From NCBI RefSeq assembly GCF_000739615.1, contig NZ_BATP01000060.1, forward strand, positions 124,001 through 188,000: 64,000 nt of DNA. Reading direction: 5' to 3'. Shown piece by piece: positions 1 to 64,000 of the stretch. This stretch comes from Haloferula sp. BvORR071. GTDB lineage: Bacteria; Verrucomicrobiota; Verrucomicrobiia; Verrucomicrobiales; Akkermansiaceae. The notes under the pieces are model-generated. The model ran no database searches. It was given only the letters and a program-made list of their open reading frames with translations, and had not been told where the DNA came from. Numbering within the stretch: the first letter of the stretch is position 1; the number at the start of each line of letters is the position of its first letter. A program made the translations under genes and the position numbers.

Positions 1-687
1 AAGCGCCGCCTCGACTCGATGGGCCCGGTCAACGTCGACGCCATCGAGGAATACGAAGAGCTTGAAGAGCGCTACAATGAAGTTCGCTCGAACTACGATG
101 ATCTCGTCAGCTCGAAGGCCAACCTCATCGAGGTGATCGAGAAGATCAACGAGGAGACCCAGCGCCGCTTCTCCGAGACCTTCGCCCAGGTGAAGATCAA
201 CTTCCGCGACATGTTCAAGGAGCTCTTCGGCGAGAAGGGCCAAGCCGACCTGATGCTCGTCGACGAGAGCGATCCGCTCGAGTCCGGCATCGAGGTCATC
301 GCCAAGCCGCCCGGCAAGAAGCTGCAGAGCATCACCTTGCTCTCCGGTGGTGAGCGCTCGATGACCGCGGTCGCGCTGCTCTTCTCGATCTACATGATCA
401 AGCCGAGCCCCTTCTGCGTGTTGGACGAACTCGACGCCCCGCTCGACGAGTCGAACATCAACCGCTTCGTCAAGGTCCTCGACCGTTTCATCGATAACAG
501 CCAGTTCATCATCGTCACCCACTCCAAACGCACCATGGCCCGCGCCGACGTGATGTATGGTGTGACCATGGAAGAGTTCGGCGTCTCCAAGCCGGTGGGC
601 ATGCGCCTCACCAACTCCGACGACGTCGCCAGCAAGGGCGAAGCCAAGACCGCCGCCCAGAAAGCCGCCCTGCGTCTCGACGCCTGA
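1..687 (+). CDS. smc: Chromosome segregation ATPase SMC, C-terminal part (5' end outside window)
   Basis: The reading frame is open from base 1, so this is the last ~228 residues of a protein that is normally about 1,200 residues long. It begins with the end of a coiled coil, including the GPVN segment typical of the SMC tail (near base 19), and continues into the C-terminal ATPase lobe. The ABC signature LLSGGERSMTAVALLF lies near bases 340-385 and the Walker B/D-loop VLDELDAPLDESN near 418-456. SMC dimers with ScpA/ScpB organise and segregate the chromosome; the head lobes seen here complete the ATP site with the missing N-terminal Walker A. A strong terminator follows 44 bp downstream, so this gene ends its transcription unit. 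Confidence 0.93.
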   Translation, partial: KRRLDSMGPVNVDAIEEYEELEERYNEVRSNYDDLVSSKANLIEVIEKINEETQRRFSETFAQVKINFRDMFKELFGEKGQADLMLVDESDPLESGIEVIAKPPGKKLQSITLLSGGERSMTAVALLFSIYMIKPSPFCVLDELDAPLDESNINRFVKVLDRFIDNSQFIIVTHSKRTMARADVMYGVTMEEFGVSKPVGMRLTNSDDVASKGEAKTAAQKAALRLDA

Positions 688-730
688 GCCAGCGGCAAAA
701 CTACAACGATTCTTCCGACAGAAGAGGGAT

Positions 731-782
731 GAGGGACGGAGGGCAACCCGGGTGGGTCTGCTTTCCGTCCCTCAAGTTTTTT
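731..782 (+). terminator. Intrinsic terminator after smc
   Basis: A perfect 10-bp stem (GAGGGACGGA at 731-740 with TCCGTCCCTC at 764-773) closes a 23-nt loop and is followed by a run of six T at 777-782. It sits 44 bp after the smc stop codon. Confidence 0.8.
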
Positions 783-852
783 AATTGGACTGCTGCGGCT
801 TGCCGACAGCACAGCACCTCGGCGTCAGGCCATTGCCTCCTTCATTCGCGCC

Positions 853-1500
853 TCATTTCTTCGCCGCGAACTCCTTCTCGGTTGCCTCAGCGATCTCTCC
901 CATCGGGCGTCCCTTGTGGTCGGTCGCGTCCTTGTATTTCGTCTTGAGCTCCCCGAGCACCTTCTGCGCCTTCTCCTTCTCGCCGGACTCCCAGAGCGTG
1001 AGCGCGAGCACGAATCGCCCGTAGCCACCCACCTGGCAGCCATCGTAGTAGTAGCAATCGCTGAACTTCTCGACCGCCTTCGTCAGATACTCGATCCGCT
1101 CCTTGCCCTCGCTCATCTGCCCCATGTAGAGCGTCGCACAGCCGGTGCGGTTCGCCTTGTCGTATTTGTCGATCAGCTTCTTGAGGCTCGTCTTGGCCTC
1201 ATCGCTGCGCCAGTTCTTGTTGGCGACTTGGTAGAGTGACTCGATCTCCTGAAGCTCCTCCGGCTTGTAAGCGCTCTTGTCCTCTGAACCGCGTTTCTTC
1301 GCCTTGGCGACGTTCTCCTCGCGGAGTTTTTCGAGCTTCTTCTCGTTGGCGGCTTTGCCCTCGAGTTCGGACAGGCGCTTCTCCAATTCGGCGACCCGCG
1401 CCTTCAGCGCGGCGGGATCCTCGTCCGCGGCAAGCAGGGAGGAGAAGGGGGCAAAGGCGATCAGGGAACCGCAAATTGCTACGGCAAGTTTGGATTTCAT
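853..1500 (-). CDS. Secreted coiled-coil / TPR-like protein of unknown function
   Basis: 215 residues. The start is placed at the ATG at 1500 because it begins a clear signal peptide (MKSKLAVAICG... ending near ...SSLLA, residues 1-24); the frame stays open much further upstream, but that part overlaps the opposite CYTH gene and looks non-coding. After the signal come about 35 residues of heptad-rich coiled coil (ALKARVAELEKRLSELEG), a charged Lys/Glu stretch, and a helical region resembling tetratricopeptide repeats (SLYQVANKNW, YLTKAVEKFSDCYYYDG, ALTLWESGEKEKAQKVL). This combination recalls periplasmic YbgF/CpoB-like scaffolds, but no specific family is recognised. It is divergent from the CYTH gene. 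Confidence 0.75.
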   Translation of the reverse strand: MKSKLAVAICGSLIAFAPFSSLLAADEDPAALKARVAELEKRLSELEGKAANEKKLEKLREENVAKAKKRGSEDKSAYKPEELQEIESLYQVANKNWRSDEAKTSLKKLIDKYDKANRTGCATLYMGQMSEGKERIEYLTKAVEKFSDCYYYDGCQVGGYGRFVLALTLWESGEKEKAQKVLGELKTKYKDATDHKGRPMGEIAEATEKEFAAKK

Positions 1501-1536
1501 GGGCTCAATGGAATGGTTTTGAATGCAACAAAACGG

Positions 1537-1583
1537 TGGACTGGGAGAGCTCCGCAAAAATTCAAATGATTTACCCCAGTCCA
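1537..1583. promoter_or_regulatory. Spaced inverted repeat between divergent genes
   Basis: TGGACTGGG at 1537-1545 is the exact reverse complement of CCCAGTCCA at 1575-1583, with 29 A/T-rich bases between. It lies in the 159-bp divergent region between the coiled-coil gene and the CYTH gene, so an operator is possible. No protein can be assigned to it. Confidence 0.3.
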
Positions 1584-1659
1584 TCCCGCCCGATAGCAGA
1601 TCACCCGCGGCGCGGAAAGATGGATTTGAGTTCGGCCGCCGCCGCCCTAGGGATGGGGC

Positions 1660-2145
1660 ATGGCCACTGAAATCGAGCGCAAGTTCCTGGTGAAATCCGA
1701 CGCCTGGCGGGAGGGCGGCCCGCCGGGGGAGAAGATCTGCCAGGGATACCTGGCGAGCGACCGCCAGCGCGCAGTCCGGGTGCGGCTGAAGGGCACGAAG
1801 GCCTTCCTGACAGTGAAGGGCGCGGGCGAGGGGATTGCCCGCGCCGAGTTCGAATATCCCATTCCGGTGGCGGACGCCCAGGAGATGCTGGCGCTCTGCC
1901 TGCCCTCTCCGGTCGAGAAAATCCGCCACGAACGCCATTGCGGCAGCAGCCTCTGGGAGGTGGATGAATTCCGCGGCGAGAACGCCGGCCTGGTGGTCGC
2001 CGAGATCGAGCTGGAGGCCGAGGACAGCGACTTCGAGAGACCGGACTGGCTCGGCGAGGAGGTCACCCACGACCCCCGCTACCTGAACACCAGCCTGGCA
2101 AAGCACCCGTGGCGGAAATGGGACGAAAATGAGGATCTTGGATGA
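1660..2145 (+). CDS. CYTH-domain (triphosphate tunnel metalloenzyme) protein
   Basis: 161 residues, the length of a stand-alone CYTH domain. The N-terminal ExExK signature is intact (EIERKF, residues 4-9), followed by basic strands that line the triphosphate tunnel (RVRLKG, FLTVKG) and acidic metal-binding strands (EFEYPI, VDEFRG, VVAEIELEAED). Members hydrolyse inorganic triphosphate or nucleoside triphosphates, or form cAMP; the short architecture with no CHAD or other partner domain fits bacterial triphosphatases best. The substrate cannot be decided from sequence. The ATG at 1660 gives the canonical MATEIERKF start. Confidence 0.85.
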   Translation: MATEIERKFLVKSDAWREGGPPGEKICQGYLASDRQRAVRVRLKGTKAFLTVKGAGEGIARAEFEYPIPVADAQEMLALCLPSPVEKIRHERHCGSSLWEVDEFRGENAGLVVAEIELEAEDSDFERPDWLGEEVTHDPRYLNTSLAKHPWRKWDENEDLG

Positions 2146-2197
2146 CTCTCGCCGCGATAGACGGCCCAAAATTCCGGTGTAGTAGTGCTTCCGCACC

Positions 2198-2827
2198 ATG
2201 AAAAAGATTCTGACAGCATTCGCCGCCTGTGCCGCGCTTACCTTCTCCGCCTCCGCCGCGGACGAGAAAAAGGACGACGAAAAGGGCTTCGTCTCCCTCT
2301 TCGACGGCAAAACCCTCGAAGGCTGGAAGGTCGGCGACAAGCCGGAGGCCTTCAAGGTCGAGGACGGCGCCATCGTCGCCAACGCTTCTTGTGCCCACCT
2401 TTTCTACCAGGGCAAGGAGCACGGCGCGAAGTGGGAGAACTACGAAGTGCGCTTGGACGTGATGACCAAGCCGAACTCCAACGGCGGCTTCTTCATCAGC
2501 TCGGTTTACCAGGACAAGGGCTGGCCGTCCCACGGCTATGAAGTGCAGGTGAACAACACCCAGAGCGATGTCCAGAAGTCCGGCGGCCTCTACAACACCG
2601 TGCCGAACAAGGAGCCCTTCAAGGACAACGAGTGGATGAAGTATGTGATCAACGTCAACAAGGGCGTGATCAACATCAGCGTGAACGGCAAGGAACTGGT
2701 GAAGGACTTCAAGGCGGAAGCAGGCAAGGACAAGCTTGAGCCGGGCGGTGGCACCTTCGCCATCCAGGCCCACGACCCGGGCAGCACGACCCTCTACAAG
2801 AACATCCGCGTGAAGGCTCTCGATTGA
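2198..2827 (+). CDS. Secreted DUF1080 (3-keto-disaccharide hydrolase-type) protein
   Basis: 209 residues with a signal peptide (MKKILTAFAACAALTFSASA, residues 1-20) and a single DUF1080 domain, recognised from FVSLFDGKTLEGWKV near the start, NGGFFISSVYQDKGWPSHGYEVQVNNT in the middle and the C-terminal strand FAIQAHDPGSTTLYKNIRVK. The fold is a concanavalin-like jelly roll. Relatives include 3-keto-glucoside hydrolases and many uncharacterised secreted proteins in Planctomycetes and Verrucomicrobia. It sits 52 bp after the CYTH gene but has its own signal peptide and terminator, so it probably forms its own unit. Confidence 0.88.
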   Translation: MKKILTAFAACAALTFSASAADEKKDDEKGFVSLFDGKTLEGWKVGDKPEAFKVEDGAIVANASCAHLFYQGKEHGAKWENYEVRLDVMTKPNSNGGFFISSVYQDKGWPSHGYEVQVNNTQSDVQKSGGLYNTVPNKEPFKDNEWMKYVINVNKGVINISVNGKELVKDFKAEAGKDKLEPGGGTFAIQAHDPGSTTLYKNIRVKALD

Positions 2828-2856
2828 GTCTCCTGTTGTAGATTCGTTTTTTCCAA

Positions 2857-2889
2857 GAAGCCGTGCCGGGATTTCCGGCGCGGCTTTTT
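2857..2889 (+). terminator. Intrinsic terminator after the DUF1080 gene
   Basis: Stem AAGCCGTGCCGG (2858-2869) with CCGGCGCGGCTT (2875-2886), one mismatch, loop of five, ending in TTTTT. It begins 30 bp after the stop codon. Confidence 0.8.
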
Positions 2890-2928
2890 GTTGGCTGGCT
2901 GGCTTGCGCTTGCGGCTGCGCTTCGTGA

Positions 2929-3591
2929 ATGCTCGTCGGCGTGGAGGAAAATCCCTACGCCCCTTCTAAAGCTGATCCGATCATGGAGGCGCCTGCAGCC
3001 CATGGTTGGGAGCTGCACGAGGGCCAACTCCGGGTGGAATCCGGGGCCATCTTGCCGATGGTGGATCTCTACTCAGGCGAGATCGCGGAGACGATGACCC
3101 TCATGCGGATCGCGGTGCGGCGGCGGAGCCGTTGGCCCCTCTACCTGCTCATCGTTGGCTTCGCGATGCTGGCCATCCCGGGTGGCTCGGAAAACGCAAC
3201 GGTGTTCTTTTCTCTCGGGGTCGTCGGGCTTGTTGCCCGCTCCGTCGGGATGGTCTTCTCGCCGGCGGCCTACATCCAAATCTTCCTGACGAAGGGGACG
3301 CGGCGCCGCCAATTGAGACATCGCTTGCGTGTTCTGATACTGGCAGGGGGCGCGTTTGGTGTTGCGATTGCAGCTGGCTTTCTCGACAGAACGGCACCCG
3401 CGGCGCGCGGGGTAGCTCCCGTGATGCTGGGAGTATTCAGCCTGCTGCTACTGGCTGCGCTGGTCATGTGGCTGCGGCGAGAGGTGCTCTACTACGGCGA
3501 GCGTAGTAGAGGGTTCTTTAGGGTCCGCGGTATTCATCCGGAGGCGCTGCGGGCCTTGGAGGAAATCATGGGGCGCTCTTCCAAAGCCTAG
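2929..3591 (+). CDS. NPYxxP-motif membrane protein of unknown function (full-length paralog)
   Basis: 220 residues. A soluble N-terminal part of about 65 residues begins with an ENPYAP motif and contains LPMVDLYSGE; then come four hydrophobic segments (around LYLLIVGFAMLAI, VFFSLGVVGLVAR, VLILAGGAFGVAIAAGF and MLGVFSLLLLAALVMWL) and a short tail with GIHPEALRALEE. Translation may instead start at the GTG at 2941, which matches the GTG start of the shortened paralog at 8171. The two paralogs bracket the LamG/CotH gene. The stop overlaps the 3' end of that convergent gene by 4 bp. Function unknown. Confidence 0.75.
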   Translation: MLVGVEENPYAPSKADPIMEAPAAHGWELHEGQLRVESGAILPMVDLYSGEIAETMTLMRIAVRRRSRWPLYLLIVGFAMLAIPGGSENATVFFSLGVVGLVARSVGMVFSPAAYIQIFLTKGTRRRQLRHRLRVLILAGGAFGVAIAAGFLDRTAPAARGVAPVMLGVFSLLLLAALVMWLRREVLYYGERSRGFFRVRGIHPEALRALEEIMGRSSKA

Positions 3592-6500
3592 TTCAGCTTC
3601 GCGCGGAAGTAGGCGCTGCCAGGCTCCGGGATGATGCGGTAGGTGACAATCACGTAGCCCGGCATCTCCGGATGCGGCACTTGGCCGAGCAGTGTGAGCG
3701 AAGCGTTTTGCCAAGCCACGAGGTCCGTGGAGCTCTGGATGGTGAAGACAAGCGCGGGGTCATCGCCGCGGTGGACAAAGCTCCATTCGAATTCCTCGCT
3801 GCTCGGAGCGATCACCGGCGGTGGCGGCACATCAGCGATGCCGGGATTCCCGCCGAAGGCATACTCGCTGCGGTTGTCGCGGCCATCGCCATCGGGATCG
3901 GCGGTCGGCAGGGCGGCGCTCGTCCAGAGATCATTGGCGGCAGCCCAGATGTCATAGGGCTGGGTAAAGGTGGACGGATCCTGCGCGGCGAAGCCGGGAG
4001 AGGCGAGATCGCTCGGGCTGGCGAGTGAGTTCAGTGTGGCATACTTGCCGGGAGCTGCATAGCCACCGGGGACCGCGACTCCATTGCGGAACCACATGCG
4101 CGAGCGGCCAGCAAGCTGGGCAGGATAGTCCGCACGGGCTGCTTCGGTGCCATCGGGACGGTAGACGATCACGGAGTCGCCGTTGCCCAGGCCGCGCAGG
4201 CTGTCCAAGCCGAAGTCATCGCGGGTGAGGATCTTCTGGGTTGAGGGCAAGTTCCAAGCGCTACGGAAAAGCGCGGCCTCGTCGTCGTCATCCTCATCGA
4301 GGATGATGGCGGTCTCACCGGCGGCTAAGGTCAGGTTGCCGAAGACGGCTTGACCGGACTGGCCGCGGTTGTCGTCCCAGGAGAAACCGGCGAGTTCGAC
4401 GGCGTCGCTGCCGGTGTTGGTGAGCTCCCACCAGTCGCCGTTGATGGTGTTGTCCGTGTGGACGCTGCTGGACATGATTTCAGTCACGGCGAGCGAGACC
4501 GGAGGAGCGGTGGGATCTGGAGCAACGGTTGTTTGGGCGATCTGCACTTCGTTGGCGTCGAAGAGCCGCAAGATCTCACCGTAGCGCGAGAGGTGGCCGG
4601 GGTAGGGCCCTACGACGAAACGGTTCTCGTTGGCCTTGGGTGTGGTGGTCCGGGCGCGGAAGGCCACGACATTCGGCGAAACATAGATCGAGCTGACAGC
4701 CGGGATGACCGTGCCACCGGCGAACTTGAAGGAGCCACTGGCACCGCGGAGCACCCAGTCGCTGACATCGACGGCGTCCGTGCTGGAGTTGCGCAGCTCG
4801 ATGTATTCCTGGTCTTGGTTGCCGCTCGTGGGATGGGCGAGGACCGAGTTGAAGATGACCGGTGGTGTGGCGGATTGAGCGTTCGGGATGCCGGCGCTGG
4901 AGGAGTTGGTGATGCCGATTAGCTTGCCGGTATTGTTCACCGAGTGGGTCACATACAGGTGATTGCGCCGCGGCGTAAGGAAGCTCGACTTGAGGGTGGC
5001 GAGGCCTTGGGCGGGATAGATGTTCGGGCCGAGGCCGTAGGCACCGGAGTTTGTCGGCCAGCCCCAGCGGGCACGGTCGACATCGCCAAAGGGTTTGATC
5101 AAGGCACCAAGTTCATCAAAGCGCGCTTCCAGCGGAGAGTCGATGGCGAGGGTTCCGGGTTCCTTGAGGTAGCGGTCGATAAGCGAGCGCTCACGGCGCA
5201 GCAGCATCGAGCGGGTGATCGAATTCTGGATCACCACGTCGTAGAGGCGGTTCCACTGGCCGATGTTGCCGGTGTTCGAGAGGCAGGAAGATGAGCCGTA
5301 GAGCGGGTGGCTCTTGTTGGAGTCGTTGGTCGCCTGAATCACCGTATTGGCCGACTCGCCATTGTAGAAGAGCTGGCCGAAGGAGAGGTTGAGGTCGAAG
5401 GGGATGGGGCGCCATTCCTTGGTGCCGTCGCTGTCGCGGTAAACCACCATGTTCGCCCAGACGTCGTCGGCCTCCTGCGCGATGCGGGTGACCGCGAGGT
5501 AATTGATCACCGCAGGCAGATTGAAGTTGTCGAACATATAGGCCGTCTTGGACGAGGCGCTGGCACCGGAGGCGATGCCATTGCGCAGGGCCACAAAGTC
5601 GTCGTTGTTCTCCCAGCGCCGGGTCTTCTTCTCGGGGGTGCTGGAAGTATTGAGCGTGCCGACCTGTTTGTAGAGCGCGCCGCGCGGATTGAGGCCAAGC
5701 ACCTCGGTCAACTCGCTATCCGCGGAATAGGTGTGGAAGGCGAGCTGCCAGGTCATGCCATTCATGACCAGGCTCACCGGGAAGTGGGGAGCGCCTGCAT
5801 TGCCTGAGTCATGGTGCATCCAGTGCTGAAGATTCTGCCGCAGATAGCTCGGGTCGTTGTATTCGGAATTGAGGTTCAGCTCGCGCTGGGGCGGGTATTC
5901 GTCGGACCACTCGAAGTCGCGCCCGGGATTGAAATCCACGCGGTGCGAGCGCTTGAAGAGATTGCGCGAGGTGGTGCCCTTGATGCGGATCAGCACGTTG
6001 TCGTAGAGCTTGCCCTTGCCGAAGAATGCGCCGCGGCCGCCGCCATCCGAATCAATGCCGCTCTGGGTGGTCGTGGTCGGGAAGACGTAGCTCTGGACGA
6101 AGAACTGATAGACCGGTAGTGCCGAGCCGGCAGGCTCGCCGCCGATCACGGTGCCTTCGTAAACCGGCAGGGAGTTCGCGGTGCTAGTATTCACCGGCCA
6201 CTGGGAAACGGTGCCATTGCTGGTCAGATTGATCCGCCAGCGCAGCAAGGTCCCGGCCGGCTGGCCGGTGGTCGGGATGGTTGCACCGTAGAGCCGGTCG
6301 CCCGCCGCGCCGTCGCCATGCAGGCCGTCATCGGCAAAGTTGAGTAGGGTCTCGCCGCCGAATGCCCAGCGGTAGCGGAGCTGCGGCTGGGTGCTCATGA
6401 CGGCATCCGGAGAGACGCGGACGGTCACGTTGACGGGTGCACCAACTGCCGGCACCGCGGGGCTGAAGGCCGTCTCCATGATCGCCGCGCCCGAGAAGAT

Positions 6501-7982
6501 GGAGCCCAAGGGCGAGGCCGCCGGGGTCGGTGTGAGATAGCGCCATCCAGCGCGGCCATCGGCAGGCTTGCCGCCAGCCAGCAGGCCAAAGGAGACATTC
6601 GCTTCCTGCCGCGGGTATTTGTCGAAGATGTGGACCGGATTGCCGGCAGGATCGAAGAGTCCCAGATAGCCTCCACCCGCGGACAACTTGAAATCGGTGT
6701 GCAATTGCCCGGTCGTAAGGGCGCGGTTCTTGCCAGAGGCATAGACGATCTTGCGCTCGGAGGGGCGCAGGGTGACGGCGGGGAATACCCAGCGGCGAGG
6801 GCGTGCCGGGTCGTCGGTCAGGGAGTAGCCGGCGAGGTTCAAATCGGCGCTTCCCGGATTGGTCAGCTCGATCCAGTCGGGCGTGTCAAAATCGGAGTCG
6901 TAGAGGCCGCCGGAATTCTGGGTGAGGAATTCCGCGATGGCGACCTGCGGGGCGGGCAGCACTGGTGAGAAACGCGAGGACCAGCCCTGAAGCTGGGCAG
7001 TGATGCCATTGGTGCCGGTGATGCCGTGATCGGCTGCCCAGGTGAAATGGACATCGCCCTGAGGTGGAGTTGGGAAGATGAAGCGGTAGGTCTTGGCGTC
7101 GGTCACTTGGAGGCCCGTGGCCGGGCTGCCATTGATGATGAAGTCCCCGGCATCCACTCCGTTGACCGGGAAGGAGAAGATGACATCGGCGGAGGTCATG
7201 GCGGTGACACTCTGGCCGGGCAGGGGGACCGAGTCCGCGACGTAGGGGAAGCTGATCGACTCGACGCCCGCGGAGAAGATGGAAGCGATCTCACCAGCGG
7301 CGAGGGCGTTGTTGAAGATCGCGACTTCGTCGATCGCACCGGTGAAGGTGTGGTAGGCACCGTTCATGCGGGTGCCGATATTGAGCGGGGCAAGCAAGCC
7401 ATTGGCGATATTTCCGCCGAGGTTGTCGATGCCCGCGGTGGCATTCGCATCGACGCCATCGATGTAGATCTTCAGGCCGGCAGCGGTACTGGATCCATCG
7501 TAGGTGAAGGCGACGTGGTGCCACAGGTCGTCGAGGACCGGGACCGAGGCATTCACTTGGAGGGCGTCGGAGGGGTAGTCGTGGATCAGCCAGACGGTGA
7601 CGCTCTGGGTATTGGCGCCGTTCACGTCGGTGCCGACGTGGAGTTCCCAGCCTTGGAAGTCGTCGGACTGAACCATGTCGCCGACGATGGCACTATCCTG
7701 CGGTCCGCCCTTGATCCATGCCGAGGCGGAGAAAGCTTGGTAACGCTCGAAGTTGAAGTTCGTGCCAGCCCCGAGCCATGCGCCATTCGCGAAATTCCCG
7801 GCCGCCGTGCTCAGCGGCGCGGCGGTGCTGGTGGTGTAGTCCGCGGCAGCGGACCAGCCGGCCGGATTGGAGGCGACTTCATCCGCAGTGGATGAGTCGA
7901 GCTTCCAATGGGCGAGCAGGTCGGCAGGCGACGGTGAGATCAGGGCGCACATCAGCGCGCCGAGGAGCAGACGGGGGTTCAT
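3588..7982 (-). CDS. Giant secreted LamG / CotH / lamin-tail-domain protein
   Basis: 1,464 residues with an N-terminal signal peptide (MNPRLLLGALMCALISPSPA). Domains in order: LamG/concanavalin-like (about 22-240, ending in IDEVAIFNNALAAGEI), an Ig-like beta domain (243-335), a lamin-tail domain (345-460), a beta-rich linker (500-610), a CotH-type kinase-like domain (about 625-1010, with the metal-site region RPIPFDLNLSFG), two more lamin-tail domains (about 1040-1160 and 1165-1290), and a C-terminal Ca-binding type III-like segment DPDGDGRDNRSEYAFGG with a terminal domain ending in SAYFRAKLN. CotH proteins can phosphorylate protein substrates; lamin-tail and LamG domains suggest binding to surfaces or polymers. 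The tail may be a secretion or sorting signal shared by such exoproteins, which is inference. The substrate is unknown. Confidence 0.85.
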   Translation of the reverse strand: MNPRLLLGALMCALISPSPADLLAHWKLDSSTADEVASNPAGWSAAADYTTSTAAPLSTAAGNFANGAWLGAGTNFNFERYQAFSASAWIKGGPQDSAIVGDMVQSDDFQGWELHVGTDVNGANTQSVTVWLIHDYPSDALQVNASVPVLDDLWHHVAFTYDGSSTAAGLKIYIDGVDANATAGIDNLGGNIANGLLAPLNIGTRMNGAYHTFTGAIDEVAIFNNALAAGEIASIFSAGVESISFPYVADSVPLPGQSVTAMTSADVIFSFPVNGVDAGDFIINGSPATGLQVTDAKTYRFIFPTPPQGDVHFTWAADHGITGTNGITAQLQGWSSRFSPVLPAPQVAIAEFLTQNSGGLYDSDFDTPDWIELTNPGSADLNLAGYSLTDDPARPRRWVFPAVTLRPSERKIVYASGKNRALTTGQLHTDFKLSAGGGYLGLFDPAGNPVHIFDKYPRQEANVSFGLLAGGKPADGRAGWRYLTPTPAASPLGSIFSGAAIMETAFSPAVPAVGAPVNVTVRVSPDAVMSTQPQLRYRWAFGGETLLNFADDGLHGDGAAGDRLYGATIPTTGQPAGTLLRWRINLTSNGTVSQWPVNTSTANSLPVYEGTVIGGEPAGSALPVYQFFVQSYVFPTTTTQSGIDSDGGGRGAFFGKGKLYDNVLIRIKGTTSRNLFKRSHRVDFNPGRDFEWSDEYPPQRELNLNSEYNDPSYLRQNLQHWMHHDSGNAGAPHFPVSLVMNGMTWQLAFHTYSADSELTEVLGLNPRGALYKQVGTLNTSSTPEKKTRRWENNDDFVALRNGIASGASASSKTAYMFDNFNLPAVINYLAVTRIAQEADDVWANMVVYRDSDGTKEWRPIPFDLNLSFGQLFYNGESANTVIQATNDSNKSHPLYGSSSCLSNTGNIGQWNRLYDVVIQNSITRSMLLRRERSLIDRYLKEPGTLAIDSPLEARFDELGALIKPFGDVDRARWGWPTNSGAYGLGPNIYPAQGLATLKSSFLTPRRNHLYVTHSVNNTGKLIGITNSSSAGIPNAQSATPPVIFNSVLAHPTSGNQDQEYIELRNSSTDAVDVSDWVLRGASGSFKFAGGTVIPAVSSIYVSPNVVAFRARTTTPKANENRFVVGPYPGHLSRYGEILRLFDANEVQIAQTTVAPDPTAPPVSLAVTEIMSSSVHTDNTINGDWWELTNTGSDAVELAGFSWDDNRGQSGQAVFGNLTLAAGETAIILDEDDDDEAALFRSAWNLPSTQKILTRDDFGLDSLRGLGNGDSVIVYRPDGTEAARADYPAQLAGRSRMWFRNGVAVPGGYAAPGKYATLNSLASPSDLASPGFAAQDPSTFTQPYDIWAAANDLWTSAALPTADPDGDGRDNRSEYAFGGNPGIADVPPPPVIAPSSEEFEWSFVHRGDDPALVFTIQSSTDLVAWQNASLTLLGQVPHPEMPGYVIVTYRIIPEPGSAYFRAKLN

Positions 7983-8023
7983 CCGTTGTGGAACAGGCAG
8001 GAGCTTGGGTTAGCTTGGGCGCA

Positions 8024-8044
8024 GGAACTTATAGGCGAAGTTCC
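8024..8044. promoter_or_regulatory. Inverted repeat upstream of the LamG/CotH gene
   Basis: GGAACTT and AAGTTCC (7-bp arms, 7-bp spacer) lie 42-62 bp upstream of the minus-strand start at 7982. Operator-like; no regulator can be named. Confidence 0.3.
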
Positions 8045-8091
8045 ACAGGTGAAACACTAATTAGGATCCGGGAATATGCGTAGGATGATTG

Positions 8092-8105
8092 CGACCACTT
8101 GGTCG
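8092..8105. promoter_or_regulatory. Perfect 14-bp palindrome CGACCACTTGGTCG
   Basis: Arms CGACCA/TGGTCG around a CT centre, in the 188-bp region between the divergent LamG/CotH gene and the short NPYxxP gene. The size and symmetry fit a dimeric regulator site. Confidence 0.3.
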
Positions 8106-8170
8106 AAAGATACACGCGAAGGTCGGTGATTCGGGCTTTCCGTGCCGATACCGGTGTGTAAGCCAGCGGT

Positions 8171-8482
8171 GTGGAAGTGAATCCCTATGCTCCACCCTTG
8201 GACGCCGATCCAGTGGACGAGGAGCCGGAGGCCTGCAGCTGGGAGATGCGGGAGGGGACGCTGTGGGTGAAGTCCAAGGCGACTCTGCCGATGGTCGATC
8301 TCTACTCAGGGGAGAGTGCCGAGAGGATGATCTTGATGCGGATCCAACTGCTGCGCGCGGCTGTGCTGTGGATGCGGCGCCTGCAGCTCTACTATCGCGA
8401 TCGCAGCGGGGATGCCTTCGGGGTCTGCGGGGTTCATCCGGAGGCGCTCAAGGAATTGGAGCAGCTCAAGGGACGACGATAG
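8171..8482 (+). CDS. Shortened NPYxxP paralog lacking the membrane segments
   Basis: 103 residues from a GTG start. Residues 1-~60 match the N-terminal part of the 2929-3591 protein (VxxNPYAP, LPMVDLYSGE, MRI), and residues ~62-103 match its C-terminal part (VLWMRRLQLYY, GVHPEALKELEQLKG). The roughly 115 residues carrying four membrane segments are missing, and the reading frame is kept. This is either a decayed copy after an in-frame deletion or a soluble variant. Function unknown. Confidence 0.6.
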   Translation: MEVNPYAPPLDADPVDEEPEACSWEMREGTLWVKSKATLPMVDLYSGESAERMILMRIQLLRAAVLWMRRLQLYYRDRSGDAFGVCGVHPEALKELEQLKGRR

Positions 8483-8533
8483 ACACTGTGATTCCTTCGG
8501 GATCGGGAGATGGTAACGTCGGCACCCAGCCCG

Positions 8534-9490
8534 TTAGGCCCACCGGGAGACGGCGGCCTGCAGCGCCGGGGAGAAGAGCGGGCGCTCCTGCAGGGCGGTG
8601 GCGCGATCGGGGATGCCGGCGCGACCGCCGAGTTTCATGGCGACGCGGGAGGCTGCCCAAGCGCCGAACTCCATGCGCAGGGCGAGGGGCCAGCCTTCTA
8701 ACAGGCCGACGCCGTAGCCGCCGTGGTAGGCGTCGCCGCAGCCATTCGTATCGAGAGCGGGGACGAGGAAGGCGGGTTGATGGTGGATGCCATCGGGGGT
8801 GGTTGCCCAACTGCCGTTGGCACCATCGGTGACGATCATTTGACCGCTGCCGAGACTTGTTAGGCCGGCGAGGATCTCTTCTGGGCTGTCCTTGCCGGTG
8901 GCGGCACGGGCGGTGTGGAGGGGCAGGATGACCTCGGTGGCGAGGGAGATGCACTTCAGGAGGAAGTCCTGATCGCCGTGCTCCAGATCCACGATGCTGC
9001 GGCAAGGAGTGCCATGGGCGGCTTCGAGGATCATCAGGGTCGCGGCGGAGTCGTAGCCATCGACGATGACCAGCTTGGCCTTGACGATGGCGTCGCGGGG
9101 GATGTCTTGCGGCTGCAACCAGCCGTAATTCTTCAGGCTGTAGCAGACGGTCCGCTCCCCGCTGGCACGGTCAATCTGCACCACGGAGACCCCGGCGCGT
9201 TGCTCGGGTGAATCGATCAGGAACTCATCCGAGACCCCGGCTTCCTTGAACTGGGCGCGGGACAGGGTGCTGATCGCGTCATGGCCCAAGCGCGCGATGA
9301 AAGCCGTGCGGTGCCCGAAGGCAGCAGTCATGCAGCAAGCCGAGGAAGCGGGGCCGCCGCCTTGGATCTCCAGTTCATCGGTGGCGTATTTGCCACCGGG
9401 TACCACGCCCTCCGGAAGGCGGGTGAGGATGTCCACCACGTTGATTCCCGCGGCGATGACTTCGGCTTGGGTTTCCTGCATCTCAGGCAT
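8534..9490 (-). CDS. PfkB-family carbohydrate kinase
   Basis: 318 residues from the ATG at 9490. That start overlaps the stop of the upstream sialidase-like gene as TGATG, which suggests translational coupling; an ATG at 9514 in the same frame is possible but less likely. The ribokinase-like fold is shown by the N-terminal GGxxxxAA-type segment (GGGPASSACCMTAAFG, about 44-59) and by the PfkB signature DTNGCGDAYHGG (247-258), whose D253 would be the catalytic base. It probably phosphorylates a sugar or sugar-derived ligand released by the neighbouring exoenzyme; the true substrate could also be a nucleoside or ketodeoxy sugar. Confidence 0.85.
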   Translation of the reverse strand: MPEMQETQAEVIAAGINVVDILTRLPEGVVPGGKYATDELEIQGGGPASSACCMTAAFGHRTAFIARLGHDAISTLSRAQFKEAGVSDEFLIDSPEQRAGVSVVQIDRASGERTVCYSLKNYGWLQPQDIPRDAIVKAKLVIVDGYDSAATLMILEAAHGTPCRSIVDLEHGDQDFLLKCISLATEVILPLHTARAATGKDSPEEILAGLTSLGSGQMIVTDGANGSWATTPDGIHHQPAFLVPALDTNGCGDAYHGGYGVGLLEGWPLALRMEFGAWAASRVAMKLGGRAGIPDRATALQERPLFSPALQAAVSRWA

Positions 9491-11922
9491 CAATGAGCTG
9501 GCTCGCGGATCCACGCAAGATTGAAGCGATAGTGGAGCCTGCTGGAGAGCAGGTGGATGGTGCCATCCTCGGATTGGGTAGAGGCGAGGTAGCCGGCGTG
9601 CTCAGCATTATCGGGGGCCGCGGTGAAGTTCTTGGTCCAGGCACCGCCATCGAAATCGCCGCTGCCCGGAGTGACCAGCTTCCTAACAGGCCAAGTCTTG
9701 CCCTCGTCTTCCGAGATCGCGACGTAGAGGCCATAGCCGGTGAAGCTGCCGCCATTGGCCTTGGGGAAGTCCATGCCGCGCGAGCGCGGGAAGCGGCGAT
9801 CTGTATTGGTGAAGGAGGCGAGCAGTAGCGGTCCTTCCTTCAGTCGCATCAGCACCAGCCGTTGCCCTCCAGCGATCGGGGTGAAGGGGCTGGCTGAGTA
9901 GGCCCAGGTCTTGCCTCCATCCTCGGAGGTGCTCATTGGCATGTGCCCGTCGATGTTGTTGCCGCGGCCCATGGCGAGCAGGCGGCCGTCATTCAACTCG
10001 ACCACGCCGGCATGGATTCCAGCGATAATGCCGTGCCCGGGTTCATCGGGACGGAAGCCGGGCGGAGTTTGGTTGGCACCGGGGTCGCGCCAATTGGCAC
10101 CGCGGTCGCGACTGAGATGGAGCGCGGTGCCGCCCTCGGATCCCGGAACGGCGTCGCAGGCCTGGATAAGGGTTCCGTCGTGCGTGAGGCGGGTGCCGGA
10201 GATGACCTGGTTGCGGCCTTGGTAGGCGGGATCGATGGCGCGCGGCGCGGTCCAAGTCACGCCATTGTCGAAGCTGGTCCGCAGCAGCAGGGCGAGATTG
10301 TCCCAGCCCTTTGCCCCCGCGGGGGCCATGCCATTGAAGTGATAGAGAGTGCCGTGGCCATCGTGGAAGATGGAGGAGCCATGCATGTTCCGGCCCTCGG
10401 CCTTGAAGAACTCGCTGGATGGATCCCACTCCGCGGCTCCAGCACGGAGGCGGCTGGCGAGCACGGTGAGCTCTGGGCCCTTCTCATCGCGGGTGCTGTA
10501 CCAGATCGCGAAGAGATCACCATTCGGAAGCGAGGTGACCGAGGGCTGGTGATTGTGGGGATAGAAGGGCTCACCCGCGTCTTCCGGCGGGCGCACGAAA
10601 GGGATCGGGCCTTCGAAGTAGGGCACGCGATGATCCTTCTTCCACTCGGGAGCAGGCCCTTGGGAAACCTCGCGGGCCCAACGCGGCGGCTGAGCCTCTG
10701 GAATCGGAACAAGTGCGCTCACCTTGGTATCCGCATCCGCCACGCTGAACCTGCGGTAGCTGGTGGCGGAGAGGTCAGCCATGGCGATGTCGTCCTTGCG
10801 GGTGAGTTGGCGGAAGTTCTGCCAGCGGTGGAAGGTGAGGAAGTTCGCGTCGTGGTTATTGTGGGCACCGCCCTCGTCGTCCTCCCATGCGGTGCGGCAA
10901 AGGGCGATGAGATCTTCGCCGTCAAATTGCCAGTCCACATACTGGAAGCCGTGCTTCGCCACATCCGGGTGGCGGAGTAGAATGCAGCGGGTGTCCCAGC
11001 TGCGCAGATCGCGGCTGTGAACGAGGGCGAGGGTATTGCGGATGCTGGCGGGGCGGCCGGGCAATGCGGTCTCCACGATGCTGGCAAGAGACCAGTAGCC
11101 CCCTGCGGCATCGCGGCGGATGGTGAATTTTTTAGCTCCGCCGGGGAAGTCGATGAAGTCCTTCGCCGGATCGAAGCTGGCTTCCGTGCCATTCTGGTTG
11201 ATGCGGACGATAGCGGCTTTTTCGGGGAGCTGAGAGTTATCCACCCGCAGGATGTCCACGACCTTGCCCTCCGGATCGATCACGGCATTGCCCTCCAGCC
11301 ATGCCGCGAAGTCGCCGCCGAGCCATGCCGGATCGCGGGGCAGGGGATTGGTGAAGCTCCAGCTCTTCGGGTCTAAGAGGTCGGCATCCGCCGGCGCGCT
11401 CATCATGCGGGCACGATAACGCTCGCCCCACTTGGTGCCGCCCATGGCGTCCTCCACGGCTCGCCAGATGCGGCCTTGATACTCGACCACGGGCATGGGC
11501 GCGGTGTGCCATTCGCCTTCGGCGAGGACGACCGGGGCGCTCCAGTTCAAGCCATCGGGGGAACGGCGGATGACCACGCGGCCGTGGTGCTTGTCCATGC
11601 CCAGGGCATAGGCGGCACCGCGGTGGACGAAGAGACTCTGCCAGAAGAAGCCCTCGAAGTCGGTGATGTGCTGCCAGGTGGCCCCCTTGTCGGTCGAGCG
11701 GTAGAGGCGGCCTCTGGCGAGTTGATGTTCTCCGCTCGCGGGGCCGAAGAGATCGTGGCTGGCGAGGTAGCTGCCATCGGGCAGGACGCAGAGGGAAGGC
11801 GAGCCGATGTAGAGGCCGTCCTTGGCCGCGGAGTGGTGGACGATGGTTCCGGGCGGGGGCGGAGCAGCGCTTGCGAGCGCTGCGGAGAGAAGGAGGATGA
11901 TGGCTTGGAGAAAGCGGAGCAT
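9490..11922 (-). CDS. Secreted sialidase-like (BNR/Asp-box) two-propeller protein
   Basis: 810 residues. The start at 11922 gives a proper signal peptide (MLRFLQAIILLLSAALASA). Asp-box motifs S/TxDxGxxW recur: STDKGATW and SPDGLNW in the N-terminal half, then SFDNGVTW, SRDRGANW, SEDGGKTW and SEDEGKTW in the C-terminal half. The length and a Pro-rich joint in the middle (APEWKKDHRVPYFEGP) suggest two beta-propellers in one chain, each resembling exo-sialidases. Many verrucomicrobial members of this family act on other sugars, so sialic acid as substrate is not certain. It lies between a GntR regulator and a PfkB kinase on the same strand, a plausible uptake-and-use operon. Confidence 0.82.
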   Translation of the reverse strand: MLRFLQAIILLLSAALASAAPPPPGTIVHHSAAKDGLYIGSPSLCVLPDGSYLASHDLFGPASGEHQLARGRLYRSTDKGATWQHITDFEGFFWQSLFVHRGAAYALGMDKHHGRVVIRRSPDGLNWSAPVVLAEGEWHTAPMPVVEYQGRIWRAVEDAMGGTKWGERYRARMMSAPADADLLDPKSWSFTNPLPRDPAWLGGDFAAWLEGNAVIDPEGKVVDILRVDNSQLPEKAAIVRINQNGTEASFDPAKDFIDFPGGAKKFTIRRDAAGGYWSLASIVETALPGRPASIRNTLALVHSRDLRSWDTRCILLRHPDVAKHGFQYVDWQFDGEDLIALCRTAWEDDEGGAHNNHDANFLTFHRWQNFRQLTRKDDIAMADLSATSYRRFSVADADTKVSALVPIPEAQPPRWAREVSQGPAPEWKKDHRVPYFEGPIPFVRPPEDAGEPFYPHNHQPSVTSLPNGDLFAIWYSTRDEKGPELTVLASRLRAGAAEWDPSSEFFKAEGRNMHGSSIFHDGHGTLYHFNGMAPAGAKGWDNLALLLRTSFDNGVTWTAPRAIDPAYQGRNQVISGTRLTHDGTLIQACDAVPGSEGGTALHLSRDRGANWRDPGANQTPPGFRPDEPGHGIIAGIHAGVVELNDGRLLAMGRGNNIDGHMPMSTSEDGGKTWAYSASPFTPIAGGQRLVLMRLKEGPLLLASFTNTDRRFPRSRGMDFPKANGGSFTGYGLYVAISEDEGKTWPVRKLVTPGSGDFDGGAWTKNFTAAPDNAEHAGYLASTQSEDGTIHLLSSRLHYRFNLAWIREPAH

Positions 11923-11992
11923 GGGGCGTCCAGTGGTTGGGTTTGGACGCTGGGTGGTATAGGTGGCGTCCATCTGGCACCTAACTGTTCGG

Positions 11993-12021
11993 GCCGGCTC
12001 AAGCCAGTGCACCCAGTAGGC
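11993..12021. repeat. Solitary REP-like half element
   Basis: On the minus strand this reads ACTGGGTGC followed by a GGCT-TG-AGCC palindrome. The same flank-plus-palindrome layout (ACTGGGTGCG then CGACTTNAGTCG) forms both arms of the element at 24384-24502. It lies in the 141-bp gap between the GntR gene and the sialidase-like gene. Confidence 0.4.
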
Positions 12022-12063
12022 ATCCGGTGGAATATAGGCGCGGGGTTTCGCGTTTCTTTCTTA

Positions 12064-12792
12064 CTATACTGTCACGGAGTTCTCCAGGTGGTCCAAGGTG
12101 AGCTGGAGCGAGGTGCGGATGTGCAGGCGCATGGCCTCGGAGGCGGCGATGCCATCGTGCGCCTCCAAGGCGGCCAGGATGGTGGCGTGCTGCTCACAGG
12201 CCTTCGAGAGGCGCTTCTCCTCGTGGATGCCGCGGTCGGCGAAGAAGATGCGGGTCTGCACCTGGCTTTCCTCGACGGTGCGGGCCAGAGCGCCATTGCG
12301 CGCGGCGAGGAGGACGGTGCGGTGAAAGGCGAGGTCGGCATCGAGAAATTGGTCCAACTCTGCCGCTTCAAGACGATCGCGGCCGGATGTTTTGAACTCC
12401 TCGAAGACCCGGAGCATGGTGGCGTGCTGCTGCTGGAGCAATTCAAGGTGGCGGGCCGAGAGTCGCTCGGCGGCTTTCAAGGCGGCGAAGGTCTCGATGG
12501 CCTCGCGGACCTCGTAGAGTTCGGCCGCCGTGTTCTGGTTCATCGAGCGCACCACGGCACCGAGGCGCGGGACCAGTTCGACGAAGCCCTCGCTGGCGAG
12601 CTGGGTGACGGCCTCGCGGACCGGTGTGGTCGAGACCCCGAGTTCCGTGGCGAGCTGCTTGTAGTCGAGACGGGTGCCGGGCGGCAGGGTGCCATCGAGC
12701 AATCTCGAGCGGAGCGTGGCGTGAACTTGACGGGGAAGCGGCTGTTTCACTTTCCGCAGACTAGGAAGACGAGCCGTGGGGACAAGAAGCAT
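12064..12792 (-). CDS. GntR-family (FadR/FCD-type) transcriptional regulator
   Basis: 242 residues. The N-terminal winged helix-turn-helix (residues ~15-80) contains the GntR-typical run PPGTRLDYKQLATELGVSTTPVREA; the C-terminal all-helical FCD domain (about 90-230) contains the expected Asp and His metal ligands in DADLAFHRTVL, CEQHATIL and MRLHIRTS. FCD regulators sense organic acids or sugar acids. It is directly upstream of, and co-oriented with, the sialidase-like and PfkB genes (141-bp gap), so it probably controls them. The N-terminal 15 residues are uncertain; an internal start is possible. Confidence 0.88.
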   Translation of the reverse strand: MLLVPTARLPSLRKVKQPLPRQVHATLRSRLLDGTLPPGTRLDYKQLATELGVSTTPVREAVTQLASEGFVELVPRLGAVVRSMNQNTAAELYEVREAIETFAALKAAERLSARHLELLQQQHATMLRVFEEFKTSGRDRLEAAELDQFLDADLAFHRTVLLAARNGALARTVEESQVQTRIFFADRGIHEEKRLSKACEQHATILAALEAHDGIAASEAMRLHIRTSLQLTLDHLENSVTV

Positions 12793-12880
12793 CTGAAGAG
12801 CTCAATGACGATTCTCATGCGAAATTCCCGATGCAGGAAACGCAATGAAGGAACTACGCATGGTCAGGATTGAAGAACGC

Positions 12881-12909
12881 AAAAGACCCGCCCGGAATGC
12901 CGGGCGGGC
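12881..12909 (-). terminator. Intrinsic terminator of the GH2 operon
   Basis: A 9-bp stem, CCCGCCCGG (12887-12895) with CCGGGCGGG (12900-12908), and four A at 12881-12884 that read as TTTT on the minus strand. It lies 34 bp downstream of the stop of the GH2 gene. Confidence 0.8.
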
Positions 12910-12942
12910 CTTTGAGATGGATTGGGCGCTGTGGAGCTTGTG

Positions 12943-15225
12943 CTACTTCGCGATGGTCTCGTCCATGATCCCGGCGTCGATGTATTGGCCGCCTTCGGTC
13001 TGCTTGACTTGGATCGCCAGGACATTCTTGCCGGGCTTCAGGGCGGAGGCATCGAAGTCGACGAGGACGTAGCCCGGGGTGTGGCCGCCCAGCTTGGCGA
13101 TCTCCGTGCCATTGAGGAAGACGGTGGCGTCTTCGTCGTGGAAGATCCGGAGCACCGGCTTGCCCTTGGGCGCAGCGGTGTCGAATTCCCGGCGGATCCA
13201 GATCGAGTTGGTATTCCACTCGGTGCCGATCTTGGTATTCGGGGTGTTGCGCGTGCCGAAGCCGCCCTTGCCTTCCTTCCAGGCCTTGTCGTCGAAGCTA
13301 ACAGCTTCCCAACCTGCACCCGGGGTCTCGGTGCTGTACTTCCACTCCTGCGCCTGCTGCTCCGAAGTGGCGGCGAGCGGGGCGTAGGTGGCGGCATCCG
13401 GGGTAGCGAGCAGCTTGTCGGACAGGGTCTTGAGCCAAGAGGCCGGAACCTTGTCGATGCGGTCGTAGGTGCGCAGGCCGTTGATCTCGCCTTCCACGTC
13501 GGTGGTCTGGGTGTAGACCCCGGCGGAGATGCCCTGGCGGCGCAGGCCGCAAAGAACGTCGATGGACTTGGAGTAACGCGCCTTCCACTCGTCGAGCGAC
13601 TGCGGCAAGCCACCGTAGCCCCAGTTGTCCTTGGAGTTGTCCCAGAGGTGATCCTTCACCGGCCAACCGTGACCGCCGAACTCGCCGACGACCTTGACGT
13701 AGTCGTCGAAGCGCTTGTCCGAAAGCGGGAAGGCCGGGTCAGGGTAGGCGTGCTCGTCGGCGACATCGCCGACCGGCCAGAAGTTGCCGCCGGAAGCGAT
13801 GTTGATCGGCCGGGTCTTGTCGTAGTCCACGGCCATCTTGCCGACTTCCATCGTGCGGTGCTGGCCCCAGGCTTCGTTGAAGGGCTGCCAGGAAACGATG
13901 CAGGGTTCGTCGCGCAGGTGGTCGACCATGCGCTTGTATTCGGTGACGAACTGCTCGTGGGCTTCCTTGGTCCACTCGCCTTCCTTCGGATTCGGAGCCA
14001 TGCGGGTCCATGGCGGGTTCGAGCCCTTCGGCTCGGTCTGCGGTCCGTAGCCCATGCTGACTTGGTCCTGCCACATCATCATGCCGACCTTGTCGCAGTG
14101 GTAGTAGTAGCGGCGCGGCTCGACCTTGATGTGCTTGCGGATCATGTTGAAGCCCGCAGCCTTCAAGAAATCGATGTCTGAGATCATCGCTTCTTCTGAG
14201 GGCGGGGTGAGCAGGCCATCCGGCCACCAGCCCTGGTCGAGCGGGCCCCAGTGGAAGATCGACTTGCCGTTCAGGGTGAAGCGCCAGTTGCCGTTCTTGT
14301 CCTTGGCTTTGCCCAATTCGCGCAGCGCGGTGTAGGAAGTGGCGCTGTCGATGACCTTGCCGCTGCCGTCCAACAATTCGACCTTGAGGTCGTAGAGGTT
14401 CGGAGCATCGGGCGACCAGAGCTGCGGGTCGCTGACCTTGATCGCGAGATTGCCCGTGCCTTCGGCGCTGCCGGCGGCCTGGCCCTTGAGGGTGGCGGTG
14501 ACCTTCAGCTTCTCGCCTTGGACCGCGGGGCCGCTGAGCTTCGCACGGACGAAGATGGTGCCGCTCTTGATGTCGCTTGCGAAGTCGAGGTCATCGATCG
14601 CGCGGGCGTTCACTTCCTCCATCCACACGCTCTGCCAGATGCCGGAGACGCGGGTGTACCAGATGCCTTCGGGATTGAGCTTCTGCTTGCCGAGGAGCTG
14701 GAAGCCGCTGGTGGCATCGAGCACCTTCACGCGTAGGGTGTTCTTGCCACCTTCGAGCGCCGCGGTGGCATCGAAGGAGAAGGGCGTGTGGGCGCCGGTG
14801 TGCTTGCCGAGTTCCTTGCCATTCAGCCAGACCGTGCAGTCGTAGTCGACGGCCTCGAAGTGGATGATGGTGCGCTTGCCTTCGTCCTTCTTGGTGGTGA
14901 AGCTGCGCTCATACCACAGCGCCTGACTCGGCTCGAGCTGCTTGCCGACGCCGGAGAGTGCGGACTCCGGGGAGAAGGGGACGAGGATCTCGCCCGCGAA
15001 GGCGCCCGGCTCGGAGGCCTCTTTCGGAGTGATGGCGTAATTCCAGAGGCCGTTCAGGCGGGTCCAGTTTTCACGCTGGAGCTGCGGGCGCGGGTATTCG
15101 TCCCAGGCATTGTCCGGGGTCACGTCCTTGGCCCACTGGGTCATGATCTTGTTGCCGGCGGGCTTCCATTCAGCATGGACCGTCGGCAGCGCGAGCAAGA
15201 GGGCGAGCAGAGGTGTCGTTTTCAT
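12943..15225 (-). CDS. Secreted glycoside hydrolase family 2 protein (beta-galactosidase/glucuronidase type)
   Basis: 760 residues with a signal peptide (MKTTPLLALLLALPTVHA). The domains are a sugar-binding jelly roll (about 45-205, with WLNGKELGKHTGAHTPF), an immunoglobulin-like domain (205-305) and a TIM barrel (about 310-620). The predicted acid/base is E451 in QPFNEAWGQ and the nucleophile E515 in KVVGEFGG. A further beta-sandwich of about 130 residues at the C-terminus (WIRREFDTAAP..., VFLNGTEIAKLGGHTPGYV) repeats the jelly-roll pattern. It follows the clan GH-A gene by 27 bp on the same strand, so the two are likely co-transcribed and degrade the same glycan. The exact glycan is not readable from sequence. 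Confidence 0.9.
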   Translation of the reverse strand: MKTTPLLALLLALPTVHAEWKPAGNKIMTQWAKDVTPDNAWDEYPRPQLQRENWTRLNGLWNYAITPKEASEPGAFAGEILVPFSPESALSGVGKQLEPSQALWYERSFTTKKDEGKRTIIHFEAVDYDCTVWLNGKELGKHTGAHTPFSFDATAALEGGKNTLRVKVLDATSGFQLLGKQKLNPEGIWYTRVSGIWQSVWMEEVNARAIDDLDFASDIKSGTIFVRAKLSGPAVQGEKLKVTATLKGQAAGSAEGTGNLAIKVSDPQLWSPDAPNLYDLKVELLDGSGKVIDSATSYTALRELGKAKDKNGNWRFTLNGKSIFHWGPLDQGWWPDGLLTPPSEEAMISDIDFLKAAGFNMIRKHIKVEPRRYYYHCDKVGMMMWQDQVSMGYGPQTEPKGSNPPWTRMAPNPKEGEWTKEAHEQFVTEYKRMVDHLRDEPCIVSWQPFNEAWGQHRTMEVGKMAVDYDKTRPINIASGGNFWPVGDVADEHAYPDPAFPLSDKRFDDYVKVVGEFGGHGWPVKDHLWDNSKDNWGYGGLPQSLDEWKARYSKSIDVLCGLRRQGISAGVYTQTTDVEGEINGLRTYDRIDKVPASWLKTLSDKLLATPDAATYAPLAATSEQQAQEWKYSTETPGAGWEAVSFDDKAWKEGKGGFGTRNTPNTKIGTEWNTNSIWIRREFDTAAPKGKPVLRIFHDEDATVFLNGTEIAKLGGHTPGYVLVDFDASALKPGKNVLAIQVKQTEGGQYIDAGIMDETIAK

Positions 15226-15252
15226 AAAGCTGTCGTATTTGTTAGAAGCGGC

Positions 15253-16368
15253 TCAGGGCTTGCCGGTGAGCTTCTTGTAGAGGGCGGTCTCTTCGGGATC
15301 GTAGGCCTTGCCGTCCTTGTGGAAGAGTTCGTGGAACCAGACCGGAGGCTCGGCCGTGTAGTCCACCTTCCAGGAATCCCATGGATACTGGGTCTGGGTC
15401 TTGCCGGCGACGAGGCCCCACTGGTAGGCCCAGACGCCCTTCTCCTTGAAGTAAGGGAGGATCTCCTGGAGCTTGCTGCCGGCGGGCCGGGCCATGTACT
15501 CGGTGCAGATGACCGGGCGCTTGTATTCGAAGAGCGGCTCGGTGGCGGCCTTGGTCTTTGCGAGGTCGCTGTAGGCGTGGAAGGTGATCACATCGGAGTG
15601 ATCGAGCTGGTAGGCGTTGAGCGCGTCGCGCTTGTCCTTGGTGGACCAATCGTTGGTCCACACGCCGACGGTGAGCGGCTGGGAAGGCCGGACTTCCTGG
15701 CCCCACTTGAAGACCTTCTTCACGAGGTCGAGGGAAAGTTCGGCCTTGTTCTCGGCCTCGACGGAGCCGTAGGCGCTCTTGTTCGGATTGCCGGGCTCGT
15801 TGTAGAGGTCCCAGACGATCACGCGCTTGTCGTCCTTGAAGCGGGTGAGCACGCCCTTGACGTAGGGTTCGAGAGCGGCGCGCTTCTTCTCATCTAGCAG
15901 GACTGCCTTGCCGGGGCTCTGGACCCAGCCGGAGTTGTGGACGTGTGGCTTTGGATCGCGTTGCTTGCCGAGCTGGGGATTCGGATCCCAGACGTCATCG
16001 AGGAGGACGAACATGATCCCGATCTTGTGCTTGTCGGCGATGGCCAGGAACTGGTCCATGCGCTTGAGCAGGCCCTCCGAATCTTGCTCCCAGAGAAGAT
16101 TGTGGAGGAACACGCGCATGGTGCTCATGCCCACGTCGGCGGCCCAGCCGAGTTCGCGGTCGATGGTGGCGGGGTCGAAGCTGTCTGCCTGCCACATCTC
16201 AAGTTGGTTGATCGCGGTGCTAGGCGCGAAGTTCGCACCGGCGCGCCAAGGCTGGGTCTTGCCCCAGGCTTGGGCCTGTTCCGGGGTCCACTGCTGCGCG
16301 CTGAGGAGACCGGGAAGGGCGAGGACTAGGAGGGGGAGGAGCCGTGCGGCCCGAAGAGTGGGTTTCAT
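15253..16368 (-). CDS. Secreted clan GH-A glycoside hydrolase (GH5-like)
   Basis: 371 residues with a signal peptide (MKPTLRAARLLPLLVLALPGLLSA). The barrel carries the clan GH-A pair: the acid/base E191 in WDLYNEPGN and the nucleophile E290 in VICTEYMARP, at the spacing expected for strands 4 and 7. VGMSTMRVFLHN and KIGIMFVLLDDVWD mark earlier strands. Relatives are annotated as cellulase-family or xylanase-like enzymes; the specificity is open. It is the first gene of a two-gene minus-strand operon with the GH2 enzyme and is divergent from the alpha-galactosidase-like gene. Confidence 0.85.
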   Translation of the reverse strand: MKPTLRAARLLPLLVLALPGLLSAQQWTPEQAQAWGKTQPWRAGANFAPSTAINQLEMWQADSFDPATIDRELGWAADVGMSTMRVFLHNLLWEQDSEGLLKRMDQFLAIADKHKIGIMFVLLDDVWDPNPQLGKQRDPKPHVHNSGWVQSPGKAVLLDEKKRAALEPYVKGVLTRFKDDKRVIVWDLYNEPGNPNKSAYGSVEAENKAELSLDLVKKVFKWGQEVRPSQPLTVGVWTNDWSTKDKRDALNAYQLDHSDVITFHAYSDLAKTKAATEPLFEYKRPVICTEYMARPAGSKLQEILPYFKEKGVWAYQWGLVAGKTQTQYPWDSWKVDYTAEPPVWFHELFHKDGKAYDPEETALYKKLTGKP

Positions 16369-16490
16369 TTGGCAAACAGGTTTGAAATACCGTCGGTGTG
16401 AGCAAGGAGCTTAAGGCGCGGTGCGGCGGGGCGTCAAACTTGGGGTGCCGGGCTGACACAGGGGTCGCTGCCGCAGGGATTGGTTGTGCG

Positions 16491-16525
16491 TTAAAAGTCA
16501 AATATCGTGATTAAAAGTGGCATAT
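16491..16525 (+). promoter_or_regulatory. Tandem direct repeat TTAAAAGTnnnATAT
   Basis: TTAAAAGTCAAATAT at 16491 and TTAAAAGTGGCATAT at 16511 repeat with a 20-bp period, two helical turns. They are A/T-rich islands in G+C-rich DNA and end about 24 bp before the ATG at 16549, which suits a regulator site overlapping the promoter of the alpha-galactosidase-like gene. Confidence 0.4.
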
Positions 16526-16548
16526 TGTTGTGTAGGAGAGCCACGCGC

Positions 16549-19511
16549 ATGTTCCGCTTCCTCTCGATCTTTATCTTCTCCTCGGCCACCGCTCTCGCTG
16601 CCACGGAGTCTCTTTCTTCCGGCGATTTGACCCGTGAGTTCGCCTTCGACGGGAAGGTGTGGCGGACCAGCGCTCTGATGGCCAAGGACGGCACGAAACT
16701 GCCGGTGACGAGCGATGAGTTTCACATCCGCAGCATGGATGACCGCGAGTGGACGGTGAGCGATTTCCAGTCGTTGGGTGAGCCGGAGCACGGGCAGGGC
16801 ACGCTGGCCTTCCGATACGGATGGGCGGGGGCAAGCCGCCGGAGGGCGCGCCCTCCACGGTGACGGTGAGCTTCAAGGCCACGGGGATGAGCTGGATCCG
16901 CAAGGAGTTGCTGCTGGAGTTTCCGGCTGCGGCTACGGTGGATCGGCTGGAGGTGGAGCGGTTTACGACAGAGGGGAAGGCGAGCCGAGGTGGGCGGGGT
17001 GAGCCGGTGTTTGTGGGGGATCGTTGGTTCTTCGGTCTGGAGTATCCGGCGGGGCAGTCGCGGCACACGGATGGCAACCAGCCGCTGCCGGATGCGCATC
17101 GGTTTGAGAAGGTAGGCAACTATTCCTTCGTGGACTTGGAGGGGCGGGATCGTGAGGCGAAGCCACGGGCGGGATTGCTCCGCCTATTCCATTTCCCGGG
17201 ATTCGCGAAGGAGGAGGGCGGGCACTACGTGATCCGTAGTAAGAGCGCGGTGGCAGGGCTGATTGCGGCAGGGGATACAGTCGAGAACTGCTTTGGGCGC
17301 TATCTGGCCAGCATCGCGAAACCGGATCGTTCCTTCACTCACTACAACAACTGGTTCGACCCTGCGGGGAAATCGCTGAAGGGCGACAACTTCGTGCAGA
17401 TCCACCGCGATTTCAAAAAGGCGCTGGAGCCATACGACATCAAGATTGATGCGATGGTGCCGGACGACGGCTGGCAGAATCGTTCGTCGGTGTGGGAGCC
17501 GGCGGCAGGACATTTCCCCAATGGCTTCAAGGACCTGGCGGCGCTGAGCGAGGAGTTGCGCAAGGATGGCACGAGCCTGGGCCTGTGGCTGGCCTTGGAC
17601 GGAACGAATACGAACGTCGGCTGGGGCGAGGGCCAAGGCTACAAGAAGGCGAAGGCGAACAAGTATTTCAGCCAATACTTCGCGCACTACTCGCTGAGTG
17701 CTGACGGCTACCGGCAGCAGTTGGAGGCACAGCTCCGCAAGCTCGCGGGCGAGGCGAAGGTGGCCTATTTCAAGCACGACTTCAATCACCTCTCTGACAC
17801 GGGCGAGGGCTGCAATCACCCACCGACCGACCGCCATGGCCATGAGGCGAATGTGGATGCGATGATCGAATTGCTGGCGGCGACGCGTGAGGCAAATCCC
17901 GCGGTGTATCAGAACCTGACCAACTGGGTATGGTTCTCCCCTTGGTGGCTGATGCACGGCGATGCGCTGTGGATGCTGGCGGGTGATGATGGCTTCAACG
18001 GCAACTGGCCCGAACTCTCGACGCGGGCAATGGCGACGACGGATCGCGATGCCTACATCTGGCGGATGTGGGGTGAGGCAGCCGATCGTCCGCTGGTGCC
18101 GATCTCGCGCCTGATGACCCACGGCATCATCCGCAATCCGCGCGGGCAGATGGAGAGCAAGGAGGACACCCTGCGCGACTGGGCCGACCACGCGATGATG
18201 TACTATGGACGTGGTATCCAAATGAAGGAGTGGTACCTGACGCCCGCTGCGATGAGCCCGGAGCAGTGGAAGTCGCTCGCAACGATCCACCGCTGGAGCC
18301 AGCGCAACTTCAAGGCGCTCGCGAACAACCGCTGGGTCGGCGGTCGCCCGGACGAGGGGCATGCCTACGGCTATGCGGGCTGGGATGGCGAGCGCGGGGT
18401 GCTGGTGGCGCGGAATCCCGGAGCGGCGCCGCAGGTGCTGAAGGTGCCCTTTGATTCGGTGGCTGGCTTCGCGGGTACGAGCGGCAAGCCTTACCTGGGC
18501 CGGGTGGTATATCCCTATCACGCGACTTGGCCGCAGGGCTTCGTTTCGGGACAGACGATGGAGATTGAGATTCCGGGCTATGAGACCCTGGCCTTTGAGT
18601 TTGAGCCTGGCACGCCGAAGGCTGCGGTGGCTCCGGCATTGATGGTCGAGAGCACGGTGAAGACCACGGCTTCGCGTGCATTGGCTACGGTTGAGGTGCC
18701 GGCGGCCCTGAAGGGCAGGGGAGAGATTCTGGTGATCGGCTATCCTGAACTGCCGACGGTGCTGATCGATGGCAAGGCGGCGACTCCGCTGCGGAGTTCG
18801 AAGGCAGCGATCAATCATTTCGCAGGCTATGCCCGGGCGGGAATGCCGAGCGAAAATGTAAGGCCATGGCAGATGGCCTCTTATGAGGTGAAGGGCTCAG
18901 CGGGCAAGAAGGTGACCCTTCAACTCGATGGCGGCGAGAACGTGGTCCGCGCTGAAGCGTGGTGCCTGGCGGAGACTGGAGCGAGCGATGAGGCTTTCAA
19001 TCCGAAGGACCTGCCTTGGGCGATAGCTGCGGATACCCGCCGCGTGACAAAGCAGATCGTGCCGGAGTGCGGGCTGGAGGGCAATCCCGTGACGGCGCGG
19101 CAGTTGAGTGCCACGGAGCTGCGGGATGTCCGGAAGGCTTGGCTGGTAATGGACCAGTTCGGCGTGAGCGAAGGCCACGGGACCAAGTCGCTGTTTCTCA
19201 ACGGCACCAAGGTGGCGGATCTGCCGGGAGGCGGGGACGAATGGAAGACCAGCCGTTTTGCCCTGTCGGAGGATCAGGTCAGGCAGCTGAAGCCGAGCAA
19301 TTCCGTGGAGCTGCGCAGCGACAAGAATGACGACAAATACAAGGTCCGCGGTTTCAGCCTGCTGGTGGAGTTGGCGGATGGAAGCCGGGTGCGTTCGACC
19401 ACCTCGGTGAAGGTTCAGACGAACCTGCGGGATTGGGCCTTCTTTGAGGGCGAGGCGTTTCCGAGTGCGGAAGCGGCGGTTCCAGTGCTGCTGGAGTTTA
19501 AAAAGGAGTAG
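16549..19511 (+). CDS. Secreted alpha-galactosidase-like (clan GH-D) enzyme, interrupted by a frameshift
   Basis: Two frames form one protein. The first (ATG 16549 to stop 16863) carries a signal peptide (MFRFLSIFIFSSATALA) and the start of a beta-sandwich; the second runs in another frame from about 16821 to 19511. Adding one base in the G5 run at 16827-16831 joins them into one chain of about 987 residues (YGWAGGKPPEG). The catalytic barrel contains NNWFDP, MVPDDGWQN and YFKHDFNHL, the last holding the likely nucleophile Asp of GH27/GH36-type enzymes, followed by two beta domains. Either this is a sequencing error in a homopolymer or the gene is broken or phase-variable. It faces away from the GH2/GH-A operon. 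Confidence 0.75.
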
Positions 19512-19572
19512 TTTAGGGGAAATTCGGAAAAGTTCTGAAACCGTCCTCCCGCCCTTGCCGGATAAGGCGGTG

Positions 19573-21783
19573 ATGAAGGGAGTTTGGGCTGGAATCACCT
19601 TGGGAACCGCATTGGCGCGCGCTGCCAATCCGGGGGCTGTGGATTCCGGCTTCGTCCCGGAATTGCGGGCTCCGGCGGTGCCAGCTTGGACGATTTTGGG
19701 ACCGGACGGCCGCTCTTGGGTCGGTGGTGGCTTTGACCGTGCCGATGGCGGCAGCACCGGCGATCTGCTGGTGCTGGGTGAGAACGGCGGCGTGGCCCGC
19801 GAGCCGGCTCCGGGTTACTTGGCTCCCGATGGCTTGGAAGCCCGGGCGCCGTTTCCTTTGGCCGATGGATCTTTCCTGCTTCCGGCGGCTTCGGGCGAAT
19901 GGCTGCGCCTGAATGCCAACGGCACCCCGGCCGGACCGGCATTTCCCGGTCTGGCCGCGGGGGAGTCGCTGACCCCGCAATTCGAGCGCGAGGGGAAGCT
20001 CTGGTGCATCCGTGCGTCAGCCAGCGGACGGGCTCGGCTTGAGCGGCGCGAGAGCGCGGACGGAAGCATCGATCCCACATTTTCACCCGGAACAGATTGG
20101 CCGGACGACGTGCTTGAAGCAGTGCCCGAAGCGTTGGGAGGCGCCTGGGTACTGACAGGAGATCAACGTGCGTCGTCCGGCTTACTGCTTCCTGGGACCG
20201 AGCCGAAGGATCAGCACATTTTCTTGGTACATGGGTCAGGGGCGGTAACCGGGGAGATGAGGGTCCTATCCGGTTACCGTCCCGCTATGTTAGCGCCGCG
20301 TGCGGATAGCGGGGTTACCGTTGTTCTGGGCGACGATCGTTCCCGCTGGAATTTCTGGCCTGCGCCGACGGCCATGGCATGGACAATCGAATGGCGTTCG
20401 GCGGAAGGCCTGGTTCAACGAAGCAGGAACTTTGGCACTCCATTCAACCAGAGCTTCGCGTGGGCGGAGGGCCAGGATGGCTCACTCTTGGTGACCGGCC
20501 CGGGTGGCGCTTTGATCCGTTACGACGCCGCTGGCTTGGCCGATGCGAGTTTCCAAAGTCCCGGCAAAGTCCGGCATGTTGCGGCCTTGCCCGGTGGCAA
20601 GTGGCTGGTTGATGGCGTGCGGCGCTTGAATGCGGACGGGAGCGCCGATGCCTCGTGGGCCATTCCGGATCTCGACCGCCCGGGCACGGTGAATCTGTTA
20701 GAGAAGCTGCCGGATGACCGCGTGCTGGTGGCGGGGGATTTTGATGAGGTGGCGGGAGCTTCGCGCAAGGGGCTCGCGCTCTTCGAGGCCGATGGGAGCT
20801 TGGACACGAGCTTCAGCGCCGATGGCCGGGTGGGTGCCTTGATTTCAGCTGCTGCCACGGCGGATGGGATTTATGTGGCTACCGCCGAAACAGTATCGCT
20901 GGGAAATCAGCTCGCATCGAACCTGCTGAAACTGAATTTCGACGGCAGTATCGACGAGGACTACGGTCCGGCAACTTACGGTGGACCTTGGATCGTCAAT
21001 CCCGCCGATACTGTTTCGCTGGGGATTGGTGATGTCAGGCAGCTTGATGCATTGAAGAGCGGCGATCTGATGGTGAGCAGCTATGGCGGCTCCGAGGTCG
21101 CAAGCGCCCGGATCGCGCGGCTCCTGCCGGATGGCTCAGGCAAGGCCGATTTCAGGCGCAGCAGTCAATTTGCCAGCCCGGAGGAGTTGGTTCCAGTCAG
21201 CAAGGGCGGCTATGCGAGCGGTGGTGTCTTCTTCAAGGAGGACGGCAGCGTGAGCCGCGACATCCGCCGGGAAGGCTTCAAGCTCGATCCTCTCGCGGAG
21301 TGGCAGGGTGGCATGCTGTTCCTGGACCGCGATGAGAACTCCGTTTCCGGCCGCCTGCGCTTGTGGAAGGGCAAGGGCTGGGTGGGCACCTTCACTTCGC
21401 AGAGGGTGATGGCGCTGCCCGTGGCCGAGGTGGGCGAAAAGAGCCTGCTCTATGTGGCCGGGACCTTCGGCGGAGCCTCGGATATGTCGCTGCGGCGGCT
21501 GACGCCGAACGGCAAGCTGGACCCGCAATTCCGCTCGGCAGTCTTCGGCAAGCGATACCGCCGCGAGGCCGGGGAGTGGTGGACGGCGGGCCCCGGTGGT
21601 AAAGTGCCTTTCAATCCCGCGAGCTACGAAGAGCGGGCCGCCGTGAGTGCCATGCTGTGGAATAGCGGTAGCGGCAAGCTCTGGGTGGCGGGAGATTTCA
21701 ACGTCGTCGATGGCCAGAACCGGGACGGTATTGCCTGGATCACGGGTGGGACGAAGGTTCCTCCGACCCGTGCCCGCCCATGA
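19573..21783 (+). CDS. Secreted delta-60-repeat protein
   Basis: 736 residues from the ATG at 19573, which begins a signal peptide (MKGVWAGITLGTALARA); the frame is open upstream but overlaps the preceding gene. The mature part is a chain of repeats of the form (N)DGS-D-F followed by a GKWLV/RVLVAGDF strand: NADGSADASW, EADGSLDTSF, NFDGSIDEDYG, TPNGKLDPQF. This is the delta-60 repeat pattern known from surface proteins of Verrucomicrobia and others, expected to fold as a beta-propeller or beta-helix. It ends 49 bp before the ECF sigma factor, so it may be co-transcribed with, or controlled by, it. Confidence 0.78.
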   Translation: MKGVWAGITLGTALARAANPGAVDSGFVPELRAPAVPAWTILGPDGRSWVGGGFDRADGGSTGDLLVLGENGGVAREPAPGYLAPDGLEARAPFPLADGSFLLPAASGEWLRLNANGTPAGPAFPGLAAGESLTPQFEREGKLWCIRASASGRARLERRESADGSIDPTFSPGTDWPDDVLEAVPEALGGAWVLTGDQRASSGLLLPGTEPKDQHIFLVHGSGAVTGEMRVLSGYRPAMLAPRADSGVTVVLGDDRSRWNFWPAPTAMAWTIEWRSAEGLVQRSRNFGTPFNQSFAWAEGQDGSLLVTGPGGALIRYDAAGLADASFQSPGKVRHVAALPGGKWLVDGVRRLNADGSADASWAIPDLDRPGTVNLLEKLPDDRVLVAGDFDEVAGASRKGLALFEADGSLDTSFSADGRVGALISAAATADGIYVATAETVSLGNQLASNLLKLNFDGSIDEDYGPATYGGPWIVNPADTVSLGIGDVRQLDALKSGDLMVSSYGGSEVASARIARLLPDGSGKADFRRSSQFASPEELVPVSKGGYASGGVFFKEDGSVSRDIRREGFKLDPLAEWQGGMLFLDRDENSVSGRLRLWKGKGWVGTFTSQRVMALPVAEVGEKSLLYVAGTFGGASDMSLRRLTPNGKLDPQFRSAVFGKRYRREAGEWWTAGPGGKVPFNPASYEERAAVSAMLWNSGSGKLWVAGDFNVVDGQNRDGIAWITGGTKVPPTRARP

Positions 21784-21832
21784 AAAACTGCGGGAATCCC
21801 CTGAAACCACGCCTTCCCCCCGGCCGAATCCC

Positions 21833-22462
21833 ATGAGAGAAAGCGACACGCCGATGGCAGAAGCTTCCAAAGCCATTCACCCAGCCGGACAGGCCGATGC
21901 CTGGGACGGCTCGTGGCTGCTTGGGCGGATCGCCCGGCGCGATAGCGACGCCCTCGCCGAGCTCTACCGGATGTGGGGCGACCGCCTCTACAGCATGGCC
22001 CTGCACTGGGTCAGGGATGAAGGGGCGGCCAAGGAAGCTCTGCAAGATTGCTTCCTGCGGATCTGGAAGCGGGCGGGCGATTTCGAGGCGGAGAAGAGCA
22101 AAGGCTTCACCTGGTGCGCGATGATCCTGCGCGGCCTGTGCCTCGATCACCTGCGCAAGAAGCGCCGCCGCGCCGCGGTGTGGCAGGACTGGGAGCGCAT
22201 GCCCGCGCTGGAAGTGCCATCCCGCAGCGGGGTGGAAGATTTGTTTTTCCGCGATACCGTTTCGCGCGTCCACGCGGCCTTGTCGAAGCTCGACGAGACC
22301 GAGGCGGAAAGCGTGCGGGTCGCCTTGTTTGACCCCGGCACCTTGCAGGACCACGCCTCGCGTTGGGGCGTCCCCCTGGGCACCGCGAAGATCCGGGTGC
22401 ACCGCGCGATGCTGAAACTGCGCGAACTTTTGAAGAAAGGAGGAGTCGATGAACCGACCTGA
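21833..22462 (+). CDS. ECF-type RNA polymerase sigma factor
   Basis: 209 residues from the ATG at 21833 (an ATG at 21854 is also possible). Sigma region 2 covers ~35-115 (DALAELYRMWGDRLYSMALHWV, then FLRIWKRAGDF and a basic DHLRKKRRR stretch that contacts the -10 element). Region 4 is at ~150-205 (HASRWGVPLGTAKIRVHRAMLKLREL), a helix-turn-helix for -35 recognition. The 3' end overlaps the following anti-sigma-like gene by 14 bp, the usual pairing for ECF systems. The target genes are not shown by sequence. Confidence 0.92.
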   Translation: MRESDTPMAEASKAIHPAGQADAWDGSWLLGRIARRDSDALAELYRMWGDRLYSMALHWVRDEGAAKEALQDCFLRIWKRAGDFEAEKSKGFTWCAMILRGLCLDHLRKKRRRAAVWQDWERMPALEVPSRSGVEDLFFRDTVSRVHAALSKLDETEAESVRVALFDPGTLQDHASRWGVPLGTAKIRVHRAMLKLRELLKKGGVDEPT

Positions 22463-23846
22463 CCGGGAGGACGCGACCGCGCGTGCCTTGGACATCCTGC
22501 CGTCCGGCGATCCCGCGGCGAGCGATCCGCGGCTGGTGCGCGATGCGGCGCTGGCCGAGGAGGCCCGCGCCACGCGCGAGGCGGTGGCGGATGTGTGGCT
22601 GGCGGTATCCCCGCTACGGGCAGCACCGCCGGAGGTGCTGAACTCCGTGATGGATAAGATCGGCCTCCCGCCAGCGGCGGAGAAGCCAACGAAGAAGAGT
22701 GGCCGTCTCGCGCCGCTCCTTGCGGCCAGCGGTTGGGCGGCTGCGGCGGCGGTGACGATTTGCCTGTGGCCGCATCGTGGCGGCGAGGGTACGCAGTCTC
22801 AAGTCGCGGAAGGTGGGGCCAAATCCGTGTCGGCCAAGGTTGGTGAACGCGGCATACTCGGCAACGATCTTCCCGTGGACGCCAGCCATCCCGCCTACGA
22901 CGCAAGCGTCGAGCGTTTGCGCCGGGAATACTCGAATCTGCTGAAGACGGTGGAGATGCTGCGCCGCAACGAGCTGGCCTCTCTGCCACGGGTGATGAGC
23001 CTGACGACTCCCGATGCGCCGCGGCGCAGTCCGGAGGAATCGCGGCAGCAGATGTTCCAGAAGATGTTCCAGCTCGTGACGAGTTCGCTGCGCGATCAAC
23101 TGGAGGTCCATAGCAGCTCGCCGGATGACTCTGTCGCCGCCTTCGTGATTGAGCACGGCTACATTCAGCCGGGCATGGATCTGGCCGATAACAGTATCGT
23201 CCTGAGGCACCGCAATTTCCCCGAGGACTCATGGAAGGAACTGGGCTTGTACTACTCCGAGGCGACGGGGAACTACTTTGACCGTGAGCGGCAGTTGCTA
23301 TGGACTCCGGATCCCCAAGGCGGAGGCTTCGTCGGTCGCAAGACTCCGGAGGCGATGGATCTCAGCGACTACAAGGCGCCCGTCGCCGCTCCTTCCGTCG
23401 CGAAGAACGACACTTCGAAGAACCAACCCGAAGGCTTCGTGCTTGAGGATCCGGTGACCAAGAAGGCGGAGGTGGTGATCGATCAAGTGCCGCCACTGCG
23501 GGATGGCTACGAGCAAAGGATCCTGTGGACGGACGCCTCTGGCGCGAGCGGGATGATCCCGGTGCTGGTAGCCTCCAATGCGGTGAGCTCTGGCGGCGTG
23601 GGCAATAGCGCGGTCTCCTTCACCAATGGTAGCCGCTATCCCTTCCTGCCAGGCCCCTTTGTCTTTGTTGACGGGAATGCAGGGGGCAACGGCTTGGTCG
23701 TCGCGGGAGGCGCATCCACGGTGATGGCCAGTTTCTCGACGACTTCCAGTGTGACTTCCTTCAGGCTGGTGCAAGTGCCCGTGGCTGTGGCGGGACAAGT
23801 GACGGCTGGCGTCCAAGAGCAGGTGATCGTCGCGGGCGGGCATTAG
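22449..23846 (+). CDS. Probable membrane anti-sigma factor with large extracytoplasmic domain
   Basis: 465 residues. A cytoplasmic segment of ~85 residues, rich in acidic and Ala residues, precedes one membrane helix (about 86-107, LAPLLAASGWAAAAAVTICLW) and a 350-residue outer domain with no recognised fold; its end is very rich in Gly, Ser and Val. No zinc-type HxxxCxxC anti-sigma motif is seen, so the call rests on topology and on the 14-bp overlap with the sigma gene. The Shine-Dalgarno AAAGGAGG at 22436-22443, 5 nt before the ATG, is unusually strong for this window and would favour high anti-sigma output. Confidence 0.7.
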   Translation: MNRPDREDATARALDILPSGDPAASDPRLVRDAALAEEARATREAVADVWLAVSPLRAAPPEVLNSVMDKIGLPPAAEKPTKKSGRLAPLLAASGWAAAAAVTICLWPHRGGEGTQSQVAEGGAKSVSAKVGERGILGNDLPVDASHPAYDASVERLRREYSNLLKTVEMLRRNELASLPRVMSLTTPDAPRRSPEESRQQMFQKMFQLVTSSLRDQLEVHSSSPDDSVAAFVIEHGYIQPGMDLADNSIVLRHRNFPEDSWKELGLYYSEATGNYFDRERQLLWTPDPQGGGFVGRKTPEAMDLSDYKAPVAAPSVAKNDTSKNQPEGFVLEDPVTKKAEVVIDQVPPLRDGYEQRILWTDASGASGMIPVLVASNAVSSGGVGNSAVSFTNGSRYPFLPGPFVFVDGNAGGNGLVVAGGASTVMASFSTTSSVTSFRLVQVPVAVAGQVTAGVQEQVIVAGGH

Positions 23847-23861
23847 GCGGATGCAAGGGCA

Positions 23862-24371
23862 TCAGCCGATGTCGTCCAGCTCGCGGAACATCACGTGAGC
23901 ATCCACGTAGCCGAGTGAGGCATGGCGGAAGGCTTCGGGGAGTGTGCCGACGATGCGGAAGCCGTGCTTTTGCCAGAGGGCTACGGCCACTTCATTGGTC
24001 GCGACGACGATGTTGAACTGCATGGCGCGGAAGCCGAGTGACTTCGCGAGCTGGAGCGAGTGCTGGCACATCTTGCCCGCGATGCCTTGGCCACGTGCGG
24101 CACTGGCGGTCATGTAGCTGGCATTCGCGATGTGCGAGCCGCGGCCGGGTTGATTCGGCTTCACGATGTAGCTGCCCAGCACTTCATTATCTAACAGCGC
24201 GATGTGAGGGTGACAGCTTGGTGCGAACCAGTAGGCGATGAATTCATCCCGTGTGGTGCCGGCCTCGAAGACGTAGGCATCTCCGGCGTCGGTGACTTTC
24301 TGGAAGATCCGCCAGATGGCTTCGAGGTGGTCTGGCGTGGCGGGGATGATCTCAAGAGAGGGTATAGCCAT
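23862..24371 (-). CDS. GNAT-family N-acetyltransferase
   Basis: 169 residues, a single GNAT domain. The acetyl-CoA binding motif A is ARGQGIAGKM (about residues 92-101), preceded by the strand HIANASYMTAS; motif B is VALWQKHGFRIVGTLPEAF. The layout matches the RimI/PhnO-like group and acetyltransferases acting on small molecules. The acceptor is unknown. It converges with the anti-sigma gene (15-bp gap). Confidence 0.88.
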   Translation of the reverse strand: MAIPSLEIIPATPDHLEAIWRIFQKVTDAGDAYVFEAGTTRDEFIAYWFAPSCHPHIALLDNEVLGSYIVKPNQPGRGSHIANASYMTASAARGQGIAGKMCQHSLQLAKSLGFRAMQFNIVVATNEVAVALWQKHGFRIVGTLPEAFRHASLGYVDAHVMFRELDDIG

Positions 24372-24383
24372 AAGAGCGGAAGC

Positions 24384-24502
24384 GCCACTGGGTGCGGCGA
24401 CTTTAGTCGGCTTGAATGGTAGGTGATCAAGTGGGGAAGGCTGCTCCCATGGCTAGTCCCGAGTGGCATATCGGGCCGACTGAAGTCGGCGCACCCAGTG
24501 GC
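24384..24502. repeat. BIME-like inverted repeat with palindromic arms
   Basis: The arms 24384-24411 and 24475-24502 are reverse complements over 28 nt with two mismatches. Each arm carries ACTGGGTGCG next to its own small palindrome (CGACTTTAGTCG and CGACTGAAGTCG). The central 63 bp are not repetitive. It fills the gap between the acetyltransferase gene and the HEAT-like gene. Confidence 0.7.
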
Positions 24503-24533
24503 ATCAAGTGTCGCAGGCGGCCAGGGTGGTAGA

Positions 24534-26384
24534 TCACTTGAAGGACTCGGCGTGCTCGATGGCGTAGCGGTCGAGCGCGAGATCGCAGCTGCTTTCGAGT
24601 TTATGCCGCTGCTCGTCGAATTCCATGAGGGCCGCGATATTCCTCGGGCTCATGTAGCGTTTTTGCCGTGCCTCCGGATCGGGGGAATTGGCTTCTTCAC
24701 CGAAGGCCCCGGCGGCTCCTTCCAAGGCAGAAGCCATCTCATCTTGCTTCATGGCCCTTAGTCCAGCCAGTGTGGTCTGCCAATGCTCGCCCTCACTGCT
24801 GGCAAAATAATGGGCGATGTTCATCGTGGAGGATGCGAATTCATCCACGGCGAAGTGGAAGCGCTGGGCTTCGTCCAATGCTGCAAATCCCTTCTTATCT
24901 TCCAAGATTTCCAAGCGCCTGCGATAACCTTCCAGCCCGTGCCAAGCGAGCAGACCGGACATCGCGGAGCGGGCGAGATCGTTATCTGTTTTGGTCATTT
25001 GCTGGAGCAACCCTAGGTCATCCGGATGGTGTCGGCGTCCGAGCAAGAGGAAGGCGGCCGTAGGAGCGGGGTTGGCATCTGCCGCTTGTCCACCCATGAT
25101 CAGATTCAGCAAGTGCTGCCGGGGGATCTCCACGTTTAGATCGCAGAAGGTATTCAGGATGGTCTCAGAATCCCGGGTGTTTTGACGGAGGACCTCGTCA
25201 CTCAGGAAGAAGGCCATCGCCTTTTCGCGGTCAAGGCCAAGGAGCACCTTGACCCAGCGCGGAGTGTCCTCGCTATCGGGTTCGAGCTTCCGCACATCGT
25301 CGAAGAGCTGTGCCTTGACCTCGGGGTGGAGCGGGCCGCGATTGCTTGCTGCCAGCAGCCCTTCCAGCGCGCTGATGCCGGTATATTCAGAAGGATCGGC
25401 CAAGGCCTTGCGGACCAGCGGGATGATTTCCGCTGCACCGGTTTTGGCGATAGTCTCCGCAGCATCGCAGCGCACGGAGTCCTCCTGCTCGTCAAGAAAT
25501 CCGGCCAACAATGGGACTACGGCGGCGGGCGGAGCATCGCCGAAGAGGTCGCAGAGCCAGTGGAAGGGCCGCTTCGAAAACGGATCGGAGGGGTCGGCTT
25601 TTGTTAGCCACTCGGCACGTCGGCCCTTGTCGGCGAGATAGGCGAGCAGAAAGGGGTGGGTGCGTTCGCCCACCCCCTGAAGCAGCTCCGTGCGATCATG
25701 CACTTCCCGAGGGGATGTGTCGGGCTTGCGGAAGATGCACTCGTCGAGGGCGGCCTTGAGCTTGGCATCGGGCCATTTGCGGGCGAGTGCGGTGAAGTGA
25801 GCGTTTGCCTCATCAAGATCCTTGAAGACCGGCAGGCCGAGTTCGGGCATGAGCTTGGCGAGCGCTTCCCGGTCCCAATGGAGGGTGTTGGCGCCGGCCG
25901 GTTCTTCGACGACGACTTCACATAGAAAACAGATCGAAATGTCCGCTACCGGCTTGCCGTTTTGGTCGTAGAAGACGATGCCGTGATGAGGAAGAAAGCA
26001 GCCGGATCCGGATCGATCAGGTTTGCTATGGTAGATCGCCTTGAGCAGCTGGGCGACTTGCCCGGCGGTAAGCTTGATTCCCTCCGGATTCACAACCTCG
26101 GGATGGAGCTTGCCTTTTTGCAGGATCAGGTTTTTCCGGTTGTCTCCGGGGTTGTAGAGGTAGGCGCGGACTTCCGAGTATTCCACGCTTGGCCAAGCGA
26201 CGGGAGCGGATGCGGGTGGTTCAGGCTCATGATTCAGGGACCCTGGAGCCAGAACGCTTGGTGCTGCCGGCATTGGCGCGAGAGGAGGAACAGGGGCGGG
26301 AGGTGGAATCAGCGGGGGCGGGTCTTGCGCCGCGACTGATCTGATCAAGATCACGCCGAACGCGAGGATGAGCCACCGTTTCAT
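24534..26384 (-). CDS. Secreted HEAT-repeat-like protein of unknown function
   Basis: 616 residues: signal peptide (MKRWLILAFGVILIRSVAA), a Pro-rich linker (about 20-60), a domain with four Cys (SGCFLPHHG, ICFLCEV) around 125-155, and an all-helical body from ~190 onward. Helical pairs such as VVPLLAGFLDEQEDSVRCDAAETIAKTG and IIPLVRKALADPSEYTGISALEGLLA resemble HEAT repeats. No catalytic motif is seen. HEAT-like scaffolds of this size usually bind proteins. It stands alone between two repeat elements. Confidence 0.72.
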   Translation of the reverse strand: MKRWLILAFGVILIRSVAAQDPPPLIPPPAPVPPLAPMPAAPSVLAPGSLNHEPEPPASAPVAWPSVEYSEVRAYLYNPGDNRKNLILQKGKLHPEVVNPEGIKLTAGQVAQLLKAIYHSKPDRSGSGCFLPHHGIVFYDQNGKPVADISICFLCEVVVEEPAGANTLHWDREALAKLMPELGLPVFKDLDEANAHFTALARKWPDAKLKAALDECIFRKPDTSPREVHDRTELLQGVGERTHPFLLAYLADKGRRAEWLTKADPSDPFSKRPFHWLCDLFGDAPPAAVVPLLAGFLDEQEDSVRCDAAETIAKTGAAEIIPLVRKALADPSEYTGISALEGLLAASNRGPLHPEVKAQLFDDVRKLEPDSEDTPRWVKVLLGLDREKAMAFFLSDEVLRQNTRDSETILNTFCDLNVEIPRQHLLNLIMGGQAADANPAPTAAFLLLGRRHHPDDLGLLQQMTKTDNDLARSAMSGLLAWHGLEGYRRRLEILEDKKGFAALDEAQRFHFAVDEFASSTMNIAHYFASSEGEHWQTTLAGLRAMKQDEMASALEGAAGAFGEEANSPDPEARQKRYMSPRNIAALMEFDEQRHKLESSCDLALDRYAIEHAESFK

Positions 26385-26469
26385 TCCTCACCCTTAGACA
26401 GAGTGGCCGGAAATGTCACTGAGAGTTCAATGGCGCAGTCCTTACTCGCGGGCCGCGAGAAGCATGAGG

Positions 26470-26558
26470 CGTCCCTGTAGGACGCGGTGATGACGGCGGG
26501 GCTTTCCCGGCACTTCGTTCCTCGTGCCGGGCTGGTATAAGCCGTCCCTTTGGGACGA
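26470..26558. repeat. Triple-hairpin REP-like element without transposase
   Basis: Three hairpins in a row: GCGTCC-CTGTA-GGACGC (26470-26486), CCCGGCAC-10 nt-GTGCCGGG (26507-26532) and CGTCCC-TTT-GGGACG (26544-26558). The short/long/short layout is the same as in the arms flanking the RAYT gene at 40.2-40.9 kb, though the bases differ. It occupies the gap between the HEAT-like and RlmI-like genes. Confidence 0.6.
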
Positions 26559-26596
26559 AGAGGGCGACGGGCGCTGGATCCCGCGTGGGATGGCAA

Positions 26597-27787
26597 CTAC
26601 CCGATCACCCGGCACCACAGCAGCTTGAGGTAGCGCGATTCCGGATAGTTCGAGAGTGTGGGATGATCCGGGCCCGCGCCGGTGCGGTCGAAGATCTGCA
26701 GGCGCTTGTTCTGGCGGTGCGCGGCGGAGACGACGATCTTCTCAAACTCATCCGCGGAGAGCATGCCCGAGCAGGAGCAGGTGACGAAGAGCCCGCCGGG
26801 CTTCACCATCTGCAGCGCGAGCTTGTTCAGGTCATGATACTTGTTGTGGCCGAGCTGGTCTTCGCGGCCGTGGATGAACTTCGGCGGGTCGGCGATGACA
26901 AGGTCCCACTGGCGGTTGTTCTCGATCATCGTGCGCGACCAGGTGAAGGCGTCGGCATGGGTGATCTTGATGCGTTGCTGGTTGAGGTTGGCATTGCGCT
27001 TGGCCATCTCGATCGCGTTTTCGTCGAGGTCCACCGCCGTCACCTCGGTGGCACCGGCGAGCGCGGCACTGACGGAGAAGCCGCCGGTGTAGCAGCAGAG
27101 ATCGAGCACGCTGCGGCCCGCGGCCATGGCGGCGAACTGCTTGCGGTTGTCGCGTTGGTCGCAGAAGAAGCCGGTCTTGTGGCCGCCCGCGGGATCGATC
27201 TCAAAGGTCACGCCATGCTCGCGGATCTTGAGCGGACGGATCTTTTCGGAAAGCGGATGCGTGAGCGAAGGAATCCCTTCGATGCGCGCGAGGTCGGGGT
27301 CGACGCGGATGTGCGCCTTCTCCGTGCCGAAGGCTTCGTGGATCGCGGGCACCCATGCGTCGAGTCGTTGCCAGGCGGCGAGGTTGGTGACCTCCAAGGA
27401 CATCACCTTGCCGAACTTGTCCGCGACCAAGCCGGGGAGTTGGTCGGCATCGGCGTGGATCGCGCGGTAGGCTTCCGTCTCGGCATCCAGCTTGAAGACT
27501 TCGCGGCGCAGGGCGGCGGCGCGCTGGATCGCGCTGATGAAGAAATCCTCGCCCACCACCTCGTCACCGTGGTCGAAGACCCGCAGCGGCATGCCGGCCT
27601 TGGGATTCCAAAAGGCACTGCCGAAGGGTTTGCCCTCCTTGTCAATGACTTGGACCAAGGATCCCGCCTTGGCGTCGCGGGAGACCTCGCCGATCATGCG
27701 GGGCCAGATCGCGGGGTGGTAGCTGAAGTATTTGAGGCGGACCGTCGGCACAGGGGGAGGGTGAGACTCCCGGGACGGAATGTTCAA
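26597..27787 (-). CDS. RlmI-like class I SAM-dependent rRNA methyltransferase
   Basis: 396 residues, near the size of E. coli RlmI. A PUA-like RNA-binding domain (about 16-85) precedes a middle domain (to ~195) and a Rossmann methyltransferase domain with motif I DLCCYTGGFS (229-238), motif IV DPPKF (300-304) and TCSCSG (336-341), which holds the cysteines used in m5C methylation. RlmI makes m5C1962 in 23S rRNA; the sequence supports this family, but the exact base is inferred. Single-gene unit. Confidence 0.88.
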   Translation of the reverse strand: MNIPSRESHPPPVPTVRLKYFSYHPAIWPRMIGEVSRDAKAGSLVQVIDKEGKPFGSAFWNPKAGMPLRVFDHGDEVVGEDFFISAIQRAAALRREVFKLDAETEAYRAIHADADQLPGLVADKFGKVMSLEVTNLAAWQRLDAWVPAIHEAFGTEKAHIRVDPDLARIEGIPSLTHPLSEKIRPLKIREHGVTFEIDPAGGHKTGFFCDQRDNRKQFAAMAAGRSVLDLCCYTGGFSVSAALAGATEVTAVDLDENAIEMAKRNANLNQQRIKITHADAFTWSRTMIENNRQWDLVIADPPKFIHGREDQLGHNKYHDLNKLALQMVKPGGLFVTCSCSGMLSADEFEKIVVSAAHRQNKRLQIFDRTGAGPDHPTLSNYPESRYLKLLWCRVIG

Positions 27788-27883
27788 TCAAAAGGTGGCG
27801 TTCCTTCTGGGGGCGCCGGTCTTTAGCTAGGCTCACAGGTAGGGAAGCTAAAGGGTAGATCCGCCAAACTCTGGCAGCTCGGG

Positions 27884-28684
27884 CTAGCGCCGGCGGCGCA
27901 GAAGGAGCAAGCCGGCCAGACCGCTGACGCCCACGAGCGCCGCGGAGGGCTCGGGGACCGTGGCGATGCTGAGATTGTCGTAGCCGACGATCCGGTCGGC
28001 CGCGAAGCCGATGTAGCCTTGCCCGGCGGTGAGCTGGGTGATGTTAAGTGTGCCGAGGAGAACGCCATTGGCGTAGTAGTCCATCCGGCTGCCGCCGCTC
28101 CCGAAGGCGGAGCCGGTGCCCGCGGTATCCGAGAGGATGATCTTGTAGTCCGTCCACACGTCGAAGCCGGGGGCTGTATAGGTTCCACCGGGAGCATTGG
28201 CACCGTGGTTCCAGACTTCGGTGCCGCCGTTCGCACGGAACAAGACGGAGGAGACGTTGCCGCCGTTCACAAAGGGCACGCCTGTCGCATCGCCGACCGT
28301 GACGGAGACCCAACTGGTCGGGCCGGTATTTGCAATGCTGGAGATCAGCCCCAGAAAGCTGATTTCGAGGGGCAGGGTTTGGGTCGAGAAGTCGTAGTTG
28401 ACGTAGGCTGTTCCTCCAAAGGCGGCCAGAAACTCATCGCCGAGGCCACTGCCTGGGCTCGGGGGCAGGGTGGCGGTATTGCCGATCTGGACGTTGTTGG
28501 CCTGGAGGTAGCCCAGAGTGGCCAAGGAGCCGCCCTGGCGTCCCGGATTGTTGATCTGGTCGTTCGGCGTTTGGTTCGAGGTCGCGTCGAAGTTGTCCGT
28601 GAAAAGGACGACAGCGTTTGAGGAGGACGCAGCGCCAGCCAGCAATGCGAGGGCGAGCAGGAAGGGTTTGGTGGAAGCGGTCAT
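27884..28684 (-). CDS. Secreted PEP-CTERM protein
   Basis: 266 residues from the ATG at 28684, which starts the signal peptide (MTASTKPFLLALALLAGAASSSNA); an in-frame ATG at 28702 would add six residues. The body is a Gly/Ser/Asn-rich beta domain. The last 24 residues are a classic PEP-CTERM sorting signal: VPEPSAALVG, a hydrophobic stretch and the RRRR tail. Exosortase would cleave it at the surface; no exosortase gene is in the window. Probably an extracellular or matrix protein. Confidence 0.85.
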   Translation of the reverse strand: MTASTKPFLLALALLAGAASSSNAVVLFTDNFDATSNQTPNDQINNPGRQGGSLATLGYLQANNVQIGNTATLPPSPGSGLGDEFLAAFGGTAYVNYDFSTQTLPLEISFLGLISSIANTGPTSWVSVTVGDATGVPFVNGGNVSSVLFRANGGTEVWNHGANAPGGTYTAPGFDVWTDYKIILSDTAGTGSAFGSGGSRMDYYANGVLLGTLNITQLTAGQGYIGFAADRIVGYDNLSIATVPEPSAALVGVSGLAGLLLLRRRR

Positions 28685-28694
28685 GAGGGAGGTG

Positions 28695-28714
28695 CCGGGC
28701 ATGGGCTTGCCCGG
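28695..28714 (-). promoter_or_regulatory. Hairpin near the start of the PEP-CTERM gene
   Basis: CCGGGCA (28695-28701) pairs with TGCCCGG (28708-28714) 11 nt upstream of the ATG at 28684. If transcribed it could mask the ribosome site; no trigger is known. Confidence 0.25.
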
Positions 28715-28791
28715 ACCACATCATGGGTGTCGCTCAATGGAGAGCGATGGAATCCGATCCCAAGTTCCTGCCAAAATCCGGCGGGAAAACC

Positions 28792-29631
28792 CTACTTGAG
28801 GAGCTTTTGCGCCTTCAGCCAGTCGTCGAAACGGACGATCCACTGGCTCTCCGGAGTATTGGCCTTGCTCGGCCGGTAGCCGAAGCCATGGCCGCCGCTG
28901 GAGTAGAGATGCAGCTCGACCGGGACCTTGGCGGCCTTGAAGTCGAGGTAGACCTTGGTCAGGCCTTCGGAGATGTCCGGGCGGTCATTCGCCGAGGCTG
29001 CGAGGAAGGCCGGCGGCGATTCCGCGAAAGGAACGATGCGATTGGAGCGCCCGGGATAGATCAGGGCCTGGAAGTCGGGGCGATCGCTGAGGCGGTCCAG
29101 CGGCTCCGCGGCATCCGCGCTGGCGGGGTGGAATTTCATGCTGGAGATCGCGCAGACCTCGCCGCCGGCGGAGAAGCCCATCACGCCGACCGCATCGGGC
29201 CGGATGTGCCATTCGGAGGCGCGGCTGCGGACGAGGCGGAGGGCACGCTGCATGTCGGGCACCGCGTGGTCGTCCACGGTGTAGGTCGAGCCTTCTTCCT
29301 TCGCGAGGCGGTACTTCAAGACGAAGGCAGCGATGCCATGCTCCGCGAGCCATTCGGCGACGTTGCTGCCTTCATGCGTCACGCAGAGGATCGAGTGCCC
29401 GCCACCCGGCGCCACGATCACCGCCACGCCGGTCGCCTTGTCCGCGGCAGGCAGATAGGGAGTGATGGTGGGCTTGTGGACGTTCGACACGGTGAGCTCG
29501 CCGTTGTCAGACTTCTTCACGATCTCCTCACCGGTCTTGCCTTCGCTACCGGGAGCGCCGTTGGGCCAGAGGAGGACTTCCTCCGCGTGGAGGGGGAGGA
29601 GCAGGGCGAGGGAGAGGAGGAGGGTTTTCAT
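28792..29631 (-). CDS. Secreted alpha/beta hydrolase (acetyl-xylan-esterase-like)
   Basis: 279 residues with a signal peptide (MKTLLLSLALLLPLHA). The fold is shown by VAVIVAPGGGHS (oxyanion region), the nucleophile elbow GFSAGG with S154, D216/D219 in ANDRPDI and H248 in GGHGFG. This is the BD-FAE/acetylesterase group, which removes acetyl or feruloyl groups from plant polysaccharides. It opens with VLLWPNGAPGSEG, a feature of that group. It is monocistronic and separated from its neighbours by a hairpin element. Confidence 0.85.
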   Translation of the reverse strand: MKTLLLSLALLLPLHAEEVLLWPNGAPGSEGKTGEEIVKKSDNGELTVSNVHKPTITPYLPAADKATGVAVIVAPGGGHSILCVTHEGSNVAEWLAEHGIAAFVLKYRLAKEEGSTYTVDDHAVPDMQRALRLVRSRASEWHIRPDAVGVMGFSAGGEVCAISSMKFHPASADAAEPLDRLSDRPDFQALIYPGRSNRIVPFAESPPAFLAASANDRPDISEGLTKVYLDFKAAKVPVELHLYSSGGHGFGYRPSKANTPESQWIVRFDDWLKAQKLLK

Positions 29632-29667
29632 GAGAAGGGCTGCAGTGAAGGACGAATTCCGAATATG

Positions 29668-29760
29668 GTGGTACGTAGTCCCGCCTTTAGGCGGATGAAG
29701 CTAGGGTGGATCATGCTGCCGGGATGGCTTCGTCCGCCTAAAGGCGGGACTACGTACCAC
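29668..29760. repeat. Long perfect inverted repeat with palindromic arms
   Basis: The arms 29668-29695 and 29733-29760 are exact reverse complements over 28 nt; six more bases toward the centre pair with one mismatch. Each arm holds the palindrome CCGCCTTTAGGCGG. The loop is 25 bp. The transcript would form a long hairpin between the esterase and the DUF1552 gene. It is likely a REP/BIME or MITE-like element. Confidence 0.75.
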
Positions 29761-29797
29761 GTATGGCGCGCTTTGAAGGGAGGCTTCCGACAATCAC

Positions 29798-31165
29798 TCA
29801 CACACTGGCCAGCCTTCCAGTGCTATCCCCGAAGCGCTCCATCTGCGGCACGCCCATGGCATCGAGCATGTTCAGGTAGAGGTTGCACATCGGAGTCGGG
29901 GAATTGCTGCGGTAAGCCCCGGGATTCAAGGCACCGCCGCCATTGCCGGCTAGGACCACGGGCAGGTTCGCGTGGGTGTGGCGGTTGCCGTCGGAGTTGC
30001 CGCAGCCATAGACGATCATCGAATTGTGCAAGACCGATTGGCCGTCGGCGTCGTGCTTGGCTTCGAGCAAGGTCAGGAACTCGGCGAGGCGCTCGGCGTA
30101 GAAACGGTCGATCATCTTGACCTTCTCGATCATGTCCTTGTCCTCGCGGTGGTGGGACAGCGAGTGATGACCTTCGGGGACATTGATTTCCGGAAAGGAG
30201 CGGTTGCTGCCATCGCGGGCCAGTAGCACAGAGGCCACGCGGGTGGCATCGGTCTCGAAGGCCAAGGCCGTCATCTGGAACATCAGCTTGATGTACTCGT
30301 CGTAGGCAGTGGGAATGCCATCGGGCGTGATGATGTCGGGATCGGGGATGTTCTTGAAGCTCTCCGCGGTTTCGATCTGCTGCTCGATCTCGCGGATGCC
30401 GGTGAGATACTCATCCATCTTCGCCTTGTCGCGATTGGTCAGCTGGCTCTCGAACTCCTTAGCGTCCTCCATCACGAAGTCGAGGATCGAGCGCTGCTGG
30501 GCGCGGCGGCGGGCGAGACTACTGCCGCGCTCACCGGGACTGCCCGAGCCGAAGAGACGCTCGAAGACCAGGCGCGGGTTCGATTCCGGAGCGAGCGGTG
30601 AGGTCGGCGTGCGCCAAGCGAGGTTCGACTCGTAGGCGCAAGAGTAGCCGGAGTCGCAGCCGCCAGACTTGCGGTGCGGGTCACAGGAGAGCTCCAGCGA
30701 GGAGAAGCGGGTATTCGTGCCGATATGCTGGGCGGCAATCTGATCGACCGAGATGCCGGCGTGGATGTCACTGCCGGCGGTCTTCTTAACGCGGACGCCG
30801 GTGAGGAAGGTGCCATTGGCGCGTGCGTGGTCGCCCGCTCCATCATTGCCCGGATCGGCATTGAGATGCTCCAGGCCCTGGAGCACCTGGACGCGGTGCT
30901 TCAGCGGTGAGAGCGGGGCCAAGGTGTTATCCAAGCGGAAGTCCGCACCGCTGCCAGCGGCGGTCCAAGTGCTCTGAATCGCACCATTCGGGAAGTACAG
31001 GAAGGCCATGCGCAGGGGGGCACCGCTGGCGGTGGTACCAAAGCGGACAGGGCCGCCTGACACAGCGGCGGCCATGGCGCGCGGCATGAAGGCTTCGAGC
31101 GAAGGCAGGGCCAGGCAGGTTCCCAAGCCACGGAGGAAGCGGCGGCGGTTGGTGACGGCGTTCAT
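29798..31165 (-). CDS. DUF1552 secreted protein (partner of DUF1592 cytochrome)
   Basis: 455 residues from the ATG at 31165, which overlaps the stop of the upstream DUF1592 gene as ATGA; an open frame further upstream is not used. The N-terminus carries a twin-arginine signal (RRRFLRGLG, residues 7-15). The conserved DUF1552 core includes FLYFPNGA, SSLELSCD, VASVLLARDGSNRSF and YGCGNSDGNRHTHANLPVVLAG. The family is almost confined to Planctomycetes and Verrucomicrobia, always next to DUF1592-type proteins; its role in complex polysaccharide use is suspected but unproved. Coupled translation with the next gene upstream is clear. Confidence 0.9.
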   Translation of the reverse strand: MNAVTNRRRFLRGLGTCLALPSLEAFMPRAMAAAVSGGPVRFGTTASGAPLRMAFLYFPNGAIQSTWTAAGSGADFRLDNTLAPLSPLKHRVQVLQGLEHLNADPGNDGAGDHARANGTFLTGVRVKKTAGSDIHAGISVDQIAAQHIGTNTRFSSLELSCDPHRKSGGCDSGYSCAYESNLAWRTPTSPLAPESNPRLVFERLFGSGSPGERGSSLARRRAQQRSILDFVMEDAKEFESQLTNRDKAKMDEYLTGIREIEQQIETAESFKNIPDPDIITPDGIPTAYDEYIKLMFQMTALAFETDATRVASVLLARDGSNRSFPEINVPEGHHSLSHHREDKDMIEKVKMIDRFYAERLAEFLTLLEAKHDADGQSVLHNSMIVYGCGNSDGNRHTHANLPVVLAGNGGGALNPGAYRSNSPTPMCNLYLNMLDAMGVPQMERFGDSTGRLASV

Positions 31166-33723
31166 GTCGAGGGTCGGTGACGTTTTTGGAAAGGGGCGGA
31201 TTCGATGATGCCCATGATCACGGTGGAAAACTTGCCCTTGTCGGCTTCCAGCTTGTCCACGATCGCATCGATCGTGGTGATGTCGCCGGGCTCCGGTCCG
31301 CGGCCGATGGCGTAGGTGAGGAGCTTCTCCGTCAGGCAGCGATAGTAGTCGGCACGGCGGGTGGTGACGAGCAGGTGCTTCAGCTCCCGGACATCGGCGA
31401 ATTTCTCGCCGGTGATGAGCTGCCCCTCTGGAGAGGCGAGCGGTTGGCCGCGCTCCTTGTCGCGCCACAGGCCCATTGCATTGAAGTTCTCCAGCGCGAG
31501 GCCGAGTGGGTCCATGCGGTTGTGGCAGGAGGAGCAGAGCGGTTTTTCACGGTGGATCGCCAGCGCTTCGCGGAGGGTCAGCTCGTGGCCGTCGGAGGCC
31601 TTTTCAGAAGCTTCCAGCGCCGGGATGTTCGGCGGTGGTGGCGGGGGCGGGGTGCCCAGGATATTATCGAGGATGAAGAGCCCGCGCTTCACCGGTGAGG
31701 TGCGGGTCGGGTTCGAGGTCACCGCAAGTACGGTGCCCATCGTAATAATCCCGCCGCGCGGGCTGTCCGGTGGCAGCTTGACCAGGCGCATGTCGCCGCC
31801 TTCCACGCCGAGGATGCCGTAATGATTGGCCAACTCGCCATTCAGGAATGTGGAGTCGCTCTCGATCAGCTCCAGCACGCTGCGGTCTTCCCGGAGCAGG
31901 TAGCGGAAATACATCTCGGCCTCGCGGCGCATGGCAGTGCGCAGGGATCCGCTGAACTCGACGCGCTTGCCGTTGCCGCGGAATTTCGCGCGGATTTCCT
32001 TCAGTTCTTCGCGCAGCGCGGTGACCTTGGCGTCGTCGCCGGCCTTCTGGGCCTCGTCGATTTCCTGGTTCAGTCGGCGGAAGGTCTCGAAGCGCTCCTT
32101 GTTCGCCTGCTCGGTGCCGGCATCGCGGGCGAGAACCACGCGGGCATCGATGCTGACACCTTCCACGTCGCGGGTTTGCAGCCATTGGCCGGCGAAGTTT
32201 TCGACAAACTGGTCGGAGCGCTTATCTTTGAGCATCCGCTGGACCTGCTCGTTCAGGTTCTTGCGTAGTTCACCACGCGAGGCGAGGTCCAGCAGTGTCT
32301 CATCCGGCATGGTGGACCAGAGGAAGTAGGAGAGCCGCGAGGCCAGGGAGTATTCGTCCAGCAGTGGATGGGCCTGCGGGTTTTCCTCCGGCAGTGTGCG
32401 CTCCATGCGGAAGAGGAAGCGCGGCGAAGCCAGCACGGCTGAGATCGCGCGGCCGATGCCCTTCTCGAAGGTCCCGCCGGGTGCTTCCGCGGACTGCTTG
32501 GCAATCGCGACCAGCTTCGTGACCGTGCCATCGTCCACCGGACGGCGGAAGGCGCGGCTGGCAAAGCGCTGGAGGATCTCCGTGGCGTATTCCTCACGCT
32601 CGCCCGGGTCGGAGGGGACGCTATCGCGGGTGAAGAAGCGCTCGTAGTTCGGCGGATGAACGAAGTGCTCCGGCTCCATCGGGCCGATCAGCGTGACGCC
32701 ATTGAGGGAGAGATTCACGCTCGGCGGACCGTCACCGAGGTCCGGCGGTTGCTGCGACTTGTCGACCAGAGGTTCGAGCGTCAGGTGCAGCGGATAGGTG
32801 CCAGCCTCCCACTTCACTTCCACGCTCGACTCCATCTTCTTGCCGGAACTCCACTTGAGCTCTTCTTCCAGCAACTGCTTGCCATCCACGCTCCAAGTCG
32901 CCTTTGCCCGGCCGGGGTCGTAGGAGAAGGAGCCGCGGGTGGTCGCGTTGAGAATCACGCGGTAGGTGCCGGGCCTCTCGATCGTGACCTGGGCGGTGAG
33001 ATCGGCAGGATCGTAGAGAGAGAGGCGATACTCGCCATCGTCCCTTCCTCGCTCGCCTCGACCGCGGAAAATTCCGGCCGGGAAAGGCCACTGCCGCGTC
33101 ACCCGGTTCTCCAGCGGCACCGCCTTTTCGACGATCGTCTCGGCGGCCTGCATGTATTTCTCCAGCAGCATGGGCGAGGTGCTGAGCACGTCTCCGATGT
33201 TGTCGAAGCCATAGCCGGTGTCGTCGGCGGGAAATTCCTCGTCGGTGCGGAAATCGAAGCCGGTCAGATCGCGGACCGTGTTGCGGTATTCGACGCGGTT
33301 GAGACGGCGCAGGGTCACGCGGCCGGGATCCGGGTTCGCGGGGTCTAGTTTCAGGGGCCCGCGCTTGATCCAGTCCTGAAGGGCTGCCACCTCTTCCGCG
33401 GCGGGCCGCTTCTTCTTGGCCGGAGGCATCATCCCGGAGCGCACGTTGTTCAGCACGTGGACCCACAGGTCGGTTTGCTTCATCAGCTCCTCCGTGTTGG
33501 CAAAGGTATCGAAGCTCACTTTTCCTTTGTCTTCGCCGTCACCATGGCAATCGAAGCAGTGGTCTTCGAGAAACGGGTGTATCTTTGCGTCGTAGATGGC
33601 GGAAAAATCATCACCCTTGGCCACTGTGCCGAAACACAGAGCCCATAAGGCCGGTCGTAGGAGGAGTATGCGGGATCGCACTGGGATGGAACTCTGGAAA
33701 GCGGGATTGGTCGCCCGCATCAA
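31162..33723 (-). CDS. DUF1592-type Planctomycete cytochrome protein
   Basis: 853 residues. A signal-like N-terminus precedes a PSCyt1-type heme site CFDCHG (C56-C59-H60). Then come DUF1587 (VTLRRLNRVEYRNTVRDLTG), a carbohydrate-binding-like beta domain (GTYRVILNATTRG), DUF1595, DUF1592, DUF1588 (with the Pro run TPPPPPPPN) and DUF1585; a second heme motif CSSCHNRMDPLG sits near the C-terminus. It may therefore bind two c-type hemes. It is the first gene of a two-gene operon with DUF1552. Exact function unknown; relatives are abundant in polysaccharide-degrading Planctomycetes and Verrucomicrobia. Confidence 0.9.
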   Translation of the reverse strand: MMRATNPAFQSSIPVRSRILLLRPALWALCFGTVAKGDDFSAIYDAKIHPFLEDHCFDCHGDGEDKGKVSFDTFANTEELMKQTDLWVHVLNNVRSGMMPPAKKKRPAAEEVAALQDWIKRGPLKLDPANPDPGRVTLRRLNRVEYRNTVRDLTGFDFRTDEEFPADDTGYGFDNIGDVLSTSPMLLEKYMQAAETIVEKAVPLENRVTRQWPFPAGIFRGRGERGRDDGEYRLSLYDPADLTAQVTIERPGTYRVILNATTRGSFSYDPGRAKATWSVDGKQLLEEELKWSSGKKMESSVEVKWEAGTYPLHLTLEPLVDKSQQPPDLGDGPPSVNLSLNGVTLIGPMEPEHFVHPPNYERFFTRDSVPSDPGEREEYATEILQRFASRAFRRPVDDGTVTKLVAIAKQSAEAPGGTFEKGIGRAISAVLASPRFLFRMERTLPEENPQAHPLLDEYSLASRLSYFLWSTMPDETLLDLASRGELRKNLNEQVQRMLKDKRSDQFVENFAGQWLQTRDVEGVSIDARVVLARDAGTEQANKERFETFRRLNQEIDEAQKAGDDAKVTALREELKEIRAKFRGNGKRVEFSGSLRTAMRREAEMYFRYLLREDRSVLELIESDSTFLNGELANHYGILGVEGGDMRLVKLPPDSPRGGIITMGTVLAVTSNPTRTSPVKRGLFILDNILGTPPPPPPPNIPALEASEKASDGHELTLREALAIHREKPLCSSCHNRMDPLGLALENFNAMGLWRDKERGQPLASPEGQLITGEKFADVRELKHLLVTTRRADYYRCLTEKLLTYAIGRGPEPGDITTIDAIVDKLEADKGKFSTVIMGIIESAPFQKRHRPST

Positions 33724-33858
33724 GAACGTGAGCCAAGGGGCAGATCACGCAGGATGACACGGTCAGGTTGGGAGGTTTACGACGGAATCAGATTCCGGAT
33801 TTCGTCAAATCCACACCCGATTGAGTAACCCCCAAACGGGGGAGACGCCGCAAGCACG
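33724..33858 (-). promoter_or_regulatory. Regulatory region of the DUF1592-DUF1552 operon
   Basis: This is the left part of a 315-bp stretch without a gene (33724-34038). It holds a perfect palindrome CGGAATC-A-GATTCCG (33783-33797) and a second one, CCCCC-AAAC-GGGGG (33829-33842), read CCCCCGTTTGGGGGTTACTC on the minus strand. Both lie within 120 bp of the start at 33723 and look like regulator sites. No clear -35/-10 boxes were recognised. Confidence 0.45.
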
Positions 33859-33896
33859 CAAAAAAGCCGGGCACCAGTCGTGAACTGGTGCCCGGC
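33859..33896 (-). terminator. Intrinsic terminator downstream of the 34.0-kb gene
   Basis: A 13-bp perfect stem GCCGGGCACCAGT (33866-33878) with ACTGGTGCCCGGC (33884-33896), preceded on the plus strand by six A (33860-33865), which become TTTTTT on the minus strand. Confidence 0.85.
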
Positions 33897-34004
33897 GGGT
33901 CTTCTGAAAATGGTTTTCAAGGCCGCGGCCAATCGCCGGAAACCAGCCATGGAGGGCGTCGCGGACGTGGCCTTGAAAACAGGACCGCAGCATCCAATCT
34001 GCGG
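33859..34004 (-). ncRNA. Candidate structured RNA or 3' UTR ending in a terminator
   Basis: Read on the minus strand, this shows three hairpins in order: CCGCAG/CTGCGG (34004-33985), a 12-bp perfect stem GTTTTCAAGGCC with GGCCTTGAAAAC (33980-33969 with 33924-33913) enclosing 44 nt, and the terminator at 33896-33859. Perfect long-range pairing in non-coding DNA suggests selected RNA structure. It could be a small RNA or the 3' end of the 34039-34557 transcript. No Rfam family is recognised. Confidence 0.35.
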
Positions 34005-34038
34005 AACAGCTAGGAAAACGAATCGAGCGAAGCCGGTC

Positions 34039-34557
34039 TCAATGGACGGCTTCGCTTACTGAGGCATCGATGCCAGGGCTGAAGTCAGCGATGCGGTTGG
34101 CGCGGGCCTTCAAGGCGCCGCCGATTTCCTCTACGATGATCGAGTGAGGAAAGAAACCGTAGGCGCTCTGGTGCCATTCCGACCAAGCGATCATCGGGGC
34201 ATCCCAGATGCGGTGGGCTTCGCATTGCAGGTGGGCGAAGTAGCGGCGGGAGATTCCGGCTTGGCGGTCGGTGTCGCTGAGCGGAGCCTTGACGATCTCG
34301 CGGACGGAGAGGCCCTTGAATTCAATGCGGGTGTGGAAGTCGCCGATCCGGTGGGTGGTGCGGGCGCAGCCATCGGGACGGAACGCGACCGAGGCCTTGA
34401 TGAACTCCGAGCTGACGGCCAGCACTTCCTCCGCTTCGGTAGCCCTCATCGGCGTGGTCGCCGTGATGGCTTCCGCGACCTCGGGGCCTGCGGGGACTTG
34501 CGTCTGTGCCGTCAGGGGGAGGATGGCGGTGAAGAGGAGAAACAGGGCGGGCTTCAT
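34039..34557 (-). CDS. Small secreted protein of unknown function
   Basis: 172 residues from the ATG at 34557, which begins a signal peptide (MKPALFLLFTAILPLTAQ); the frame extends upstream to 34599 without such a signal. The mature part has conserved-looking Cys (PDGCARTTHRIGDFHTR, FAHLQCEAHRIW) and several aromatic residues (MIAWSEWHQSAYGFFPH), but no family is recognised. It is monocistronic, with a strong terminator 142 bp downstream after a structured region. Confidence 0.65.
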   Translation of the reverse strand: MKPALFLLFTAILPLTAQTQVPAGPEVAEAITATTPMRATEAEEVLAVSSEFIKASVAFRPDGCARTTHRIGDFHTRIEFKGLSVREIVKAPLSDTDRQAGISRRYFAHLQCEAHRIWDAPMIAWSEWHQSAYGFFPHSIIVEEIGGALKARANRIADFSPGIDASVSEAVH

Positions 34558-34604
34558 GTGTGTGGCGTGAGCATGCCGTCCAAGTGTGGTCCTCGCCATT
34601 CCGG

Positions 34605-34622
34605 GATCGCGCTTACGCGATC
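34605..34622. promoter_or_regulatory. Hairpin GATCGCG-CTTA-CGCGATC upstream of the 34.0-kb gene
   Basis: A perfect 7-bp inverted repeat 48 bp upstream of the minus-strand ATG at 34557. It may be an operator. Confidence 0.3.
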
Positions 34623-34646
34623 ACGCAGCAACGAAAACGGGGGCAA

Positions 34647-34684
34647 GAAAATGCCCGCCAACGCAGGCCGGTGGCGGGCTTTTC
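34647..34684. terminator. Intrinsic terminator of the ABC exporter operon
   Basis: The stem GCCCGCCA (34653-34660) with TGGCGGGC (34672-34679) is flanked by AAAA on the left and TTT on the right, so it could act in either direction. It lies about 65 bp after the end of the permease gene. Confidence 0.7.
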
Positions 34685-34748
34685 TGGTGCCGTCGGAATC
34701 CGGGAAAATGCGGATCATTCCGACACGGCGATGTCAGCTCATCGGCCT

Positions 34749-37277
34749 TCAGACGCCACTGCGGAGGATCTCCAAGGGCGGGTGGTTGCAGACCCCGCGG
34801 CTGAGAAGCAGGCCGCCGACGACGGAAAGGCCGGTCGCGGTGGCGAAGGCGGCAGCCAGAAGCCCGGCCGGTGGCCATGGGTCCGCCTTGAAGACGAAGG
34901 TGGCCAAGGCGGCATTGGCACCGGCGGCGAGGATGATGCCGGTCAGGGCCGAAAGCAGGCCGAGGGTGGCGTACTCGATGACGAGGATCGCGCGGACTTG
35001 GCGGGCGGAGGCTCCGAGGGTCCGCAGCAGCACGCTCTCGCGCAGGCGCAGGTCGCGGCCGTTGAGCAGGGTGCCAATCAAGATCGGCAAGCCTGCCAGC
35101 ACGGTAAAGCCAGCCAGCACCGAGATCACGCCGGAGATCTTGCCGAGGATGTCGCGGACCGTTTTCAAGATCAGGGTGAGATCCACCGTCGAGACATTCG
35201 GGAACTTGTCCACCACCACGCGCTGGAGTTCGCCGGTGGCCGCGGGTGTGGCGGTCTTGGTGGTGATCACGTGGAAGCCGGGAGCGTCCTCTAACACCCC
35301 GGGCGGGAAGACCATGAAGAAGTTCAGGTTGAAGCGGCTCCAGTCCACCTTGCGGAGGCTGGTGAGCTTGGCCTTCACGGGAACGCCTTGGACGTCGAGT
35401 GTCAGTTCATCGCCGAGCTTGAGGCCGATCTCACCGGCGATCTGCTCTTCCATGGAGAGGGGAACAGGTCCGCCGGGTGGCACGCTCTTGTGCCATTCGC
35501 CGGCGACGAGGGTCTCGGTCGGATTCAGGGAGTCGCGGTAAGTGGAGCGGAATTCGCGGCGGCCCATGCGCCCCTGGGGTGCTTCGTCGCCACGGATCGA
35601 CTGGATCCGCATGGTGACCATGGGGGTGTCCTCGAGGATGGGCAGCTTCTGATCTGTTAGGATCTGGCGAACGCCGTCGACTTGGTCCGGCTGCACGTCG
35701 ATCAAGTAGATGCTCGGGCTGTTCGCTGTCTGGGTGACATCCAGGCGCTGCTGGATCAGGCGGCCGGCGAGCAGGATGGTGACCAGCAGGAAGGTGCCCA
35801 AGCCGAGCGAGAGCAGGAAGAGCAGGGTCTGGTTGTGCGGGCGGTGGAGATTCGAAATGCCTTGGCGTAGCAGATAGGGCCAGCGCGGGCGGACGATGCG
35901 GCGGGTGATGAAGATCAGGCTGCGCGCCACCAGTGCCAGCACCGCGAAGGCAGCAGCGAGGCCGCCGACCATCGCGAGCGAGCGTTTCCAATCGCGGTCC
36001 TGATTCAGCGCGAGCAGCACTAGCAGACCGCCTAGCAGAAGGTAGATTGGCAGGGCACGCAGCGGCTGGCCTTCGAGGCTGGCTCCGCCGCGCAAGGTGA
36101 CAGCGGGGGAGATGCGGCGGATCTTGAGCAGTGGCAGCAGGGCGAAGCCGCAGCAGACGGCGAAGCCTGAGGCGGCAGTTTGCGCCACGACCTTCCATTC
36201 CGGAGTGGGCGCGATCTCCAGTGGCAGTTCGCCGCGGAAGAGCCAGAGTACGCCGGTCTGCAAGCCGATGCCGAGTGCCGCCCCGATGAGAGCACCCAAT
36301 AGGCCCAACGCGCCGGCTTGGGCAAAGTAGATCGCACAGGCGAGATGACGCGGGCAGCCGAGGCAGCGCAGGATTGCGATGACCGGCACACGGCGGCTGA
36401 CATGAGCATGGACTGCACCAGCCACACCGATGGCCCCGAGCACCAGCGAGGCGAGCGCGATGATGCCGAGGAACTGCTGCAGGTTGTCGACCGCGTCGCC
36501 GATCGTTTCGCGGCGGTCGTCCGGGCTTTCGGTGCGGAAGGAGCGGTTCACCTCGTCTTTGATCCGGTCCTTCTCCGCCTTTGCTGAAACGCCCGGCTTG
36601 AACTTCAGGTGGACCACGGAGGAGCTCATGCTGTTGCTGCCGAGCAGTCCTGAGTCGGCTACATCCGCCAGGCGGACGTAGGCCTCGGGGGCGAAGCCGC
36701 TGAAGCGCCCGGAGCGTGGAGCGGGCTTGGTGATCGCGCCGAGGATCGGCAGCTTGAGTTTTCCGAGCTCCACCAGATCTCCCGGCTTGGCTTGGAATTG
36801 ATCAAGGAGGGCCTGTTCTAACAGAATTCCGGGCTCTTGTTGCAGGCGCTTCCATGCATCCGGTGGCTGCGTATCAACCGTGCCGTAGAAGGGGTAGGGG
36901 CCCCCGATGCCGCGGATCTGGAAGAGCCGCACCGCACCGGCGGGGAACTTCAACATCGAGGGAAAGGTGACCTCGCGGCTGGTGTCTTCGGACATCGCGG
37001 CCAGCTTCGCGAATTCCTCATCCGTGATCGCGCGGCGCGAGGTGATCTGGAGGTCGGAGCCTAACAGCGCCTTGGCTTGGGTGGCCACGCCCTTCTCGAT
37101 GCTGGCCTTGAGCGAATGGATGGCGACCAGCGCGGCGATGCCGGAGACGATCGCCAATGAGAAGATCACGAGCCGCAGGCGCTGCGAACGGCTGTCGCGC
37201 CAGGCCATTTTCCAGGTCCAGGGATGGAAGAGGGCGACGAGCAGATTGCCTGGCAGTGGCTTGGGATCACTCGCCAT
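34749..37277 (-). CDS. ABC transporter permease, FtsX/YbbP type
   Basis: 842 residues with the YbbP layout: one N-terminal membrane helix (LVIFSLAIVSGIAALVAI), a large periplasmic MacB-like domain, a first FtsX helix set (IIALASLVLGAIGVAGAVHA and following), a middle periplasmic domain (about 510-690) and a second FtsX set near the end (ISGVISVLAGFTVLAGLPIL..., GLLSALTGIILAAGANAAL). The start overlaps the ATPase gene by 11 bp. Such exporters act with YbbA-type ATPases; the substrate is unknown, but lipids or metabolites released in the envelope are suspected. A terminator follows the gene. Confidence 0.88.
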   Translation of the reverse strand: MASDPKPLPGNLLVALFHPWTWKMAWRDSRSQRLRLVIFSLAIVSGIAALVAIHSLKASIEKGVATQAKALLGSDLQITSRRAITDEEFAKLAAMSEDTSREVTFPSMLKFPAGAVRLFQIRGIGGPYPFYGTVDTQPPDAWKRLQQEPGILLEQALLDQFQAKPGDLVELGKLKLPILGAITKPAPRSGRFSGFAPEAYVRLADVADSGLLGSNSMSSSVVHLKFKPGVSAKAEKDRIKDEVNRSFRTESPDDRRETIGDAVDNLQQFLGIIALASLVLGAIGVAGAVHAHVSRRVPVIAILRCLGCPRHLACAIYFAQAGALGLLGALIGAALGIGLQTGVLWLFRGELPLEIAPTPEWKVVAQTAASGFAVCCGFALLPLLKIRRISPAVTLRGGASLEGQPLRALPIYLLLGGLLVLLALNQDRDWKRSLAMVGGLAAAFAVLALVARSLIFITRRIVRPRWPYLLRQGISNLHRPHNQTLLFLLSLGLGTFLLVTILLAGRLIQQRLDVTQTANSPSIYLIDVQPDQVDGVRQILTDQKLPILEDTPMVTMRIQSIRGDEAPQGRMGRREFRSTYRDSLNPTETLVAGEWHKSVPPGGPVPLSMEEQIAGEIGLKLGDELTLDVQGVPVKAKLTSLRKVDWSRFNLNFFMVFPPGVLEDAPGFHVITTKTATPAATGELQRVVVDKFPNVSTVDLTLILKTVRDILGKISGVISVLAGFTVLAGLPILIGTLLNGRDLRLRESVLLRTLGASARQVRAILVIEYATLGLLSALTGIILAAGANAALATFVFKADPWPPAGLLAAAFATATGLSVVGGLLLSRGVCNHPPLEILRSGV

Positions 37278-38010
37278 GGCTCTGGACTTCCTCCGCGATG
37301 ATGGTTCCGCCGCTCATCTTCACCACCCGGCGGGCCTTCGCCGCCAGAGCGGGGTCGTGCGTCACCAGCACCAGCGAGGTGCCCGCCTCGCGGTTGAGGC
37401 GGAAGAGCATCTCGACGATCGGGCCGGCGGTATCGGCATCCAAATTACCGGTCGGCTCATCGGCAAAGAGGATCTTGGGCCGGTGGATGAAGGCGCGGGC
37501 GAGTGCGACGCGCTGCTGCTCGCCGCCGGAGAGCTGAAGCGGGTAGTGGTCGATCCGGTCGCCGAGGCCGACCTGTTTGAGAAGCTCCGCCGCCTCCTTG
37601 TCGCGGCCGGACTCGCCGCGCAGCTCGAGCGGGACCAGCACGTTCTCGATTGCGGTGAGGGTGGGGATCAGTTGGAAACTCTGGAACACGAAGCCGACCA
37701 AGCGGTTGCGCAGGGCGGCCCGCTGATCCTGGCTGAGGTCCTCCAGCGGCTGCCCATCCAGCAGGACACTGCCGCTGGTCGCATTGTCGAGACCCGCGCA
37801 GAGACCCAACAGGGTGGTCTTGCCACTGCCGGAAGGCCCGATGATCGCGCAGCTATCGCCCTCCTGGAGGGCGAAATTCACGTCGCGCAGGACCGTGACC
37901 TCGTGGGTGTGGGTGCGGTGAACCTTCCTGAGATCCCGCACTTCCAGGATGGGTCGTTTGACAGGTTTCGGCTCGTGGTTCAGGCTCGTCGTGGGAGAAA
38001 CAGATGACAT
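37267..38010 (-). CDS. ABC transporter ATP-binding protein, YbbA/LolD type
   Basis: 247 residues from the ATG at 38010. Walker A GPSGSGKTT (58-66), Q-loop FVFQSFQLIP, signature LSGGEQQRVALARA, Walker B ILFADEPTGNLD and the switch His in LVLVTHDP are all intact. It belongs to the MacB/LolD subfamily that pairs with FtsX-type permeases. The 3' end overlaps the permease gene by 11 bp. Its start codon overlaps that of the divergent esterase gene: ATG (+) at 38004-38006 and CAT (-) at 38008-38010. Confidence 0.92.
   Translation of the reverse strand: MSSVSPTTSLNHEPKPVKRPILEVRDLRKVHRTHTHEVTVLRDVNFALQEGDSCAIIGPSGSGKTTLLGLCAGLDNATSGSVLLDGQPLEDLSQDQRAALRNRLVGFVFQSFQLIPTLTAIENVLVPLELRGESGRDKEAAELLKQVGLGDRIDHYPLQLSGGEQQRVALARAFIHRPKILFADEPTGNLDADTAGPIVEMLFRLNREAGTSLVLVTHDPALAAKARRVVKMSGGTIIAEEVQSHGE
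37993..37997 (+). promoter_or_regulatory. Shine-Dalgarno of the TesA-like gene inside the ATPase gene
   Basis: GGGAG lies 6 nt before the ATG at 38004, inside the coding sequence of the opposite-strand ATPase gene. It supports that start and shows that both genes share the sequence around their starts. Confidence 0.6.
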
Positions 38011-38684
38011 CGGGAAAAAGCTTCGCGTTCTGTGCCGGGATCTTATGGATGCTTGGAGTCTGCGCACTATTCCCCGCGCGTGCCGAGAATGCAAACGGCG
38101 GGGCGGTGAAGACACGGATCATGGTCTTGGGCGACAGCATTACAGCGGGTTACGGACTGGACGATCCGCAGGAAGCCTACCCGGCGCTGCTGCAAAAGAA
38201 AATCGATGCTGTCGGGCTGCCTTACACAGTGGCGAATGCCGGGGTGAGCGGGGATACGACCGCCGGCGGTCTGCGACGGATCGCTTGGGCGCTGGGCCAG
38301 CAAGGCGCGGACGTGCTGGTGGTGGCGCTGGGTGGCAACGATGGCCTGCGCGGGATCTCACCGGAGCAGACCGAGCAGAACCTCGCGGGAATCATCGACA
38401 AGGCGCGCGAGAAAAAACCGGAGCTCAAGGTGATCGTGGCCGGCATGCAGATGCCTGAGAACATGGGCGCGGACTACATCACGAAGTTCAAGGAAGCCTT
38501 CCCGAAGGTGGCAAAGGACAAGAAGGCGGAACTGGTGCCCTTCTTGTTAGAGGGGGTCGGCGGCGTGGAGAATCTGAACCAGGACGACCGGATTCACCCG
38601 AACGTGGAAGGCCAGAAGAAGGTGGCGGACAACGTGTGGAAGGTGCTCGAGCCGCTTCTGAAGAAAGCGGAGAAGGTGCCCTGA
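38004..38684 (+). CDS. tesA: SGNH-type arylesterase / TesA-like lysophospholipase
   Basis: 226 residues with a signal peptide (MTSGKSFAFCAGILWMLGVCALFPARA). SGNH blocks: GDSITAGYG with S45, the Gly of NAGVSGDTTAGG, GGND (110-113) and the DxxH pair D195/H198 in DDRIHPN. The length matches TesA. It is divergent from ybbA-ybbP-like genes, a synteny also known from gamma-proteobacteria, where the esterase and the exporter may serve one lipid-related task. The 3' end converges with the RNase Z-like gene with only 2 bp between stops. Confidence 0.88.
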   Translation: MTSGKSFAFCAGILWMLGVCALFPARAENANGGAVKTRIMVLGDSITAGYGLDDPQEAYPALLQKKIDAVGLPYTVANAGVSGDTTAGGLRRIAWALGQQGADVLVVALGGNDGLRGISPEQTEQNLAGIIDKAREKKPELKVIVAGMQMPENMGADYITKFKEAFPKVAKDKKAELVPFLLEGVGGVENLNQDDRIHPNVEGQKKVADNVWKVLEPLLKKAEKVP

Positions 38685-38686
38685 GC

Positions 38687-39685
38687 CTACTCGTTCCAGC
38701 CTTCAGGAAACCGCGCCGCTGGGAAGATCCCGCGCGCCTCGGCGAGGAGTTCCGCCCGCTCTTCACGGAGATAGCGGCTGGAGACATGAAAAAGAACAAG
38801 ATCTTCCACTCCGGCCTCGCTGGCCAAGGTGGCGACTTGGGCGGCGGTCATGTGGTAGTTCTTCTGCGCTAGCTCCAGATCGGCGGCGCGATATTGCGAC
38901 TCACACACCACGTGGCGGCAACCGCTGATCCATGGGCGCAACTTCGCCAAGGCGGTTTCGTCTAACAGGAAGTCGGTCAGGTAAGCCACAGAGTCACCCG
39001 GAGTCGGGACCAGCAGCTCCGCACGCAAGTCGCCCGCGCGGCGGCCTTCTACCATGGCATCATCGGGCATCGCGTTGTGGTCCTTGAATGACTTCAGCCA
39101 AGGCCCCGGTCTGAGGCCCAGCGCAGCGAGCCGCTGGGAATCGATGTTCCAACGCGTCTTCTCCGTGACCTTATAGGCCATGCTGGCAGTCAGGTGATCG
39201 AGTTCCATCGCCTCCACGGTGAAGTCCTCTTCGTCCAGGATCAGCAGTCCATCACGAAAGATGGCCGGTTCCTCATGGGCGGTCTCGAAGGCCTCCGGCA
39301 ACTCGTAGCGCCAAGTCTTGATCTCAGTCTCGCCGATGTCCGAGACCCGCCAGGTCGAGCCGAGGTTTTCGTGGAGGTTCCACAAGTAGCTGCGGAAGCG
39401 ATGGTGGAGGATCTTCCCGGTTCCCGGTGGTCCCCAGATCCGGTTGTTGTCGCCATCGCGGGCGAAGTTCATCCGGAAGAAGCCATCGAAGCCCGCGATG
39501 TGATCCATGTGGAAGTGAGAGAAGAATACATGGTCGATCGCCATGACATCCGCTGGCGAGAGATCGGCCAAGCAGCCCTCGCCACAATCGAAGAGCAGGC
39601 GGCGCACGGCGTGGCCGCTATCGATCTCCACGTGGAGCGCGTTGTCCCGCCCGGCTGCGCCGAGCACCCGGAAGCGGATAGCCAT
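38687..39685 (-). CDS. RNase Z-like metallo-beta-lactamase-fold hydrolase
   Basis: 332 residues. The metal motif HxHxDH is intact (H57, H59, D61, H62 in SHFHMDHIAG). ESQY, NYHMTA and FHVSSRY near the C-terminus match the third metal His and the following RNase Z-like motif. The chain lacks a clear flexible arm for tRNA, and its middle part (about 95-190) differs from RNase Z, so it could be a related phosphodiesterase. Soluble, no signal peptide. Confidence 0.82.
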   Translation of the reverse strand: MAIRFRVLGAAGRDNALHVEIDSGHAVRRLLFDCGEGCLADLSPADVMAIDHVFFSHFHMDHIAGFDGFFRMNFARDGDNNRIWGPPGTGKILHHRFRSYLWNLHENLGSTWRVSDIGETEIKTWRYELPEAFETAHEEPAIFRDGLLILDEEDFTVEAMELDHLTASMAYKVTEKTRWNIDSQRLAALGLRPGPWLKSFKDHNAMPDDAMVEGRRAGDLRAELLVPTPGDSVAYLTDFLLDETALAKLRPWISGCRHVVCESQYRAADLELAQKNYHMTAAQVATLASEAGVEDLVLFHVSSRYLREERAELLAEARGIFPAARFPEGWNE

Positions 39686-39733
39686 ACGGGAGGCAAGGAA
39701 GGCGAAGGTGAGATGTCAATCAAGGAGGGTGGG

Positions 39734-40195
39734 CTACTTCTTCCCGGCCTTGGCTGGCATTCCGCTGGGCTCAAGACCGGCGAGGCTGAAGATCTGGGCA
39801 AGCAGCTTTTGCACGGATTCCAAGCCGCGCTTGCCGGTATCGTAGTCCGGAGACCAGAGGGAGACGGTTTTGGTAGCGTAGGTCAGCGTGACCTTGGTGC
39901 CATCCTTTCCGCTGACTTGATCGGCCTTGGCCTTCGCCCAATCGACGCCGGGGAGCTCTTTCTTCAGGGCCGCGAGTTGAGCGGGCGTGATCTGGAGTTT
40001 GGAGGCCCGGGGCGATTTTTGATCTGCCGCTTTGGTTTCGAGCGCGAGCGCGCCGGAATCGTCGATCTGGATTTTCACCACTTGGTTCGGGATGCGCCGG
40101 GAGTGCTCGTAATCGAGTGAAACCAGCGGCTCAGCGGCGGTGGCGGTGGCGATGGCGGTTGCGGCGAGAAGGATGAGGCCGAGGAGTTTGTTCAT
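39734..40195 (-). CDS. Small secreted protein of unknown function
   Basis: 153 residues from the ATG at 40195, which begins a signal peptide (MNKLLGLILLAATAIATATA); the upstream open frame runs through a REP arm and is not coding. The mature part is one small alpha/beta domain (VVKIQIDDSGALALETK, KVTLTYATKTVSLWSPDYDTG) and ends in a basic AKAGKK tail. No family is recognised. It precedes the MBL-fold gene on the same strand (48-bp gap) and may be co-transcribed with it. Confidence 0.65.
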   Translation of the reverse strand: MNKLLGLILLAATAIATATAAEPLVSLDYEHSRRIPNQVVKIQIDDSGALALETKAADQKSPRASKLQITPAQLAALKKELPGVDWAKAKADQVSGKDGTKVTLTYATKTVSLWSPDYDTGKRGLESVQKLLAQIFSLAGLEPSGMPAKAGKK

Positions 40196-40234
40196 GGAAT
40201 GGGAGAGGTACGGAGTGCGGATGTGGTCACTTGC

Positions 40235-40326
40235 TGCCCCAACGGGGCAAACGTCAATAGCCCCGGGCAAGCATAGCGCAGCCCGGGGTATGGTGCGCGG
40301 GACAGATATGTGCCCTGAAGGGGCAC
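40235..40326. repeat. Left REP arm of the RAYT element
   Basis: Hairpins GCCCC-AAC-GGGGC (40236-40248), CCCCGGGC-12 nt-GCCCGGGG (40261-40288) and GTGCCC-TGAAG-GGGCAC (40310-40326). Confidence 0.8.
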
Positions 40327-40338
40327 CCGTAGTTCGGC

Positions 40339-40791
40339 TCAATCCCACACATATCGCTCGTCCCATTCCACTCCACAGCGTTTGAGGAGTCGGCGATATT
40401 CGTCCTGGAATGTCGTGACGCGATGATGCTCGGCTTGGTTGTTGATGTAATGTTCGACTTTCTCGCGATGGGTGGCGCTGATGGAGAATATGCCGTAGCC
40501 GTTTTGCCAGTGGAAGGAGAGCAGGCGTTTGTCGCGTTCCTTGAGCCACTTGGAGGAGCCGGCCTTGATCTCCTTTACCAACTCCGCGGGCGCAATCGTG
40601 CGGGGAAGGGAGATCAGGAGATGAATGTGGTCCGGCATGGAGCCAGCGGCTAACAGTACTCCATTGCGCTGGGAGATAATGCCGCCGATGTAGGAGTACA
40701 GGTCCTCGCGGAGATGATCCGGGATGATTGGCGCGCGGTCCTTGGTGGAGAAGACGAGATGAACGAGAAGGGAGGAGAGGGATTGCGGCAT
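40339..40791 (-). CDS. REP-associated tyrosine transposase (Y1_Tnp, IS200-like)
   Basis: 150 residues from the ATG at 40791 (MPQSLSSLLVHLVFSTKDR, the usual family start; an ATG at 40827 is in frame but less likely). The HUH metal motif is H55-I-H57 in DHIHLLIS and the catalytic Tyr is probably Y115 in VEHYINNQ, with Q119 at the assisting position. The C-terminus FQDEYRRLLKRCGVEWDERYVWD is typical of stand-alone RAYT proteins. These act on REP hairpins rather than moving as a classic IS. The gene looks intact. Confidence 0.9.
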   Translation of the reverse strand: MPQSLSSLLVHLVFSTKDRAPIIPDHLREDLYSYIGGIISQRNGVLLAAGSMPDHIHLLISLPRTIAPAELVKEIKAGSSKWLKERDKRLLSFHWQNGYGIFSISATHREKVEHYINNQAEHHRVTTFQDEYRRLLKRCGVEWDERYVWD

Positions 40792-40840
40792 TGTCCCGAG
40801 AATGGTAGATCGGGGACGTGGGATCAAGAGAGGGCTACGG

Positions 40841-40932
40841 GTGCCCTTTCAGGGCACCTTTCCTCTACCGGTGAAAACCCCGGGCTGCGCGGTGCTTGCC
40901 CGGGGCTATTGGCGTTTGCCCCCTTGGGGCAT
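40841..40932. repeat. Right REP arm of the RAYT element
   Basis: Hairpins GTGCCCT-TTC-AGGGCAC (40841-40857), CCCCGGGC-12 nt-GCCCGGGG (40878-40905) and GCCCCCTTGGGGC (40918-40930): the mirror image of the left arm. Confidence 0.8.
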
Positions 40933-41033
40933 AGAGGCAGGAGGTGACCCGGTGCCGTCTCCCGTTGGACGCCTGTGTTAGGCCCCAAGAAAACGACCGG
41001 AGCCGCTGATCAGGGCCACCTGTCGCGTACCGC

Positions 41034-41444
41034 TCACCTCACCAACTCCCGCTCCCTCTTCTGCTTCGGCTGGAAGGGGACCACGAAGGCGTCGTCGAAG
41101 TCGTAGACGTGGGCGAAGTCTTCGCGGGTGTCGCTGTCCTGCTTGCCGAACATCTGCTCCTCGATGAGGTGGAAGACCATCTCGCCGACGTCGGAGGTCC
41201 CGCGCAGGCCCCACTCGATCATGAGAGTGCCGGACATAGGGCCAAACTGCTGGAGGGCGAGGTCGCGGAAACCCTGGCAAAGTTCCACGCCGGTGACGTG
41301 GCGGCCTTCGCCGTCGTTGCTATCGGCCGCCCGCTTGAGGGTAAAGTCGAGCGACTCTTTCAAGAAGAGGTAGGCAAGGGGATCATAGCGCTTGTCGCGC
41401 TTGAAGATCGATTCGACGGCTTGTTCGAATTGCAGGGCCTTCAT
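41034..41444 (-). CDS. Minf_1886-family conserved protein
   Basis: 136 residues from the ATG at 41444 (MKALQFEQAVESIFKRDKRYDPLAYLFLKESLDFTLKRA). The conserved blocks HVTGVELCQGFRDLALQQFGPM, LMIEWGLRGTSDVGEMVFHLIE and DFDDAF identify this small soluble family, which appears restricted to Planctomycetes and Verrucomicrobia. It has no known function. It is the last gene before a 100-bp gap and lies downstream of the two PBP genes on the same strand, so it may share their transcript. A DNA motif CTGTTAG occurs twice just upstream (41485 and 41507). Confidence 0.82.
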   Translation of the reverse strand: MKALQFEQAVESIFKRDKRYDPLAYLFLKESLDFTLKRAADSNDGEGRHVTGVELCQGFRDLALQQFGPMSGTLMIEWGLRGTSDVGEMVFHLIEEQMFGKQDSDTREDFAHVYDFDDAFVVPFQPKQKRERELVR

Positions 41445-41544
41445 CCGGCGCGGAGAATGCCTGTAAGGCCGCCGCGAGTCAAAGCTGTTAGCGTGGATGA
41501 CAGCCGCTGTTAGTAGCTTGGCGGCTACGTAATTTCCCCCCGCC

Positions 41545-43269
41545 TCAGTTGCCGAGGCGCTTGGCGATGTCCCCGAGCACCTCGTCCAACTGGGCGGGCG
41601 AGCTGATCTTCTGCGGCTGATCGAAGCCGACCCAGATGGCGGTGGAGCCCTTCGGGCCGAGCCGCGCGAGCCAGGCATCCCGTCCCGAGCCGGTCGCCCC
41701 ACCGTAAACCCGGGTGCCAGCGGTGCTTTCCAACAGGGCCGCGGCCTCCTTCGCCGCCGGGGCGCCGATGGCCGGGCTGAGGTTGGGCTTGGCTTGGTAG
41801 AGGACCTTGCCGTCGGTGGTGGTGATCGATTGGATCAGGAAGGGCTTGGGGCGGTTGCCGCTGTTACCCAGCGTGGCGAGACCGGTGGCCAACTCCATCG
41901 GCGTGGCGGCGGCGATGCCGCGGAAAACGTCTTCCGATTCCTGGAAGGGGCCGGTGATGCCGCAGCGCTTGGCGATGCGGACAGTCTCCCGCGGGCCAAT
42001 CTGGCGGCCGGTTTGCACCGGCTTGCCCGGCAGCACCAGCTTGCCGCGCTCGGAGGCGGCGGCGGCGATCCATGGCTCGAAGGCGGCCCCTAGGTCGCGG
42101 CGGGCACCGGTGCTGCGGTCGAAGCGGGAGTGCGCGTAGTCGCGGCCACCGACCAAGCCGAGGATACCGCCCGATTTGGTTTCCAGGGTGACGGCCGCAC
42201 ACTGGAGGTAGGTGGGCTCCTCGCCCGCCTGATAGCTCGCAAACACCGGATATTTCCAGTCCTTCGATTGCTCGATCTTGAGCAGGGAAGCTGCGAGATC
42301 GGCCTCCAGTCGTGCCTGCCAGCCGCTGTCCAGGGTGCTGTGGACGATCAGGCCGCCATCGCGGATGTCCTCGTCGTCGATGATCTCCTGGAGTTCCTTC
42401 TGCACCGCCTCCTGCACATAGGAGAGTTCGGTGGTGCGCTTCTCCTGCGGGACCAGCTTGATCGGGATCTTGCTGATGCGCTCGATGTCGGCATCGGTGA
42501 CGAATTTCATCGTCTTCATCCGCGCCAGCACCTGCGACTCCTGTTCCTTGGCGGCGTCCAGATTGCGGAAGGGCGAGAAGATGTGCGGGCCGCGGATGAT
42601 GCCGACGATCATCGCGCACTCGGCCTCGTTCAGAGCGGAGACCGGCTTGCCGAAGTAGGTCCGCGCCGCTTGGTCCACGCCATGGCAACCGGCCCCGAAG
42701 TAGATGCGGTTCAGGTAATTCGCGAGGATCTCGTCCTTCGAATACCTCGATTCGATCCGCAGGGTCAGGGCGATCTCCAGCAGCTTGCGGTGGATCGACT
42801 TTTCCTTCAGCTGCTTGTGCTCCTCGCCGTAGGTGTTGCGGGCCAGCTGCATGGAGAGGGTGGAAGCCCCCTGCGTGAACTTCCCGTCTCCAACGTTGCG
42901 GAAGGTGGCTCGCGCCAGACCGATGGGATCGACCCCCCAGTGGGTGTAGAAGTCCTTGTCCTCGCGGGCGCAGAGGGCATGCACCAGGAAATCCGGAAGA
43001 TCCTTGCGGGTGATCAGGCTGCGGTTATTGCCGCCGGCACTGCCGATATGGGTGCCATTGCGGTCGAGGATCAGGGTCCGGGCCGGCATCTTGCCGACTT
43101 CCGCGAGATCGAAGCGCGAAGCCTCGGAAAAGAAGTAGAGAGCGACGATCAGACCGACGAGCGCCAGGAAGAAGCCTCCCCACAAGCTCCAGCGGATCAG
43201 CGTGCGCAGCCACTCCGGCATCCAGACCTGCCAGGCCGGAATTTTGCGGGTGCTACGCCAGGAAGACAT
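41545..43269 (-). CDS. PBP1-type peptidoglycan glycosyltransferase with a degenerate transpeptidase domain
   Basis: 574 residues: cytoplasmic tail, one membrane helix (about 28-48), GT51 domain with E103 in REDKDFYTH and QGASTLSMQLARN, then a transpeptidase-like domain. In that domain the SxxK motif reads AAFE (A395, E398), no SxN motif is found where expected, and KTG reads ATG (A525-T-G527). All three penicillin-binding motifs are therefore lost, while surrounding text such as GGRDYAHSRFDRSTG and STAIWVGFD still aligns with the neighbour. It is probably an active glycan polymerase with a pseudo-transpeptidase. It follows the intact PBP gene by 34 bp. Confidence 0.88.
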   Translation of the reverse strand: MSSWRSTRKIPAWQVWMPEWLRTLIRWSLWGGFFLALVGLIVALYFFSEASRFDLAEVGKMPARTLILDRNGTHIGSAGGNNRSLITRKDLPDFLVHALCAREDKDFYTHWGVDPIGLARATFRNVGDGKFTQGASTLSMQLARNTYGEEHKQLKEKSIHRKLLEIALTLRIESRYSKDEILANYLNRIYFGAGCHGVDQAARTYFGKPVSALNEAECAMIVGIIRGPHIFSPFRNLDAAKEQESQVLARMKTMKFVTDADIERISKIPIKLVPQEKRTTELSYVQEAVQKELQEIIDDEDIRDGGLIVHSTLDSGWQARLEADLAASLLKIEQSKDWKYPVFASYQAGEEPTYLQCAAVTLETKSGGILGLVGGRDYAHSRFDRSTGARRDLGAAFEPWIAAAASERGKLVLPGKPVQTGRQIGPRETVRIAKRCGITGPFQESEDVFRGIAAATPMELATGLATLGNSGNRPKPFLIQSITTTDGKVLYQAKPNLSPAIGAPAAKEAAALLESTAGTRVYGGATGSGRDAWLARLGPKGSTAIWVGFDQPQKISSPAQLDEVLGDIAKRLGN

Positions 43270-43303
43270 ATGGGGTTAGATCGGTGTTTTGTGGGTTTCC
43301 CTC

Positions 43304-45691
43304 TTACTCCTCTTCAACCGGGATGGCTTTCAGGGGCAGGGGAGCCTCTTCCTCGTCCTTGATCGGGCCGAGATCTATCGGCTCGGCCTTGAGGGCGGCC
43401 TCGTCCACGGTTTCGGCCTTGGGCGCGCCATCGACGGCCAAGTCGGCTTCGCTCACGGCGAGAGCCTTGGCCGGATGGATCGGGCAGAGTGCGTTTTCGG
43501 GCGGCAGCTCTTCCTTGGAAACGCTGTCGGTGTAGGCCTCGCCGGCGGCCTCGCAGCCGGGCGTGGCGCGCTTGCCGGAGGCGCGGCAGAGGCGGCACTC
43601 AACAAAGGAGAGCTGGGATTTGATGCCCTCCGCCTTGTAGTCGAGCTTATCGGCGGTCTTCATGATCTCCACCCATACCGGCAAGGCGAGGGTCGAACCG
43701 TAGCCCTTCTCGATGGTCTTCTTCGGGGTATCGAGGCCGACCCACACGGCGCAGGTGATGCTGGAGGTGTAGCCCGCGAACCACGCATCGCGATACTCGT
43801 TGGTGGTGCCGGTCTTGCCGCCGCAGGGCTTGAGGAAGCCCAGGGACTTCACGGCTGCCGCAGTGCCGCGCTCGGTGACTTCGCGGAGGATGTTGTTCAC
43901 CGCCCAGGCCGAGCCGGGGCGGGTCGCCTCGTAGGATTTCGGCAGGTTCTGGAAGAGGATGTTCCCGTCGCGGTCGCGGATCTCGGAAATCAGCCGCGGC
44001 TGATAGCGCACTCCGACATTCGGGAAGATGGTGTAGGCGGAGGCGACCTCGTAGGTGCTCGCTTCCCAAGAGCCGAGGAAGGAGATCGGGCTCTTCGGCA
44101 TCTTCGTCTTGAAGCCGACCGACTCCGCGACTTCGCCCACGGCGTCGATTCCCGCGCGGTTGCCGACACGCACGGACATGGTGTTGCGCGAGCGGATCAG
44201 GCCGACCGAGGCGGGCATGTAGCCGCCATATTTGCCGTCGGAGTTGTCGGGTGACCAGCCGCGGGCACCCTTGATCTCGCCACGGATCAGACGGCCGTCG
44301 TTGATCAGCGTGTCCGGGCGCAGGCCGGCATCGAAGCCAGCGACATAGACGAAGGGCTTGAAGACCGAGCCGATCTGGCGCTTGCCCTGCATCGCGCGGT
44401 TGAAACGCGATTCATCCGCATTCCGTCCGCCGACGACGGCGAGCACGGCACCGGTGAGGTTCTCGATCGCGACCACGCTGCCCTGGAGATACTGGGGCGG
44501 GGGCTTGTTCTCACCCGGCAGTTCCTTCCACGCCGCGCGCGTCTGGTGCTGGTAGCCGGGCGAGCGCTCGACTTGGCGGAGCTTGGCGTCGAGGGCGTCC
44601 TCGGCCTTCTTCTGCAGCAGGCTGTCGATGGTGGTGGTGATCTTCAGGCCACCCATCTCGATATTCTCACTCTCCAGGATCCGCTCGAGTTCCTGGCCGA
44701 CGGCGTCCATCGCGTAGCTGTCGTGGAAAGACCGACGCCATTCCGGGCGGATATTGATCGGCTCCTTCTTGGCCGCCTCTGCCTGTTCCAGGGTGATGAA
44801 TTGCTCCCGCACCATGCTGTCTAGAGTGGTGTCCCGCTCGTGGCGTGCGCCATCGATGGTCTTGAAGGGGGAGAAGGCATTCGGACCGCGGATGATCCCC
44901 GCGAGCAGAGCGGATTCGGAGAGGGTGAGCTCCTTGGCGCTCTTCTCGAAATAGGTCCGGGAGGCTTCTTCCAGACCGCGGATATTGTGCCCCAGGAAGA
45001 CGCGGTTCAGGTAGTGCTGCATGATCTGCTGCTTGTCCGGATAAGCAGCTTCGAGGCGGTAGGAGACGGCGACTTCCAGGAGCTTGCGGTCCAGTTCCTG
45101 GATTTTCGGCGAGAAATTGAGCAGCTGGCTCTTGAGCGGGAAGGTATTGCGGGCGAGCTGCATGGTCAGGGTGGAGGCCCCTTGGGCCATGCCGCGGCGT
45201 TTGAAATTCTCGACCACCGAGCGTCCCACGCCGACCCAGTCCACGCCGCCGTGCTTGTAGAAGCGCTTATCCTCGCGGGCCAGGATCGCGAAAATGAAGT
45301 CCTGCGAGACATTGGCGATGTCGATGACGTCGCGTTTTTCGCCGTGGATCCGGCCGAGTTCCACGCCCTTGCGGTCGTAGACGATCGTGCGCTGGGGCAT
45401 CTCCGCGACCTTGTTCATGTCGTAGGGCCGGGCGCGGACGTAGTAGATGACGCCCAGGGAGAAAGCCACGTAGAGCCCGGCGATGCAGAGGTCTCCGCCC
45501 AGGCGCAGCGGGATCCGGAGGAACTTCGGCAGCGGCCTGAGGAGCGCGTGGAAAATCAGGAAGGGCCAGAAAAGGATGATCGAGCCGAGTGCGGGCGGCC
45601 TGAATTCCGGCGTTTTCTTGCGGTTGGAAGCGCGTGGGTCGGCGGATTTACCGGAATTTTTGCCCGGGTCCTTCGAGGATGGATTCGGCAT
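43304..45691 (-). CDS. Penicillin-binding protein 1A-type (glycosyltransferase/transpeptidase)
   Basis: 795 residues: basic cytoplasmic tail (1-~38), membrane helix (about 65-85), GT51 domain with E140 in REDKRFYKHGGV and QGASTLTMQLARN, and transpeptidase domain with all motifs: SVFK (S442, K445), SRN (501-503) and KTG (626-628). The C-terminal ~90 residues are acidic and end with a Cys-rich stretch (ECRLCRASGKRATPGCEA). A bifunctional class A PBP; it polymerises lipid II glycan and cross-links the peptides at the outer face of the inner membrane. It is divergent from the HtrA-like gene. Confidence 0.92.
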   Translation of the reverse strand: MPNPSSKDPGKNSGKSADPRASNRKKTPEFRPPALGSIILFWPFLIFHALLRPLPKFLRIPLRLGGDLCIAGLYVAFSLGVIYYVRARPYDMNKVAEMPQRTIVYDRKGVELGRIHGEKRDVIDIANVSQDFIFAILAREDKRFYKHGGVDWVGVGRSVVENFKRRGMAQGASTLTMQLARNTFPLKSQLLNFSPKIQELDRKLLEVAVSYRLEAAYPDKQQIMQHYLNRVFLGHNIRGLEEASRTYFEKSAKELTLSESALLAGIIRGPNAFSPFKTIDGARHERDTTLDSMVREQFITLEQAEAAKKEPINIRPEWRRSFHDSYAMDAVGQELERILESENIEMGGLKITTTIDSLLQKKAEDALDAKLRQVERSPGYQHQTRAAWKELPGENKPPPQYLQGSVVAIENLTGAVLAVVGGRNADESRFNRAMQGKRQIGSVFKPFVYVAGFDAGLRPDTLINDGRLIRGEIKGARGWSPDNSDGKYGGYMPASVGLIRSRNTMSVRVGNRAGIDAVGEVAESVGFKTKMPKSPISFLGSWEASTYEVASAYTIFPNVGVRYQPRLISEIRDRDGNILFQNLPKSYEATRPGSAWAVNNILREVTERGTAAAVKSLGFLKPCGGKTGTTNEYRDAWFAGYTSSITCAVWVGLDTPKKTIEKGYGSTLALPVWVEIMKTADKLDYKAEGIKSQLSFVECRLCRASGKRATPGCEAAGEAYTDSVSKEELPPENALCPIHPAKALAVSEADLAVDGAPKAETVDEAALKAEPIDLGPIKDEEEAPLPLKAIPVEEE

Positions 45692-45709
45692 GGACTTGGT
45701 GAAATTACA

Positions 45710-45722
45710 GCGGATGATCCGC
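45710..45722. promoter_or_regulatory. 13-bp palindrome in the PBP/HtrA divergent region
   Basis: GCGGAT-G-ATCCGC is perfectly symmetric, in the 100-bp region between the divergent PBP and HtrA-like genes. It could let one regulator act on both sides. Confidence 0.35.
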
Positions 45723-45791
45723 CGAGGCGATGGCGATGTGCCGGATCAGACGAAGACGGCGCGCGGTATCGCTTCGGTGTGTGACGAAGCG

Positions 45792-46778
45792 ATGAAGCAC
45801 AAAAGATTTTTCCATGGATTGGCCGGTGCCGCCCTCGGGGCGGCGTTGCTATGTCCGGCGTGGGCGCGAGATCCCGTGACCACGCTTGAGGACGTGCGCA
45901 AGCTCGAACAGAAAATCTCGGCCGTGGCAACCAAAGCCATGCCCGCGACCGTGGCGCTGATCTCCGAGGCCTCCGGCGCGTCCGGATCCGGCGTGATCAC
46001 CTCCGCGGACGGGCTGATCCTGACCGCTGCCCACGTGATCGAGGGCGCGGAGACGGTCCAGGTGGTTTTCCCGGACGGCAGGCAGGCCACCGGCGAGGTT
46101 CTGGGCGCCAATTTGTCCAAGGACATCGGAATGGTCAAAATCAAGGAACCGGGTCCTTGGCCCTTCATTGAACGCGGCGAATCCAAGCCGCTTGAAGCGG
46201 GGGACTGGGTGATCGCAATGGGCCATTCCGCGGGATTTGACGCCGCGCGGACGCCGCCGGTGCGCTTCGGCCGGGTGGTTTCGGATGGCCCGGGGAATTT
46301 CCTGACCACGGATTGCACGCTGATCGGCGGGGATTCCGGCGGCCCGCTGTTCAATCTGGAAGGCAAGGTCGTGGGGATCAATTCCTCGATCGGCAAGGAC
46401 CTGAAGAACAACAACCACGCGGGCGTGGACGGCTTCAAGGAAGACTGGGACCGCCTGATGGCCAAGGAAGTCTGGGGTGAACTCCAGATGAACCCGATGG
46501 CCAATCCCGAGCGTGCGAGCCTCGGCATTGCGATCGGCAATCCGGTCCGCGGTGGCGGTGTGATCGTCGAAGGTGTGTCCGCTCACGCCTCGAAGGCCGG
46601 ACTGCGGCCGGGAGACGTGATCGTGACGATCGACGAAACGAAGGTCTCCGACGGAGGATTCTTGCAAAGGTTCCTCGCGAAGAAGCAGGCCGGAGACAAG
46701 GTCAAGCTCGTGATCAAGCGCGGCGGTGACTCGAAGGAATTGGAAGTGGAACTGATCAAGAAGGGAGAAATCAAGTGA
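45792..46778 (+). CDS. Secreted HtrA/DegP-like serine protease
   Basis: 328 residues from the ATG at 45792 (signal peptide MKHKRFFHGLAGAALGAALLCPAWA); the frame is open upstream but overlaps the PBP gene. The trypsin-like domain (about 45-240) has an intact triad: H81 in TAAHVIEG, D111 in SKDIGMVKI and S182 in GGDSGGPLF. One PDZ domain follows (about 245-325; AHASKAGLRPGDVIVTIDE). HtrA proteins degrade damaged envelope proteins. Its stop overlaps the next gene's GTG start (GTGA, 4 bp), so the two are translationally coupled. Confidence 0.9.
   Translation: MKHKRFFHGLAGAALGAALLCPAWARDPVTTLEDVRKLEQKISAVATKAMPATVALISEASGASGSGVITSADGLILTAAHVIEGAETVQVVFPDGRQATGEVLGANLSKDIGMVKIKEPGPWPFIERGESKPLEAGDWVIAMGHSAGFDAARTPPVRFGRVVSDGPGNFLTTDCTLIGGDSGGPLFNLEGKVVGINSSIGKDLKNNNHAGVDGFKEDWDRLMAKEVWGELQMNPMANPERASLGIAIGNPVRGGGVIVEGVSAHASKAGLRPGDVIVTIDETKVSDGGFLQRFLAKKQAGDKVKLVIKRGGDSKELEVELIKKGEIK
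46763..46767 (+). promoter_or_regulatory. Shine-Dalgarno supporting the GTG start at 46775
   Basis: GGGAG lies 7 nt before the GTG at 46775 and inside the end of the preceding gene, favouring the coupled GTG start over the ATG at 46793. Confidence 0.55.
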
Positions 46779-48070
46779 GCTCTTTTCCGAAAATGAAAAC
46801 GACTTTGATGGCGGTCCTGCTGACTGCGGCCATGCTCGGAACGAGCCACGCGCAGCGCCAGCGGCAAGCACGCGAGAGCGAGCCGGAGGTGCCGATGATG
46901 CGGCCGGAGGAGGCCCGCGCGATCCAGGCCCAGCGCTCGGAATTCTTTGACGCGATCCGCCCGGTGACCCAGACGGCCCGCCTGTCCACGGTGTGGATTT
47001 GGGCGGATACCGGCCGCGGCCGCAAGCCGGTCGGCTTCGGCACGGTGGTGGGGGATGGCAGCAAGGTGCTGACCAAGTGGAGCGAGATCGCGATGGCGGA
47101 AGGCACGATCCTGGTGGTCGGCCACGACAGCGCCTCCGCGAAGGCGACGGTGGCCGGCGTCTATCAAGAGGATGATCTGGCGATGCTGACCTTGGATGGC
47201 GCGAAGTTCCAACCGGTCACGCTGGCGAAGGGTGATGCCCCGAAGCTCGGCAAGATGCTGGTGGCGGCTTCCCCGGAAGACTCGCCGGCCGGATTCGGCG
47301 TGGTGGCGGTGGAGTCCCGTTCGCTGCGGGATTCGGACCAAGCCTTTCTCGGTGTCGGTCTTGAACCGAAATACAAGGGCAGCGGCGTGAAAATCGGTGA
47401 GATCCAGAAGGGCAGTGCTGCCTTGGATGCCGGACTTTCTGAGGGCGATGTGATCTTGGCTCTGGGCGGACGTTCCGTGAACAGCTCCTTCGAGCTGCGC
47501 AATGCGCTGACCGGCCATCGCCCCGGAGAGCGGGTCGAGGTCCGCTATCAGCGCGGCGGCAAGGATGCCGTGGCCAATGTCTTGCTCAAGGAGAAGAAGG
47601 AATACGAAGGCGTACCGAACGGCCGCCTGCGGATGATGGAGCGGATGGGAACCAATCCCAGCTTGGTGCGCAGCGGCTTCCCCGCGGCGCTCCAGACCGA
47701 CATGCCGCTGGAGCGTGATCGCTGCGGTGGCCCGGTCGTGGATCTGGACGGCAAGGTGATCGGTATCGCCATCGCCCGCGCCGACCGCACCCGGAGCTTC
47801 ATCATTCCATCAGCGCACCTGACGCAGATTTTGGCCACCGATCCGAGCAGCGTGGACGCCGCCCGCCTCGCGATGGAGAAGGAAGAACAAGACCGCCAGG
47901 CCGTGGCGCAGAATCAACAGGACGACGAGGACGGCGGCGGCCGTCCGGCTCCCCGGATGGTGCCGATGAAGCGCCAGTCCGCCGAAGCCCTGCGCCGTCA
48001 CCTCACCGACATGGAGCGCCTGATGGAGCGCATGCGCGAGGAGATGGAAGGAATGGATGAAGGGGAGTGA
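46775..48070 (+). CDS. HtrA-like pseudoprotease with an inserted PDZ domain
   Basis: 431 residues from a coupled GTG (alternative ATG 46793); signal peptide ends near ...GTSHA. The trypsin-fold strands are present, but the catalytic His position holds W102 (KVLTKWSEI, where HtrA has TNAHV), D134 is kept (EDDLAMLTL), and the Ser position is C317 (DRCGGPVVDLDG). The PDZ domain (about 189-270) lies before this CGGP block, that is, between Asp and Ser positions, instead of at the C-terminus. A Glu/Met/Arg-rich helical tail follows. Likely a non-proteolytic partner, sensor or chaperone of the preceding HtrA; a Cys protease is unlikely without His. Confidence 0.85.
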   Translation: MSSFPKMKTTLMAVLLTAAMLGTSHAQRQRQARESEPEVPMMRPEEARAIQAQRSEFFDAIRPVTQTARLSTVWIWADTGRGRKPVGFGTVVGDGSKVLTKWSEIAMAEGTILVVGHDSASAKATVAGVYQEDDLAMLTLDGAKFQPVTLAKGDAPKLGKMLVAASPEDSPAGFGVVAVESRSLRDSDQAFLGVGLEPKYKGSGVKIGEIQKGSAALDAGLSEGDVILALGGRSVNSSFELRNALTGHRPGERVEVRYQRGGKDAVANVLLKEKKEYEGVPNGRLRMMERMGTNPSLVRSGFPAALQTDMPLERDRCGGPVVDLDGKVIGIAIARADRTRSFIIPSAHLTQILATDPSSVDAARLAMEKEEQDRQAVAQNQQDDEDGGGRPAPRMVPMKRQSAEALRRHLTDMERLMERMREEMEGMDEGE

Positions 48071-48126
48071 AGAAGGAAATCACCAATCACTGAACCTCCG
48101 ATCATCCATCGGAATGTTTTGAAGAG

Positions 48127-48158
48127 AAAAGGGCGCAAGCATCAGCTTGCGCCCTTTT
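48127..48158. terminator. Bidirectional terminator between the HtrA pair and HemQ
   Basis: A 14-bp perfect stem AAAAGGGCGCAAGC (48127-48140) with GCTTGCGCCCTTTT (48145-48158) and a 4-nt loop. The ends are AAAA and TTTT, so it can serve both converging genes. Confidence 0.9.
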
Positions 48159-48187
48159 GATTGGAAGGCTGGTGATTTGTCTGCCCC

Positions 48188-49015
48188 TCAGAGGCAGACG
48201 CGGCGGAACAGCTCGTCGAGCGGCAATTGCATGCCGATGTAGAAGTCGCCGAACTCGGCGAAGCGGGCGGAGACTTCGTCGAAGCGCATCTCGTAGACGA
48301 TCGACTTGATGTCGATGGTGTCCTTGGCGAGCAGGGTGACGCCCCACTCGTGTTCATCGAGGCCGGTGGAACCGGTGATGAGCTGGAGGATGCGGCCGGA
48401 GTAGGTGCGGCCGACGCGGGCGTGGCCGGCCATGAATTCGCGGCGAGCCTCGTAGTCGAGGGAATACCAGTTGTCGCTGCCGCTGCGGCGCTTGGACATG
48501 GGGTAGAAGCAGACCACCGGCCAATCCGGCAGCACCGGATAAAGGCGGTGCTGGAGGTAGTGGGCCATGCGGTCGTCGAACTCCTTCAGCGCCTGCTCGA
48601 ACTCCGGCGTGCCTTCGCTGAGCCCCTTTTCACCGATCAGGGTCTCCTTGGCGTATTGCTCGGAGCTGGTGGTGTATTCGGAGCGCTCGGTCTGCGAGAG
48701 GTAGGAGTAGGCCGGGCTGAGGATCTCCGGCCCGAGGGAAAGCGTGAGCTGCTTCTCGAAGGCATTCGCGACCTGCAGGTCAGGCGTGAGCAGCATGAAG
48801 CCGAGGTCCGCCTTTGGGGTGGCAATGGCGAAGGTCAGCAGGTGGGTGTCCTTGGTGGCGCGGATTTCCTGCACCAGTTCGGCGAGGCGGGTCTTGGCAA
48901 CACGCTTCTCGTCGTCGCCCAGGATCGACCACTGTGCGTGGTCCACATGATAGAAGAGATGCATCACGTGCCAGCCTTCGCGCGGCACCAGGGGCGAGAT
49001 GGAGGTTTCTGACAT
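48188..49015 (-). CDS. hemQ: HemQ-type coproheme decarboxylase (chlorite dismutase family)
   Basis: 275 residues, soluble. Conserved HemQ text: YPMSKRRSGSDNWYSLDYE, then EFMAGHARVGRTYSGRILQLITGSTGLDEHEWGVTLLA, which includes the proximal-heme His in the GHARVGR block. HemQ performs the final step of the coproporphyrin-dependent heme pathway, converting coproheme to heme b with peroxide. No other hem gene is near. True chlorite dismutase activity cannot be excluded by sequence but is unlikely for this length. It is followed by a bidirectional terminator. Confidence 0.88.
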   Translation of the reverse strand: MSETSISPLVPREGWHVMHLFYHVDHAQWSILGDDEKRVAKTRLAELVQEIRATKDTHLLTFAIATPKADLGFMLLTPDLQVANAFEKQLTLSLGPEILSPAYSYLSQTERSEYTTSSEQYAKETLIGEKGLSEGTPEFEQALKEFDDRMAHYLQHRLYPVLPDWPVVCFYPMSKRRSGSDNWYSLDYEARREFMAGHARVGRTYSGRILQLITGSTGLDEHEWGVTLLAKDTIDIKSIVYEMRFDEVSARFAEFGDFYIGMQLPLDELFRRVCL

Positions 49016-49030
49016 GGCTGAAAATGAAAA

Positions 49031-50089
49031 CTAACGGCGCGAGCGCTTGATGGGGAGGACGGCGAGGGGCTTGAAGCTGGAAGATCCGCCGTCGATGGAG
49101 CTGCCTTCGCGGACCTCGATCGTCCACGGCGCGGTTTCGCTGGTCAGGTAAGCGTTGAAGTCACCGTCGCTGGGGAAGCCGTCGGTGGCGGTGACGGTGA
49201 TCTTGGTGTTGCCGTTGGCCGAGAACTTGCCGCCCTGGAAGCCACGGGTGATCACGTCACCAATCTTCTCGCCGGTCTGGTTGCGGAACTCGAAGCGCAG
49301 TGCGCCTTGGGAAGAGGCGGGATCGAGGGCGACCTCGACCACCGGGATCATCGCCGCCTCGCGCTTGACCTTCTCGGCATCCGGGCCGTCACGGATGGGT
49401 GCACGCCAGAAGGTATCCGCGGAGACGACCGCCGAGTGCTCGCCTTTGAGCGGGAAATCCGGAGTCTTGGCGTGCGGGCTCTGGAAGGAGAGCTGGGTGA
49501 AGAAGCGGGAAAGCACCCAAATGGCGCCGAGCAGGAGCAGGAAGGCGACGGCGGCGAGGCCGATCAGTTCCTTCGGCTTGGGCTTGGGGAGAGTCAGGGT
49601 TCCGGCGGGAGCGGAGGGCTCGGAACGCGGGCGATTTTCGCGGCGCGGGGCTTCCTCTGCCGGGGCTGCTTGAGTTTCCGCAGGGATTTTAGCAACCGCC
49701 GGAGCGGTGGGTGCAGGCTCTTCCTCCTCGTCGGGCAAGACCAGCAGCACGGCGTCGCTCTCCTCCTCTTCCTCGTCCTGCTCCTCCAGTTCGCCGATCT
49801 CGTCATAGGGCGAGGCCGAAGACTGGGGATTGAGGATGGCCTTGCGCTCGACCGGGGCCGGGGCGGGGGACTTGCCGCGCTGGACCGCCTTTTTCGACGG
49901 ATCGTCGGGGTTGATCTCGGTGGGTGGCTTCGGTGCCGATGGCGGCGCACTGGGGCGCTTGATCGTCATTTCGACCGGATCCTCATCCAAGTTCCAGAGA
50001 TCGCTCTCGGTGGTCTCCTTATTGAGTTCGGAGGCCGCGGGTCGACTACGGTCCGGCGAACCGGTATTGCTGGGTGGATCCGCGGGCAT
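49031..50089 (-). CDS. Single-span membrane protein with long acidic/Pro-rich tail
   Basis: 352 residues. A 174-residue cytoplasmic region is Pro/Ala/Glu-rich and likely disordered, with a very acidic stretch (EELEEQDEEEEESDAVLL, near 97-115). One membrane helix follows (about 175-193, IGLAAVAFLLLLGAIWVLSRF) and then a beta-rich outer domain of ~150 residues (ITVTATDGFPSDGDFNAYL, WTIEVREGSSID). No family is recognised. It lies 15 bp upstream of hemQ on the same strand, so the two are likely co-transcribed. Confidence 0.7.
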   Translation of the reverse strand: MPADPPSNTGSPDRSRPAASELNKETTESDLWNLDEDPVEMTIKRPSAPPSAPKPPTEINPDDPSKKAVQRGKSPAPAPVERKAILNPQSSASPYDEIGELEEQDEEEEESDAVLLVLPDEEEEPAPTAPAVAKIPAETQAAPAEEAPRRENRPRSEPSAPAGTLTLPKPKPKELIGLAAVAFLLLLGAIWVLSRFFTQLSFQSPHAKTPDFPLKGEHSAVVSADTFWRAPIRDGPDAEKVKREAAMIPVVEVALDPASSQGALRFEFRNQTGEKIGDVITRGFQGGKFSANGNTKITVTATDGFPSDGDFNAYLTSETAPWTIEVREGSSIDGGSSSFKPLAVLPIKRSRR

Positions 50090-50219
50090 GGGTGAAAGCG
50101 CGCCCGGTTTAGGAATCTCCCGCGTTCTTGGCCAGTGGAATTCTCGCCTGCGGGAAAGCGGCCGGGCACCATCTGTGCTACCCTAGGCAGGAAGCCACCA
50201 TGCTCCACCGCAAAAAGGG

Positions 50220-50249
50220 TTGCATGCGCGCCCCGCTGGCGCGATGCAA
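50220..50249. promoter_or_regulatory. Strong hairpin upstream of the ferredoxin gene
   Basis: TTGCAT-(G)-CGCGCC pairs with GGCGCG-ATGCAA, a 12-bp stem with one bulged G and a 5-nt loop, ending 37 bp before the ATG at 50287. It may be a 5' UTR structure; a minus-strand terminator reading (five A to its left) is also possible but has no gene to serve. Confidence 0.4.
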
Positions 50250-50286
50250 TCGCCAGCAAGTAGCATTTCTTTCCTCCTTTTCCCCG

Positions 50287-50523
50287 ATGGCCGACCGCGA
50301 AGACAAGAATCCGGAGAACGTGACAGGCAAGTTCTATGTCGATAGCCAGTGCATCGACTGCGACCTGTGCCGCGAGACCGCTCCGAACAATTTCACCCGC
50401 TCCGACGACGAGGGCTACTCATACGTGTATAAGCAGCCGGTTAACGACGAGGAGAAGGCTCAGTGCCGGGAAGCCATGGAGGGCTGCCCGGTGGAAGCGA
50501 TCGGCGAAGACGGCGAAGAATAA
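50287..50523 (+). CDS. Ferredoxin, single-cluster type
   Basis: 78 residues from the ATG at 50287. The cluster motif CIDCDLC (CxxCxxC) plus the distant CP in MEGCPVEAIGEDGEE fits one [4Fe-4S] (possibly [3Fe-4S]) cluster, as in small Thermotoga-type ferredoxins. It carries electrons in the cytoplasm; its partner is unknown. The DciA-like gene starts 13 bp downstream, so they are likely one operon. Confidence 0.9.
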   Translation: MADREDKNPENVTGKFYVDSQCIDCDLCRETAPNNFTRSDDEGYSYVYKQPVNDEEKAQCREAMEGCPVEAIGEDGEE

Positions 50524-50536
50524 GCCTTTTCCATTC

Positions 50537-50908
50537 ATGGCCAAGGAATCCCGGCTGGAGGCGATGCGACGCGCGATCCTCCGGGAATGGCGGGGAGGCG
50601 ACGAGCCGGCCCGTTTTGACGCCTCGGTGCATCTCCCCAAGGAGTTCCTTGCGGGAATCCTGCGCCAGGCCGGGGCTACGGAGGGAATCGACGAAGAGCG
50701 CCTGCGGGCGATGTGGAAGGAAGTGGCGGGGGACTTCGTGTCACGCCACGCCACTCCTGTGTCGCTCAAGGGTGGCTGCCTGACACTGCATGTGCTGCAG
50801 CCGGCTATCCGCTTCCAGTTAGAGCAGACGCGCGGGGTCCTGTTGAAGAATATTCAGGAAGCGGCGGGGGCGGGCTTGGTGAAGAGCATCCGCTTTATGG
50901 TGGGTTGA
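50537..50908 (+). CDS. DUF721 / DciA-like protein
   Basis: 123 residues from the ATG at 50537. The DUF721 core includes MWKEVAGDFVSRHATPVSLKGGCLTLHVLQPAIRFQLEQ and a C-terminal strand VKSIRFMVG. DciA is the helicase operator that loads DnaB in most bacteria lacking DnaC, so a replication role is plausible but inferred. Confidence 0.82.
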   Translation: MAKESRLEAMRRAILREWRGGDEPARFDASVHLPKEFLAGILRQAGATEGIDEERLRAMWKEVAGDFVSRHATPVSLKGGCLTLHVLQPAIRFQLEQTRGVLLKNIQEAAGAGLVKSIRFMVG

Positions 50909-51202
50909 GGGAACGGTTGCATGGATGTGCGCAGGTTCCCCTTGTTCAATGGCTTAGGGGGTTTTTTCGGCACTTTTGGCACGCCAGCGAGTTATGAGGC
51001 CAATAAGTAGAAGGTCCCGGCGGCTTCTTGTTTAAGTCCCACGAATATAGGAGGCTCATAGCGATCAAGTTCCCTGAAGTCCCTTCGGGCGCTTGAGCCA
51101 TCCAACCCGCTTTCAGGTCGAGTCCCACCTCTTCCGGAAGCGCAGCACCCCCGCAGAATCTCTGCGGAAAAATCCCCCGAACCCCCTTACAGTTAACCAG
51201 CC
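50909..51202. other. Intergenic region before the three-gene secreted operon
   Basis: 294 bp without a gene. It contains a T-rich stretch (GGGGGTTTTTTCGG around 50957-50970) and a hairpin CCGCAGA-ATC-TCTGCGG (51151-51167) 35 bp before the ATG at 51203. No sigma-54 or clear -35/-10 boxes were recognised. Confidence 0.4.
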
Positions 51203-52066
51203 ATGGATCCGCGGACTCTCCTCCGTGCGAGTGCTCTGTGCCTCGCGCTCTGTAGCCTAGTGCCTTGCGCCCAAGCGCAGGTGGAATGCTGGGCTCCCGG
51301 CATGAACGGCTCGGTCACCCTCACTGAGGGCAATCGTTCGCGCCTCGTCTCGCTCGGCAAACCCTATCGCTATGATGTCTTTGGCGTGGCGGGAAAACTT
51401 ACCCTCGGTAATAGCGCGGCCAGTACCGTGCTGCTCAGCAATCAGTTTCGTGAGAAATTGCTGGGGTTGATTCCCACCGGCGCGGTGGTGAACTCGACGG
51501 CCTACGTGACCCTGCAGACGGGGCTGCTGAACCTCTATCCCGAGAGGCTCTCCGTGAGCGGCAGCACGCCCGGGACCTCGGTGGGGCCGCGTTACCAGTA
51601 TGGTCCGCTGTGGACCCTGAGCGACCCCCAACACAAGGCGGACGTGAACCTGAATTTCCACTTGGTGGGGTCCGGGCTCTTGGGTGCCCTGCTGTCTGTG
51701 CCGTCATACTACAACCTGAATCCCAGCGGCTACTTCTACGTGCTGGGTGAGTATCACGCCGCGCCACCGGTGATGACGGGGACCATGACGATCTCCTCGA
51801 ACTCGGTGCTGAATGGCAGTGCGGTTCCGATCTCCTTCCAAATCAACCGCAAGGAGCTTCCACCGGTCTATCGCCCGCCCTTCCTCGGCCTGGACCTGGG
51901 GGATCTGAATCTGACGGTGCTCGGCACGCCGCCCTCATCCTCCCAATCCGGCAACGGGGGCCTGCTCAATCTACCCGCTATCCAGGCACCGGACCTCCTC
52001 AGTCTGACCATCGACCTCAGCGGCCTCCAAGGCCAAGGCTGGAAAAAAGTTTCCCGGACACCATGA
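51203..52066 (+). CDS. Secreted protein of unknown function (operon gene 1)
   Basis: 287 residues with a signal peptide (MDPRTLLRASALCLALCSLVPCAQA). The mature part is Ser/Gly/Leu-rich and beta-like (VTLTEGNRSRLVSLGKPYRYDVFG, YVTLQTGLLNLYPERLSVSG, GYFYVLGEYHAAPPVM), with no Cys cluster or catalytic motif. A Pro/Ser-rich linker (GTPPSSSQSGNGGLLNLP) precedes a hydrophobic end. No family is recognised. Its stop overlaps the next start by 4 bp (ATGA at 52063-52066). Confidence 0.7.
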   Translation: MDPRTLLRASALCLALCSLVPCAQAQVECWAPGMNGSVTLTEGNRSRLVSLGKPYRYDVFGVAGKLTLGNSAASTVLLSNQFREKLLGLIPTGAVVNSTAYVTLQTGLLNLYPERLSVSGSTPGTSVGPRYQYGPLWTLSDPQHKADVNLNFHLVGSGLLGALLSVPSYYNLNPSGYFYVLGEYHAAPPVMTGTMTISSNSVLNGSAVPISFQINRKELPPVYRPPFLGLDLGDLNLTVLGTPPSSSQSGNGGLLNLPAIQAPDLLSLTIDLSGLQGQGWKKVSRTP

Positions 52067-52626
52067 AACTGCTGCTGAAGATCATCGCGGCATTGATCGT
52101 GTTCCAAGCCATCGTGGCGCATGCGGAAGAAGAGCCGGAAGCACGGCGCTCCGGGACCGGACCGGAATATCTGCCCGAGCATCCCACGGGGCCTTCCCAA
52201 GACTTGACTGGAGACGAGGAGTTGGCCGCGAAGCGCGCGGAAGCAGGCCAGCCGAAGGTGCTGCCGAAGACTCCGAAACCCTTCTCGCTGGCGGAGCTCT
52301 CGCAATTCCTTGGGGAAGGTGAAAGCAGCGTGATCCTGCCGAAGGGCTCGGTTCTCTACTGTCCGGAGACGCTGGCTGCGCGAATTCTGAAAGCGCCCCA
52401 CGGTACGCTGGTCACTTGGACCGACTTCCTGATTGCCCACCGCAGCTGGGTCTGCACGCGCGAAGTGAGCATGGAGCAGATCCGCGGCGATGCTGGCTTC
52501 ACCGATGCGGACCGCGCCGTCTTCACCGGTGGCGGGAAAGTCGTGATCGCCACCTTCCGCGGCAATCCCGTGACCGTTCTGTCTCCGCCTGTTCCTGCCT
52601 CGACCGCCTCCTCCCACAAGCCATGA
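52063..52626 (+). CDS. Secreted protein of unknown function (operon gene 2)
   Basis: 187 residues with a signal peptide (MKLLLKIIAALIVFQAIVAHA), a polar Pro/Glu-rich linker (about 22-75) and a compact domain (about 75-175, SLAELSQFLGEGESSVILPKGSVLYCPE, GTLVTWTDFLIAHRSWVCTREV) with two Cys that could form a disulfide. No family is recognised. The stop overlaps the start of gene 3 by 4 bp. Confidence 0.7.
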   Translation: MKLLLKIIAALIVFQAIVAHAEEEPEARRSGTGPEYLPEHPTGPSQDLTGDEELAAKRAEAGQPKVLPKTPKPFSLAELSQFLGEGESSVILPKGSVLYCPETLAARILKAPHGTLVTWTDFLIAHRSWVCTREVSMEQIRGDAGFTDADRAVFTGGGKVVIATFRGNPVTVLSPPVPASTASSHKP

Positions 52627-53786
52627 AACCCCTCCTCCTTTGCAGTGCCTTGATTGTGGCCGCCGGCCTGCCTGCCCGGGCAGTCGACTTCGTGCGGCAG
52701 ATCCAGCTCATCCGCGGCCAATCCGTGGTCTATGACATCCCATTGACGGGAACGACCGGCGAGGTTCTCTCCAAACCCCTGGAGGGTGATGGGGCGATCC
52801 TGCAGCTCTACGCCTTTGAGGACGAGCAGTACAATCCCTGGAGCCTGCTGGACCTGAATGCGGGAACCTTGGCGCATGCGAATGTCTCGCTCGACTCGCA
52901 CCTGCTCGATCTGGATTTGCTGGGCATCCATCTGGACATCATCCTTGGAGGATCCGGTGACCCAGACCCAGTGGCCAAGCTGCTCGATGAAAAGGCGGTG
53001 GGCACCTACCTGCCGGAAGCGACGGTGACGCTGCGCTCGGAGGATCCCTACCAGCCGCCGCGGACGCGGGCCGACCGGCCCTATGGCTTCGGCATTTCCG
53101 TGCGCAAGCTGGCCGATCCCAGCGACCCGCGTGGCGGCATCACCAAGACCCGCGTGGACCGGGATTTCAAAATCTACCATCCACAGCTCTATGTGCCCTA
53201 CCCGAACGGAGCGGGACAGGGGAGCTACGACGAGTCCTTCGAATTCAGTCGCAACGGTGACTTCACCGACAGCACCGTCTATCAGATGCTGCCCTTCGGG
53301 AGGCCGACCAAGGCGGTGGGCGAGGAAACTTTCACGGCGAAGGTGCCCTTGGGCAGCTCGGGCAGCCAAGTGGCGATCGGCTCGGCGACGATTCAGATCT
53401 GGCCGGTGTCCGAAGCGGTGGTGGAGAATATTGAGGCTGGCAAGCGCTACACCGCGGTGCCATCGGCGGCCCGCGTGGTCTGCACCGATCTGTATCCGGA
53501 CAGCGTGACCTATGCGCAGATTTATCCCGGGGCCCCGGTGCTGGGGAAGGTTGGCAGGGTGATCGCTTCCTCGGTCGTGTCCTTCAATACCTACGCGCCG
53601 CAGAATGCGGTGGTGCCACTGAGCGTGACTGATGCGGACGTAGGGCCGGACGGGACCTATACCATCGAGGTGCTGACGACGACGCCCTTCAACAACCGCC
53701 AGCCGGAACGAGTGAGCTACGTGAGCTTCGATCTCGACCGGACGATCGAGGTCCACGGGAACCTGGTAAATTCGGAGGGGAACTAG
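52623..53786 (+). CDS. Secreted beta-rich protein of unknown function (operon gene 3)
   Basis: 387 residues from the ATG at 52623 (signal peptide MKPLLLCSALIVAAGLPARA), overlapping the stop of gene 2. The mature part is rich in beta strands and Asp/Tyr (SVVYDIPLTG, YGFGISVRKLADPSDPRGG, VYQMLPFGRPTKAVGEETF, YAQIYPGAPVLGKVG), without recognised motifs. The three genes are almost certainly co-transcribed and co-translated, which suggests a complex in fixed proportion. Nothing in the neighbourhood suggests the cargo or surface. Confidence 0.7.
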   Translation: MKPLLLCSALIVAAGLPARAVDFVRQIQLIRGQSVVYDIPLTGTTGEVLSKPLEGDGAILQLYAFEDEQYNPWSLLDLNAGTLAHANVSLDSHLLDLDLLGIHLDIILGGSGDPDPVAKLLDEKAVGTYLPEATVTLRSEDPYQPPRTRADRPYGFGISVRKLADPSDPRGGITKTRVDRDFKIYHPQLYVPYPNGAGQGSYDESFEFSRNGDFTDSTVYQMLPFGRPTKAVGEETFTAKVPLGSSGSQVAIGSATIQIWPVSEAVVENIEAGKRYTAVPSAARVVCTDLYPDSVTYAQIYPGAPVLGKVGRVIASSVVSFNTYAPQNAVVPLSVTDADVGPDGTYTIEVLTTTPFNNRQPERVSYVSFDLDRTIEVHGNLVNSEGN

Positions 53787-54031
53787 GCGGCGAGTCCCTG
53801 GAGCGAGGTGATCCCCTCGGTCCTGTGGGCGGCTGTGTGGTTCCCGGTGATGGTCCGGTCTGCGGGAGCGGGCCTTGATTGGTGGAAGTTTCCCCCCTTT
53901 CCATCGGTCGCACCGGGAGCCATTCCTCCGCTCAGAGGATCGGGGAGATCATCCCGCTTGATTTCGTTTCGTTGGGTTTCGTGATTGGAAGATTGGCGGG
54001 AGCTGGTTTCCTGTGTGGAAACCTTCCCATA

Positions 54032-55081
54032 ATGTTCCGCAATTTCATTTTCGATTGGTCCGGCACCTTGGTCGATGACCTGCCGCCAGTGCTGGAGGCC
54101 ACCAATGCCGTGCTGGCGATCTACGGAAAGCCGGCGCTGGACCGGGAGGAGTTCCGGCGGGTCTTCCGGTTGCCGTACCGGGAGTTTTACGAGGAGATGC
54201 TGCCCGGGGTCCCGCTGGAGGAGCTGGAGGTGCACTTCCGTAAGGCCTTCAATGAGAGCAAGGCGGCGGTGACCGTCCTGCCGCACGCGCGGGAAAAGCT
54301 GGAGTGGTGCCGGCAGCACGGGGTCCGTGCCTTCGTGCTGACCAGCATGGACAGCGAGGCCTTCAAGCGGCAGCTGGCGGATCTGGGGCTGGCGGGATAT
54401 TTTGAGGCGACCTACTCGGGGGTCCTGGACAAGCGCGAGCTGATCCACGAGATCCTGACCAAGCACCGGCTGGTGGCGGAGGAGACTGCCTTTATTGGGG
54501 ATATGACCCATGACGTGGACACGGCACGGCACGGCAAGCTGACCTCCATCGCGGTGCTCACGGGGTATACCTTGGCGGGGCCTCTGTCCGAGGCTCGGCC
54601 GGATCTAACAGTGCCCGACCTTGATGCGCTGCGGCGCTTTGTGGGCCGTCCCGGATTCCGGCCACGGCCGGTGGCAACGGTAGGGGCGCTGCTGCACAAC
54701 GGGCAGGGCAAGCTGCTGATGCTGCGTACGCACAAGTGGGGCCACCGCTGGGGCATCCCGGGTGGGAAGATTCGACGCGGCGAGAGCACGGAGGATGCGC
54801 TGCGCCGCGAGGTGAAGGAGGAGACGGGCCTCGATATCGATCGCATCCGCTTCGTGATCGTGCAGGATTGCATCGACTCGCATGAGTTCCTACGGCCGGA
54901 GCACTTCCTGCTGCTGAACTACGTGGCACGGGTGAAGGCCGGGGAAGTGACCCTGAACGAGGAAGCGCAGGACTATCGCTGGGTCACTCCAGCGGAGGCG
55001 ATGGGGCTGGATCTGAACCGGCCGACGCGGACGCTGTTAGTCGAGGCGCTGAATCAAGGGATTATTGAGCATCCGGTGTGA
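54032..55081 (+). CDS. HAD phosphatase-NUDIX hydrolase fusion protein
   Basis: 349 residues from the ATG at 54032. The HAD domain (1-~205) has the nucleophile D8 in FDWSGTLVDD; the second Asp of DxD is replaced by S10, as in phosphonatase-like DWAGT enzymes. Motif II is VLTSMDS and motif III is FIGDMTHDVD. A short linker leads to a NUDIX domain (about 213-349) with a complete box, residues 245-267 (GKIRRGE, then REVKEETG). HAD plus NUDIX in one chain suggests a two-step hydrolysis of a nucleotide-type substrate. The 3' end overlaps the convergent gene by 45 bp. Confidence 0.88.
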   Translation: MFRNFIFDWSGTLVDDLPPVLEATNAVLAIYGKPALDREEFRRVFRLPYREFYEEMLPGVPLEELEVHFRKAFNESKAAVTVLPHAREKLEWCRQHGVRAFVLTSMDSEAFKRQLADLGLAGYFEATYSGVLDKRELIHEILTKHRLVAEETAFIGDMTHDVDTARHGKLTSIAVLTGYTLAGPLSEARPDLTVPDLDALRRFVGRPGFRPRPVATVGALLHNGQGKLLMLRTHKWGHRWGIPGGKIRRGESTEDALRREVKEETGLDIDRIRFVIVQDCIDSHEFLRPEHFLLLNYVARVKAGEVTLNEEAQDYRWVTPAEAMGLDLNRPTRTLLVEALNQGIIEHPV

Positions 55082-55714
55082 GGGGGCAGTGGTTGGCGTT
55101 TGAGCCCGCGTGATCCGGAGGACGAGTGAGATGCCGGTGGCCAAGAGGATCCAGCTTAGGGTGGAGGCGATCTTTCCGAATAGTATGAATAGGGGGGGAT
55201 CGCCCGGGATAGGGAAAACCCGGTCAACGAACAGACTCGCGTAACCCGGGATGATGTAACGGATCACGACCAAGGCCCACCACGCGATGACCAAGCCGTC
55301 GGCACTCTTGCCGAGCGAGACTCGCGCGATGCCTCGCATGGCGCGATAAGGGATCACGAAATTGGCCAGGGGAATGAAGTACCCGCCAGCGGCTTTGCCG
55401 GGAGTGACGGGCATCTGGGAGGGATCGATTTTCCGGGCATTCCATGCGGCGCGATATTTCCAACAGAGGAAGAGGATGCCAGTGGTCAAACAGAGGGTGA
55501 TATAGGTCAGGTAGTGCGTTCTTGGTGTGGCTATATGGGGAAAGAATTTGCCCACGGCCCAAGTGCCGAAGACCGTCATGAAGTAAAAGAAACAGGAAAG
55601 ATAGGCGAGATGCCGGGGATTCTTGATGCCCTCCAAGTCCAAGGCAGGCGAGGTGTCGATGTCCGCTGGTCCTTCTCGAGGGGCGGCATAAGGATTTGTG
55701 TCCGGTGAGGGCAT
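55037..55714 (-). CDS. NPYxxP membrane protein, DUF4328-like
   Basis: 225 residues. NPYAAP at residues 7-12, a ~35-residue soluble head, then about five or six hydrophobic segments (YLSCFFYFMTVFGTWAVG, LTYITLCLTTGILFLCW, YFIPLANFVIPYRAMRGIARV, LVIAWWALVVIRYII, FGKIASTLSWILLATGISLV). The FIPLANFVIPYRAMRGI block resembles the DUF4328 core. It shares its 3' end with the convergent HAD-NUDIX gene (45-bp overlap) and has a paralog directly upstream. Function unknown. Confidence 0.72.
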   Translation of the reverse strand: MPSPDTNPYAAPREGPADIDTSPALDLEGIKNPRHLAYLSCFFYFMTVFGTWAVGKFFPHIATPRTHYLTYITLCLTTGILFLCWKYRAAWNARKIDPSQMPVTPGKAAGGYFIPLANFVIPYRAMRGIARVSLGKSADGLVIAWWALVVIRYIIPGYASLFVDRVFPIPGDPPLFILFGKIASTLSWILLATGISLVLRITRAQTPTTAPSHRMLNNPLIQRLD

Positions 55715-55799
55715 TTGTCGGGGTTGCTAGGGAAGGAGGCTGCAAACGTCCAACTGTCACGCCGCGCGTGTCACTTCAGCTGCTGATATCGACTCGGTC

Positions 55800-56450
55800 C
55801 TAATGATGCGCGGCTTCGTTTGGGGAGTATTTCTCCAAGCCGCGGGTAATCCGGATCACCAGAGCGATGCCCAGGATCGCATCCAGAGTGCGCAGCACGA
55901 GGTAAGCTGTGCTCTGCACATAGTTTGCGGTGAAGCTGGCGTCTTGACTGTGGATCAACGCGTCGATCACGGCGACGTAGATGGGGGCGATGTAAGTGAG
56001 GACAGCAATGACCCACCAGCCGACGACATGGGCGTGGCCCGAGGGCGCGAGGGCGATCCGGGCGATGCGGTTCATGGCCTGGTAGGGTAGCACCAGATTC
56101 AAAATGGGCAGGAAGTAGCTGCCGACCGCACGGCGGGGAGGAAAGGCTGTGGCGGGGGCGATGGCCTGGGCGCAGGCGGCGGCCTGATAGACCCAGAGCA
56201 GGAAGAGCACCCAAGAGCCCATGTGCAGGATGGAGAAGACCGTGCGGTAGGGAAGGGCGATATGCTGGGGGATGCGGAAGCCAAGCGCGGCTGCCAAGAC
56301 GAAAAGCAGGGACATCAGGATGGCCACGCCATGGGGCACGCAGGCGAGCCATGCGAGGAGGCGAGGGGATTCCCTAGGGACGGAGGGGCCGGGCTGGTCG
56401 GCATCGGCTCGTGGGGTCTCATAGGGATTTTCCGAGGGGGGGACGGACAT
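55800..56450 (-). CDS. NPYxxP membrane protein, DUF4328-like
   Basis: 216 residues with NPYETP near the start and about five hydrophobic segments (VAILMSLLFVLAAALGF, FSILHMGSWVLFLLWVYQAAA, SYFLPILNLVLPYQAMNRIARI, VVGWWVIAVLTYIAPIYVAV). The FLPILNLVLPYQAMNRIARI block aligns well with that of the next gene, 85 bp downstream on the same strand, so the two are a tandem pair. Function unknown. Confidence 0.72.
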   Translation of the reverse strand: MSVPPSENPYETPRADADQPGPSVPRESPRLLAWLACVPHGVAILMSLLFVLAAALGFRIPQHIALPYRTVFSILHMGSWVLFLLWVYQAAACAQAIAPATAFPPRRAVGSYFLPILNLVLPYQAMNRIARIALAPSGHAHVVGWWVIAVLTYIAPIYVAVIDALIHSQDASFTANYVQSTAYLVLRTLDAILGIALVIRITRGLEKYSPNEAAHH

Positions 56451-56575
56451 TCGCGGGGAGACTAGCGGAGCCGGCGGCGCTGTCGATACGAGCGTGCGAA
56501 TGGGGGAATCGTTCCGCCACGCGAGCTTGATTTGCCGGGCGCAGAGGCGATGATGCAGCTGTTGTGCCTGAAGTG

Positions 56576-56995
56576 ATGTCCATGCCGATTGCGATGGCGC
56601 CCTGCCTGCTCGCGGCCACCGCCATCAATTCCGGGCATGCCCTGATCGTGGCGATGATCGCCACGGTGGTGGGCATCCTGAGTACGCTGGGTTGGCGGGC
56701 TGGGCGTGCGATGATGAAGGATCCAGGGGGCTACCGCCGCGCACTGCTGGCGAAGGGCAGCGGGCATCCGCTGGCCATGCTCTGGACCCGCCGGGATGGC
56801 GAGCGGGATCTGCGCCGCTGGGGAGTGTGGTTTTCCCGGCTGGCTCTTTACTATGCGGTCTTTTCTTTCGGCCTCGCGGGAACGCTGCTCACGCTCGCGG
56901 TGATGGAGCGTGCGGGGATGACGCACGCGGTTAAGCCCATCGCCGAGTTCCTCTCGAAGCTCGAAGCGGGCTTGTCGAAGGGGGCGAGGGGCTGA
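56576..56995 (+). CDS. Small membrane protein of unknown function
   Basis: 139 residues from the ATG at 56576 (a GTG at 56564 or the ATG at 56582 are alternatives). Two membrane helices (about 15-38, GHALIVAMIATVVGILSTLGW; about 82-108, LALYYAVFSFGLAGTLLTLAV) flank a basic cytoplasmic loop (KDPGGYRRALLAKG, TRRDGERDLRRWG). No family is recognised. It converges with the acyl-CoA dehydrogenase gene (4-bp gap). Confidence 0.6.
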   Translation: MSMPIAMAPCLLAATAINSGHALIVAMIATVVGILSTLGWRAGRAMMKDPGGYRRALLAKGSGHPLAMLWTRRDGERDLRRWGVWFSRLALYYAVFSFGLAGTLLTLAVMERAGMTHAVKPIAEFLSKLEAGLSKGARG

Positions 56996-56999
56996 GCGG

Positions 57000-58868
57000 T
57001 CAGCTCTCCAGCAGGCTCTTGGCGAGGCGGTAGGCCTCGGCGTCGGGTGATTTTGCGGCGTCGCTGAAGAGAGTTGCGATCCGGCGCTTGCCGCGGTGGC
57101 AGATGAAGCGGGCGGTTTTGATCGAGGCTTCGTCCTTCAGCGAGTGGGCGTAGGCGATGGCGGCGCTCATCGCGAAGAGCTCGGTGCCGATATCGACAAG
57201 GCGGCCTAACAGAAGCTGGCGGCGTTCGAGCTTGGGGCCGTTCTTCGCCATCGAGTGGAAGAGGGTGCGGGCCAGTTTGCGGCTGAGCTTGGCGACATCG
57301 TGGAGGCCATGCTTAAGGGGCCGGTCGAGGGCGTGGGGGATGTGGCCGGAGCCCGGGAGCCAGCGGGCGGGATACCACTTGGCGTAGAACACGCCGGCCT
57401 TGGCAGCGGCGGAGAGGCGTTCGCCGGCGGCCTTGCGGGTATCGAGCGCGGCGGCACCACGGCGCAGGTGCGGGTCGAGCGCCTCACGGGCGATGAAGAG
57501 ATGCATGATCTCGGTGGAGCCTTCGAAGATGGTGTTGATGCGGCTGTCGCGCAGCAGGCGCTCGATCGGATCTGGCTTGTCGCCGCGATTGCGCAGGGAG
57601 TCGGCGGTCTCGTAGCCACGGCCACCCTTGATCTGCATGGTGCTATCGGCACCGTGCCAGCCGGCCTCGGTGCCCCAGAGCTTGGCCATTGCGGCTTCCA
57701 AGCGAATGTCGGCGTGCTTGTCGACATCGACTAAGGCAGAGGTGTAGCGGACCATCGCCTCGGTGGCGAAGGCATCCGCGGCAAGGTCGGCGAGCTTGCC
57801 GGCGATGGCCTCGTGCTTGCCGATGGCCTGGCCCCATTGCTCGCGGTCGCGCGACCAGGAGACCGCGATATCGAGGCAGCGGCGGAGCAGGCCAACGCAT
57901 GCGGCGGGGAGGGTGAGCCGCCCGGTGTTCAGCGTTGTCAGAGCTACCTTGAGACCCTTGCCCTCGCCCGCGACCACGTTCTCGCGGGGGATCTTCACAT
58001 TGGTGAAGCGGATCACGCCATTGTAGAGCGCGCGCAGGCCCATGAAGCGGCAGCGGGTCACGATCTCCACGCCCGGCCATGCGGTCTCGACGATGAAGGC
58101 GGTAATGGCGTTCGGCTTGCCCGGCATGGGGGTGCGGGCCATCACGATGAGATGCTTGGCCTTGAGGCCATTCGTGCACCAGAGCTTCTCGCCATCGAGG
58201 ATCCAGTGACTGCCATCCTCGGAGAGCTTGGCGCTGGTCTTCATGCGCGCGGGATCGGAGCCGACTTCGGTTTCCGTTAGAGCAAAGGCGGAGATGCCAC
58301 CGGCGGCGCATTGCGGGAGATACTTCTTCTTCTGCTCATCCGTGCCGAAGGCGAGCAGGGGCTGCGGGATGCCGATCGACTGGTGGGCGGAGAGCAGGGC
58401 GGTTAGATTACCGCAGTGGCCACCCAGGAGCATTGCGGCGCGCGAGTAGTTGGTCTGCGAGAGTCCGAGGCCGCCGAGATCCTTCGGGATCTTGATGCCG
58501 AAGGCACCGAGGGTGGCGAGGCCCTGGATGACGTCATCGGGGATCTCGCCGTCGCGGTCAATGGCATCGGGATCGGTGCGCTCGCGGAGGAAGGTCCCGA
58601 GCTTCTGGAGGAATGCGTCGCCCTCGGCGCGATCGTCTTGCGTCTGTTCCGGGAAGGGGAAGAGCACGCTGAAGTCCGGGGTTCCATCGAAGATCGAGGC
58701 CGCGAATCCGCTGAGTTCGCGGCTATCGCGAGAAGATTCGGCGAGCTCGAGAGCGGCACGCTGGCCCGCCGACATTTTCGTGGTGTCGATGATCGAGGCT
58801 TCGGCCGGCTTCGCGGGCTTCTTCTCCGGATCAGGAGTGGCGGTGGGTGGCGTGAGTGAAGCTTTCAT
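57000..58868 (-). CDS. Acyl-CoA dehydrogenase
   Basis: 622 residues from the ATG at 58868, larger than the ~380-residue basic type because of an extra C-terminal helical domain (as in VLCAD-like members). FAD/substrate motifs are ALTETEVGSDPARMKT and WILDGEKLWCTNG, and the C-terminal RDSRINTIFEGSTEI carries the catalytic-base Glu in the usual FEGS position. It performs the first step of beta-oxidation. The start overlaps the end of the upstream multifunctional gene by 38 bp. Confidence 0.92.
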   Translation of the reverse strand: MKASLTPPTATPDPEKKPAKPAEASIIDTTKMSAGQRAALELAESSRDSRELSGFAASIFDGTPDFSVLFPFPEQTQDDRAEGDAFLQKLGTFLRERTDPDAIDRDGEIPDDVIQGLATLGAFGIKIPKDLGGLGLSQTNYSRAAMLLGGHCGNLTALLSAHQSIGIPQPLLAFGTDEQKKKYLPQCAAGGISAFALTETEVGSDPARMKTSAKLSEDGSHWILDGEKLWCTNGLKAKHLIVMARTPMPGKPNAITAFIVETAWPGVEIVTRCRFMGLRALYNGVIRFTNVKIPRENVVAGEGKGLKVALTTLNTGRLTLPAACVGLLRRCLDIAVSWSRDREQWGQAIGKHEAIAGKLADLAADAFATEAMVRYTSALVDVDKHADIRLEAAMAKLWGTEAGWHGADSTMQIKGGRGYETADSLRNRGDKPDPIERLLRDSRINTIFEGSTEIMHLFIAREALDPHLRRGAAALDTRKAAGERLSAAAKAGVFYAKWYPARWLPGSGHIPHALDRPLKHGLHDVAKLSRKLARTLFHSMAKNGPKLERRQLLLGRLVDIGTELFAMSAAIAYAHSLKDEASIKTARFICHRGKRRIATLFSDAAKSPDAEAYRLAKSLLES

Positions 58869-60867
58869 GGGATCTCGGGGTGCTAGGTTGAGCCGTGGCC
58901 TTGGGCCGCATGGCTTGGTCGATCTGGTATTGGAGGGGGCCGCCGCGGAAGGGCGCGTAGCCGGTGCCGAGAACCATCGCGAGGTCGATGTCATCGGCGG
59001 TGTCCGCGACGTGTTCGTTGAGGCAGAGACGGGCTTCGTCGCTCATGCTGCGGGCGAGGAGCGCCGCGGTATCGGCGGGTGCCGCTTGATTGCCGGTGCG
59101 GAGATTGAGAGCGGCGGGATTTGGTGTGGTACGATGACCCTCGTAGCTGTAGAAGCCGGATCCGGACTTGCGGCCGAGATGACCGCCGGCGATGAGCTTG
59201 TCGAGCAAGGCGGGCACGCTCATGCGCTCGGGGAAGGCCTCGGCGAGGGTGCGGGCGACATGGGCGGCGACATCGAGGCCGACTTCATCGAGCAGGCGCA
59301 GCGGGCCCATCGGCATGCCGAAGTCGAGCATCGCGTCGTCGATAGCCTTGGGATCGCCGCCGCGTTCGAAGAGCTTCGCGGCCTCCACGAGGTAGGGCAT
59401 CAGGATGCGGTTGACGAGGAAGCCCGGGGCGTCCTGGACCACCACCGGCAGCTTGCCGATCGAGCGGACGAAGGCGACGGCGGTGGCGAGGGTGGCGTCC
59501 GAGGTCTGCGGGGTGCGGACCACCTCCACCAGTTGCATGCGGTGCACTGGATTGAAGAAGTGCAGCCCGACAAGGCGTTCGGGATTGCCAACCACCTCGG
59601 CGAGTTCGTGCACCGGCAGGGCCGAGGTATTGGTGGCGAGGATGGTGTCCGGACGGGTGCGGGCGGCGAGATCGGCGAAGACCTTCTTCTTGATGTCCAG
59701 TCGCTCGACCGCTGCTTCGATGACCAAATCGCAGCGGTCGAGCGGGACTGGGACAGCAGAGGGAAGAATCCGATCGAGCCCGCGCTGGGTCTCGGTAGGG
59801 GTGAAGACCCGGCGATTACGGGCTTCATCGTAGTTCTTTGCGATGGCCCTGATACCCTTGGCGATGGCCTCGTCATTGATGTCGCGCAGGACCACCTCAT
59901 GGCCGCGGGCACTGAGCCAATAAGCGATGCCCGCCCCCATGACCCCGGCACCAATGACGGCGCAGCGGCCGACCTTATGCGGTTCGGCCTGCACGATGCG
60001 GTGCTTCTTGGCGCGTTCCTGCAGGAGGAAGAGGCGCATGAGCTGGTGGGTCTCGGGGCGCGGGGCGAGTTGCAAGATGGCATCGCGCTCGCGCTTGAAG
60101 CCTTCCTCGAGCGGGCCGTGGCAGGATTGGATGGCCACCTCGAGAGCGGCTTCGGGCCCCGGGTAGAGGCCGCGGGTCTTTTCTAGCAGAGCCTTGCGGG
60201 CCTTCTTGCCGATCAGCGGTGCGACGATGCCATTGTGAAGGAGCGGGCGATGGGGCAGGCGGCGTTTGCCGCGTTTGAAGAAGGTCAGCGCGTAGGCTTC
60301 AAGGTTCTCCTGCGGGACCACGGCATCGACGATGCCCTTCGACTTTGCGGCCTTCGCGACCATGATCTTGCCGCCGAGGATGAGGGGCAGCGCCGTGGGC
60401 AGGCCGATGAGGCGGGGCAATCGCGTGGTGCCGCCCCAGGCGGGCAGGATGCCGAGGTTGGTCTCCGGCAGGCCGATCTTGGTGGCGGACGCATCGCTGG
60501 CCACGCGCCAATCGCAGGCGAGGGCGAGCTCAAGTCCGCCGCCGACGCAGGCACCGTGGATCGCGGCAACGGTCGGGAAGGGGAGCTTGGCGAGCTTCTG
60601 GAAGGTGGCTTGGCCGAGTTCGATCAGGTCGCGGAGATCTGAACCTTGGGCAGAACTGAGTGCCTTGAGGTCGGCGCCAGCGATGAAGATGGTCGGCTTG
60701 GCCGAGCGGATCAGCAGGCCTTGCAACTCGGGATGGGCGGAGAGCGCATCGAGCTTCGCGGAGAGTTCCACGAGCGCGTCGCGGTCGAAGATGTTCGCCG
60801 AGGAGCCTTCGCGGTCGAAGGTCAGGACGCCGTGGCGGTCTTGGATCTGGAAGTGGAGATGGTTCAT
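58831..60867 (-). CDS. Multifunctional enoyl-CoA hydratase / 3-hydroxyacyl-CoA dehydrogenase (FadB/FadJ type)
   Basis: 678 residues. The enoyl-CoA hydratase/isomerase domain (about 1-200) has the oxyanion loop FIAGADL, GACVGGGLELA with E113, and LPETNLG with E135, so both catalytic Glu are present. A linker leads to a Rossmann dehydrogenase domain (G306, G308, G311 in VIGAGVMGAGIAY; GLHFFNPVHRM with the catalytic His; LAMVLGTGYAPFRGGPLQY near the end). It performs steps two and three of beta-oxidation. The next gene upstream is the thiolase (8-bp gap). Confidence 0.93.
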   Translation of the reverse strand: MNHLHFQIQDRHGVLTFDREGSSANIFDRDALVELSAKLDALSAHPELQGLLIRSAKPTIFIAGADLKALSSAQGSDLRDLIELGQATFQKLAKLPFPTVAAIHGACVGGGLELALACDWRVASDASATKIGLPETNLGILPAWGGTTRLPRLIGLPTALPLILGGKIMVAKAAKSKGIVDAVVPQENLEAYALTFFKRGKRRLPHRPLLHNGIVAPLIGKKARKALLEKTRGLYPGPEAALEVAIQSCHGPLEEGFKRERDAILQLAPRPETHQLMRLFLLQERAKKHRIVQAEPHKVGRCAVIGAGVMGAGIAYWLSARGHEVVLRDINDEAIAKGIRAIAKNYDEARNRRVFTPTETQRGLDRILPSAVPVPLDRCDLVIEAAVERLDIKKKVFADLAARTRPDTILATNTSALPVHELAEVVGNPERLVGLHFFNPVHRMQLVEVVRTPQTSDATLATAVAFVRSIGKLPVVVQDAPGFLVNRILMPYLVEAAKLFERGGDPKAIDDAMLDFGMPMGPLRLLDEVGLDVAAHVARTLAEAFPERMSVPALLDKLIAGGHLGRKSGSGFYSYEGHRTTPNPAALNLRTGNQAAPADTAALLARSMSDEARLCLNEHVADTADDIDLAMVLGTGYAPFRGGPLQYQIDQAMRPKATAQPSTPRSHESFTHATHRHS

Positions 60868-60875
60868 GGCAATGG

Positions 60876-62135
60876 TCAGTTGTGTTCGAGCCAGAGGGCG
60901 GCTCCTTGGCCGCCACCGACGCAGGCGCTGATCAAGGCGCGCTTGCCGCCGGTTTCGCGGAGTTGATGAAGAGCGGTTAGCGCAAGGCGGGCACCGGTGG
61001 CGCCGACCGGGTGGCCGAGGGCGATCGAGCCGCCGCGGCGGTTGAGCTTTTCGGGCGGGATCTCGACCGGGTGGAGGTTGTGGCCGGACTTCGCGGGCTC
61101 CTTGAGTGCGGCGAGCACGGCGAGAACCTGCGCGGCGAAAGCTTCGTTGATCTCCACGAGATCGGCATCCTCGGGAGAAAGACCGGTGAGCTGGCGGGCA
61201 AGGGCGATGGCGTGCACGGGGCCGAGGCCCATACGCTTGGGATCGCAGCCGCTGTAGGCGTAGCCGGTGAGGCGGCCCAGCGGTTCAATGCCGAGGCGTT
61301 TGACTGCAGACTCGCTGCCGACCAAGAGGGCAACCGCGCCATCGGTGATCTGCGAGCTATTGCCCGCGGTGACGCTACCGGTCTGGCGGTCGAAGATCGG
61401 CTTGAGCTTGGCCAGCTTTTCGGGAGTCGAGTCCTCGCGGATGCCGTTGTCCTGCATCACGGCGTGGCCGGGCAGATGCACGGGGGCAATTTCTTCCGCG
61501 AGCTTGTCGCGGGCGGCGATGGCCTTGCGGTGAGACTCTGCGGCGAAGGCATCCTGCATCTCACGGGTCAGGTGATATTCGCGGGCAAGGATCTCAGCGG
61601 TGTCGCCCATGATCATGCCACTGTAGGGATCGGTGAGGCCAAGTTGCAGGCCGACGCGGGGCTTAAAGTCACTGGGGCGGAAGCCGGCGATGGCGGTGAT
61701 CTTCTGGCCGGTCTGCTTGGCCTTCGCGAGTTCTCCGAACTTCAGCGCGCTGGCGTGCGAGAACATCATTGGCACGCTCGACATGCTCTCGGTGCCGCCG
61801 ACGAGGAAGAGATCGCCCATGCCGGCCGCCATGCGCTGGTGGGCGGCGGTGATCGCTTCCATGCCGGAGGCGCAGTTGCGGTGCACGGTGGCGGCTGGGA
61901 TGTGCTGCGGGATGCCGGAGCGCAGGGCGATGATGCGCGCGACGTTGGCAGCATCTGCAGGCTGGGCGACGCAGCCGAAGATGACTTCATCAATCAAGGC
62001 GGGGTCGATGCCGGTGCGTAGCAGCAGCGAGGTACAGGCGTGGCGGCCGAGGTCGTCCGCGCTCAGTCCATCGAAGTCCGAGCCCAAGCGGCAGAAGGGC
62101 GTCCGGAGTCCGGCAATGATATGGAGATCACTCAT
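60876..62135 (-). CDS. Thiolase (acetyl-CoA acyltransferase, FadA/FadI type)
   Basis: 419 residues with all thiolase landmarks: nucleophile C88 in HRNCASGMEA, H375 in ALGHPVGATGA and C405 in SACVGGGQG. VEINEAFAAQ precedes the substrate pocket. It performs the last step of beta-oxidation, releasing acetyl-CoA. The order ligase-thiolase-multifunctional protein-dehydrogenase makes one functional operon. Confidence 0.93.
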   Translation of the reverse strand: MSDLHIIAGLRTPFCRLGSDFDGLSADDLGRHACTSLLLRTGIDPALIDEVIFGCVAQPADAANVARIIALRSGIPQHIPAATVHRNCASGMEAITAAHQRMAAGMGDLFLVGGTESMSSVPMMFSHASALKFGELAKAKQTGQKITAIAGFRPSDFKPRVGLQLGLTDPYSGMIMGDTAEILAREYHLTREMQDAFAAESHRKAIAARDKLAEEIAPVHLPGHAVMQDNGIREDSTPEKLAKLKPIFDRQTGSVTAGNSSQITDGAVALLVGSESAVKRLGIEPLGRLTGYAYSGCDPKRMGLGPVHAIALARQLTGLSPEDADLVEINEAFAAQVLAVLAALKEPAKSGHNLHPVEIPPEKLNRRGGSIALGHPVGATGARLALTALHQLRETGGKRALISACVGGGQGAALWLEHN

Positions 62136-62147
62136 GGCAGGGTTCAG

Positions 62148-63611
62148 TTAGTTTTCGAGGGTCGGCCGGTGATCGACCAGTTTCTGCTCCTTGAGTTCCT
62201 TGCCCACGCCCTGCAGTTGGCGGATCTCGTCCCAGGAGTGGAAGACGATGTCATTCGGCGTGAACTCGACCGCTTGGCCGAAGCGGTTGCTGATGCGCTG
62301 CTTGAGGACATTGCGATCGCAGCCGTTGGAAGGCGCGGCGTGGACCAGCACGAGGTCGCTTTCGAGCGGGTCGTCGTTGCGCTTCTTGAGCTCGATCTGC
62401 CAGGCGCCGAGGCCTTCGGTATCGTCGAGCAAGTTCTCCAGCGCGTTGAAGTCGACCATGGTGCCCTTGAGCTTGCCGATGTTCAGGCGACGGATGTCGG
62501 AGACGCGGGAGATCTTGCCTAACAAGCGCGGACAGGTTCGGCCGCAGCAGGGGCACTTCTCCCAAGTGAGGCCACCCTCCACGAGATCGCCGGTGCGGTA
62601 GCGGATGACCACGGTGCCGCGTGCATCCAGCGGCGTGCAGACGATCTCACCGGGATGGCCGTCGGGCACACGCTCGCCGGTCTCAGGATCGATGATCTCG
62701 ATGAAGGTCATGTCCGGATAGATGTGGTAGCCGGTGGGCTTGCCACCCTTCTCCGGCATGCATTCGATCCAGGCCATCTTTGCTTCGGTGAAGCCGTAGG
62801 TGGCCATGATCGCGACATCGGGTGCGCCGAGTTCCGCACAGAGCGCGGCGAGCTTCTTGCGCATGCCATTCGGGACCTTCTCGCCGCCGAGCACCACGCG
62901 CTTGAGATTCGGCCACTGGATCTTCTCCGCTGCCGATTGTTGGAGCAGGTGATAGAAGAAGGTCGGCATCGCGATGATCGCGTCCGGCTGGACCTTGCCG
63001 ATCAGGCGCAGGTTGCCATCGGTACCCATGGTCTTGCCCCCGCCGGTGGAGAGCATGAAGGTATTGAATCCGGTGCCCGCATGGTGGGCCAACCAGAAGG
63101 CGAGGTGCGGCGCGAAGGGGAAGGCATTGATGTGCCGCCAGGAAGGATCGGAATTGGCGAGCTCCATCATGCGGCGGCCGCCTTCCTCCAGGTTCGCGAT
63201 GTCGTGCTTCGTGTAGAGGAAAGGCACCGGTGCGGCGCTGCGGCCGGTGGTGCTGGTCATCAGGATCGGCCTGAGTTCTTCCTCCAGCATTTGCTTGGTG
63301 GCGGCGGGGCCGTGCGTGAGAGCATGGCGGATGCTCGACCACTGGTGCCTGAGGGCGGACTCGTCCGGGATGATGACGAAGTCCTTGGGGTTCTCTAACA
63401 GCCGCTTCGAGGTGAAGGGCAACTTTGCCAGGTCGTCGGTGCCGCGAATGTCACCGGCTTCGATGCCGTGCTCGCGGAAGAGCTTCGAGTAATAGGCCGT
63501 GAATGGCACCACACGGTCGTGCAGGAGGCGCCTCAAGAGCACGTCCTGGCGGAAGTGGGTTTCGTCACGCGACGTCGTGGCCCACCATGGATATGTAGGG
63601 CGAGGTTTCAT
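62148..63611 (-). CDS. Acyl-CoA ligase, phenylacetate-CoA-ligase-like
   Basis: 487 residues from the ATG at 63611 (overlapping the end of the patatin-like gene by 47 bp). The ANL-family P-loop reads TSTTGRSAAPV, followed by YGFTEAKMAWIE and the hinge region YRTGDLVEGG. A four-Cys cluster (CPCCGRTCPR) precedes the C-terminal domain, as in PaaK-like ligases. It is shorter than long-chain FadD proteins. It probably activates the fatty acids that the neighbouring patatin-like enzyme releases; aromatic acids remain possible. Ends 12 bp before the thiolase. Confidence 0.82.
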   Translation of the reverse strand: MKPRPTYPWWATTSRDETHFRQDVLLRRLLHDRVVPFTAYYSKLFREHGIEAGDIRGTDDLAKLPFTSKRLLENPKDFVIIPDESALRHQWSSIRHALTHGPAATKQMLEEELRPILMTSTTGRSAAPVPFLYTKHDIANLEEGGRRMMELANSDPSWRHINAFPFAPHLAFWLAHHAGTGFNTFMLSTGGGKTMGTDGNLRLIGKVQPDAIIAMPTFFYHLLQQSAAEKIQWPNLKRVVLGGEKVPNGMRKKLAALCAELGAPDVAIMATYGFTEAKMAWIECMPEKGGKPTGYHIYPDMTFIEIIDPETGERVPDGHPGEIVCTPLDARGTVVIRYRTGDLVEGGLTWEKCPCCGRTCPRLLGKISRVSDIRRLNIGKLKGTMVDFNALENLLDDTEGLGAWQIELKKRNDDPLESDLVLVHAAPSNGCDRNVLKQRISNRFGQAVEFTPNDIVFHSWDEIRQLQGVGKELKEQKLVDHRPTLEN

Positions 63612-64000
63612 GGGTCTGACGGAAATCGGGGCGCAGCAGGGCGCGGATCTCATCGAGGTTCTCGGTCGCGACCTTGCGGCCGGCATCGATGAAGCGCCGG
63701 AACCCGGCATAGTCATGCCAGGGCGCGAAGAAATGCTCAGGGCGCAGGCAGAGGTCGGCGCGCTTGCAAGACTCGTGGGCCAGGCGGATCTGTGCGGCGC
63801 GGATGCCCTGGCGGAAGGTGTCGATCATGTTGCCCTTGGCGAGGAGGTTGACGTTGCCGTTGAGGGTGCGGCCGAAGCGCTTGAGCCAGCTTGGTGGTGG
63901 CTCGTCATCGTTGCGGCAGAGGCCTTCATCCACGTCTTGGAAGGTCGGCACCACGGAGACGGCGAGGACTCGGTCGACGTCGGCGAACTTGTGCAACGCT
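63565..64000 (-). CDS. Patatin-like phospholipase, C-terminal part (5' end outside window)
   Basis: The frame is open to the last base of the window; only the final ~144 residues are present. The text DVDEGLCRNDDEPPPSW..., a basic helix (NVNLLAKGNMIDTFRQGIRAAQIRLAHES) and FFAPWHDYAGFRRFIDAGRKVA resemble the end of patatin-type acyl hydrolases; the Gly-x-Ser-x-Gly and Asp motifs would lie outside the window, so the call is tentative. It overlaps the ligase start by 47 bp and starts the visible part of the fatty-acid operon. Confidence 0.6.
   Translation of the reverse strand, partial: ALHKFADVDRVLAVSVVPTFQDVDEGLCRNDDEPPPSWLKRFGRTLNGNVNLLAKGNMIDTFRQGIRAAQIRLAHESCKRADLCLRPEHFFAPWHDYAGFRRFIDAGRKVATENLDEIRALLRPDFRQTHETSPYISMVGHDVA

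Follow-up and report, generated by a model that had tools for sequence, protein, structure and literature searches.

The class A penicillin-binding proteins (PBPs) are a textbook case of bifunctional enzymes and rank among the main targets of antibiotics. In PBP1a and PBP1b (TIGR02074, PF00912 plus PF00905), a transmembrane anchor is followed by a glycosyltransferase family 51 (GT51) domain, a linker and a transpeptidase fold. Also known are monofunctional GT51 enzymes and PBPs that were inactivated in the laboratory. Among the latter, the inactive S309A form of B. subtilis PBP 2B keeps its structural role while PBP 3 supplies the catalysis (PMC5656894). As for the Verrucomicrobiota, the part of the V. 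spinosum essential-gene table that was searched contains ftsI/mrdA-type (COG0768) PBPs, and no class A PBP entry was noticed in that part (PMC12283558). Our searches of the open-access literature brought up no account of a naturally occurring class A PBP in this phylum whose transpeptidase is dead, and as far as the papers searched go, what appears new here is a natural, family-wide class A PBP whose pseudo-transpeptidase is retained and under selection.

A tandem pair of class A PBP genes

The window, that is, the whole stretch of 64,000 nucleotides analysed here (Haloferula sp. BvORR071, contig NZ_BATP01000060.1, positions 124,001 to 188,000), carries two PBP1 paralogs in tandem, in agreement with the sequence-only reading from which this work started. 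Both open reading frames lie on the minus strand and are separated by 34 bp, with A upstream and transcriptionally first and B downstream; the genome holds five GT51 genes. The features of the locus, numbered from the first letter of the window, are:

41034..41441, minus strand: gene of the Minf_1886 family (TIGR04138), syntenic neighbour downstream of B
41545..43269, minus strand: gene B, class A PBP of 574 aa, GT51 plus pseudo-transpeptidase domain
41548..42213, minus strand: transpeptidase-like domain of B, residues 353-574, catalytically dead by sequence (alignment, model, transpeptidase fold)
41689..41697, minus strand: ATG of B, residues 525-527, replacing KTG (alignment)
42013..42045, minus strand: junction of the shared deletion in B (SxN region gone), residues 409-419, followed by conserved T420-G421-R422 (alignment)
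42076..42087, minus strand: AAFE of B, residues 395-398, replacing SxxK (alignment)
42514..43053, minus strand: GT51 glycosyltransferase domain of B, residues 73-252, catalytic motifs intact (Pfam 191 bits; invariant E103, D104, E165 and GAST motif)
43304..45691, minus strand: gene A, intact bifunctional class A PBP of 795 aa, directly upstream of B
43808..43816, minus strand: KTG motif of A, residues 626-628 (alignment)
44183..44191, minus strand: SRN (SxN motif) of A, residues 501-503 (alignment)
44357..44368, minus strand: SVFK (SxxK motif) of A, residues 442-445 (alignment)

B has the anchor, GT51 domain, linker and transpeptidase fold of the bifunctional class A PBPs in the same order, and it is directly homologous to A and to PBP1a/1b of E. 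coli and A. baumannii. Unlike those proteins, however, it lacks the SxxK lysine, SxN and KTG, has suffered a deletion in the wall of the active site, and falls below the cut-offs of both TIGR02074 and PF00905. In Pfam, A gives a full PF00905 transpeptidase match of 100 bits and B a sub-threshold fragment of 18.5 bits (cut-off 22.1); against TIGR02074 (PBP_1a_fam, cut-off 508.75 bits), B scores 341 and A, with 496, is also just under. With the monofunctional GT51 enzymes (MtgA/MGT, TIGR02070) B has in common a predicted polymerisation without crosslinking. However, MtgA consists of GT51 alone, without a C-terminal domain, whereas B is a protein of 574 aa with about 320 conserved residues past the glycosyltransferase, including the transpeptidase-fold domain, and scores 99 bits against a TIGR02070 cut-off of 183. 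Finally, B resembles PBP 2B S309A in that a transpeptidase domain would matter without catalysis, another PBP supplying it, but the latter is a class B PBP that was mutated in the laboratory, whereas B is a class A protein that occurs naturally and is fixed throughout a bacterial family.

The two halves of protein B

In A, the SVFK, SRN and KTG motifs are all present, as had been noted from the sequence. For B, the same reading had given AAFE in place of SxxK, no SxN, and ATG in place of KTG, and it had left to be seen whether the AAFE and ATG positions are conserved in relatives. AAFE is indeed found at residues 395-398. In an alignment of 75 B orthologs and 30 A partners, the SxxK lysine is missing from all 75 B sequences, while the serine is often kept; the commonest form is SAFE (47/75), and AAFE itself occurs in nine of the 75, so it is the loss of the lysine, and not the particular motif, that is conserved. 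Similarly, the KTG lysine is found in none of the 75 (the pairing of ATG with KTG depends on the alignment, the lysine being absent from every ortholog regardless). The absence of SxN holds too, but it arose by removal and not by substitution: the position is a gap in all 75 orthologs, owing to a net deletion of about 42 residues between the SxxK helix and residue 419 that also takes part of the active-site wall. B is additionally short by about 20 residues ahead of the KTG strand. The A partners, in contrast, have SxxK and KTG in 30 of 30 cases and SRN in 29, the remaining one having ARN. Since the motif pattern is common to all 75 B proteins while the A partners keep their motifs, it is not due to chance, and the search for B orthologs with SxxK, SxN and KTG intact returned none among the 75. 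Judged by these residues, the transpeptidase domain of B cannot be catalytic, and both covalent penicillin binding and DD-transpeptidation by B are predicted to be absent.

The fold of this domain is preserved. An AlphaFold2 model of B has a mean pLDDT of 83, with most of the transpeptidase-like domain above 90. In Foldseek and VIA-align the model matches class A PBPs along its length at Z about 29-33, with 290 residues at 2.6 Å to S. pneumoniae PBP1b (9sg7); VIA-align re-examined Foldseek's own matches only, so these values do not speak to other folds. Moreover, a profile of the transpeptidase-like region alone retrieves A. baumannii PBP1a (E 7e-34). Model, structural alignment and profile match thus agree on the C-terminal transpeptidase fold of a bifunctional class A PBP.

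The glycosyltransferase half presents a different picture. The sequence-only reading was right that B keeps GT51: PF00912 matches B with 191 bits and A with 176, the motifs ED..F..H.G, GAST..MQL, RK..E and IL..YLN show no or almost no variation among the B orthologs, and all five motifs by which we recognise the GT51 domain of a bifunctional class A PBP are found in B. Two motif glutamates are the catalytic residues of GT51 enzymes, and both are conserved in B. By these residues the glycosyltransferase half should be active, and, given the conservation of every GT51 motif, the whole protein is probably still an enzyme. The retained non-enzymatic role that had been proposed for B is therefore appropriate for the transpeptidase domain, which is dead and yet retained, but not for the protein as a whole; for the domain, a non-catalytic role is the best reading.

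Distribution, ancestry and a second inactivated lineage

When genomes of the order and the class were searched with the transpeptidase-like profile of B, matches were confined to one family, f1 (79 of the 289 genomes searched within the order), with the single exception of G088, a low-quality metagenome-assembled genome of family f3 (77% complete, 3% contaminated) whose copy we take as probable contamination and not as a genuine B outside the family. Contamination or mis-assembly of the window itself was considered and rejected, as cultured members of Luteolibacter and Haloferula have B orthologs (L040, L041, L069, L088). The profile misses the genus Akkermansia (g3), but the conclusion that this genus has no B did not survive, a long-branch row of a first tree (L166) being a B ortholog. 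Indeed, orthologs are present in 39 of 40 Akkermansia-genus genomes. They are more diverged, about 600-640 aa long and intact in GT51, and those scanned gave no Pfam transpeptidase match. The 19 diverged copies aligned have the same deletion and lack SxxK, SxN and KTG, and the TGR at the deletion junction is conserved from Luteolibacter to Akkermansia; yet a model of a copy from the genus still has the transpeptidase fold (pLDDT 86, Z about 20).

In a tree built on the glycosyltransferase and linker columns, with the transpeptidase columns left out, B and the Akkermansia copies are joined in a single group (SH-aLRT 100), the latter branching from within it, which indicates that the transpeptidase was lost once, near the base of the Akkermansiaceae. 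Nearly all of the family carries B, but within f1 the reduced genera g5, g6 and g15 have lost it, so some members can do without the protein. When the phylum was sampled for GT51 proteins as long as B (570-680 aa, length serving as a proxy), they occurred in f1 only.

The order HtrA-like pair, A, B and Minf_1886 (TIGR04138) is conserved in Luteolibacter and Haloferula, and a deep-branching lineage of the family (L030) still shows A-B-Minf_1886, with A and B 9-72 bp apart in most tandem loci. On the other hand, 25 loci carry B with no A across at least 2.5 kb upstream, and in Akkermansia B lies elsewhere in the genome, beside a TPR gene. Thus, the tandem arrangement first noticed in the window is widespread and probably ancestral but not obligatory, and since many genomes do not have A next to B, the two are unlikely to form an obligatory complex. 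A and B are weakly supported sisters in the same tree, and the simplest history would be a tandem duplication followed by relocation.

A second lineage of class A PBP paralogs, clade C, is found across the order (SH-aLRT 99) and includes a protein of the genome studied here (L002, G000:C60). Its nucleophile has changed from serine to threonine (GTAFL, GTAFH, GTALL and others for GSxxK), the lysine is mostly lost and KTG often remains; one member, L232 of family f2, still has SAFK, SKN and KTG. Clade C is similar to B in being a class A PBP with a lost transpeptidase nucleophile and an intact glycosyltransferase (L002; L250 of A. muciniphila), but differs from it in its full-length transpeptidase domain, the KTG that is often kept, its independent origin and its order-wide range.

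Both lineages meet in genome G090 (2,664,102 bp), which we take to be A. muciniphila, as it encodes a protein 100% identical to an Amuc_1100 query that is matched as Amuc_1100 in the PDB. This genome encodes three GT51 proteins: A is intact (SLFK, SRN, KTG), B is dead by sequence (DLFT, with SxN and KTG absent) and so is C (TAIL, SKI, KTG). From these motifs, crosslinking and penicillin binding should be expected of only one of the three class A PBPs, namely A. It is tempting, although we do so tentatively, to speculate that in the Akkermansiaceae polymerisation is largely uncoupled from crosslinking within the class A set, B and C of A. muciniphila being polymerases with regulatory pseudo-transpeptidases while one bifunctional PBP, together with class B PBPs or L,D-transpeptidases, provides all the crosslinks.

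Constraint on the pseudo-transpeptidase and its possible roles

The transpeptidase-like domain of B evolves under purifying selection. When independent pairs are pooled, this domain has a dN/dS of 0.24, against 0.21 for the glycosyltransferase of B and 0.23 for the active transpeptidase of A; in the closest pairs only, the values are 0.16, 0.18 and 0.09. The linker is relaxed (0.35-0.44), and within the A. muciniphila complex the domain stands at 0.07-0.10, all by NG86, which is rough in GC-rich, codon-biased genes and gives orders of magnitude only. The closest pairs indicate a pseudo-transpeptidase that is strongly constrained, somewhat less than the active one and to a similar degree as B's own glycosyltransferase. 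The SxxK-helix region is as well conserved in B (77%) as in A (75%). Several near-invariant positions changed state relative to A (Q to D392, D to E407, V to T420, L to R450), and at R408, R422, R435 and D447, also near-invariant in B, A is fixed for or prefers other residues; this points to a constraint that has changed rather than disappeared. With its fold kept, its catalytic residues lost and purifying selection acting on it, the domain has the hallmarks of a pseudoenzyme.

The reading that we favour, and consider probably correct, is that B is a membrane-anchored GT51 polymerase of glycan strands whose transpeptidase module turned into a pseudoenzyme on a single occasion, close to the base of the Akkermansiaceae, and has been kept as a folded non-catalytic domain, with crosslinking taking place in trans. 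We infer that B would polymerise lipid II without crosslinking it and would not be acylated by beta-lactams. Its pseudo-transpeptidase may position or allosterically tune the glycosyltransferase domain, dock partners, or both, and crosslinks in its strands could be made in trans, either by its bifunctional paralog, the usually co-encoded A, or by other transpeptidases.

Penicillin acylation requires the serine and the lysine of SxxK. It could be argued, then, that loss of the site was itself selected, B being a beta-lactam-insensitive back-up polymerase whose glycosyltransferase works on when penicillins acylate the bifunctional PBPs and whose remaining domain merely gives it structural support. 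The lysine is absent from every B, and clade C lost the same residues independently, but this explanation, which we consider unlikely, accounts neither for the invariant residues that the pseudo-transpeptidase has acquired nor for the fact that Akkermansia retains the domain, which only alignment and the modelled fold still reveal there.

Those residues could instead suggest that what was once the transpeptidase domain has acquired a new activity or a new ligand, as a sensor of muropeptides or envelope proteins or as a new catalytic centre, through charged residues specific to B. The eight B-specific positions given above and the TGR junction, conserved from Luteolibacter to Akkermansia, speak for this, but most of the B-specific residues are not kept in Akkermansia, and we regard a new function as quite unlikely.

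That B is a wholly non-enzymatic scaffold, its glycosyltransferase inactive too, is very improbable: one activity has already been lost, but all the GT51 motifs, both catalytic glutamates among them, are invariant, and dN/dS of the glycosyltransferase is among the lowest of the domains. A decaying pseudogene or annotation artefact, which the lost active site taken alone might suggest, can practically be dismissed, as we looked for neutral decay and saw none, the frame being open in all same-genus genomes and at every locus examined, the length similar, dN/dS well below 1 and the gene kept across a whole bacterial family.

The family-wide, natural loss of transpeptidase activity with the domain kept is direct evolutionary evidence that a domain of transpeptidase fold can be worth keeping without catalysis, a question otherwise approached through point mutants. 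A pseudo-transpeptidase of this kind would change the interpretation of beta-lactam effects and of cell-wall synthesis in the Verrucomicrobiota. Moreover, because the human gut bacterium A. muciniphila has B, the prediction becomes concrete: only one of its three class A PBPs would bind penicillin.

Genes flanking the A-B pair

Three features lie around the intact bifunctional class A PBP gene (A) and its neighbour with a dead transpeptidase (B):

45651-48070, adjoining pair of trypsin-like/PDZ (HtrA-type) genes, divergent from A
41034-41441, Minf_1886 family gene (TIGR04138), directly 3' of B
40342-40827, IS200-like Y1 transposase (PF01797), close to the A-B locus

The HtrA-type pair is conserved beside A in Luteolibacter and Haloferula, and synteny keeps the Minf_1886 family gene immediately after B; a link of this family to the cell wall is possible. 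At three loci (L081, L041 and L062), insertions of 1.3-2.6 kb separate A and B, the one in L041 including a PD-(D/E)XK nuclease-like gene.

Class A PBPs beyond the pair

A second class A PBP paralog, which in the window genome lies at

G000:C60:282074-285619 (L002)

is found across the order (listed loci L002, L164, L231-L249 and L250, the last from A. muciniphila). Its SxxK serine is replaced by Thr and the lysine is usually absent; one member, from family f2, is still intact (SAFK, SKN, KTG). Across the phylum sample, 68 of the 106 Verrucomicrobiota genomes lack any GT51 gene, and thus class A PBP loss is common in this phylum.
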